Origin: a virus
IMG/VR virus record: IMGVR_UViG_3300045136_000451
Location: 1-31,531 of that record
Strand: one strand, 5' to 3'
Length of the DNA stretch: 31,531 nucleotides
Shown here: positions 1 through 31,531 of the stretch, one piece after another
Layout of the letters: each line of letters begins with the position of its first letter
Position numbering within the stretch: the stretch's first letter is position 1
Translations under genes and position numbers: made by a program
Notes under the pieces: generated by a model
Database searches by the model: none
Seen by the model: the letters and a program-made list of their open reading frames with translations, nothing else
Told to the model about the DNA's origin: nothing

Positions 1-626
1 CTATTGGCGATCTCCGCATCAACAAGCGTGACCCACCGAGCTCCGGGGATCCCGAGCGTCGCGCGCGCCGCCGCCGCATCCGCGTCATCCAGCAGCGTCT
101 GCGCGAAGGGCGTCACCACCAGGTTGCCGGTGTTCGGCACCGCCGGCACCGGTTCGCCAGCCGCGTTGAAGCCAAGCAGCCGGTTCGCCCGCGCCGACTG
201 CGCCGGCAGGCGCAGCTCGGTTGCCGGCTCGGTCAACGGCAGGCGCAGCCCGCGTCCGATGTCGCGCGCCAGCTGCTGGTGCACGATCACGTGCCGCGCA
301 TGCTCGGCGTTCAGCGCGGTCGCGGTAAGCGCCTGGCCGTCCGTCCATGCGCTGGTGCGAGCGATCGGCTGCTGGCCGGTGATGGCGATCACGTCGCCCG
401 CGAGCGCGGCCGCCGTCAGCGTCACCGTGCCGCCGGACGGGTTGCCGGCGCCGGCCACGGCATAGTCCGGCCCCATCGCCAGCACCGTCTGCACGCCGCT
501 GCGCTCGCGCGCCACCACCAGGTCGGATGCGGCGAAGAACGGGAACGTGACCGGAAACGCCGTCTCGCCCCCCGTGCACACGAAGCGGCGGAACCGGTCA
601 TCCGCCGGGACCAGGCTGATCGTCAT
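1..626 (-). CDS. Tail fibre / tailspike, N-terminal part (cut by window edge)
   Basis: This is the last gene of the leftward structural operon; 208 codons are visible and the C-terminus lies outside the window. The N-terminal ~110 residues have the style of podovirus tail-fibre virion-anchoring domains: a phenylalanine-rich start (FPVTFPFF near residues 26-33), a segment resembling 'gpdYaVaGaGnpsGGtVtLt', then an IVHQQLARDI helix like those that precede the trimeric shaft. The ATG at 626 has a GGGAGG ribosome site just upstream and overlaps the stop of the preceding ejection protein (ATGA), which fixes the start. By family it would attach to the tail and carry the receptor-binding region further on. 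The receptor-binding part cannot be judged here. A tailspike with enzymatic activity is equally possible. Confidence 0.72.
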   Translation of the reverse strand, partial: MTISLVPADDRFRRFVCTGGETAFPVTFPFFAASDLVVARERSGVQTVLAMGPDYAVAGAGNPSGGTVTLTAAALAGDVIAITGQQPIARTSAWTDGQALTATALNAEHARHVIVHQQLARDIGRGLRLPLTEPATELRLPAQSARANRLLGFNAAGEPVPAVPNTGNLVVTPFAQTLLDDADAAAARATLGIPGARWVTLVDAEIAN

Positions 627-3589
627 GGCCTACCTCCCATCATCGCGCCGGCATCCGGCCCGCGCCGCGGCGCGCCCTCGCCCGGCGCCCACCAGAACTC
701 CTGGTCGAACTCCTGCAACGCGCGCCGCTCCATCCGCTGGAAGCGCCGCGCTGCCTGCGGGTCGGCCCAGGATTGCAGCCGGTCCCACAGCAGCCGATCC
801 ATGGCGAGCCGCGCGTACCAGAGCGTCGTGCCCGGCGCGTTGTGCCGCAGGAACCGCGACAGGTCGGCGCCGATCGCCCGCTCCCGCTCGCTGTCGGCCA
901 GCGCCGTGATGTTCAGCCCGGCGATGCGCGCGACGTCGTCCACCAGCCCGCCCATCGGCCCGCCCACCATGTTCATGTAGAAGGACTGGTCGGCGCGGTT
1001 GACGGCGGTGAACAGGAAGTCGCCGAGGATGCCGGCGCCGCCACCCTGCACGAAGGCGGCCCCCCAGAAGCGATGGTCGGTCATGTCGCGCGGGTCGCGC
1101 CCCTGAGCCACTGCCTTCAGCTGCATCGCCAGCGCGCCCATCACCGTCGTGCCGATGGCGAAGGACGCGAGGTATCCGGCCACGCCAGCCGAGCTTGGCT
1201 GGTTCAGCGCGCGGCCGATGTGCATCAGCATGACGGTGATGGGGAAGGACTTGAACTGCAGCGCGGCGCGGACGAGCTCGCCCTGGATCGTGCCCGGGCG
1301 CGTCTGGCCCACCATCCAGGATCGCTCGGCGGCGCCGGGCTCGGGCACCGCGAAGCGCGCCTCGGTCTGCACAAATTCCAGCAGCCGCGTTGCCGCTTCC
1401 AACCGGGCGCGGGCGGCGCTAGTATCGTGGCTGCTCTGGCCTCCGCGCTGAAGAGGGGCGGCGTTCGCGCCGCCGAGATCGGATCGGCGCTCCGCCTCCC
1501 AGAGCACCTCTTTCCCGCGCAGCCACGTGTGCCGGAACCGCCCCCCGGTGATCACGTTCCAGCCGCCATCGGCGCTCCGTGCCAGGGCGACGGCAAGCGT
1601 GTCGCGCGTCCTGCCCTCGTCGCGCACGACCAGCACCAGGCTGCCGTCGCGGCCACGGTGCACGGCGTTGAAGGACGACGCCACGCGCGTCACGAACTCC
1701 TCGGCAGGCTCGTCGATCTGGCCGCTGCGCTGTGCCGCGATATGCGCCAAGCCCTCGCCCTTGCCGGTCGCCGCGTCATGCCAGCCGCGGCGCAGCCGGA
1801 TCGGCCCCGGCGTCACGCCCGAAATGCCGTCCGGCAGGCGGGCGAGCTCCGTGCTGCCGTCGTCCAGCCGCATTGCGGCCTCCGGCCCATCGCCGTCCCA
1901 TCGGGTTGCCTCCGGCGCCGGCAGGCGCGGCGCGGGCGCCTCTGCCGTCGCTCCCCGAGCCACCGCCTCGGGCGACAGCACGCGCCACCCGCCCATGTCC
2001 ACGACGCCCGTGGTCCGCAACAGGTCCCACTCCGCATCGCCGATGCCGTAGCGGCCCATGGCCTGGCGCAGCAGCGGCGGCAGCTCGGAGAGGCGCTTTC
2101 CCGCCTGCTCGGCCAGCACGCCGAGCGTCTCCATCCCGATGGCCCAGCGCGCCGCCTGGGTGTGCGCGTTCAGCCCCGAGGCGCGCAGCACGAACTCCGC
2201 CACACGTGAGCCGAGCCCGGTGCCGATCACGTCGGCCTGGTTGCGCATGGCGCCAGCCGCGCGCTGCGCCCAGCTTTCCGCCAGCAGGCCGGCGCGCACG
2301 GCGATGCGCCGGTCTTCGGCGTTCTTCGGGTTCAGCAGCCGCAGATAGTCATTCATCCACCCCATGGCCGGCAGGCCGTTCCATGCCTGCACCTGGCGCA
2401 TGGTGGCGAAGTCGCTGACGCTCGAGAGCGTCGCGCTGCCGAGCCTGGCCGCGGTCACGAACGCCCGCGCCTCGCGGAAGAACCCGGCCAGGGTCTCGTT
2501 CACCGGCGTGTTGGCCGTGCCGCTCACCTGCGCCCAGACGCTGTCGATGCGCCAGGCGATGCGTCCCGCGCGGTCGGGCCCCGCCTCCTGCACCGCCATG
2601 TCGCGCAGATACCGCACCATCCAGTCCGGGTTGGGGCCCAGCACCTCCAGCATGGCGATGTCGCGGGCCATGCCGTCCACATGCCCGTTGAGCAGGTCGT
2701 AGAGGTTGCGGTTGCCGACGCCGAACCGCTCGTTGAAGCCGAGCCACGCCTCGGCCGAGGTCCACTCGAACGCGCGGGTCTTGGTGCGCCGGTTCGCCAA
2801 GGCGCCGCGCCCCTGCGCGGCGCCGGGCACCAGGTCGGACAGCCCCTCGGTCGAGATCCGGTCGAACGCCTCGTTGAAGATCTGCGCGCGGCGCAGCGCG
2901 TCCACCTCCTGTCCGGTGTCGAAGTCGCGCACGCGCAGCCGGCCGGCGGCGTGCTCGTCCTCAAGCCAGCGCAGGAACTGCTCGCGGCCGGCGGCGCGCA
3001 CCTTGGATGCGTCCCAGGCCTGGGGCAGCCGCCAGTCCTGGCGGCGGGTGGCGGGGTTGCCGCCGGCGGCGATGAAGCGGTCGAGCAGGCCGTCGGCGGT
3101 GTCGTTCCAGGCCCGCGCCAGCGCCGTCAGCGCCTCGTCCTCAGCCTCCCCGTAGAGGGCGCGGACGAACCCGGTCAGGCCCCGTTCGTCGCGCATCAGC
3201 CCGAGCATGGTGGTCCGGAAGCGGTCCAGCACGTCCACCAGCCCGGCATGCGCCAGGCCCCGCACCGCGCGGGCCCGCTGTTCCACGTTCGTGTAAGTCG
3301 CCTTGCCGCGCAGGTCGCGCGCCAGCAGCGCCAGCACACCGGCGCCGGTGCCGTCCGGGTGGCTGCGCACCAGGTCGGCGTTGCGCGCGGCGGCCAGCAC
3401 GCGCAGGGCGGTCTGGCGCTCGCGCTCGGCGGCCTCGGCGGCCAGCTCGCGCGCGGCCTTGGCCATGGCTTCGCCTTCGGAGAGGCCCTTGCCCAGCAGC
3501 TCCTGCACGCGGCCATTGATGCGGGCCGCGATGCGCTCGCTGATGCGGCCGGCATCCACCGCGCGGGCCAGGCAGGCGGCAAGGCTCAT
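623..3589 (-). CDS. Large internal virion (ejection) protein with an inserted BECR-type nuclease domain
   Basis: 988 aa. I start it at the ATG at 3589, which overlaps the upstream stop (ATGA), although the frame is open further upstream. Residues 1-550 and 720-988 look like the large internal proteins of T7-like phages that follow the tail tube genes; they include an Ala-rich helical N-terminus and a hydrophobic stretch near 806-822. Between them, about residues 590-705, lies a distinct module: a beta strand (GPIRLRRG), GEGLAHIAAQR (611-621, with H616), then alternating strands ending in a WNVITGG segment. This fits the phage barnase/EndoU/colicin/RelE-like (BECR) nuclease group. The flanking sequence reads as one family without the module, so it looks inserted. 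By family the protein is packed in the head and injected with the DNA; nuclease activity is inferred. Polyvalent-protein nuclease domains are the closest described parallel. Confidence 0.7.
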   Translation of the reverse strand: MSLAACLARAVDAGRISERIAARINGRVQELLGKGLSEGEAMAKAARELAAEAAERERQTALRVLAAARNADLVRSHPDGTGAGVLALLARDLRGKATYTNVEQRARAVRGLAHAGLVDVLDRFRTTMLGLMRDERGLTGFVRALYGEAEDEALTALARAWNDTADGLLDRFIAAGGNPATRRQDWRLPQAWDASKVRAAGREQFLRWLEDEHAAGRLRVRDFDTGQEVDALRRAQIFNEAFDRISTEGLSDLVPGAAQGRGALANRRTKTRAFEWTSAEAWLGFNERFGVGNRNLYDLLNGHVDGMARDIAMLEVLGPNPDWMVRYLRDMAVQEAGPDRAGRIAWRIDSVWAQVSGTANTPVNETLAGFFREARAFVTAARLGSATLSSVSDFATMRQVQAWNGLPAMGWMNDYLRLLNPKNAEDRRIAVRAGLLAESWAQRAAGAMRNQADVIGTGLGSRVAEFVLRASGLNAHTQAARWAIGMETLGVLAEQAGKRLSELPPLLRQAMGRYGIGDAEWDLLRTTGVVDMGGWRVLSPEAVARGATAEAPAPRLPAPEATRWDGDGPEAAMRLDDGSTELARLPDGISGVTPGPIRLRRGWHDAATGKGEGLAHIAAQRSGQIDEPAEEFVTRVASSFNAVHRGRDGSLVLVVRDEGRTRDTLAVALARSADGGWNVITGGRFRHTWLRGKEVLWEAERRSDLGGANAAPLQRGGQSSHDTSAARARLEAATRLLEFVQTEARFAVPEPGAAERSWMVGQTRPGTIQGELVRAALQFKSFPITVMLMHIGRALNQPSSAGVAGYLASFAIGTTVMGALAMQLKAVAQGRDPRDMTDHRFWGAAFVQGGGAGILGDFLFTAVNRADQSFYMNMVGGPMGGLVDDVARIAGLNITALADSERERAIGADLSRFLRHNAPGTTLWYARLAMDRLLWDRLQSWADPQAARRFQRMERRALQEFDQEFWWAPGEGAPRRGPDAGAMMGGRP

Positions 3590-6543
3590 GCTGCGCCCCC
3601 GATGAGGCACGCCGCGGCCTCGGCCGCTTCCGCCGCTTCCGCCTCCGCCTCGGCCAGCAGCTCGATCGCCGGGCGTTCGCCCGTGGCGTCCGGCACTCGC
3701 AGCCCGCCCTCCATCGCGGCCAGGCGCCGCGCCTCGAGGATCTCGGCCGAGCGCGTCTCGGGCGCAGCCGCCAGCCGCCGCGCCTCGGCGCCGGCCTCGA
3801 CGAGCCGCGCTGCCTGCGGGTCGGCGGGCAGCGTGGCCTCGGCGCCGCGGGGCGGCGGCGGCGTGGTGTCCCGCGCCGCGGGCGCCGCGTCCTCCGCTGC
3901 CCGCGCGGCCGCCGCCAGCGTGTCGGCCGCGCGCACCGGCGGCAGGCCGAACAGGTCCGGCCCGCCGGTCACCGCCCGCGCGCGGGCGAGGAAGCCCTGC
4001 AGCATCGCCGTCAGCCGCGGCTCGGGCGAGACGCGGCGCGTCAGGTCGCCGTTCGGGAACATCGCGCGCAGCATCGCCAGCCCCGCGGCCGTCATCGGCG
4101 GCCGCTCGAAATCCGCCTGCATCGCCAGGTCGGCAACCCGCAGCCGGCGGTCCTGCGCCTCGATGATGGCCGCCACCGCCTCGGCCAGCGCCGGCGTTGC
4201 CTCCTGGTCGGCCGCCACGCGCCCGGCCGCGATCTCCGCGCGCAAGGACGCCCAGTCGCCCGCCACGGTGCGCAGCGCCCCGGCGATGGCGCGGAACCCT
4301 TCGGTCTGCCCGGCGATCAGCCGGTCCAGCACGGGGCCGAGCGCATCGCCATAGGCCGCCTGCAACAGCGCCCGCTCGACGCGGGCCACCAGCGCCGGCA
4401 GGGCGGTGCCGTCCTTGGCCAGGAGGCCGGGCAGGTCCTCGGGCGGCAGGCGCGCCACGAAGCCGCGCAGGAACTCGCGGTTGGCCGCGGCCTGGATGTC
4501 CCCGCCACGCCACAGCGGCAGCAGCGCGGCCGCCGCCTCGGCGTCGCGTCTTGCGGCCTCGGCCAGCGTCTCTGCCGCCGCCAGCCGGCCATTGGCCTCG
4601 CGCACGAAGGCGATGCGCTCGGCCGGTGACAGCGGCGTGAGGCGCGCCGACACCACCACCGGCTCGGCCATGCCCGCCACGTCGTAGCCTGCGCGCGTCA
4701 GCGCATCGAGATAGGCGTCGCGCAGATGCTGAAGAGCGGGGTCCCGGAACACCCGCATCAGCGCCATGACCCGGCCGTTGCCGCTTTCGACCACGAGGTC
4801 GTGCGGGTTGACGATGGGCGCGCCGGCGCCGGCCTCGACATTCGGCAGCAGGCGGGCGGGCTGGAATTGGGCGACGATGCGCCGCACCTGCTCGGCGGAG
4901 GGCGCTGCGGATCGGTCGCGCGGCTGCACGCCCTCGGCGTGCGGATAGGCGGGGTTCAGGCGCCCTTCCGCATCATGGCTCGGCACCAGGCGGGACAGCT
5001 CGACGACGCGCGGCTCGACCATCACGGCGCGGCCGGCGGGCGTGTAGACGTTGAAGCGGCGGGCGGCAGGCGCTATGTCTTGCGCACGCGGCCCCGCTCC
5101 CGGCGGTTGTCCGATGGCCCGGGCAGGCGGCGCGTAGGGCGGTGACGGAGGCACTCCACCCGCACCGTCGGGGCCGTCGTCCCTTTTTACGAAGTCGGTC
5201 AGCAGCCAGTTTTCGCGCGCGCCGTTGCGATCCAGCCGCAGCACCGCGCGGTTTCCGTCGTGTTCCAGCACGACGCGCTCGCCGCCGCGCAACTGCACCT
5301 CGACAACGCGCCCGCGCAGCAGGAGGTCCGGCAGCACCTCCCGAGCGAACGCCGCGCCGTCCAGGCCCTCGGCATCGCGCTGCGCGACGATGTGGGCCAG
5401 CCCGGCGCGGGCGGTGCCCCACTCGATCGTGATCGCGCCCAAGTCGGGGCGCCACGCCCCATCGGCCCGCGTGCCACCCTGCGCAGCCAGGAGATCGTCC
5501 ACCACGCTACGCACATGCGCGCGCAGCTCGGGCTCCGGCATCCCGACCAGCCGCATCGCTTCCGGCGCAGGCGCAACCGGCGGCGGCAGGGTCACGGACG
5601 GCGGCCGCCCCTCCGCCATCTCGCGCAGCGCGTCGCGCAGCGCCGCGTCATGCGCGGCCTGCTGCTCGGCCGCCCCCGGCCGCAGGGCCAGCGCCTGCGC
5701 CTCGGCCCGTGCCGCCGCCAGCGCCGCCTCGGCGTCCGGCCCGACGCGCCCGGCCAGCCGCTCCACCCCGGCGATGAGCCCGCGTAAGCCGCCGCCGATC
5801 AGTGCGCCACCGGCCGCTGCCATGCCGATCTGCGCCAGCCCGTCATCCGGCAGCCCAAGCGACTGCCGATAGGGCGCGGCCCGAAGCTCGACCACCGCCT
5901 GCGTCGCGCCGGCAATGCCGGCCTCGATGGCGGCGGCGCGCAGGATCTGCGACAGGATCGGCCCGGCCATCCGACCGGCGCCCAGCGGCAGCGTCAGCAC
6001 CTGCGCCGGGTCGGCGAACACGCCGGCCACACTGCCTGCGAAGCCGCCGAGGCCGCCGCCAAGCCCTTCGGCCGCCCGCGCCGCCTCCACGGCGTTGCGG
6101 GCGCGGCGCGCGGCCATCTCGCGCACCTCGGCCGTGGTCAGGTAGCGGTCGGCTTCGTCCGGCCGTTCCTCGCGCAGCCGCGTCACCGCCTGGTTCCAGG
6201 CGCGTTCGCGCCGGCGGCGCTCCTCCGCCCCGGCCGCGGCCGGGATGGCGGAGGCGCCGGGCAAGATGACGCGGCCCGCCAGGCTGCCAAGGTCGTTCAG
6301 GAAACTGCCCTGGAACTCCCCGGCCTCATAGGGGTTGAGCACCTCTGCCCCGGCCTCGCGCAGCGCCTCGGCCGCCTCGTCGAACATCCGGCGGAGGTTC
6401 CGCTCCTCGGAGGCGAAGTTGCCGGTGGAAAGCTGCGCCTCGAGGTCCAGGCGGAACCGCTCGCCTGCCGTGCGCGGCGCCGTCGGCAGCGGGTTCCACG
6501 CGACCGGCGCCGGCTCGGGCGACAGGGCGAGGATGCCGCTCAT
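3586..6543 (-). CDS. Polyvalent-type ejection protein: BECR nuclease-like plus DdrB/ParB-like domain
   Basis: 985 aa, with the start at the ATGA overlap with the upstream transglycosylase gene. The N-terminal ~270 residues are helical, with Gly/Ala-rich, possibly membrane-active segments around 160-260. Residues ~365-453 resemble a BECR-fold toxin/nuclease: ITIEWG, then GLAHIVAQRD (381-390, H384), and WLLTDF (446-451). Residues ~505-650 resemble the DdrB/ParB-like domain of phage polyvalent proteins: VPSHD (520-524), QPRDRS (540-545), GAPIVNP and VESGNGRVMAL (585-595). The C-terminal third is Ala-rich and helical. In place it corresponds to the second large internal protein of T7-type phages, so it should be injected with the genome. 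Defence of the incoming DNA or attack on host RNA is inferred from the domain types. The two domain assignments come from motif recognition only. Confidence 0.68.
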   Translation of the reverse strand: MSGILALSPEPAPVAWNPLPTAPRTAGERFRLDLEAQLSTGNFASEERNLRRMFDEAAEALREAGAEVLNPYEAGEFQGSFLNDLGSLAGRVILPGASAIPAAAGAEERRRRERAWNQAVTRLREERPDEADRYLTTAEVREMAARRARNAVEAARAAEGLGGGLGGFAGSVAGVFADPAQVLTLPLGAGRMAGPILSQILRAAAIEAGIAGATQAVVELRAAPYRQSLGLPDDGLAQIGMAAAGGALIGGGLRGLIAGVERLAGRVGPDAEAALAAARAEAQALALRPGAAEQQAAHDAALRDALREMAEGRPPSVTLPPPVAPAPEAMRLVGMPEPELRAHVRSVVDDLLAAQGGTRADGAWRPDLGAITIEWGTARAGLAHIVAQRDAEGLDGAAFAREVLPDLLLRGRVVEVQLRGGERVVLEHDGNRAVLRLDRNGARENWLLTDFVKRDDGPDGAGGVPPSPPYAPPARAIGQPPGAGPRAQDIAPAARRFNVYTPAGRAVMVEPRVVELSRLVPSHDAEGRLNPAYPHAEGVQPRDRSAAPSAEQVRRIVAQFQPARLLPNVEAGAGAPIVNPHDLVVESGNGRVMALMRVFRDPALQHLRDAYLDALTRAGYDVAGMAEPVVVSARLTPLSPAERIAFVREANGRLAAAETLAEAARRDAEAAAALLPLWRGGDIQAAANREFLRGFVARLPPEDLPGLLAKDGTALPALVARVERALLQAAYGDALGPVLDRLIAGQTEGFRAIAGALRTVAGDWASLRAEIAAGRVAADQEATPALAEAVAAIIEAQDRRLRVADLAMQADFERPPMTAAGLAMLRAMFPNGDLTRRVSPEPRLTAMLQGFLARARAVTGGPDLFGLPPVRAADTLAAAARAAEDAAPAARDTTPPPPRGAEATLPADPQAARLVEAGAEARRLAAAPETRSAEILEARRLAAMEGGLRVPDATGERPAIELLAEAEAEAAEAAEAAACLIGGAA

Positions 6544-9500
6544 GGTTCGTCGTCCCAGCCTTCGATGCGCCGCACGCCGGCGCCGAGCGAACCACGCCGC
6601 ACCGGCCGGGGTGGTGCCGCCGCCGGCTCCGCCCCGGTCACGTCCAGCACGAAGGCGCGGCCCGGGTTTCGCCCGTCCTCCACCTCGAACGCGCCGTAGC
6701 GCAGCACATACCGACCCGGGCCGATGGCCAGCGCCTGGAACCCGCCGCGCGCCACCATCTCGGGCGTGATCGGCCGCCCATCGGCGGCCCTTGCGCCGTC
6801 GAGCCTCTCGGGCGGCAGGGCCGACATCAGCGCGCGGAAGCGCGCCGCGTCCATGCCGGGGGGCAGCACGGTCACCCGCCCGCCGAACTCGGTCACCGGC
6901 ACGAGCTCGGCCAGCGCGTCGCGCCAGGCGCGGGCGCTGAAGGCCTGCGGCGAGAGGTCGCGGCGCGCGGCGTAGAGCGCCAGCGCCGCGGCCTCTACAT
7001 CCGCCAGCGCCTGCGGCCGCAGCTCGAACGCCTCGCCGAGCGCGGCCTGGGTCGCCGCCGTGCGCTGGGCCGGCGTCGCCGCCGGCAGCGGATTGTCGCG
7101 CAGGAACAGCTGGCCGGCCAGGATGCGCCGCGCCGTGTCCGGCTGCTGCTCGAGCAGCGACGCCGCCACCGCCACCGCCCGGCGGCGGGGTTCCTGCGCG
7201 TCGCCGGTCACGCGGGTGGCCGCCAGCGCGCGGGCCGCCTCCGGCACGCCGATCGCCCCGGTCAAGGCGGACAACGCCTGAAGCGCCTCGTCCGGACCCG
7301 GCGCGTCCAGCACGCGGGCCAGAAGCGGCTCGAGGATGCTGCGTGGCAGCGGCCGGCGCAGCGCCTGAGGCACGCCAAGCCGTTCCTGCTCGGCGGCCAG
7401 CAGGCCGGCCAGGTCGCGCAGCGCCTCAGGCTCGCCCGCCGCGGCGCGCCCGGCCAGGTCGCGGGCGGCGCGCGGCAGGCCGGTCAGCGCATACAGCGCG
7501 GCATCCTCGCGCACGGCGCGGTCGCGGTCGGCGAAGGCGTCGGCCAGCACGCGCACCCGCTCGGCGTTCTCGCGCGCGTCGGGGCCGGCCACGGGCAGCG
7601 CGTCGAGCGCGGCCTGCCGCTCCCCCTCCGGCATGGCCAGCGCCGCCTGGCGCAGCCGCACGCCCTCGGCGCGCAGCGCCAGAGCGGCGTTGATCGCGGC
7701 GCGCCGCTCCGGCGTAATGCCGGCGGCGCGGGCCTCCTCCTCCGAAATCTCACCGGCTTGGCCGGTGGCGGCGGCCTCGGCGTCCAGGTCGCGCACGCGC
7801 TCGTCCAGGGCTGCGCCTGCCACCTGCGCGCCGCGCTGGCGCAGCCTGGCCCGGAGCGCCACGGCGGCGTGCGGGTCGGCGGTGAAATTGGCGGTGCCGG
7901 GCGCGAACTCCTCGGCCAGCCGCGCCAGCTCGGCCGGATCGGTCGTGTCGCGTGCGATGCGCTGGGCGACGAAGGCGGCCCGCGCCGCGCGTTCGCGCTC
8001 GACCAGGCGATCGAGGTCCTCGCCCGCGCGCGCGACAAGCGAGGGGTCGAGCGGCCGCGTCGCCTCGCCGGTTTCGGCAATGGCGGCCAGGTTCTCGGCC
8101 ACCACGCGGTTCAGCTCGGCGCGGGCCTCGGCGCGGCCCTCGGCCCGGATTTGCTCCTCGGCCGCCACCAGGGCGCGCAGCCGTCCTGCGATGCGCGCGA
8201 CGCGGTCTGCGGGCAGGCCGCCGCCGCCACCGGCGGCCGGCAGCAGGGTGGCCAGGTAGTCGCGGGTTTCCTGCGGCAGGCGGCCGTCGCCGGCGATCGC
8301 CCGGTCCACATTGCCCATGCCGTAGTTGTAGGCCGCCAGCGCCAGGCCAAGGTCGCCCTGGTAGCGGTCGCGCAGCCGCGCGAGATACTGCGCCGCCCAG
8401 GGGATGGCGCGCGCCGGGTCGCGCAGCGCGTCCTCGGGCAGCGGCGCCATGCCGAGCCCGGGGTTGCGCGCCGTCTCCGGCATGATCTGCGCGGGCCCGA
8501 CGGCGCCGGCGCGGCTCACGGCATCCGCCCGCCCGCCGCTTTCGAGGCCGATGAGCGCCGCCAGCAGCGCCACTGGCAGCCCGGTCTGCCGCGCGGCCTC
8601 CGCCACCACCGGACGCCAGCTCTCCGGCAGCCGTGCCGCGAGGCGGTCCACCCCGGCCAGCACGCGGCCTTGCGCCGCCTCCCGCTGCGTCAGCGGGCTG
8701 CCGGCCATGCCCCCGGCGTTGCGCTCGAAATCCGCGATCCAGGCATAGCCGCCGCCAACCGCCCGCCTGGCGGCGTCGGCGGCGGCCACGTCGCGCGCCT
8801 CCTCCACCTGCTGCCAGCGTCCGGCGATCTCGGCCGCGCTCAGCACGCCCGCGCGCGACGGGTCGGCGGGGTATTGCCTGTCGCCGATCCTGAACGCCTC
8901 CCGCGGGCCGAGCGCCACCAGCTGCGCCAGGTAATGCTGTTCCTCGGCGCGCAGCGCGGCGGCGGCAGCGGGGTCCGTCACCGCCTGGCCGGCGGCCCGC
9001 TCGATCGCGGCGCGTCGCGCGGGCTCGGCCTCGACGAAGGTGGCCAGCGCGTCATCCGCCAGGCGCCGCCGCAGGCCCTCGCGCACTTGCGCGGAGTAGG
9101 GCAAGGCACGCGCATCGAAGCGCGTCAGGAAGGAGGCGCGGATGGCGGGCGGCAGGCGCTCGGCGGCGCCGTTGCGCCATGCGGCGGCGGCGGCGTTGAA
9201 GCCGTCCGGATCGGCGCGGTGCTCCTCCAGCAGCCTCTGGAGCGTCTGCTCAGCTTCGATTTCCAGGCGCCGCGCCGCAATGTCGGCGGCCGCGCGGTTG
9301 AAGGCGGTGCGGTACAGCACACCGCCCCCCTCCATCTGCGTGCCGGGCTCCGCCTCGCCGGCCACGGTGCCGGCGTTCCACGCGGCCTCCTGCGCCTCGC
9401 GGTCGGCCATGCTGTCCACCGTGGACCTCAGGCCCTCGATGCGGCCGATCAGCCCGCGGGTGATCGCGGTGCCGGATGGGATGTCCGCGCCCGGCGCAAC

Positions 9501-9581
9501 CTGCACCACGCCCGGCGCGACGCGGCCGGGCAGGCCGGAGGGGATGGAGGCGTCCTGGCGGCGGAGCGGCGGGCGGGCCAT
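6540..9581 (-). CDS. Internal virion protein with lytic transglycosylase (SLT) domain
   Basis: 1013 aa. Residues ~320-450 form a clear soluble lytic transglycosylase domain. LIGLESGG contains the likely catalytic glutamate E347, GPAQIMPET follows at 362-370, and AAYNYG at 416-421. Such domains cut the glycan backbone of peptidoglycan. In T7-like phages they sit in an internal head protein that is ejected and opens the cell wall locally for DNA passage. Here the domain is internal rather than N-terminal, preceded by ~300 helical residues and followed by ~550 residues of Ala/Arg/Glu-rich helices. A compact C-terminal segment (about 890-990) is rich in strands. The start overlaps the preceding stop by one base (TGATG) and the end overlaps the next start (ATGA), so the ejection genes are probably translated as a coupled set. 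Confidence 0.85.
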   Translation of the reverse strand: MARPPLRRQDASIPSGLPGRVAPGVVQVAPGADIPSGTAITRGLIGRIEGLRSTVDSMADREAQEAAWNAGTVAGEAEPGTQMEGGGVLYRTAFNRAAADIAARRLEIEAEQTLQRLLEEHRADPDGFNAAAAAWRNGAAERLPPAIRASFLTRFDARALPYSAQVREGLRRRLADDALATFVEAEPARRAAIERAAGQAVTDPAAAAALRAEEQHYLAQLVALGPREAFRIGDRQYPADPSRAGVLSAAEIAGRWQQVEEARDVAAADAARRAVGGGYAWIADFERNAGGMAGSPLTQREAAQGRVLAGVDRLAARLPESWRPVVAEAARQTGLPVALLAALIGLESGGRADAVSRAGAVGPAQIMPETARNPGLGMAPLPEDALRDPARAIPWAAQYLARLRDRYQGDLGLALAAYNYGMGNVDRAIAGDGRLPQETRDYLATLLPAAGGGGGLPADRVARIAGRLRALVAAEEQIRAEGRAEARAELNRVVAENLAAIAETGEATRPLDPSLVARAGEDLDRLVERERAARAAFVAQRIARDTTDPAELARLAEEFAPGTANFTADPHAAVALRARLRQRGAQVAGAALDERVRDLDAEAAATGQAGEISEEEARAAGITPERRAAINAALALRAEGVRLRQAALAMPEGERQAALDALPVAGPDARENAERVRVLADAFADRDRAVREDAALYALTGLPRAARDLAGRAAAGEPEALRDLAGLLAAEQERLGVPQALRRPLPRSILEPLLARVLDAPGPDEALQALSALTGAIGVPEAARALAATRVTGDAQEPRRRAVAVAASLLEQQPDTARRILAGQLFLRDNPLPAATPAQRTAATQAALGEAFELRPQALADVEAAALALYAARRDLSPQAFSARAWRDALAELVPVTEFGGRVTVLPPGMDAARFRALMSALPPERLDGARAADGRPITPEMVARGGFQALAIGPGRYVLRYGAFEVEDGRNPGRAFVLDVTGAEPAAAPPRPVRRGSLGAGVRRIEGWDDEP

Positions 9582-10090
9582 CAGCGGGGACTGACGACGC
9601 TGCCGGCGCTGCGCGCCTGGGCGCGCAGAAGGCCGTCCGCCCCCGTCGCCAGCGCGCCGATCGGCCCGGCCAGCGCCGCGAAGCGCGCCTGGTCGGCGAG
9701 CAGCGCGGCCCGCGCGGCCTGGTTCTGAGCTCCGATGCGCGCGCTCTCGGCGGCCAGCCCGGTGTTGACGCGCAGCGTGTCGAGCTGGCGGTCGGCTTCC
9801 TGCTGTACCTGCTCCTCGAGCGTCCGCGCGGTGCCCTCGCCGAGCACGATGCCGGCTGCGGCGTAGCGCGCCTGCTGCGCCGCGAGCGTGCGCAGCAGCG
9901 TGTCACGCACATCCAGCGCCGCGGCCTGCCCCTGCTGCTCGATGGAGCGCGCCTGCAACTGCCCCTGCTGCGCCTGGATCGCCGCCATCTGCGACGCCAC
10001 GCGCGCCTGCCCGGCCTGCTGGGCCGCGTTCAGCAGCTGCAGCCCGGCGGATGCGGCGGTCGCGATGGCGGAGAGCAGCCCGAGCTCCAT
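9581..10090 (-). CDS. Small internal virion/core protein (T7 gp14-like)
   Basis: 169 aa. The N-terminus is short and hydrophobic (LLSAIATAASAGLQLL); the rest is one long Gln/Ala/Arg-rich helical region (AQQ, QLQARSIEQQGQ). That is the layout of the small internal core proteins that precede the two large ejection proteins in T7-like phages. By analogy it would help form the ejection channel in the outer membrane. The ATG at 10090 has GGGAGG eight bases upstream, which overlaps the end of the tail tube gene. The stop overlaps the next start (TGATG). The assignment rests on composition and gene order, not on catalytic motifs. Confidence 0.66.
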   Translation of the reverse strand: MELGLLSAIATAASAGLQLLNAAQQAGQARVASQMAAIQAQQGQLQARSIEQQGQAAALDVRDTLLRTLAAQQARYAAAGIVLGEGTARTLEEQVQQEADRQLDTLRVNTGLAAESARIGAQNQAARAALLADQARFAALAGPIGALATGADGLLRAQARSAGSVVSPR

Positions 10091-10094
10091 GGCG

Positions 10095-11831
10095 CTACCC
10101 TCCCACCGCGACCGTCATCGCCAGCGCCTGCAGCGTCAGCGGCTGCGGCCGCTCGGCCGGCTGGGAGATTTCCAGCACATGCCGCTTGTGCCAGCCCAGC
10201 ACGCCCTCCAGCACGAACTCGCCGGATCGCCATTCGGGCGGCGGCGGCGGAATCAGGTCGAGCGGCGGCGCGGGCACATCGCCAAGCGTGCGGGTGTTGA
10301 GCACCTGGCTCTTGATGTCGAAGGCGCCCGAGCGATGCACGCGCGCGGCGATGCGCACAAAGCGGCTGGTGCGGCCGATCAGCGCGCCGGCCGGGTCGCG
10401 CGGCTCGATCGGCATGGTGTGGATGGCGACGGGAAAGCCGAGGCCCACCTCGGCCGTGAGGCAGGCGCGCGGCAGGGCAAGCGTGCCGTCGTTCGCGACG
10501 GTCGCCACCCCTTCCGGCCGCCCGTCCAGCACCATCACCACCTGGCGCCCCGCGAGACGCCCGAGGCCCGTCAGCGCCGAGGTGGGCGAGCCGAAGGCGA
10601 AGCGGGTGGCGTGGTCGGTCAGGCACGCCTCGTCCAGCAGCAGCAGCCGCACCGCGCCGTCGCGCGCGATGGCGGCGAACACCTGGCCATTGGCCAGCGC
10701 CGCGACGCCCATCACGGCGCCGTCCATCTCCCAGCGGCTGAAGGCCGCGACCTCCTGCGCGCGCAGCGTCGTCAGCACCGTGATGCCGCCGCCGGCTTCG
10801 TCCGGCATGAACACCAGGTCGGCGTCGTCCTGCACGGCGGATTTGCGGATGACGACGTCCCTCGGGTCGGCGATCAGGTGCGGCGCGAGCAGGCTGGCCA
10901 GCTCGGCCTGCCAGGATTGCTGCAGCTCGTCGTAGACGAACTGGCGCAGCGCCGCGCCGCCGCGCTGCACGAACAGCAGCGCGCCGTCCACCTCGCCCAC
11001 CCGCGCGAAGCGGCGGATGCCCCGCCGGCTCTGCTCCTCGATCGCCACATTGGTGGGCGTGATCGGCGGCGCGACGGTGATCGCGTGCTCGGCGCCCGAG
11101 GTGAACACGAGCAGCCCTCGGTGCGACATCAGCTGGTGCACCTGGTTCAACTGGTCGCTGTCGATCGAGATCATCATCCCGTCGGCGTCGGCGCCGGTGC
11201 CGAGGTCGAGGTTGAAGAACTCGCCCGCCTTCGAGGCCAGCAGCGTGGTCGGGCGGCTCTTCAGCCCGCCCATCCACAACCGGCCCTGGTGGAACGTGGC
11301 ACATTCCGGCCAGCCGCGCGTGGCGCTGATCACTGCCTCGGCGCCGCCGCCGAAGTTGAAGTTCGGGATGTTGGTGAAGGCCTGCGGCGCCGAGGTCCAG
11401 GAGGTGTCGGAGCCCGCCCGCTGGATGCGGTGCGGCGGCAGGTCATGGTGGAACAGCAGCAGCGTGTCGGCCGACTGCGCCCAGTTGACCTGCTTGGCGA
11501 TGGCGGCCGTGCCCGGCCAGGTGCCGGTGAACAGCGCCACACCGTCGCTGCCGCGGAACACCTGGAACTCCCCGGCGTAGAGCGCGATCAGGAAGGTCTG
11601 CGCGGCCGAGAAGGCGAAGGGCACGAGGCGCAGGCCATTGAGCGCGGCCGCCGGCAGGGTCGCCAGGTGGCGCCAGCCGGGCCGGCGCTTCACACCGCCT
11701 TGCGGCAGCACCACCGCGTTGCGCAGCCGCGACGCGCCGGAGTAGTAGCGCGCGACTTCGATCCGCGCGTCGAGCCGCGGGTCGAGCTCGCCTGCGGTGA
11801 AGCTGGTCTGCACGGTGCGCAGCGTGCGCAT
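10095..11831 (-). CDS. Tail tubular protein B (tail nozzle, T7 gp12-like)
   Basis: 578 aa starting at MRTLRTVQTSFTAGELDPRL. The start overlaps the stop of tail tubular A by one base; the longer open frame upstream is noise. The N-terminus is typical of podovirus nozzle proteins: a FTAGELDPRL-type motif, YYSGASRLRNAVVLPQGGVKRRPG, then repeated beta-propeller-like segments (FHHDLPPHRI, FHQGRLWMGG, FNLD, HRGLLVFTSGAE, AAFSRWEMDG). By family it forms the distal tail tube through which DNA and ejection proteins leave. The length is normal for the smaller members of the family. Tail tubular protein A lies directly upstream, as in T7. Confidence 0.9.
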   Translation of the reverse strand: MRTLRTVQTSFTAGELDPRLDARIEVARYYSGASRLRNAVVLPQGGVKRRPGWRHLATLPAAALNGLRLVPFAFSAAQTFLIALYAGEFQVFRGSDGVALFTGTWPGTAAIAKQVNWAQSADTLLLFHHDLPPHRIQRAGSDTSWTSAPQAFTNIPNFNFGGGAEAVISATRGWPECATFHQGRLWMGGLKSRPTTLLASKAGEFFNLDLGTGADADGMMISIDSDQLNQVHQLMSHRGLLVFTSGAEHAITVAPPITPTNVAIEEQSRRGIRRFARVGEVDGALLFVQRGGAALRQFVYDELQQSWQAELASLLAPHLIADPRDVVIRKSAVQDDADLVFMPDEAGGGITVLTTLRAQEVAAFSRWEMDGAVMGVAALANGQVFAAIARDGAVRLLLLDEACLTDHATRFAFGSPTSALTGLGRLAGRQVVMVLDGRPEGVATVANDGTLALPRACLTAEVGLGFPVAIHTMPIEPRDPAGALIGRTSRFVRIAARVHRSGAFDIKSQVLNTRTLGDVPAPPLDLIPPPPPEWRSGEFVLEGVLGWHKRHVLEISQPAERPQPLTLQALAMTVAVGG

Positions 11832-12448
11832 CACCAGCCCCCCATGCGCACGTTGAGCAGCGGGAAGGAGCGCATCGGTTCGGCCGGCGCGGCCTGGCTG
11901 TCGGCGCGGCGGGCGGCGGCGAACAGCCCGCCCTGGCCCATCGCGGACGGCGGCCCCCAGGCGCGGGCGTGCCAGAGCTGCGCGTCGGCGCCGCTGCCCG
12001 TCACCGCCAGCGCCAGGTCGGCGGCCAGCGCCTCCCGCGCGAAGGCGACGAGATAAGGCGGCCAGCGGGTCAGCGGCGGCTCGGCCTGCACCTCCGCCCA
12101 CACCTCGGGCGCGTCGGTGTGCAGCTCCTCGCCGACGATGCGCCAGTCGGCAATCCCGGGCGCGCCCGGCTGCCCGGAGACGAGCGCGCGGCGCAGCGCG
12201 ATCATGCCGGGCGGCAGCGCGTAGCGATGGGCGAAGGAATGCTCGGGCGGGGTGGCCAGGCGCGACAGGCGAAGCTGCACGATGGTGCAGCGCCACGGAT
12301 GGGCGGACAGGCAGCCGAGCAGGGTGGCGGGGGCGACCCGCAGCAGCAGGGAGGCGAGGTCGGAGCCCTCGTCAATCTGCGCCACCGGCTGCGCGCCGAG
12401 CAGCGCCAGCGCCTGGTTGCCGATGCCGAGCACCGTCGTGCTGTCCAT
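11831..12448 (-). CDS. Tail tubular protein A (T7 gp11-like head-tail adaptor)
   Basis: 205 aa. The N-terminus (IGNQALALLGAQPVAQIDEG), followed by a HPWRC segment and then FAHRYALPPGMIALRR, is the usual pattern of the podovirus gp11 family: small helical proteins that form the adaptor ring between portal and nozzle. The ATG at 12448 has AGGAG six bases upstream, overlapping the stop of the lipoprotein gene. The stop overlaps the start of tail tubular B. The order adaptor then nozzle is as in T7, but here a membrane-protein cassette separates it from the capsid genes. Confidence 0.85.
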   Translation of the reverse strand: MDSTTVLGIGNQALALLGAQPVAQIDEGSDLASLLLRVAPATLLGCLSAHPWRCTIVQLRLSRLATPPEHSFAHRYALPPGMIALRRALVSGQPGAPGIADWRIVGEELHTDAPEVWAEVQAEPPLTRWPPYLVAFAREALAADLALAVTGSGADAQLWHARAWGPPSAMGQGGLFAAARRADSQAAPAEPMRSFPLLNVRMGGW

Positions 12449-12451
12449 CGG

Positions 12452-12697
12452 CTACTCCTTGGCGGCGGCGGGCGCCTGGGCTGGGGGGTGGCAGGACAGG
12501 CGCAGCGCCTCCTCGACCGCGGCGCGGACGGCGGCCTCGGCCGGACGGTCGGCGTCGGGGCGGCCGGCCTTGTAGGCGGCGATGGTGGCGGCCGCGGCGG
12601 CGCAGCCGACGGCCTGCACGGCCGCGCCGTTCGGCTGGCAGGCCGGGAGCGGCAGAAGCAGCGCGGCGGCGGCCAGGCTCTGCGCCGCGCGCCGCAT
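12452..12697 (-). CDS. Small lipoprotein, possible outer-membrane spanin subunit
   Basis: 81 aa. The N-terminus is a lipoprotein signal: MRRAAQSL, a hydrophobic Ala/Leu stretch, and a lipobox LPAC with the cysteine at residue 20. After cleavage the product would be a ~62-residue Ala-rich peptide anchored by lipid. It follows two short membrane proteins, so by position it could be the outer-membrane partner of a spanin pair, which fuses inner and outer membranes at the last step of lysis. Against this, the mature part is not proline-rich as in lambda Rz1 and the gene is not nested in an Rz-like gene. A prophage-encoded lipoprotein of other function is possible. The start overlaps the upstream stop (TGATG). 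Confidence 0.6.
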   Translation of the reverse strand: MRRAAQSLAAAALLLPLPACQPNGAAVQAVGCAAAAATIAAYKAGRPDADRPAEAAVRAAVEEALRLSCHPPAQAPAAAKE

Positions 12698-13029
12698 CAC
12701 CACGCGCCTCCGAGGCGTTTGCCCGCCTCCCCGCGCAGCATCAGCAGAAGGCGCTCCTCGGTCACACCGAGGCGCCGAAGCGTATCCGGAATGGCGTCGC
12801 GCAGGTAGGCCCGGCCGACTTCGACCGCCTGCTCCAAGGCCAGCGCGCCGCGCGCCTGCACCTGCGGGTCGGCGAGGATCAGCCCCGCCGCGCGGCCGAG
12901 CGCGCTTTCCAGCCGCTGCCGTGCCAGCCAGTCCTCCAGCATGGCGCGCGCCCAGGGCACGGCGCGGGCGAGGATGGCCGCGATCACGGCCAGCATCAGC
13001 TCGGTCAGGTGCGCCAGCAGGATGTCCAC
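12697..13029 (-). CDS. Small membrane protein, holin-like
   Basis: 110 aa starting at a GTG at 13029 with GAAGGAG seven bases upstream. Residues ~6-26 (LTELMLAVIAAILARAVPW) form one transmembrane segment. An amphipathic helical tail follows (GRAYLRDAIPDTLRRLGVTEERLL), an architecture like that of single-span phage holins of the LLH type. Holins time lysis by permeabilising the inner membrane. It lies between another one-span protein and a lipoprotein, which supports a lysis cassette, but the endolysin is encoded elsewhere (22279-22698). The family assignment is tentative. Confidence 0.6.
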   Translation of the reverse strand: MDILLAHLTELMLAVIAAILARAVPWARAMLEDWLARQRLESALGRAAGLILADPQVQARGALALEQAVEVGRAYLRDAIPDTLRRLGVTEERLLLMLRGEAGKRLGGAW

Positions 13030-13041
13030 GGCGTGGCTCCT

Positions 13042-13308
13042 TCATTTCTCGCGGATGGCGTTCCGCAGTTCGATCAGCGCCCGCTCGACGGCCAGCGAGG
13101 ACTGGATGCCGCGTTCGGCGACCGCGATCATCTCCCGGTGCGCGAGAGCGCGCGCCGCGCGTTCCTCGCGCAGCTCGGCGAGCATCTCGTTGCGCTCCAC
13201 GCGCCAGGTGCGCCAGATCAGGGTGCCGATCACCAGCAGCAGCAGCACGATGACGGGCGATCCCTCGACGATGCGCTCCAGAAGCTGGACGGGATCGGCT
13301 TGGTTCAT
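13042..13308 (-). CDS. One-span membrane protein with coiled coil, holin or inner spanin candidate
   Basis: 88 aa, starting at MNQADPV. One clear transmembrane segment (SPVIVLLLLVIGTLIW, about residues 18-34) is followed by a charged helical region with heptad character (ERNEMLAELREERAARALAHREM). An N-terminal anchor plus a coiled coil is the layout of inner-membrane spanin subunits (Rz-like), and also of small phage holin-like proteins. The lipoprotein two genes downstream could be its partner. The frame is open upstream of this ATG, but that extension is Arg/Gly-rich and reads as non-coding. No ribosome site as strong as that of the next gene is visible. Confidence 0.55.
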   Translation of the reverse strand: MNQADPVQLLERIVEGSPVIVLLLLVIGTLIWRTWRVERNEMLAELREERAARALAHREMIAVAERGIQSSLAVERALIELRNAIREK

Positions 13309-13467
13309 GCCGCGCCCCCCGCGAACACGCCGATGAGGCCGCGCGCGGCGGATAGCGCCGCACGCGGCCGACGTGACGCTGCCCCGCACGCGGCGTGATG
13401 GTGGAGGAGCCGCCGCTCACGACTTCGCCCGCGCGCCAGCTCCTGCCCGTTGGCCAGCCCCACCGGA
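13309..13467. other. 159-bp interval between accessory capsid gene and membrane cassette
   Basis: I see no convincing gene here. A GTG-started frame of about 52 codons on the minus strand ends in an ATGA overlap with the next gene, but it lacks a ribosome site and its product is Arg/His/Ala-rich. The stretch is GC-rich with several short inverted repeats of CGCG character (about 13339-13395) that could form structure in the mRNA. It separates the capsid genes from the lysis-like cassette and could hold a transcription signal, which I cannot identify. Confidence 0.4.
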
Positions 13468-13755
13468 TCAGTCCGAGTTGGTGACGGTCAGCGCGGTGAC
13501 GTCGGAGACGTTCACGGCCGTCGCCGTCTTCGTCATCACCACGTGCCAGCCCGCCGTCTGCACGACGTTCGAGCCGTTGACGACCACCACGTAGATCAGG
13601 TCGCCGACCGACAGCAGCGACCGGACCTGGTTGAAATAGCCGCTGGTGTCCACCGTCGCGTGCGTGTCCTGGGTGCGGTAGGTGTGGATCCTCGGCACGC
13701 CCGGCAGGGCCGAGGTGCCGGCCGCCGGGCCGAAGTCTTTCAGGATGAACGGCAT
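13468..13755 (-). CDS. Small capsid-associated (decoration-like) protein
   Basis: 95 aa beginning at the ATG at 13755, which has GGAGG seven bases upstream. It follows the major capsid protein by two bases. The sequence carries the motifs THATVDTSGYFNQVRSLLSVGDLIYV and ends in a strand-rich VSDVTALTV segment. I recognise this pattern from small proteins encoded next to capsid or tail-fibre genes in many proteobacterial phages, often called decoration or hypothetical proteins. A role stabilising the mature capsid is inferred from the position. The open frame continues upstream into the capsid gene, but that part is a shadow. Confidence 0.65.
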   Translation of the reverse strand: MPFILKDFGPAAGTSALPGVPRIHTYRTQDTHATVDTSGYFNQVRSLLSVGDLIYVVVVNGSNVVQTAGWHVVMTKTATAVNVSDVTALTVTNSD

Positions 13756-13757
13756 GA

Positions 13758-14585
13758 TCAAGCCTCCGTGCAGTCGATGCGGATGACGCCCTCGGGGTCG
13801 ATGACCACGCCGCCGAAGCGCGCGCGGATCGAGATCTGCCAGGCCGCCAGGTGCGGAACCCACTCGATGCGGAGCGGCTCCTCCCGCGCGATGGCGAGGC
13901 CCACCGCGTCGGTGTCGTAGGCGAAGCACTGCCGGATGCCGCCGTTGAGCGGCAGGCCGCCCTCGGGGCGGGCCTCGTCCACCAGCAGGATCTGCAGCCC
14001 GTAGACGCTGGGCAGAACGCCGGTGCGGCCGACGGAGCTGTCGCCGAAGTCCTTGTTCTGGGCGATCGGCAGGGAGCGGATGTCGTCATAGACCTTGGAC
14101 GACACCAGCACGTAGCGGTTCTCCCGCGGCACGGCGCGCGCGTCGAACAGCCGCACGATCTGGCGCATCTTCGCGTCGGTCATGCCGGCGCTGCCGTCCG
14201 CGATCGTGGGTGCGCCGAAATTCGCGACGATCTGGTCGATGATCACCTGGTCCTCGCGGCGCCCCAAGGCATTGCCGAGCACCCGGGAGATCACCGGCGT
14301 CTGGTCGAAGCGGACGCGGGTCGCGTCGATGGTGTCCACGTATTCGGTCGCGTCCCACGCCGTCAGCGTGCAGACCGCGGGCGCGAAGGTGGCGCCGACG
14401 CTGACGCGGGGCGTGGCCGGCACATGCGGCACCGCGGCGACGCGGCTGATGCGCGGGAATTGCGCGGTGCCGCCGACGATGCCGGTTTCCACGCGCACGG
14501 TGCGTCGCAGCAGGGCGCCGTTTTCGTAGGCTGCCTTGCAGGCGCTGTCGAAATACGCAGCGACTACGGGATCAAGATCGGGCAC
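13758..14585 (-). CDS. Major capsid protein
   Basis: 275 aa using the GTG at 14585, which is preceded by GGAGG with eight bases between. The frame stays open upstream, but those codons lie in the repeat-containing interval and give an unlikely sequence. The protein has a helical N-arm (DLDPVVAAYFDSACKAAYENG), strand-rich domains and a C-terminal region (WQISIRARFGGVVIDPEGVIRIDC) typical of HK97-fold coat proteins of podoviruses. Gene order (portal, scaffold, capsid, accessory protein, tail tubes) is the main support. It is shorter than T7 gp10 (about 345 aa) but within the range of coat proteins. It would assemble on the scaffold encoded upstream. Confidence 0.78.
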   Translation of the reverse strand: MPDLDPVVAAYFDSACKAAYENGALLRRTVRVETGIVGGTAQFPRISRVAAVPHVPATPRVSVGATFAPAVCTLTAWDATEYVDTIDATRVRFDQTPVISRVLGNALGRREDQVIIDQIVANFGAPTIADGSAGMTDAKMRQIVRLFDARAVPRENRYVLVSSKVYDDIRSLPIAQNKDFGDSSVGRTGVLPSVYGLQILLVDEARPEGGLPLNGGIRQCFAYDTDAVGLAIAREEPLRIEWVPHLAAWQISIRARFGGVVIDPEGVIRIDCTEA

Positions 14586-14665
14586 GGTCTGGCCTCCAGA
14601 AACGAACGGGACAAGCCGCTGTCGCGGCGGGTTCGGTTCGCACCCCGATGGCCAGTCTCGGGCGG

Positions 14666-14818
14666 GGTCCGGCAAAGCGGATGGGCCCACCCGGTTCCGG
14701 GTCGTTCGCGCTTCGGCCGTGCGTGGCCGCCGTCGGCACGATCACCCCGGTCCGGCCAGGCGGATGGGGCAGGGTGACCGCTTGCGGCGGCCTCGGTCCG
14801 GCGAGGCGGATGGGGCAA
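14666..14818. repeat. Three dispersed copies of GGTCCGGCnArGCGGATGGG
   Basis: Copies begin at 14666, 14749 and 14795 on the plus strand and differ only at a few positions (GGCAAAG, GGCCAGG, GGCGAGG before CGGATGGG). On the coding strand they read CCCATCCGCyTnGCCGGACC. Spacings are 83 and 46 bp. The first spacing equals the period of the neighbouring tandem repeat. They lie just upstream of the capsid gene. Possible roles are protein binding sites or remnants of an older amplification. Confidence 0.6.
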
Positions 14819-14909
14819 GGCGCCGCTGCGCCCTCTTGCATGGCACAGCGCGCGCGGGTGGCGTTAGTCAGAAATCGTGAAGTCCTCCCACCGGATGCGC
14901 CGCGTGGCG

Positions 14910-14998
14910 TGTCAAGCCCAACGAGCGCGACTAACCCCCCCATTTAGTCGCGCGGCGCAGGTGACGTCCCCCACCGGACGCGCCGCCTGGCGTGTCAA
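14910..14998 (-). promoter_or_regulatory. Possible tandem promoters upstream of the capsid gene
   Basis: The leftward strand has a consensus -35 hexamer TTGACA in each repeat copy (14998-14993 and 14915-14910). The region 17 bases further on is GC-rich and no good -10 element is seen, so these would need an activator or another sigma factor. The same bases could instead be a binding site (GTGTCAAGC on the plus strand). The placement before the most strongly needed protein makes a promoter plausible. Confidence 0.3.
14925..14953. repeat. Hairpin in tandem-repeat copy 1
   Basis: The arms GCGCGACTAA (14925-14934) and TTAGTCGCGC (14944-14953) are perfectly complementary over 10 bp with a 9-base loop CCCCCCCAT. 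As RNA from the leftward operon the loop would read AUGGGGGGG. The equivalent structure in copy 2 (15008-15036) keeps 9 of 10 pairs. There is no T-run after it in the direction of transcription, so it is not a standard terminator. Confidence 0.7.
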
Positions 14999-15007
14999 GC
15001 GCAACGA

Positions 15008-15036
15008 GCGCCACTAACCCCCCCATTTAGGGGCGC
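15008..15036. repeat. Hairpin in tandem-repeat copy 2, with a compensatory change
   Basis: The arms GCGCCACTAA and TTAGGGGCGC pair at 9 of 10 positions. Relative to copy 1, the G at arm position 5 became C and its partner C became G, so the pair is kept. One neighbouring pair is lost (A opposite G). The same 9-base loop is retained. This pattern suggests selection on the folded form, though one covarying pair is modest evidence. Confidence 0.6.
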
Positions 15037-15178
15037 GGCGCGGATGCCTCGACACGCCCGCCCAAGCGCCCCATACTCATGTCCAGTGAGCGGACGCCGC
15101 GCCGCCGCGCAGGATCGCCGCCGCCTCCTTCCGCCCTGGCGCCCTGCGCCCGAACGCCGCCTTGCCCCGGGCGGTGGC

Positions 15179-16000
15179 CTACCCCACGATGCCGCGCGCC
15201 GCCAGCTCGCGCAGCGCCTTGGCCGCCCTCTCGCCGAGCGATTGGTCGCGCTTGGCCACCGCCTCGTCCATCATCCGCCGCGCATCGGCCAGGCTCATCC
15301 TCCCGTCCTCCAGCGCGTCCACGGGGATCGCCTTCTCGCCCGACATGGCGCGCATCTTAGCCAGGAACCGCACGCCGTCAGCATTGGAGATGCTGAACGC
15401 CGCGCGCGCCTCCTCCTGCGTCAGCATGCCGCGCCCGACCAGCCCCTCCACCCACGTCTTGACCTCGTACAGCACCTGGCGCCCGCGCGGCCCGAGGCGC
15501 GCGAGCTCGGCCGCATAGGCCGCGTCGCGCGCCTCCTTGCTCTCGCCGGCCTCACCCTGGCGGCGCGCGGCTTCCGTGAGGTACGCCCGCGCGATCGCCT
15601 CCATCTGCGCCTGGCTCACGCCCGCCTCGTGCGCCGCCTTGCGCACCGCGCCCCACACCGGATCATCGGCCTTCACCGCGTCCTTGGGCAGGCCCTCCAC
15701 CTCCGGCAGGCGATAGGCGTCGGGGCTTTCCGGCGCGGCCGCGGCGGGCTTCGCGAGCCGCGCGCGCAAATCGGCCACCGCCTTGGCCATCGCCTCGACG
15801 CGCGGCGCGCGCTTCTCCGCGTCCCAGAATTGCTCCGGCAGCCAGGCCGGGCGCTCGCCGGGCTTTGCGGTCTCGCCTGTCTCCGTCTCGGCTTCGGGCG
15901 GCGTCTCCGCCAGGTCGAACAGCCCGCCCTCGGCCGCCTCGCCCGGCGCGCCGGGCTGCTCCGCCTCGCCGCCCGCCGGCGCCGCATCCGTCCCGCTCAT
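15179..16000 (-). CDS. Capsid scaffolding protein
   Basis: 273 aa from MSGTDAAP at 16000, with GGAGGAGGG just upstream and an ATGA overlap with the preceding stop. The composition is strongly acidic and Ala/Glu/Pro-rich for the first 70 residues (GGEAEQPGAPGEAAEGG). Helical segments with WLPEQFWD and RLPEVEGLP motifs follow, and the C-terminus is basic and helical (MMDEAVAKRDQSLGERAAKALREL). This is the usual pattern of podovirus scaffolds: a disordered acidic N-terminus and a C-terminal coat-binding helix. It would guide coat assembly and leave before DNA packaging. Its place between portal and capsid supports this. Confidence 0.8.
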   Translation of the reverse strand: MSGTDAAPAGGEAEQPGAPGEAAEGGLFDLAETPPEAETETGETAKPGERPAWLPEQFWDAEKRAPRVEAMAKAVADLRARLAKPAAAAPESPDAYRLPEVEGLPKDAVKADDPVWGAVRKAAHEAGVSQAQMEAIARAYLTEAARRQGEAGESKEARDAAYAAELARLGPRGRQVLYEVKTWVEGLVGRGMLTQEEARAAFSISNADGVRFLAKMRAMSGEKAIPVDALEDGRMSLADARRMMDEAVAKRDQSLGERAAKALRELAARGIVG

Positions 16001-16254
16001 CGTCCCTCCTCCGTCGTGCTGCGCGCGCCATCGTCCAGCGCCGCCAGGATCTGCCTCCACACCGCCTTGCGGCCTTCCGCGAAGGCGGCGTCCTCCACCT
16101 GCTGCCCCGGCCGCCAGGACGGCCGGTCCAGCTCGCGCGCCGCCACCGACGCCACGGCCGGCGCCACGGTGCGCAGCGCGGCGACAAGCCGCTGCCAGTC
16201 CGCATCCAGTTCCGGCGCCGCCGCCGGCGGCGCCATGCCCAAGGGATCGAACAT
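15997..16254 (-). CDS. Small conserved phage protein between portal and scaffold (Bbp19-like?)
   Basis: 85 aa starting MFDPLGMAPP. The start overlaps the portal stop (TGATG) and the stop overlaps the scaffold start (ATGA). The C-terminal half contains EDAAFAEGRKAVWRQILAALDD, which resembles the 'eGrR.v...il..l' segment of small proteins found at this position in phages such as Bordetella BPP-1 (Bbp19). I am unsure of the family. No enzymatic motif is visible. A role in head assembly is suggested only by its place. Confidence 0.6.
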   Translation of the reverse strand: MFDPLGMAPPAAAPELDADWQRLVAALRTVAPAVASVAARELDRPSWRPGQQVEDAAFAEGRKAVWRQILAALDDGARSTTEEGR

Positions 16255-17870
16255 CACGCGCCCCCCGCGGCCATGGCCGGCGCCAGGTTGCCCACCGCCT
16301 GCGCCAGCACGGGCGACGCCAGCGCCGCCTCGGCCGATCGCCGCTCGGCCGCCGCCGCCTCGCGCGCCGCCAGCTCCTCGGCCGTCGGGATCAGATCGGC
16401 CGGCACGCCGCCGCGCTCGGCCAGCCACGGCCCGACGCGGTCCAGCGCGACGCCGCGCGCGATGATGTCCTGCCCGATCGGCCCGAGGCTCGTGGCCCCG
16501 GCGAGGAAGCCCATGACCGCCTGCACATCCGCGCGGTCCTGCGCCTGCGCCAGCGGGCTGACGGCGCGGACGCGCACCTCGTCCGCGCGCAGCAGCTCGG
16601 CCAGCCCCGCGAAGCGCTCGCCCGACAGCAGCCCCGCCTCGTCCAGAATGTCGGCCACCCGCACCACCAGCGGCTGCACCGCATCCGCCTGCAGGCGGCC
16701 GAAGGCGCCGGTGTCCTGCTGGAACAGCCGCATCCGCTCCATGATCTCGGTCGCCGTGATGCCGGTCTGGATCTCGGGTGGCAGCGGCGTGTCGAACATC
16801 GTCTGCCGGATCGAGACCTGCAGCCGCTCCATCAGCTCCCGCGCCACGGCGAAATCCGCGGCCGCACGCAACGGCGCGATCGAGGGGCCGGCCGCGCCGC
16901 CATTGCTCCTGACCGGGATCACCGCGCCCGGCTGGATGCGGATGGCGGCCGGGTTGATCACCCCGTCATCCGCCACCGTCCACACGCCATAGACGGCGAG
17001 CGAGGCGGCGGCCAGCGTCAGCTCCATCAGCTTGTTCAGCACCCGGATGTCCGGCAGGGCGGCCGCCAGCGGGCCCCGCCCATGCGCCTCGCCCGGCGAT
17101 TTGCTCCAGCGCGTGACGATCCAGGGGCTGGTGCGGTAGCGCCGCTCGGCGATCACCTCCCACTCGCCGCGCTCGGCGATGGTCATGCGCCAGCGGTCTT
17201 CCTCAGGGTCGTAGACGGTCGCCTGAAGCAGCTCGACCGGCCGCTCCGGATCCTCGCGCGCCAGCTCGGCGATCCGCCGCGGCAGCACCCCGTCCGGATA
17301 GGTGCGGCCAACCAGCCGCGCCGGGATGGACTGCCGCACGAACACCCCCTCGACGGTGCCGAGCGGGCCTTCGTCGAACGCGACCAGCCCCGACGGCACC
17401 GCCTGGAAGCGCAGCAGCGGCGCGCCCGGGCGGCGCGTCGCCTGGCGGCCGTTTTCGACGAGCAGGGTGCCGACGCCCGCCGCGAGATCGAGCGCCCATT
17501 CGTTGATCACCTGGTCGAAGTTGCTCGCGTGGATCTGCGCGAACATCAGATCGGTCGCGGCTTCCAGGTCGCGCGCCACGTCGCCGGCATCGCGCCGCGC
17601 CATCTCGGGCGGCAGCGCCAGCATCGCCCAGCGCTGCTGCGGCGGGAACAGCGCCTGCTGCAGGCGGTTGGCGAACCGCCCGGCGGCGATGACGGCGGTG
17701 CTGTCATACACCCGCGGCGCCTGGCGGTCCTGGCCGAGGCCGTAGGCGCGCCAGGCGTCGCGCTCCGGCATGGCGAAGGCGTAGATGTCGCGCATCAGGG
17801 CGGCGAAGGCCTGGCGCTTCTGCTCCGCCGCCTCGGCGCGCTTCTTCAGCGCGGAATCGAGCTCGGCCAT
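16254..17870 (-). CDS. Portal protein (head-tail connector, T7 gp8-like)
   Basis: 538 aa, close to the usual 500-560 aa of podovirus connectors. Characteristic segments are an N-terminal helical region with MPERDAW, the motif RVYDSTAVIAAGRFANRLQQALFPPQQRW, GVGTLLVEN, then YRTSPWIVTRWSK near the middle and GRGPLAAALPDIRVLNKL. These match the T7-type 'head-to-tail joining protein' family. By family, twelve copies form the ring at one vertex through which DNA is packaged and ejected, and which binds terminase and tail tubular A. The start overlaps the stop of the coiled-coil gene by one base. Confidence 0.92.
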   Translation of the reverse strand: MAELDSALKKRAEAAEQKRQAFAALMRDIYAFAMPERDAWRAYGLGQDRQAPRVYDSTAVIAAGRFANRLQQALFPPQQRWAMLALPPEMARRDAGDVARDLEAATDLMFAQIHASNFDQVINEWALDLAAGVGTLLVENGRQATRRPGAPLLRFQAVPSGLVAFDEGPLGTVEGVFVRQSIPARLVGRTYPDGVLPRRIAELAREDPERPVELLQATVYDPEEDRWRMTIAERGEWEVIAERRYRTSPWIVTRWSKSPGEAHGRGPLAAALPDIRVLNKLMELTLAAASLAVYGVWTVADDGVINPAAIRIQPGAVIPVRSNGGAAGPSIAPLRAAADFAVARELMERLQVSIRQTMFDTPLPPEIQTGITATEIMERMRLFQQDTGAFGRLQADAVQPLVVRVADILDEAGLLSGERFAGLAELLRADEVRVRAVSPLAQAQDRADVQAVMGFLAGATSLGPIGQDIIARGVALDRVGPWLAERGGVPADLIPTAEELAAREAAAAERRSAEAALASPVLAQAVGNLAPAMAAGGA

Positions 17871-18133
17871 CAGCCGCCAAGCCGGGCCTGCAGCGGCTGG
17901 TCGGCCGTGCCCGTCTCCGCCCCGGCCAGCAGCAGCGCCCGCCCGCGCAGCCGCGCGGCGCGGGCGGCGGCGGCGCTCTGCTCGCGCAGCTTCCGCGCCG
18001 CGTCCTGCGCGGCCAGCCGGTCCTGCTGCTGGCGCAGCAACTCCTCCTGCTGGCGCAGCAACTCCTCCTGCCGGCGCAGCGACGCCTGCTGGGCGCTGGT
18101 GTCGATCTTCGGGGTTCGGAACAGGCCGCCCAT
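17870..18133 (-). CDS. Small coiled-coil protein with heptad repeats
   Basis: 87 aa. After a short head (MGGLFRTPKID) comes a long helix built from repeated seven-residue units (RRQEELL RQQEELL RQQQDRL), then a basic Ala/Arg-rich tail. The DNA shows the same repeat as a 21-bp tandem unit (18026-18081). It sits immediately before the portal gene and overlaps both neighbours by one base. I do not recognise a family. Small proteins with a GGLF..P start are common next to portal or head-completion genes in tailed phages, so a virion role is possible. Confidence 0.62.
   Translation of the reverse strand: MGGLFRTPKIDTSAQQASLRRQEELLRQQEELLRQQQDRLAAQDAARKLREQSAAAARAARLRGRALLLAGAETGTADQPLQARLGG
18026..18081. 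repeat. 21-bp tandem repeat coding for coiled-coil heptads
   Basis: The unit CTGCTGGCGCAGCAACTCCT occurs exactly at 18026 and 18047 (period 21). A diverged third start lies at 18068 (CTGCCGGCGCAGCG). It encodes the LLRQQEE heptads of the overlapping gene. The unit is in frame, so copy number can change without breaking the protein. Confidence 0.75.
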
Positions 18134-18564
18134 CACGCGATCCTCCACTCCGGATAGGGGGAAAGCGGCCGCGCGCCGATCCGGATCAGCGCGCGGCGCA
18201 ACTGGCGCGGCGTCACCACGCGCCAGTCGAGCAGGCCGAGGCGGGCTTTCACCGCCTCGACGCAGGTCAAGGGGCCGCGCCACGCGGCGCCCCTCGGGTA
18301 AGCGGGCGGCACGACGCGCAGCGCCTCGGCCTCCCACGCCCACATCAGCCCGCGCGCGGCGTCCTCGGCCGTCAGCCCATGGCCGACAGGCTCGATGGCG
18401 AGGTGCCGCCCCTGGTGGTCGAGCGACAGCGCGACGGGCCCCGCCTGCCACAGCGCGATGACATGCACGCGCGCCGCGTCCAGCAGCCGGTGCCACCAGC
18501 GCGGCCGAGCCGCGGCGGCGCGCGGCACGAACACGACGAACACCTCGGCCGCGGTCTCGCTCAT
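18133..18564 (-). CDS. Conserved phage protein, possible permuted NlpC/P60 (papain-like) fold
   Basis: 143 aa from MSETAAEV at 18564, ending in a TGATG overlap with the next gene. An early segment WWHRLLDAARVHVIALW carries a histidine followed by a hydrophobic strand. A later segment GPLTCVEAVKARLGLLDWRVVTPRQL carries a single conserved-looking cysteine (about residue 101) in a C-V-E-x-V-K context. His before Cys is the order in circularly permuted NlpC/P60-type enzymes (the LRAT/YiiX kind), and I associate this C-VK-LG-TP-L pattern with phage proteins near terminase genes. The substrate and any activity are unknown. Confidence 0.55.
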   Translation of the reverse strand: MSETAAEVFVVFVPRAAAARPRWWHRLLDAARVHVIALWQAGPVALSLDHQGRHLAIEPVGHGLTAEDAARGLMWAWEAEALRVVPPAYPRGAAWRGPLTCVEAVKARLGLLDWRVVTPRQLRRALIRIGARPLSPYPEWRIA

Positions 18565-18571
18565 GCCCCGC

Positions 18572-18916
18572 TCACCGCGTCCCCGCCGGCCGCGTCGGGG
18601 CGCCGCTCTGGGTGTGGCGCCACTGGTCGTGGGCCGCCCAGAACTGGCGCAGCACGGTCCCCGCATGCTCGGCCGGGGTCTGGCCATGCGCCTCGGCGCG
18701 GGCGCAGAGCCAGGCCGCGAAATGCGCGTCCAGCAGCACCGTCACCGGGGTCAGGTCCGGCGGCGGCTGCACGGGGGCGGGCTCCCGCGGCGCGGGCGCC
18801 GGTGTGGCTGCGGCAAGGCTGGGCATCATGCCCGCCTGGTGGTCGTCGAGCGGCGCCGGCGCGGCGCGGCGGGCGGGGCCCTTGGCAGGCGGATCGGCCA
18901 CGGTGTCGTCCTCCAT
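18572..18916 (-). CDS. Small protein with RHH-like C-terminal domain
   Basis: 114 aa from the second of two adjacent ATGs, chosen because AGGAG lies six bases before it; the first ATG (18919) would add one Met. Residues 1-60 are Pro/Ala-rich and probably disordered. Residues ~62-105 (LTPVTVLLDAHFAAWLCARAEAHGQTPAEHAGTVL) read as a strand followed by two helices, the layout of ribbon-helix-helix DNA-binding proteins. It directly follows the large terminase gene by ten bases. A DNA-binding role in packaging or regulation is possible. I cannot name a family. Confidence 0.55.
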   Translation of the reverse strand: MEDDTVADPPAKGPARRAAPAPLDDHQAGMMPSLAAATPAPAPREPAPVQPPPDLTPVTVLLDAHFAAWLCARAEAHGQTPAEHAGTVLRQFWAAHDQWRHTQSGAPTRPAGTR

Positions 18917-18926
18917 CATGTTCTCC

Positions 18927-20363
18927 TCACAAAAACGGGTTGAAGCCGGTCTCGATCCGCATCGGCGCCAGCCGTTGCATGTCCGCACGGGTGCGGCCCA
19001 TCACCTCGTGGAACGCCCCGCCATCCAGCAGCGCGTACTGGTCCGCGTCCGCCAGGTGGCTCGCCCAGTTCTTCAGCGGCCGCTCGCCGCGACGTCCCGC
19101 CGTCACCTGCCACTGGTAGTCGCGGCTGTAGGCCTGCAGCGTGTAGCGGCAGCTGGGACAGATCAGCAGCCCCGGCGTGCGCCCGTCGATCATCCGCGTC
19201 ATCGGCAGCCGCACCGCCTCCAGCCGCACCGACAGGCTGTTGGTCGGCGCCGGGCGGAACCGCACGCCCGACACGCGGGAGACGATGGCGATCCAGTCCT
19301 CCTCGCCATTGGCGCGGTCGGCGCCGTAGGCGGCCGACGGGTCGGCCAGGCCATGCACCGGCAGGCCGCGGAACTTCTCGGCCAGGATGCGTGCCACCGC
19401 CTCCCCGAAGCGGGTCGGGCCGGTCACGCTGTTGTGCTCGCGCGCATGCGTCGTCAGCTCGGCGAGCTTGCGCCACTGCCCATCCGGCATCTGCTGCCAG
19501 AACCCGGCGGCCGGCGAGCCGCCGGCATCCGCGCCGACCACCACCGGCCGCCCCGGATGCGGCGTGAGCGGCGCGGGCGCCACGTGCAAATCCGGGTTGA
19601 ACTCCGGCCATACGGCCTCGGCGCCTTTGGCCAGGCCGGGGATGTTCTCGATGCGCCGCCGCCGCTCGAAGGCGCTCATCGTCAGCGCCTGCGCCGCGTA
19701 CCAGTCGCGCCCCAGGACCGCGATGTTCTCGGCGGCGTCCGACAGGCCCGAGGGCTGGCGGAACAGCACATGGCCGGGCTTCGGATCGTCGATGAAGTCC
19801 TCGATGATCCAGTTTCCCGCCTCGGGCGCGTTGCAGGTGCCCCAGACGCGCTTCGGGTTGCGCTCCAGCGTCTCGGGCGGGTAGCGCCCGCAGCGCCCGC
19901 GCACCCAGCGCAGAATGTCGGGCGGCGCCAGATCCACCTCGTCCACATAGGCGAAGCTGCCCTCCCACCCGCGCATCGCCTCCTCCACGCGCAGGTCGCC
20001 GAGCGCGATGAACTCGGTGCGCATCTCGACGATGCCGCCCTTCGGGTGCGGCAGCACGATCTCATGCGTCGCCGGCTCGCCCTTGCCGCCGCGCCAGGTG
20101 CCGGCGGCGCGCGGAAACCAGCGCTGCCAGCTTTCCATGGTGGTCTTCTCGAGGTCCTTCAGCAGCCGCCGGATCAGCGCGAACTTCACCCGCGTGACAC
20201 CCGGCGCGGTGCGCGGCCAGGCATAGGCCTGCACCACGCCGCGCAGGATGCCGGAGGTGGTCTTGCCCGAGCCCTCCGGCCCCATCAGCACGGCGATCGG
20301 CGCGTCGGACGCGATGAACGCCTCCGCCACCGGCCCCGGCGCCGTCAGCTTCGGCACCGTCAT
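18927..20363 (-). CDS. terL: Terminase large subunit
   Basis: 478 aa. The N-terminal ATPase has a Walker A at 28-35 (GPEGSGKT) and a Walker B with the catalytic acid at 138-144 (AYVDEVD). RRLLKDLEKTTMESW lies between them. The C-terminal nuclease has the RNase H-like acids: D279 in GADAGGS, D341 in GLADPSA and D439/D441 in LADADQY. It packages DNA into the head through the portal and cuts concatemers. The length is typical. It overlaps the upstream helicase-like gene (ATGA). The start at 20363 leaves about 27 residues before Walker A, as expected. Confidence 0.95.
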   Translation of the reverse strand: MTVPKLTAPGPVAEAFIASDAPIAVLMGPEGSGKTTSGILRGVVQAYAWPRTAPGVTRVKFALIRRLLKDLEKTTMESWQRWFPRAAGTWRGGKGEPATHEIVLPHPKGGIVEMRTEFIALGDLRVEEAMRGWEGSFAYVDEVDLAPPDILRWVRGRCGRYPPETLERNPKRVWGTCNAPEAGNWIIEDFIDDPKPGHVLFRQPSGLSDAAENIAVLGRDWYAAQALTMSAFERRRRIENIPGLAKGAEAVWPEFNPDLHVAPAPLTPHPGRPVVVGADAGGSPAAGFWQQMPDGQWRKLAELTTHAREHNSVTGPTRFGEAVARILAEKFRGLPVHGLADPSAAYGADRANGEEDWIAIVSRVSGVRFRPAPTNSLSVRLEAVRLPMTRMIDGRTPGLLICPSCRYTLQAYSRDYQWQVTAGRRGERPLKNWASHLADADQYALLDGGAFHEVMGRTRADMQRLAPMRIETGFNPFL

Positions 20364-22282
20364 TCGATGGCGCTCCCGCCGATCCGGTCGCCGCCATCCA
20401 GCACCAGGGCCAGCGGCACCAGCACGCAGCGGCTGGCCGGGCCGCCGAAGCGCATCTCGCGCCCCTTGATCGCCCCCTCGGCCGTTTCCAGCGCCGCCTT
20501 CCAGCCGCCCGAGGTGCCCGAGGCCTTGGCATAGTGGCTGCGGCGGAACACCGCGTCATTCAGCGCGGCGTGGGAGTTGGCGACCGCCAGCCACCCCGCC
20601 ACCCGCCCGTCGCCGTCCGGCGCCGGGTCGAGGCGCGGGTCACTCCGCCAATGGCGCAGCACGCGCTTGCGCTCGTCCAGCATCGGCACCACGCGCAGGC
20701 CATAGCCGGCGAGCACGCGCGCCGCGTCGTCCCGGTCCGGCGCCGGCGCCACCTGGTCCTCCCCGCCATCCGGGTCGCGCCACACCCGCTCCATCGCCGC
20801 CACCGCGATCAGGTGGCCGAGCGTGCGCTGCTGCCCGCCGCGATAGGACGGCACGATGGTGGAGGTGATGAGCTCGAGGCAGCGCTGCCACTCCGGCAGC
20901 TCCTCGGCCCGGTCGGACAGCGTGGCCTCGGCCACCTGCTCGGCCAGCTCCGCCATGGTGTCGCTGTCCGGCGAGACGTCGTGCAGCGCCACATCCTGCG
21001 CGCAGAGCAGGATGCCGAACTGCTCCGGCGCGCGCCCCGGCATGCCGGCCCGCTTCAGCGCCGCCTGCCAGCGCGGCAGCTCGGCCAGGAAGCGCGGCCA
21101 CTGGTCCACCATGCGGCGGAACAACTGCCGCCCGAGCAGGCCAAGCCGCGTCTCGCCCATGGCCGGGGGCGCCGCGTCGACCGGCAGCGGCCGCATCTGC
21201 AGCAGCAGCATGCGCGACAGGTCCTGCGCCGTCATGGCAGGGCGCAGGATGGAGTTGACGAAGCCCATGAACCGCACGGTGAAGGACGCGGTGCCGTGCT
21301 CGCTCGTGCCGCGCAGCGCCCTGGTGCCGGTCGCGGCGGCGCGCATCAACTCGACCAGCGAGCGCACCCGTTCCGGCGTCTCGCCCGCCTCGGCGTCGTC
21401 GAACAGCACCGCCAGGCTGTCGTCGCGCAGTGTCGAGCGCACGCCGGCCGCCGTGGTGTCGCCGGTCAGGATGCAGCCCGAGGGCTCGTGCAGCAGCCGC
21501 GCGATGTAGCGCGTCAGGGTGGATTTGCCGGCCGCGCGCGGCCCGGTCACCCAGGCATGCGGCCGGTGTTCCAGCGCCCCGGCCAGGAAGGACGCGCACA
21601 CCCAGCCGAGCAGCAGCCGCGGGTCGATCTCCGGCCGCCCCCAGGCCCACCGGCCGAGGTCGGCCAACACCGCCGCCGCCGGCCCGCCAGCGCCGCCCGG
21701 CTGCGGCTCGCTGGCCGGGCGCACGCGGTCCGGGCCGCGCGGATACACCCAGCGCCCGCGCTTGCCGACGGGCAGTTCCTGACCGCGCACCTCCAGCGCG
21801 TCGCCATGGTGCAGCACCAGGTCGTCATCCTGGCCGCGCCACACGCCGCGCCCGCGCACCCGGCCATGCGGGTCGAACGGCCCCTCCGCGGCACAGGCCG
21901 CCATCAGGTCCCGCGCCACCGCGTCGGGGCGGAAATCCGTCACCACAAGCCGGTCTGGCTCGCCGTCCTCGGACTTGAGCCGCACCGTCTTGGCCCAGGC
22001 TTTCTTCGCGTTCTGGCAGTATTCGGAATAAGGGGCGAACAGCCCCATGATCGTGTTCTTGTTGTGCGATTTCTGCGGGACCGACCGCAACTGCCTGACG
22101 GCGTCCAGATACCAGCAGAGGTCGCCCTGCACGCCAAGCGCGACGACCGGGCAGTCGTCCGGCAGATGGCCGCCGCCCGGCGGCCTCCACGCCTCGCCGG
22201 CCTCGCGCAGGTGGCTGGCGATGATGCCGCTGCGGATCGGCGTCACCTTGGTGACCCGGTCCGGTTTTTCCGCGTTGCTCAT
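20360..22282 (-). CDS. P-loop replication protein, helicase-like
   Basis: 640 aa. A central ATPase domain has a Walker A at 247-255 (GPRAAGKST) and a Walker B at 292-296 (VLFDD), followed by ETPERVRSLVELMRAAATGT and a conserved-looking MGFVNSILRPA segment. The N-terminal ~200 residues begin with a motif-poor region including KSHNKNTIMGLF and WRGQDDDLVLHHGD. This arrangement fits phage replicative helicases used with a separate Toprim primase, which is encoded two genes upstream. I cannot tell hexameric SF3-type from other AAA+ types by eye. The start and stop overlap neighbours by ATGA. Confidence 0.7.
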   Translation of the reverse strand: MSNAEKPDRVTKVTPIRSGIIASHLREAGEAWRPPGGGHLPDDCPVVALGVQGDLCWYLDAVRQLRSVPQKSHNKNTIMGLFAPYSEYCQNAKKAWAKTVRLKSEDGEPDRLVVTDFRPDAVARDLMAACAAEGPFDPHGRVRGRGVWRGQDDDLVLHHGDALEVRGQELPVGKRGRWVYPRGPDRVRPASEPQPGGAGGPAAAVLADLGRWAWGRPEIDPRLLLGWVCASFLAGALEHRPHAWVTGPRAAGKSTLTRYIARLLHEPSGCILTGDTTAAGVRSTLRDDSLAVLFDDAEAGETPERVRSLVELMRAAATGTRALRGTSEHGTASFTVRFMGFVNSILRPAMTAQDLSRMLLLQMRPLPVDAAPPAMGETRLGLLGRQLFRRMVDQWPRFLAELPRWQAALKRAGMPGRAPEQFGILLCAQDVALHDVSPDSDTMAELAEQVAEATLSDRAEELPEWQRCLELITSTIVPSYRGGQQRTLGHLIAVAAMERVWRDPDGGEDQVAPAPDRDDAARVLAGYGLRVVPMLDERKRVLRHWRSDPRLDPAPDGDGRVAGWLAVANSHAALNDAVFRRSHYAKASGTSGGWKAALETAEGAIKGREMRFGGPASRCVLVPLALVLDGGDRIGGSAIE

Positions 22283-22698
22283 GCCGGGTATGTCCTGCGT
22301 GGCAGTTCGAAATGCGGCCCGTCCGGGAAGGAGGGCCAGTCGCCGCCCCAGATCAGCGGCACGCCGAGCTCCTTGGCGGCCGCCTTCATCGCGTCGCCGA
22401 GGATGTGGAACAGCGGCCAGTCCCAGCGCACCCGCCCGTCGAGCGTCAGCCCGAGGTCCACCGCGTGCCCGGTCAGATGGCGGGAGTTCAGCGTCCGCGA
22501 CGCCCCGGCCGCCTTCAGCGCCGCCTGGCGCTCCGGTGTCCGCAGCCCTTCGATGACGAACAGCCGCAGCCCCGGGCGGCCGAGGCCGTTCCGCTTCGCC
22601 CGCGCGACCACCAGCACGAGGTCCGGATGCACGCCGCGCAGCCGCTCCACATCGCGCGCCGTCAGGTCGCCAGCCGCGACCCCGCTCAGCACTGTCAT
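22279..22698 (-). CDS. Endolysin, M15 family peptidase (L-Ala-D-Glu or D-Ala-D-Ala type)
   Basis: 139 aa from MTVLSGVAAG at 22698 (ATGA overlap with the primase gene). It contains the zinc-binding set of the VanY/M15C peptidases: SRHLTGHAVDLG with H74 and D81, and a distal PHFE with H129. The family hydrolyses peptide cross-links of peptidoglycan. There is no signal peptide, so export would depend on a holin. The gene is placed between the primase and helicase genes, about 9 kb of DNA away from the holin-like cassette, which is an unusual split. The length matches phage endolysins of this family (about 130-150 aa). Confidence 0.9.
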   Translation of the reverse strand: MTVLSGVAAGDLTARDVERLRGVHPDLVLVVARAKRNGLGRPGLRLFVIEGLRTPERQAALKAAGASRTLNSRHLTGHAVDLGLTLDGRVRWDWPLFHILGDAMKAAAKELGVPLIWGGDWPSFPDGPHFELPRRTYPA

Positions 22699-23741
22699 GC
22701 CGCCTGTCCCTCCCGGATGTGCCAGTCGTTGAAGTCCTTGAAGCCCTCGGGCGGCAGCGCCTCGCGCACGCTCCGCCCCTCGGCGCGGTAGCGGGCGATG
22801 GCCTTGCCGCGCGCCGCCAGCACGCCCGGGTTCTCGCCGTCGCGGTCGCAGCACAGCACCACGGTGCCGATCGCCGGCGGCAGCGCGACGCCGCCGAGGT
22901 TGCCGGCCGAGATGCAGGCGATGACGCGCCAGTCCGGGCAATGGAGCGCGATGGTCAGCGCGTCCTCGATGCCCTCGGCGATCGCCACGGTGTCGCCTTC
23001 CGGCGCCTCGCGGAGCGGCCGGCCCGAGGCCCCGCGCCACAGCGGGATGCAGCCCCCCGCGTGCTGGCCGAGCACCTTCTTCGGCGCGCGGATGGGCGCC
23101 TTGCCCCAGCCGCCGCCCGGCCGCGGCGCGAGGTAGGTGCGGTGCACCCCGATGAACTCGCCGCCCTGCTGGATGGCCGCCAGCATGGCCGGGTGTTCGC
23201 CGGCGCGCTCGGCGCACCATACGGCCGGGTGGAAGCGCAGCGCCCCCGGCGCGCGGCCGAGATCGGCCAGCCGGATGCCCCGGCCAGCCAGGTAGGCGTC
23301 GGCCGGCGTGCCCGGGATCGGCTGGCCGGCCAGCCACAGCGCGAGGCCCTTGCCGCGGCGGCGCTCGGCCCGCTCGGCCTGGCGCGCGGCCTCGGCGGCC
23401 ATGTCGCGCGGCGGCGGCGCCACCCCGGCAGGCGGCGCGTGGCCGATGCCGAGCCAGGCGCGGGCGAAGCGGAGCGCCGCGACGCGGTCGCCCCGGAACC
23501 GGGCGTGGGAGATCAGCTCGACCAGGTCGCCGGAGACGCCGGACTGGAAGTCCGCCCACACCCCCGCCTTGGGCCCGGTGAGGCACACCGACACGCCCCG
23601 CCCCGGCCGCCCCGAGAGGTCGCCGCACACCCACTCGCGCCCTTCCCGCCGGCCGCCGGGCAGCAGCTCGCGCACCAGGGCCTCGACCCGCGCGGCCAGC
23701 ATGGCAGCGATCTCCGCGATCGAGTGCAGCGCCCGCGCCAT
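22695..23741 (-). CDS. Toprim-domain primase-like protein
   Basis: 348 aa, starting at MARALHSIAEIA, where the start overlaps the upstream stop (TGATG). The first ~100 residues resemble the N-terminal part of phage primases (EWVCGDLSGRPG, VWADFQSGVSGDLVELI), though only two cysteines are seen and no full zinc finger. Residues ~250-345 form a Toprim domain: AEGIEDALTI with E256, then LCCDRDGE with the DxD acids near 299-301, ending FKDFNDWH, typical of the family. It would make RNA primers for the helicase-like protein downstream. This is the DUF7146/Toprim type common in prophages. Confidence 0.82.
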   Translation of the reverse strand: MARALHSIAEIAAMLAARVEALVRELLPGGRREGREWVCGDLSGRPGRGVSVCLTGPKAGVWADFQSGVSGDLVELISHARFRGDRVAALRFARAWLGIGHAPPAGVAPPPRDMAAEAARQAERAERRRGKGLALWLAGQPIPGTPADAYLAGRGIRLADLGRAPGALRFHPAVWCAERAGEHPAMLAAIQQGGEFIGVHRTYLAPRPGGGWGKAPIRAPKKVLGQHAGGCIPLWRGASGRPLREAPEGDTVAIAEGIEDALTIALHCPDWRVIACISAGNLGGVALPPAIGTVVLCCDRDGENPGVLAARGKAIARYRAEGRSVREALPPEGFKDFNDWHIREGQAA

Positions 23742-24106
23742 CACCCCCGCCCCCGGGGCCGCGCGGCCTGGGTGCCCGCCTCGCGCCGACCCTGCCAATG
23801 TTGAACGGTCCCGTGCGCGGAGGCGGCGGCAACGGGGCGGCGCGCGTCCGGGGGGGTGCCCGGGCGCCCCCCCGGGGGGGTCGCGCCGCCGCGAGCGCCC
23901 GGCGCCGCCACCGCCTGGCCGACCGAACCGGCCGAGCCGGCGCCGAGCTGGTCGAGCCCGGCCAGGCGCCCCGCGCCGTACCCGAGCTGCTCCGCCTCGC
24001 CGCCCGGCGCTCCCGACTGATCCGCAATCAGCTGCCGCAGACGCGCCGAGGCCTTGAGCGACCGCGCCTTTCGCCACGCCCTCAGAGAGGCAGCCCTCAA
24101 AGTCAT
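23741..24106 (-). CDS. Low-complexity Ala/Gly/Pro/Arg-rich protein, unknown function
   Basis: 121 aa. The frame fits exactly between its neighbours: its ATG overlaps the preceding stop (ATGA) and its stop overlaps the primase start (TGATG). This argues that it is translated. The first ~35 residues are a basic helix (LRAASLRAWRKARSLKASARLRQL); the rest is Gly/Ala/Pro/Arg-rich and likely disordered, with plus-strand homopolymer runs of C and G in the DNA (23858-23881). I recognise no family. It may be fast-evolving or partly degenerate. Confidence 0.5.
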   Translation of the reverse strand: MTLRAASLRAWRKARSLKASARLRQLIADQSGAPGGEAEQLGYGAGRLAGLDQLGAGSAGSVGQAVAAPGARGGATPPGGRPGTPPDARRPVAAASAHGTVQHWQGRREAGTQAARPRGRG

Positions 24107-24573
24107 TCGGCCTTCCCCTCGATAACCCGTTGATCTGGCTCGTGATCGTCAAGCAGCCCGGCCGCCCGCGCCGAGGTCTCCGAGAGGACCACCTGCATCG
24201 GCACGAGAGGCGTGCCGCTGAGGTCGATCGCGGTCGCCTGCTTCTGGTGCCAGTAGGGCAGGCTGGCCTCGGCCGCGGCGCGCTTCTCCCGCAGCGCCTC
24301 GAGCCTGGTGCAGCCGAGCTCCCGCACCAGCTCCTCCACCGGCGTGGTGTAGATCGCCGCCAGGATGCCGAGCGGCGCCGGGAACCGCCGCTCCAACACC
24401 GCCAGGTAGTCCGCGCGCCGGCCCCGCGCGGCAGCGGAGGGCGCCGCCGGATGCAGCTCGACCAGCTCGGCCATCGAGAGCTGCTGGGCCTGCTGGATCG
24501 CCTGCCCGGCCTCGCGCATCGCCCGCCGCCGCGCCCGCGTGCGCCGCATCCGCTCGGCCGCGCTCAGCGCCAC
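24103..24573 (-). CDS. First gene of the leftward operon; possible small terminase subunit
   Basis: 156 aa from a GTG at 24573, chosen over more distal starts because GGGAG lies eight bases before it and the resulting ALSAAERMRRTRARRR opening is a common start for phage DNA-binding proteins. A central segment (APLGILAAIYTTPVEELVRELGCTRLEALREK) and then ASLPYWHQKQ recall small proteins paired with replication or terminase genes in alphaproteobacterial phages, some annotated as small terminase. DNA binding through the basic N-terminus is plausible. The function is not proven by any motif here. Confidence 0.6.
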   Translation of the reverse strand: MALSAAERMRRTRARRRAMREAGQAIQQAQQLSMAELVELHPAAPSAAARGRRADYLAVLERRFPAPLGILAAIYTTPVEELVRELGCTRLEALREKRAAAEASLPYWHQKQATAIDLSGTPLVPMQVVLSETSARAAGLLDDHEPDQRVIEGKAE

Positions 24574-25000
24574 CGCCGCAACTCCCGCCGCAACGCGGTT
24601 TCGGAGCCCGCAGGGCCGCTCGTTGCTGTCACGCACGTAACAGCGGCATGACGGGTCCAACCCCTAGCCCTATCTGGATTTATCCCTCTGTCGTCACAGT
24701 CATGGAGAGGAGGAGACATGCGCGCGCGCGCGCGCGTATGCGCGCGCGAGGCATGACAGCGTGACGTTTTCAAGCAAGCCCTAGAGAAAGGCCGGTCTTG
24801 GCCGTCACAAGCGCCGTGACGGACCATGACAGGCGTGACAGCGTTGTTTTTCCACGCTTTTCCCTCACCCTCCCCCCGCAGGGCAGGCACCGGAGCCGCG
24901 GCTGTGCGGTCTGCTGTTCTCCCCCCCTCGGGGCAGGGGCGAAGGATGGCCGCGGCGAGAACCGGGCGTTCCTCGGGGCAGGGGATGGCAGGCAGCGGCA
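24574..25000. promoter_or_regulatory. 427-bp regulatory interval with TGAC/GTCA repeats and a CG alternating tract
   Basis: This stretch precedes the long leftward operon and has a lower GC content than the genes. It carries at least seven TGAC/GTCA elements. They include the near-palindrome CTGTCACGCACGTAACAG (24626-24643), the inverted repeat CCGTCAC/GTGACGG (24802-24822), and the related direct units CATGACAGCGTGACG (24750-24764) and CATGACAGGCGTGACAG (24825-24841). It also has a CG-alternating tract (24720-24746). On the minus strand GATAAAT (24684-24678) is the only -10-like element I see. Binding sites for a regulator or replication initiator are likely. An open minus frame through it (24564-25004) looks non-coding. 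Confidence 0.55.
24720..24746. repeat. Alternating CG tract, Z-DNA prone
   Basis: About 27 bases are almost purely alternating purine-pyrimidine (CG)n, interrupted once by TATG. Such tracts can adopt the left-handed Z form under negative supercoiling. It lies in the middle of the regulatory interval between two TGAC-rich clusters. Confidence 0.7.
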
Positions 25001-25297
25001 TCATGCGCGCCCCCGCTCGGGCAGGCCCGCCAGGCCCTCCGCGTCCTCGAGCTGCTCGAGCAGCGCCAGCATCGCTTCGGCCTGGCAGCGTTGCGCGACA
25101 AGGCCGCGGCCCTGCCGCAAGGCAGCCCGCACCGCCGAAAGCCGCGCCACGAAGGCCCGCTCGGCCAGCGACCAGGCGTGCCAGTTCGTCGCCGGCGCCG
25201 CCACGTCAATGACCGCGCCCGAGGCGTCGAACGTCAGCACCACCGTGCGGCGCTCGGCCCCGTCGCGGATGGTGGCGATGTGGCGGCGGGTGGTCAT
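25001..25297 (-). CDS. Small early protein, unknown function
   Basis: 98 aa from MTTRRHIATIRDG at 25297. An N-terminal strand-rich part (RRTVVLTFDASGAVIDVAAP) is followed by a helical region (AERAFVARLSAVRAALRQGRGL and QAEAMLALLEQLEDAEGL). The phrase R-T/A-V/I-LTFD recurs near the C-terminus of the product of 25940-26359, which may reflect a shared short element. No ribosome site stands out. It is the last of the leftward early genes before the regulatory interval. I recognise no family. Confidence 0.6.
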   Translation of the reverse strand: MTTRRHIATIRDGAERRTVVLTFDASGAVIDVAAPATNWHAWSLAERAFVARLSAVRAALRQGRGLVAQRCQAEAMLALLEQLEDAEGLAGLPERGRA

Positions 25298-25438
25298 GCT
25301 GCGCGGCCGAGATGTGGACGACCCTGCAGGTCGCGCACGACCTGGCCGCGGCGCGGCCGGCGCGGGCGGCGGCGTGACGCTTGCCCCGAATCCACCCCGG
25401 CCGGCAGCGTGGCGCGCCGACACCCGAAGGAGCCCCGC
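25298..25438. other. 141-bp interval between a leftward and a rightward gene
   Basis: It lies between the divergent starts of the 25001-25297 and 25439-25702 genes. I see no clear -10/-35 pair on either strand. A minus-strand frame that reaches the ATGA before 25297 gives an Arg/Pro-rich product without a ribosome site and is likely chance. Promoters for both genes might lie here but cannot be pointed out. Confidence 0.35.
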
Positions 25439-25702
25439 ATGACCAGGAAAGACCGCGCGAAGCTCGTGGCGACCCACGCCGCGCTGACCACGCTGATCGC
25501 CGAGCTGCACAAGACACCGGATGGCCGCCGCGCCGTCCGCAAGGCGTGGGAGATCGCCCGCGAAAGCCTCGGCGACATTGCCGACGGCAAAGCCGAGCAT
25601 GATGTTGCGGCCGAGGACAGGCTGGAGCAGATCGACCTCACCTTCGGCTGCTCCGAAAACGTTCAGCCACCCAAGTGGAAGCTTCGTCCTCCGTCGCCGT
25701 GA
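25439..25702 (+). CDS. Small rightward protein of unknown function, inside the leftward block
   Basis: 87 aa from an ATG with GAAGGAG six bases upstream, the best ribosome site in this part of the window. The composition is balanced, with helices LVATHAALTTLIAELHKT and RRAVRKAWEIARESLGDIADGKA, and an acidic stretch (AEDRLEQIDLTF). It is the only rightward gene between 1 and 26.7 kb that I accept. Its last 65 bases overlap the end of the leftward gene 25638-25943, tail to tail. I recognise no family. A lysogenically expressed accessory gene (moron) is possible. Confidence 0.65.
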   Translation: MTRKDRAKLVATHAALTTLIAELHKTPDGRRAVRKAWEIARESLGDIADGKAEHDVAAEDRLEQIDLTFGCSENVQPPKWKLRPPSP

Positions 25703-25943
25703 TGCCGTAGCGCACCGCCATGGCGGTGCTGCGCTCGGCGTCCCACATCGGGGCCAGCGGCCGCCGCCACTCCAAGGCCAGCGCACGCAGCACGATATCC
25801 GACCCGGCATCCAGCCGCGCCAGCGCCTCCGCCAGCACCAGATGGCGCGCGGCGGCCTCATCGGCCTGGCACCGCATATCCTCCACCTGCCGGGCCAGGC
25901 ACTCGCGTAGCGCCGCGCGCAGGCCGGTCAGATCGTCGCTCAC
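25638..25943 (-). CDS. Small early protein, unknown function
   Basis: 101 aa from a GTG at 25943 with GGAGGAG five bases upstream; the GTG overlaps the preceding stop (GTGA). It is helical (LRAALRECLARQVEDMRCQADEAAARHLVLAEAL), with a C-terminal part RSTAMAVRYGITATEDEASTWVAERF. It shares its last 65 bases with the opposite-strand gene 25439-25702. No catalytic or metal motif is visible. It belongs to the leftward early operon that begins with the cro-like gene. Confidence 0.6.
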   Translation of the reverse strand: MSDDLTGLRAALRECLARQVEDMRCQADEAAARHLVLAEALARLDAGSDIVLRALALEWRRPLAPMWDAERSTAMAVRYGITATEDEASTWVAERFRSSRR

Positions 25944-26359
25944 GCCGCCTCCTCCACCCCGGCCGGGTCGAAGGTCAGGATCGCCCTGCGCCGCTGATCG
26001 GGCGGCGGCAGGGCCATATTCCGATCGCGGTCTGCCGCCACCGAGCGCAGGAGCGCCGCCGCGTCGTCCGCACGGGTGGACGGCAGCGGCCCAAGCCACG
26101 CCTCCGCCTCCTCTCGCGTGGCGCAAAGCCTGAGCGCAAGCGCCAGCCACACCGGATCCTCGATGGCGCCGATCGCGCCCGAGGCCGCCACGCGCGCGAT
26201 CTTCGCTCCGACGACGCCGCCCTCTCGCGCCAGCTCGGCGGCCCGACGCCACACCTTGGCGCGCGCCGCCGCCAGCGCGGCCTCATCGGCCGCGGCATCC
26301 GCCCGGGCCTGCATGGCGGCGGCGATCGCGGCCCAGCCGTCGCTCGAATTTTTGCTCAT
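25940..26359 (-). CDS. Small early protein, unknown function
   Basis: 139 aa, starting MSKNSSDGW, with its ATG overlapping the stop of the cro-like gene (ATGA). It is mostly helical and Ala-rich (AAIAAAMQARADAAADEAALAAARAKVWRRAAELA), with a middle segment IGAIEDPVWLALALRLCATREEAEAWLG. It ends RRRAILTFDPAGVEEAA, a phrase also seen in the product of 25001-25297. I recognise no family. The position in the early operon suggests a regulatory or host-takeover role, but nothing in the sequence proves it. Confidence 0.62.
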   Translation of the reverse strand: MSKNSSDGWAAIAAAMQARADAAADEAALAAARAKVWRRAAELAREGGVVGAKIARVAASGAIGAIEDPVWLALALRLCATREEAEAWLGPLPSTRADDAAALLRSVAADRDRNMALPPPDQRRRAILTFDPAGVEEAA

Positions 26360-26661
26360 GCCGCCTCTCCCACCCCGGCCGGGGCCGGGGCCTCGCCCCT
26401 CCGTGGCTCCACGCTGCCGGCGGCGGGCGGCTCGGGGCCGTCTTCCTCCGGCAGCACCAGGTCGAAACCTTCCATGCCCTCGGGCCACCACGGCAGGCCG
26501 GCGCGGCGGGCCATGGCCCAGAGGCGCATGGCATGGCGCGGCGGCACGGCGCCGGCGGCCTTCCAGTTGCTGACCGCCTGGACGGAGACGCCGCACGCCC
26601 GCGCAACCGCGGCCGTGCCGCCCAGGCCCTCGATGCAATCGGCGAGTGACAGGGTGGACAT
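26356..26661 (-). CDS. Cro-like HTH regulator (YdaS type)
   Basis: 101 aa from MSTLSLADCIEGLGG. Residues 8-48 form a helix-turn-helix of the YdaS/Cro kind: GGTAAVARACGVSVQAVSNWKAAGAVP. The WPEG and Pro/Glu-rich tail is likely disordered. It is divergent to the repressor gene and is the first gene of the leftward early operon. The operator palindrome at 26676-26692 lies 15 bases before its start codon, so its transcription should be blocked by the repressor. By analogy to Cro it would counter the repressor after induction. Confidence 0.82.
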   Translation of the reverse strand: MSTLSLADCIEGLGGTAAVARACGVSVQAVSNWKAAGAVPPRHAMRLWAMARRAGLPWWPEGMEGFDLVLPEEDGPEPPAAGSVEPRRGEAPAPAGVGEAA

Positions 26662-26700
26662 GGGCGGGCATCTTACTACAGTCGGTCTGTAGCCTGTCAA
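26661..26700 (-). promoter_or_regulatory. Leftward early promoter with embedded operator
   Basis: On the minus strand TTGACA (26700-26695) is a consensus -35. A -10-like TAAGAT follows after 19 bases, or TAGTAA after 16. The spacer is occupied by the palindrome CTACAG-tcggt-CTGTAG. The cro-like ATG follows within a few bases, so the mRNA has a very short leader. Bound repressor would sit between the -35 and -10. Confidence 0.65.
26676..26692. promoter_or_regulatory. Operator O1: CTACAGTCGGTCTGTAG
   Basis: A perfect 6-bp inverted repeat (CTACAG/CTGTAG) with a 5-base centre. The same 17 bases occur once more at 27199-27215. The two copies flank the repressor gene. The site lies inside the leftward promoter and 24 bases before the repressor start, so it may also control the repressor itself. 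Confidence 0.85.
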
Positions 26701-26715
26701 CCGAGGAGTTCTGGC

Positions 26716-27111
26716 ATGACAGCAGTGGTGCGCGGGCCGCAAAGGTGGTTCATGGCAAGTGCCGAACGACCTAGCCTTTTCGTCGAGCGCACCGCCGCGC
26801 GCCTGCGCGTGACGCGATGCGTTCTTGGCCTAACCCAGCGGGCCATCGCCGAGATGTGCGGTGTGTCCGAGGCCCGCTGGTCCAACTGGGAACGGGCTGA
26901 CCACCTGCCCGATATTCTGGCCATGTCGCAAATGGCCAGCCTGTTCGGGATCTCCCTCGACTGGATTTACCGTGGTGACCTGGCCGGCATGCCATGGCCT
27001 CTTGTGTCCGAGCTCCGCCGGCGGCGTCCCGACTTGGTTCTCGGGGCCGATCCGGACGCTAAGCCCTCAGATGACTGGGACACATTGGCAGCTAAGAGAC
27101 CGGCCGCCTGA
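26716..27111 (+). CDS. Prophage repressor, XRE-type HTH (CI-like)
   Basis: 131 aa, with AGGAG seven bases before the ATG at 26716. A later in-frame ATG at 26752 would give a product shorter by 12 residues. Residues ~26-87 are an XRE-type helix-turn-helix (RLRVTRCVLGLTQRAIAEMCGVSEARWSNWERAD, then LPDILAMSQMASLFGISLDWIYRGD). The rest is a short tail without a LexA-type peptidase domain, so induction is not by self-cleavage. The gene is divergent to the cro-like gene and is bracketed by identical operators. It is predicted to hold both the leftward and the rightward operons silent in the lysogen. Base use is less extreme than in the structural genes. Confidence 0.88.
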   Translation: MTAVVRGPQRWFMASAERPSLFVERTAARLRVTRCVLGLTQRAIAEMCGVSEARWSNWERADHLPDILAMSQMASLFGISLDWIYRGDLAGMPWPLVSELRRRRPDLVLGADPDAKPSDDWDTLAAKRPAA

Positions 27112-27140
27112 GGTGCCTTAGGCGTTGCGCGTATCCCTAC

Positions 27141-27159
27141 CCTCGTGCCGTGCACGAGG
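27141..27159. terminator. Hairpin downstream of the repressor gene
   Basis: CCTCGTGC (27141-27148) and GCACGAGG (27152-27159) form a perfect 8-bp stem with a 3-base loop, 29 bases after the repressor stop. A run of five T follows only 23 bases later (27183-27187), so this is a weak candidate for a terminator of the repressor transcript. It may instead be another protein site. Confidence 0.35.
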
Positions 27160-27190
27160 TGGGGTATTCAGGCGCTCTGTAGTTTTTCGC

Positions 27191-27221
27191 TTGCATGGCT
27201 ACAGTCGGTCTGTAGTATGAT
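27191..27221 (+). promoter_or_regulatory. Rightward promoter with embedded operator
   Basis: TTGCAT (27191-27196) as -35 and TATGAT (27216-27221) as -10 are separated by 19 bases that contain the operator palindrome. The -10 matches the consensus at five of six positions. It would drive the rightward operon from 27253 through the integrase. The layout mirrors the leftward promoter, so the same repressor should act on both. Confidence 0.65.
27199..27215. promoter_or_regulatory. Operator O2: CTACAGTCGGTCTGTAG
   Basis: Identical in all 17 bases to the site at 26676-26692, including the non-palindromic centre and its orientation. It lies between the -35 and -10 of the rightward promoter, 523 bases from O1. 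Two identical sites around the repressor gene could also allow looping. Confidence 0.85.
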
Positions 27222-27222
27222 C

Positions 27223-27251
27223 CCTTACCGCCCGAAGGAGGGGCGGTAAGG
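27223..27251 (+). promoter_or_regulatory. Leader hairpin with Shine-Dalgarno in the loop
   Basis: CCTTACCGCCC (27223-27233) and GGGCGGTAAGG (27241-27251) pair perfectly over 11 bp. The 7-base loop is GAAGGAG. The first start codon of the rightward operon is at 27253, one base after the stem. The loop holds the only good ribosome site, 12 bases before the ATG if unfolded. The hairpin begins right after the -10, so it would be at the 5' end of the mRNA. Confidence 0.75.
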
Positions 27252-27252
27252 C

Positions 27253-27468
27253 ATGATCTCCACCGACCTTTTGGCGCTGGCCGACCGGCTCGCGCCCTAC
27301 CAGGCCAGCGGGTGCGACATGCACCCTGTCGCCGTGGCCCTGATCGTGGGCACGCTGCGCGACCTGGCCGAGCGCGCCCGCGCCCTCGAGCACCGGCCGG
27401 TGCCGCCGCATCTGGCCGGCGGCGCCCTGCCGCCCGGCGTGGTGCGCTTCCCGGGGCGCGCGGCATGA
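27253..27468 (+). CDS. First gene of rightward operon, small protein of unknown function
   Basis: 71 aa. A helical N-terminal half (DLLALADRLAPYQASG, then VAVALIVGTLRDLAERARALE) is followed by a Pro/Gly-rich tail. Its start is preceded by the leader hairpin described above and its end overlaps the next start (ATGA). No family is recognised. Its expression should be repressed in the lysogen through O2. Confidence 0.62.
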   Translation: MISTDLLALADRLAPYQASGCDMHPVAVALIVGTLRDLAERARALEHRPVPPHLAGGALPPGVVRFPGRAA

Positions 27469-27716
27469 CCCTCAAGCTGCGGCGCTTGCCCACGGAACCG
27501 GTGCGCATCGAGCACCGGCTGCAGCTCGGCCCTCACGGCTCGGTCGCGACCGCGCTGCGGCAGACCATCAAGACCATGGCGCTGGAGTTATCCCGCCACG
27601 CGGCCCGCCACCTCTACACCACCAACGTCGCCGAAGCCGCCGCCTGCGGCGAGGCGACGATCGAGGGCGATGCAGGGCAGATCGCCGTCACCATCAGCGT
27701 GGTGAGGCGGCGATGA
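27465..27716 (+). CDS. Small protein of unknown function
   Basis: 83 aa starting MTLKLRRLPTEPVRIEHRL. The middle helix (TALRQTIKTMALELSRHAARHLYTTNVAEAAAC) is followed by a strand (QIAVTISVVRRR). It overlaps both neighbours by four bases (ATGA). I see no motif that gives a function. Confidence 0.6.
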   Translation: MTLKLRRLPTEPVRIEHRLQLGPHGSVATALRQTIKTMALELSRHAARHLYTTNVAEAAACGEATIEGDAGQIAVTISVVRRR

Positions 27717-28150
27717 GCGACATTTCCTGCCGCAACTGCAGCTGGTGGGGCGGCACCCAGCGCGAGCTGCGCGACGGGCTGCGCGCGCCTTGCCTGTATC
27801 CCGCGCCGCGCGTGGAATTGGTGCCGGACCGGAACCGGCCGGGCGAGCTGCGCGCGCTGACCGTCCGCCCGATGGTGCTGGCGGATGAGCGCTGCCGCCA
27901 CTGGCGCGGGCGCGCTTCGGCGGAAGAGCCGCAGCCCGGGGCGTTCTCGCCCGATTGGTGGCGCGCGCGCATCGGGTGCACGGCCACCGACAGCGAGGGC
28001 GAGCGGTGGCGCATCACCGCGGTCACCGACCACGCCGGCGACAGGCCGCACCTGCACCTGACCCGGATGCGCGACCAGCAGCCGGAAACCTGGACCTGCG
28101 ACAGCCCCGCCGCGCGCGGGCTGCGGATGGAGGAGGGCCCCTGCGCATGA
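27713..28150 (+). CDS. Four-cysteine (zinc-ribbon-like) phage protein
   Basis: 145 aa. Cysteines at 6, 9, 27 and 61 in the pattern CRNCSWW ... C ... CRHW suggest a zinc site spread over the first 65 residues. A second part (WWRARIGCTATDSEGERWRITAVTDH) is strand-rich. A smaller protein with the same kind of layout is encoded at 29010-29228. Such proteins are common in early regions of phages, usually of unknown role. Confidence 0.65.
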   Translation: MSDISCRNCSWWGGTQRELRDGLRAPCLYPAPRVELVPDRNRPGELRALTVRPMVLADERCRHWRGRASAEEPQPGAFSPDWWRARIGCTATDSEGERWRITAVTDHAGDRPHLHLTRMRDQQPETWTCDSPAARGLRMEEGPCA

Positions 28151-28395
28151 CCGGCCGCACTTGCACCAAGCCCCGCGTGACCGGCCCGCAATGGGCGGTG
28201 CTCTACCGCCTGCCGGCAAGCGCCGGCGCCTTCGCGCCGCGGCCGCGCGGCACGCATGGGACAACCATCGCCACCCTGCTCGCGGCCGGCCTGATCGAGC
28301 GCGATGCCGCGGGCAGCGGGCTCTACCGCCGCACCGCCGCCGGCGACGCGGCGGTTGCGACCATGACAAGCTCAGGAGCGCAGCGCGATGCGTGA
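28147..28395 (+). CDS. Small winged-helix-like protein
   Basis: 82 aa. The sequence VTGPQWAVLYRLPA, TTIATLLAAGLIERD, GLYRRTAAGDAAV reads as helix, helix, then a two-strand wing, like the DNA-binding domain of MarR/PadR types but with a short or missing third helix. The ATG overlaps the previous stop (ATGA). A regulator or a small DNA mimic are possible. I cannot place it in a family. Confidence 0.55.
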   Translation: MTGRTCTKPRVTGPQWAVLYRLPASAGAFAPRPRGTHGTTIATLLAAGLIERDAAGSGLYRRTAAGDAAVATMTSSGAQRDA

Positions 28396-28858
28396 GTGGA
28401 TTGACGTCCCGCAAGCGAGGCCGGCGCGCCCGGTCAGTCAGCGCGCTCCGAAGCGCGTCCGCATGGCCCTGTGCATCACGGGCCGCAACGATGCGGTGAC
28501 GATGCTGACTGTCAGCATCCCGCCGGAGCTTCACGCCGCGCTGGGCTGGGAGCAGGGCGTGCGCCTGGGCCTGGCGCTGGGCCAGGGCCGCACGGCGGGC
28601 TGGGTGCGGCTGGCGCGCGATGCCACCGGCCGCCCCGCACGGGCTGCCGGCCCGCTGCGCGGCAGCGCGGGCGGCCGGACGATCGTGGCCTATCTCGTGC
28701 CGCCCGTCGCGTGGCGCGGGCTCGTCGCGCCCGCGACGGCCTGCGAGCACCGCATCCAGGGCGATGCGCTGCTGGTCCGCATTCCCTGGGACATGGACGA
28801 GATGACCACCTCATCCGAGGGCCGCGAGCGCCTGGCCGACAGGGAGCATGCCGCATGA
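28388..28858 (+). CDS. Phage protein with AbrB-like N-terminal strand region
   Basis: 156 aa with AGGAG seven bases before the ATG; it overlaps the previous gene by eight bases. After a basic ~35-residue head comes a segment MLTVSIPPELHAALGWEQGVRLGLALGQG that resembles the swapped-hairpin AbrB/SpoVT type or a related small beta fold. A second domain (EHRIQGDALLVRIPWDM) follows. I have seen this pattern in prophages of alphaproteobacteria, normally without a known function. DNA binding is a guess. Confidence 0.55.
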   Translation: MREWIDVPQARPARPVSQRAPKRVRMALCITGRNDAVTMLTVSIPPELHAALGWEQGVRLGLALGQGRTAGWVRLARDATGRPARAAGPLRGSAGGRTIVAYLVPPVAWRGLVAPATACEHRIQGDALLVRIPWDMDEMTTSSEGRERLADREHAA

Positions 28859-29010
28859 TGCACATCAGCCCGATGCGCGAGACGCCGCGCCAGCGCGCCG
28901 CCCGCATTCTCGACGCCATCGCCGGGGTGCTGATCCTGGTGGCGGTTGGCGTGATCGCCGGCATCACCGGCGGCGCGCTGGTGCTGGTCATGCGGGGGCT
29001 CATGCCGTGA
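28855..29010 (+). CDS. Small one-span membrane protein
   Basis: 51 aa starting MMHISPMRE. One hydrophobic helix (GVLILVAVGVIAGITGGALVLVM, about residues 25-47) ends close to the C-terminus. It overlaps the previous stop (ATGA). It could be a superinfection-exclusion or membrane-acting peptide, but nothing beyond the single span is visible. Confidence 0.6.
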   Translation: MMHISPMRETPRQRAARILDAIAGVLILVAVGVIAGITGGALVLVMRGLMP

Positions 29011-29228
29011 TGGCGAGCCCCGGACCCGACGGCGCCACCTGCGCCACCTGCCGCTTCTGGGGCGGCCGCCCCGACGGCATCGGCCACAAGCGCGGCCGCC
29101 CGTTCCCCTGCCGCCGGCACGCTCCCTATCCCGCGCACGGCCAGGGCATCGGCTACGCCACGGCCCACACGCCGTTCCACTACTGGTGCGGCGATCACCA
29201 ACCCATCACGACGGAGAATGACCAATGA
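29010..29228 (+). CDS. Small four-cysteine zinc-ribbon-like protein
   Basis: 72 aa from the ATG that overlaps the upstream stop by one base; a GTG three bases before is an alternative. Cysteines 11, 14, 34 and 60 occur as CATCRFWGG ... PCRRH ... YWCGDH. This C-x2-C-x2-W ... C ... W-C-G pattern is shared by many small phage proteins that probably bind zinc. The function is unknown. It resembles the N-terminal layout of the 27713-28150 product. Confidence 0.65.
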   Translation: MASPGPDGATCATCRFWGGRPDGIGHKRGRPFPCRRHAPYPAHGQGIGYATAHTPFHYWCGDHQPITTENDQ

Positions 29229-29539
29229 GCGAAAGCCTAAGGCTTGGCGACGCCGCCTGGGTGTGGATCGACCTGAACGGCCACGGCCCGCGCTGGCACC
29301 TGGCGGTGCCGACCGAGCGCGAGGATTGGGACCTGGTGGACGAGGACGACGACGAGACCTGCCGCTGGCAGGCGCTGTTCCCGCTCTACGACGACTACCG
29401 CTGCGAGATCGAGGAGCTGATTGGCTGCCCCGAGCGGCGCGTGGCCTATCCGCAGACCCCGCCGACGGCGGACGAGCGCGAGAAGGCGCGGCAGGCGGAG
29501 AAGGATCACTTCGGCTTGGAGGGCGACGGGGATGAGTGA
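29225..29539 (+). CDS. Acidic small protein, unknown function
   Basis: 104 aa, very acidic (EDWDLVDEDDDETC), starting at an ATGA overlap. The last 14 residues (EKDHFGLEGDGDE with the preceding residue) are encoded in a 43-bp block that is repeated exactly 325 bases downstream, so this protein and the next one share their C-terminal end. The acidic character would fit a DNA mimic, but this is only a possibility. Confidence 0.62.
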   Translation: MSESLRLGDAAWVWIDLNGHGPRWHLAVPTEREDWDLVDEDDDETCRWQALFPLYDDYRCEIEELIGCPERRVAYPQTPPTADEREKARQAEKDHFGLEGDGDE

Positions 29540-29540
29540 C
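29498..29540 (+). repeat. 43-bp direct repeat, left copy
   Basis: These 43 bases are identical to 29823-29865. The block encodes the end of the acidic protein, and its last nine bases include the start of the DUF4326 gene (ATGAGTGAC). Sequence on either side of the two copies is unrelated. Confidence 0.92.
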
Positions 29541-29864
29541 GCGCCCCGCCGCATCCAGCGCCAGCACGTGAAGGGCTGGCGGATGCCGCCGAACACGGTT
29601 TTCGTCGGGCGGCCAAGCCGATGGGCCAACCCGTTTCGCGTGGCGAAGCCGGAGTGGTCCGAAGACGTCGTCGTGGCTTTATTCAGCGAGCTTTGCGTCC
29701 CGGAGTGGACGCGGACAGGCGCCATCGCGTCGCTGCGTGGCCGCAATTTGGCGTGCTGGTGCCGCCTCGATCAGCCTTGCCACGCTGATGTGCTGTTGCA
29801 ATTGGCGAACGCCCCGCTGCAAGAGAAGGATCACTTCGGCTTGGAGGGCGACGGGGATGAGTGA
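29532..29864 (+). CDS. DUF4326 protein in a repeat-bounded cassette
   Basis: 110 aa. The DUF4326 signature is clear: FVGRPSRWANPF (24-35), LRGRNLACWC (68-77) and QPCHADVLL (81-89). The function of the family is unknown; it is frequent in phages. Residues 97-110 are not part of the domain and are identical to the end of the preceding protein. The base use is less GC-rich than in its neighbours (for example GTCGTGGCTTTATTCAG), which suggests later arrival. It starts within the stop region of the previous gene (ATGAGTGA). Confidence 0.82.
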   Translation: MSDAPRRIQRQHVKGWRMPPNTVFVGRPSRWANPFRVAKPEWSEDVVVALFSELCVPEWTRTGAIASLRGRNLACWCRLDQPCHADVLLQLANAPLQEKDHFGLEGDGDE

Positions 29865-29865
29865 C
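29823..29865 (+). repeat. 43-bp direct repeat, right copy
   Basis: Exact copy of 29498-29540. It supplies the C-terminal codons and stop of the DUF4326 gene and the ATGAGTGAC start of the next gene. Removing one copy with the DNA between would join the acidic gene directly to the 29857 gene with the same overlap as now. Confidence 0.92.
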
Positions 29866-30090
29866 CCACGTCGTTCTGCAGGGATTGGCGGCACGGAGCG
29901 CGAGGAGCGGGCTGGCTACCGGACCGGCCTGGATTTGGCGGTCGCTGGTTTCATTGCGACGGCCAGGGCTGCCGCCGAAAAACTCGAGCCGCGCAAGCGC
30001 TGGGTGCTGCTGACGCTGTTCGCCGAGGCTCACAAGCGCGCCGCCGCAGAGATCCAGGCGCTGGCGGAGAAGGAGGCGGGGCATGGCTGA
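29857..30090 (+). CDS. Small helical protein, unknown function
   Basis: 77 aa starting MSDPRRSAG. One long helical region (YRTGLDLAVAGFIATARAAAEKLEPRKRWVLLTLFAEAHKRAAAEIQALAEK). The start lies in the right 43-bp repeat. Its stop overlaps a short ORF at 30083. No family is recognised. Confidence 0.6.
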   Translation: MSDPRRSAGIGGTEREERAGYRTGLDLAVAGFIATARAAAEKLEPRKRWVLLTLFAEAHKRAAAEIQALAEKEAGHG

Positions 30091-30133
30091 TCAGCCGATG
30101 CCGCGTGTCGAGGCGCACGCATGCCCCGCCTGA
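30083..30133 (+). CDS. Possible 16-aa leader peptide before the excisionase gene
   Basis: The ATG at 30083 has a strong AGGAGGCGGGGC before it, better than the site of the excisionase gene. The frame codes for 16 residues and ends at a TGA that overlaps the first 13 bases of the excisionase gene. It could deliver ribosomes to that start (coupling). It is too short to judge by composition. Confidence 0.35.
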   Translation: MADQPMPRVEAHACPA

Positions 30134-30393
30134 TCACCGCGACGGAGGTGGCCGAGCTGCTCGGCATCACCCGGCTGCAGTTCCTGGCGCGCCGGCGGCG
30201 CCTGGAGGCGGAGCACGACTTCCCGGCCGCGGTCGCCGGCCTGCCCGACAGGTGGGACCCGCTGGCGATCGAGGGTTGGCTCGCGTCCCAGCGCCGCGCC
30301 AGCCCGCCGGGCCCTGACCCGGCGGCGGAGGCCGAGGCGGTGTTGATCAGCCGGGCGCGCGCGATGCACGCTGCGGCGGGACGAGGAGGCTAG
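30121..30393 (+). CDS. Excisionase-like winged-helix protein
   Basis: 90 aa. Residues 5-55 (ITATEVAELLGITRLQFLARRRRLEAEHDFP, then RWDPLAIEGWLASQ) have the MerR/AlpA-type winged-helix layout of small phage excisionases and DNA-binding regulators: a helix-turn-helix, a wing ending in DFP, and a final W-x-x-x-x-I-x-x-W helix. It lies directly before the integrase gene, as usual. It would bend DNA at the attachment site and bias the integrase toward excision. The start has only a weak GAGG seven bases upstream. Confidence 0.75.
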   Translation: MPRLITATEVAELLGITRLQFLARRRRLEAEHDFPAAVAGLPDRWDPLAIEGWLASQRRASPPGPDPAAEAEAVLISRARAMHAAAGRGG

Positions 30394-30399
30394 CAGGCG

Positions 30400-31531
30400 A
30401 TGAAAATCCGCCACCTCATCACGCAACGCCGCAGCGACGGCACCGCCCGCTATTACTGGCAGCCGAGCAGCGAGCTTCGCGCCGCGGGCTGGCGCTCCAT
30501 GCGCCTGCCCGACGACGTGGGCGAGGCCATCCGCAAGGCCGAGGAGATGAACGCCCAGGTGGACGCCTGGCGTGACGGCACGTGCGCCGCGCACGCCCCG
30601 CCGGCGGCCAAGGCGCGCGCGCGGCGGCATGCGGCGGGCAGCCTGTCCGCCCTGATCGAGGATTACCGCGCCTCCGAGGCGTGGCGCCGCCTCGCCGCGG
30701 TCACGCGGCGCGAGTATGGCTGGTGCCTGGATCTCATCGAGAAATGGGCCGGCGACCAGCCTGCGCGCGCCATCACCCCGAAGGCGGTGCAGGCGTTCTA
30801 CGAGAGCCTGCTGCGGCGCGTGGAAGGCCGCGGCCGCAACCGCCGCGTCATCGAGACGCCCCACAAGGCCGCGGCCGTGATCCGCGTGCTGCGGCTGCTG
30901 CTGGAGGTCGGCAAGCGCCTCGGCTATCTGCGCGACAATCCGGCCAGCCGCCCCGACATCACCATCGCCCGGGCGCGCGAGCCGCGCATCTGGACGCCGG
31001 AGGAGGTGCGCCACATGGCCGCCGTCGCGGATGCGATGGGCTGGCGAAGCATCGGCACCGCCATCCTGCTCAACGAATGGATCGGCCAGCGGGAAGGCGA
31101 CGTGCTGCGCCTGCCGCCCTGGCGCGTGGATGCCGAGAGCCTGGTCATCCGCCAGGGCAAGACCGGGCGGCGCGTGGCGCTGCCGGTGTATCTGATCCCG
31201 CACCTGGTCGCCCGCCTGACGGCCGAGGCCGAGGCGCGCAAGGTGTCCAGCCCGACGCACCTGCTGCTGCACGACGTGAACGGCCGCCCGTGGAACGAGC
31301 ACACCTTCCGCCACGTGTTCAGCGAGGTGCGCGCCGCCGCGGCCGCGGGCTTGCCGGCGCAGGGCGATCGCCCGGCCATACCCGCCATGCCGTCCTGCGC
31401 CGAGCTGCGCTTCATGGAGCTGCGCCACACGGCGGTGACGCGGCTGAACGACGCGGGCGTGGACGGGCTCGGCATTGCCGGCATCACCGGCCACACGCCC
31501 GACAGCGTGCGGAACATCGTCCACCGCCACT
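30400..31531 (+). CDS. int: Tyrosine integrase (C-terminus cut by window edge)
   Basis: 377 complete codons are visible, starting at an ATG with GAGGAGG ten bases upstream. Residues ~75-180 form the core-binding domain (LSALIEDYRASEAWRRLAAVTRREY). The catalytic domain has Arg I in IGQREGD (R231), the beta-hairpin Lys in RQGKTGRR (K254), Arg II in FMELRHTAV (R342) and box III His in ITGHTPD (H365). The expected nucleophile tyrosine would be codon 378 of the HRHY pattern; only its first base T is in the window. The usual box II His before L-R is Met here. By family it integrates the phage at attP, which should lie just beyond the right edge. Confidence 0.92.
   Translation, partial: MKIRHLITQRRSDGTARYYWQPSSELRAAGWRSMRLPDDVGEAIRKAEEMNAQVDAWRDGTCAAHAPPAAKARARRHAAGSLSALIEDYRASEAWRRLAAVTRREYGWCLDLIEKWAGDQPARAITPKAVQAFYESLLRRVEGRGRNRRVIETPHKAAAVIRVLRLLLEVGKRLGYLRDNPASRPDITIARAREPRIWTPEEVRHMAAVADAMGWRSIGTAILLNEWIGQREGDVLRLPPWRVDAESLVIRQGKTGRRVALPVYLIPHLVARLTAEAEARKVSSPTHLLLHDVNGRPWNEHTFRHVFSEVRAAAAAGLPAQGDRPAIPAMPSCAELRFMELRHTAVTRLNDAGVDGLGIAGITGHTPDSVRNIVHRH

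Follow-up and report, generated by a model that had tools for sequence, protein, structure and literature searches.

A DUF4326 gene between 43-bp direct repeats in a phage operon, probably inserted with duplication of a gene junction

Described insertions at phage gene junctions and the locus studied here

Gain of a single gene by duplication of a gene junction is a rarely described route in phages. In mycobacteriophage Island3, gene 68, which Brujita lacks, ends in 18 residues that duplicate the end of gene 67 (Pope et al. 2011, PMC3029335); when Island3 and Brujita were re-aligned here, the tail of gene 68 proved to be a diverged copy of that of gene 67, and on the right flank the sequence went on like Brujita. 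Genes 43-46 of mycobacteriophage LRRHood, compared with Cali, form an insert between 29-bp direct repeats (PMC3029335). Two further systems involve short sequences at gene borders: the boundary-sequence model of phage mosaicism, which invokes short stretches conserved where modules meet (cited in PMC3029335), and the start-associated sequences of cluster K mycobacteriophages, which are 13-bp motifs found at many genes genome-wide (PMC3203893).

Here we analysed a 31,531-base IMG/VR virus record (the window, i.e., the whole stretch of DNA under analysis). It is a metagenomic contig whose right end truncates an integrase gene, and the tyrosine integrase near the DUF4326 site is of the phage type. 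In the window, a DUF4326 gene lies between a gene for an acidic protein and a downstream gene (gene 3), and a 43-bp direct repeat brackets it. The arrangement is of a kind already described (Island3 gene 68 and LRRHood; Pope et al. 2011), of which the window is a new, clean and apparently young example.

As in Island3, a single small gene is present or absent between two genes and the tail of the upstream gene is copied (about 50 bp in Island3; 13 residues, within the 43-bp repeat, in the window, whose DUF4326 gene is absent from the related contigs L002 and L003). The two cases differ in that i) the Island3 copies are diverged, whereas those in the window are identical at 43 of 43 bases; and ii) the Island3 insert is an orphan gene, whereas that of the window is a DUF4326 gene and its repeat also holds an eight-nucleotide stop/start overlap into the next gene. 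LRRHood likewise has an insert flanked by direct repeats with a single copy in the relative, but its insert measures 1.35 kb and carries four genes including a repressor. Recombination at a short common sequence at gene boundaries is shared with the boundary-sequence model, but in the window the recipient's own junction is doubled around one gene, rather than a boundary being conserved across many phages. The cluster K sequences are also repeated at gene starts, but the 43 bp of the window stand at two adjacent junctions only and include coding sequence. Transposons differ in that the insert of the window carries no recombinase.

Where the stop of one gene overlaps the start of the next, an insertion normally ruins one of the neighbours. 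When the tail is duplicated together with the translation junction (the ribosome-binding site plus the stop/start overlap), every gene retains a stop of its own and a coupled start. How genes are added to overlapping operons, through boundary homology or illegitimate recombination, is an open part of phage mosaicism, to which the locus adds a clean example, a functional reading of the duplicated part and a countable signature: in-register repeats at adjacent gene starts, which can be counted in thousands of phages.

The 43-bp repeat and the genes that it closes and starts

The features of the locus are given below by position in the window.

29225 to 29539, plus strand: upstream gene, acidic protein of 104 aa, with homologues in L002 (75%) and L003 (66%)
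29498 to 29540, plus strand: left 43-bp copy, the native 3' end of the acidic gene and the start of the next gene, its tail homologous to L002 and L003
29518 to 29522, plus strand: left GGAGG ribosome-binding site, 9 nt ahead of the ATG at 29532, with a similarly placed GGAGG in L002
29532 to 29539, plus strand: left eight-nucleotide ATGAGTGA stop/start overlap
29532 to 29864, plus strand: DUF4326 gene, 110 aa, with PF14216 over residues 12-90 and the repeat-donated tail at residues 98-110
29541 to 29822, plus strand: insert of 282 bp coding for the DUF4326 domain, missing from both relatives
29823 to 29865, plus strand: right 43-bp copy, a duplicate of the acidic tail that closes the DUF4326 gene, with the native start of gene 3 on its downstream side
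29843 to 29847, plus strand: right GGAGG ribosome-binding site, 9 nt ahead of the ATG at 29857
29857 to 29864, plus strand: right eight-nucleotide ATGAGTGA stop/start overlap
29857 to 30090, plus strand: downstream gene (gene 3), 77 aa, beginning MSDPR, with a homologue in L003 (82%) and a gene in the same place in L002 (31%)

The repeat was observed directly: the two copies are exact over 43 of 43 bases at an offset of 325 bp, and the whole block spans 368 bp with both copies included. The 43-mer reads GAG AAG GAT CAC TTC GGC TTG GAG GGC GAC GGG GAT GAG TGA C. Each copy encodes the 13-residue tail EKDHFGLEGDGDE with its stop codon and contains the GGAGG ribosome-binding site and the ATGAGTGA overlap; the acidic and DUF4326 proteins have the same 13 C-terminal residues, and the reading frames are preserved. 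It is the longest exact direct repeat of the window (the runner-up being 25 bp) and was found at two sites only in the 31.5 kb scanned, while the chance expectation for identical 43-mer pairs was about 7e-14. Beyond the copies, similarity ends abruptly, with 12/30 matches upstream and 7/30 downstream (equal to background). The first-pass annotation, made from the sequence alone, had claimed both the exact repeat and its encoding of the two C-termini and of the next gene's start; both claims were confirmed, the former at both positions and the latter with the eight-nucleotide overlap in each copy. Its claim that the inserted gene has a less extreme GC content proved weak: at 67.0% the insert does fall at the 4th percentile of the window, but its neighbours are close (69.2% and 68.4%), and GC3 is lower in the downstream gene.

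A block duplicated by an assembly error, to which the metagenomic origin of the contig lends some plausibility, is hardly credible. The unit between the copies is an intact DUF4326 gene with its start and end inside the copies, a misassembly would still presuppose a DUF4326 fragment with the same 43 bp on either side, and the same kind of structure occurs in independent contigs and in the isolate phage Island3. This explanation was rejected on the grounds of the intact gene and the comparable structures elsewhere.

The only gene in the insert is that of DUF4326, and a recombinase is absent. Its product matched the PF14216 profile over residues 12-90 (76.4 bits against a cut-off of 25; E=2.9e-21), and the core motifs GRPSRWANPF and LACWCRLDQPCHADVLL align with 42 relatives. 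The domain finishes near residue 90, and many relatives stop shortly past "LAN" ("LANx"), without the tail. A structure model had a mean pLDDT of 89.8 (about 95 in the core), and its last ten residues, which lie in the donated tail, had a pLDDT of about 61 and no predicted secondary structure; the model is thus consistent with the 13-residue tail being a passive appendage. A search of the model against solved structures gave no significant match. For DUF4326, a rhodanese-phosphatase fold and a role in ADP-ribose phosphate processing in virus-host conflict have both been predicted (PMC9503650). PADLOC returned no match for any of the three genes, and neither did Pfam and PHROG searches for the acidic protein.

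With its direct repeat and the single copy at the empty site, the locus has the formal anatomy of a target-site duplication, in which a transposase or another staggered-cut enzyme would have left the 43-bp flanking repeats. We consider such an origin very unlikely: i) the insert is the DUF4326 gene alone, without a recombinase; ii) the repeats lie exactly at gene junctions; and iii) their length differs from case to case (14-43 bp). The transposon reading was rejected since the insert holds no mobility enzyme. To our knowledge, no elements make 43-bp duplications.

Two other repeats were noticed in the window. At 14890-15031, near the minus-strand ORF 13758-14690, there are two near-identical copies of ~58 bp (ACCGGAYGCGCCGCSTGGCGTGTCAAG..CTAACCCCCCCATTTAG), 83 bp apart. 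At 18026-18071, an exact 25-bp match with a spacing of 21 bp (tandem CTGCTGGCGCAGCAACTCCTC...) is probably a short tandem repeat within a coding region.

An empty site in L002 and L003 and the probable origin of the insert

The related phage contigs L002 and L003 were found by searching with the acidic protein, and an alignment query returned the same two. Both were observed to have an empty site, with the downstream gene immediately after the acidic gene, and no DUF4326 match is present in either record. The acidic proteins of the two relatives end in a homologous tail (EEDHFG.. and EEREHFG..; EEDHFGPEPEGLPR and EEREHFGSDVEDDA); the tail encoded by the repeat is therefore native to the end of the acidic gene. 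To the right of the second copy the window reads GATGAGTGACCCACG, and the relatives read likewise (GATGAGCGACCCGCG and GATGCGTGAGCCGCG). Given the native tail and the native right junction, the left copy is therefore the original, the right copy is the duplicate, and the 282 bp between them are foreign DNA. Moreover, GGAGG lies just ahead of the next gene's start in L002, which makes the repeat's ribosome-binding site probably native as well. When the flanks were joined, the window-L003 alignment was unbroken across the junction (431 columns, 71%), and when the insert was left in place it fell into two pieces.

We propose, with a probability of roughly 0.8, that a recombination event placed the DUF4326 gene at the junction between the acidic gene and gene 3 and duplicated 43 bp of that junction in the process. 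The clean insertion suggested by the first-pass annotation is supported by the empty site in L002 and L003; the contrary arrangement, with this C-terminus on both proteins in the absence of repeats, was not encountered, the tail of the relatives being on the acidic protein only. The description of the insertion as recent holds relative to L002 and L003, though not as an absolute date: across this region the window is about 70-71% identical to these relatives while the two copies are identical to each other, which favours a duplication younger than the split.

The opposite polarity would start from an ancestral cassette of acidic gene, DUF4326 gene and gene 3 with its junction repeats, from which repeat-mediated deletion removed the gene in L002 and L003. 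Such a deletion is precise and would yield exactly the empty site observed, but two independent losses would be required, the DUF4326 gene is nowhere else in the L002 or L003 record, and copies identical over 43 bp beside ~70-71% divergence would need conversion to maintain an old duplication. We regard this ancestral cassette as improbable, and the sequence comparison favours insertion over loss. The polarity is read from the two copies being perfectly identical, a signal that gene conversion could blur. Several observations count against insertion: i) a clean deletion in the relatives leaves an identical empty site; ii) the search found no relative with the same 43-mer, hence neither a near-identical empty site nor a donor; iii) the downstream gene of L002 is merely 31% identical; and iv) the contig is metagenomic.

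Wider searches were made for the pieces of the locus. An exact 42-mer search of viral contigs (IMG/VR) gave no match, nor did the gene-3 and acidic proteins against a phage collection or the acidic protein against plasmids. Against bacterial genomes, the sole match of the acidic protein (L084, 18 residues) was rejected as spurious. Relatives were also retrieved with the 28388 gene or the integrase as query, but none of them added a third phage carrying the acidic gene.

Under the proposed insertion, the ancestor would have had the acidic gene followed by gene 3, with the ribosome-binding site and start codon of gene 3 within the end of the acidic gene. The DUF4326 gene would have entered at this junction, and the same recombination event would have doubled the 43 bp. 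The left copy would still close the acidic gene and would now also start the DUF4326 gene, while the right copy would supply the latter with a new 13-residue tail and stop and would retain the start of gene 3; none of the three genes would thereby be left without a stop, a ribosome-binding site or a coupled start. For the joins, either phage-type annealing or template switching may have been at work, or homologous recombination with a donor in which the junction was already present. Some DUF4326 relatives begin MSD (L008 and L036), which makes ATGAGTGA a possible, and in our view likely, microhomology at the left join; the right join would then have resumed 43 bp behind the left. RecA needs at least 31-34 bp for pairing, and Red-beta 23-27 bp (PMC3945230). 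As the 43 bp exceed both, once in place they would suffice for RecA or Red-like enzymes to exchange the cassette or delete it precisely; these lengths agree with the suggestion of the first-pass annotation that the cassette could be lost by simple recombination.

In a sub-case of the proposed insertion, the DUF4326 gene would have come by homologous recombination from a donor phage in which the junction already flanked it on both sides, i.e., by boundary-sequence recombination; only the last step differs (as against de novo duplication within the lineage). We hold it to be a tenable but less probable course. In its favour, 43 bp is longer than the minimal pairing lengths of RecA and Red-beta (PMC3945230), the right copy in Island3 has diverged from the left as a donor-borne copy would, and the locus L049 has a four-gene chain with the same junction between genes. 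On the other side, IMG/VR holds no donor with the 43-mer, the closest DUF4326 DNA is ~80% identical over 80-100 bp that cover the conserved motif only, and a donor merely shifts the origin of the duplication elsewhere.

Upstream of the locus, window 27220-29016 matches L003 853-2651 at 96% over 1.8 kb, the match ending where the small gene before 29010 ends. The 29010-29225 gene is missing in L003, and the mosaic boundary at this gene junction is sharp.

In-register repeats in other DUF4326 loci

A survey was made of 80 viral loci, retrieved by their DUF4326 gene. In these loci, which were thus selected for DUF4326, have crude gene calls and include a few matches that resemble shared ribosome-binding sites, at least 14 bp were common in register to 10 of 870 pairs of adjacent gene starts, compared with 2/4566 distant pairs and 14/59265 cross-locus pairs: such matches were ~50 times commoner between adjacent starts than between unrelated ones. 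Local repeats were in register with two start codons in 19 of 220 cases (0.01 expected from a shifted gene map). With motif-anchored starts and a bracketing repeat of at least 13 bp, DUF4326 genes were bracketed significantly more often (9/69) than other small genes (8/479; p=5e-5), also when the comparison was with tight-operon controls only (7/297; p=7e-4), which suggests that DUF4326 frequently moves as a passenger by junction-repeat insertion. Adjacent pairs with at least 14 bp in register numbered 0 of 170 in a small independent sample and none in four isolate phages; the pattern is therefore rare.

A selected regulatory element, i.e., a translation-start motif comparable to the start-associated sequences of cluster K, could also produce shared sequence at gene starts that is no trace of insertion. 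The repeat does contain a ribosome-binding site and a start, and weaker matches of the survey (L069, AGGAGGAAGCATGA) resemble shared ribosome-binding sites. Against this, more than 30 bp of the repeat are coding and homologous to the end of the relatives' acidic gene, the 43 bp occur at two sites of the window only, and distant starts of the same loci seldom match. A start-associated motif thus has next to no likelihood here, and it was rejected because there are two copies in 31.5 kb rather than copies at many gene starts.

The DUF4326 gene is bracketed by 21 bp in L054 and L083 and by 17 bp in L073, and bracketed genes similar to that of the window were found in L019, L035, L049, L054 and L083. 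In L019 (54-641), a 75-aa gene between the DUF4326 gene and the next gene has a 31-bp repeat (97%) on its two sides; L013 (4001-4356) is without this gene. In L049 (3568-4283), four consecutive small genes including DUF4326 each start at CCAATGGCTGAT with an eight-base overlap, at spacings of 214, 208 and 274; the four have no visible homology outside their starts, and L049 is possibly an array of single-gene cassettes. The survey lends support to the idea, raised by the first-pass annotation and already proposed earlier (PMC3029335), of a route for moving small accessory genes. A broader extension is speculative and, in our estimate, rather doubtful: small accessory genes, notably DUF4326, might travel as single-gene cassettes between duplicated translation junctions and stack into arrays (cf. 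L049), in an integron-like manner, with phage annealing or host recombination at the junctions as the sole driver.

In L081, an exact 24-bp repeat (6793-6816 and 7964-7987) lies around the starts of two genes; the starts are 1171 bp apart, and the interval contains more than one gene.
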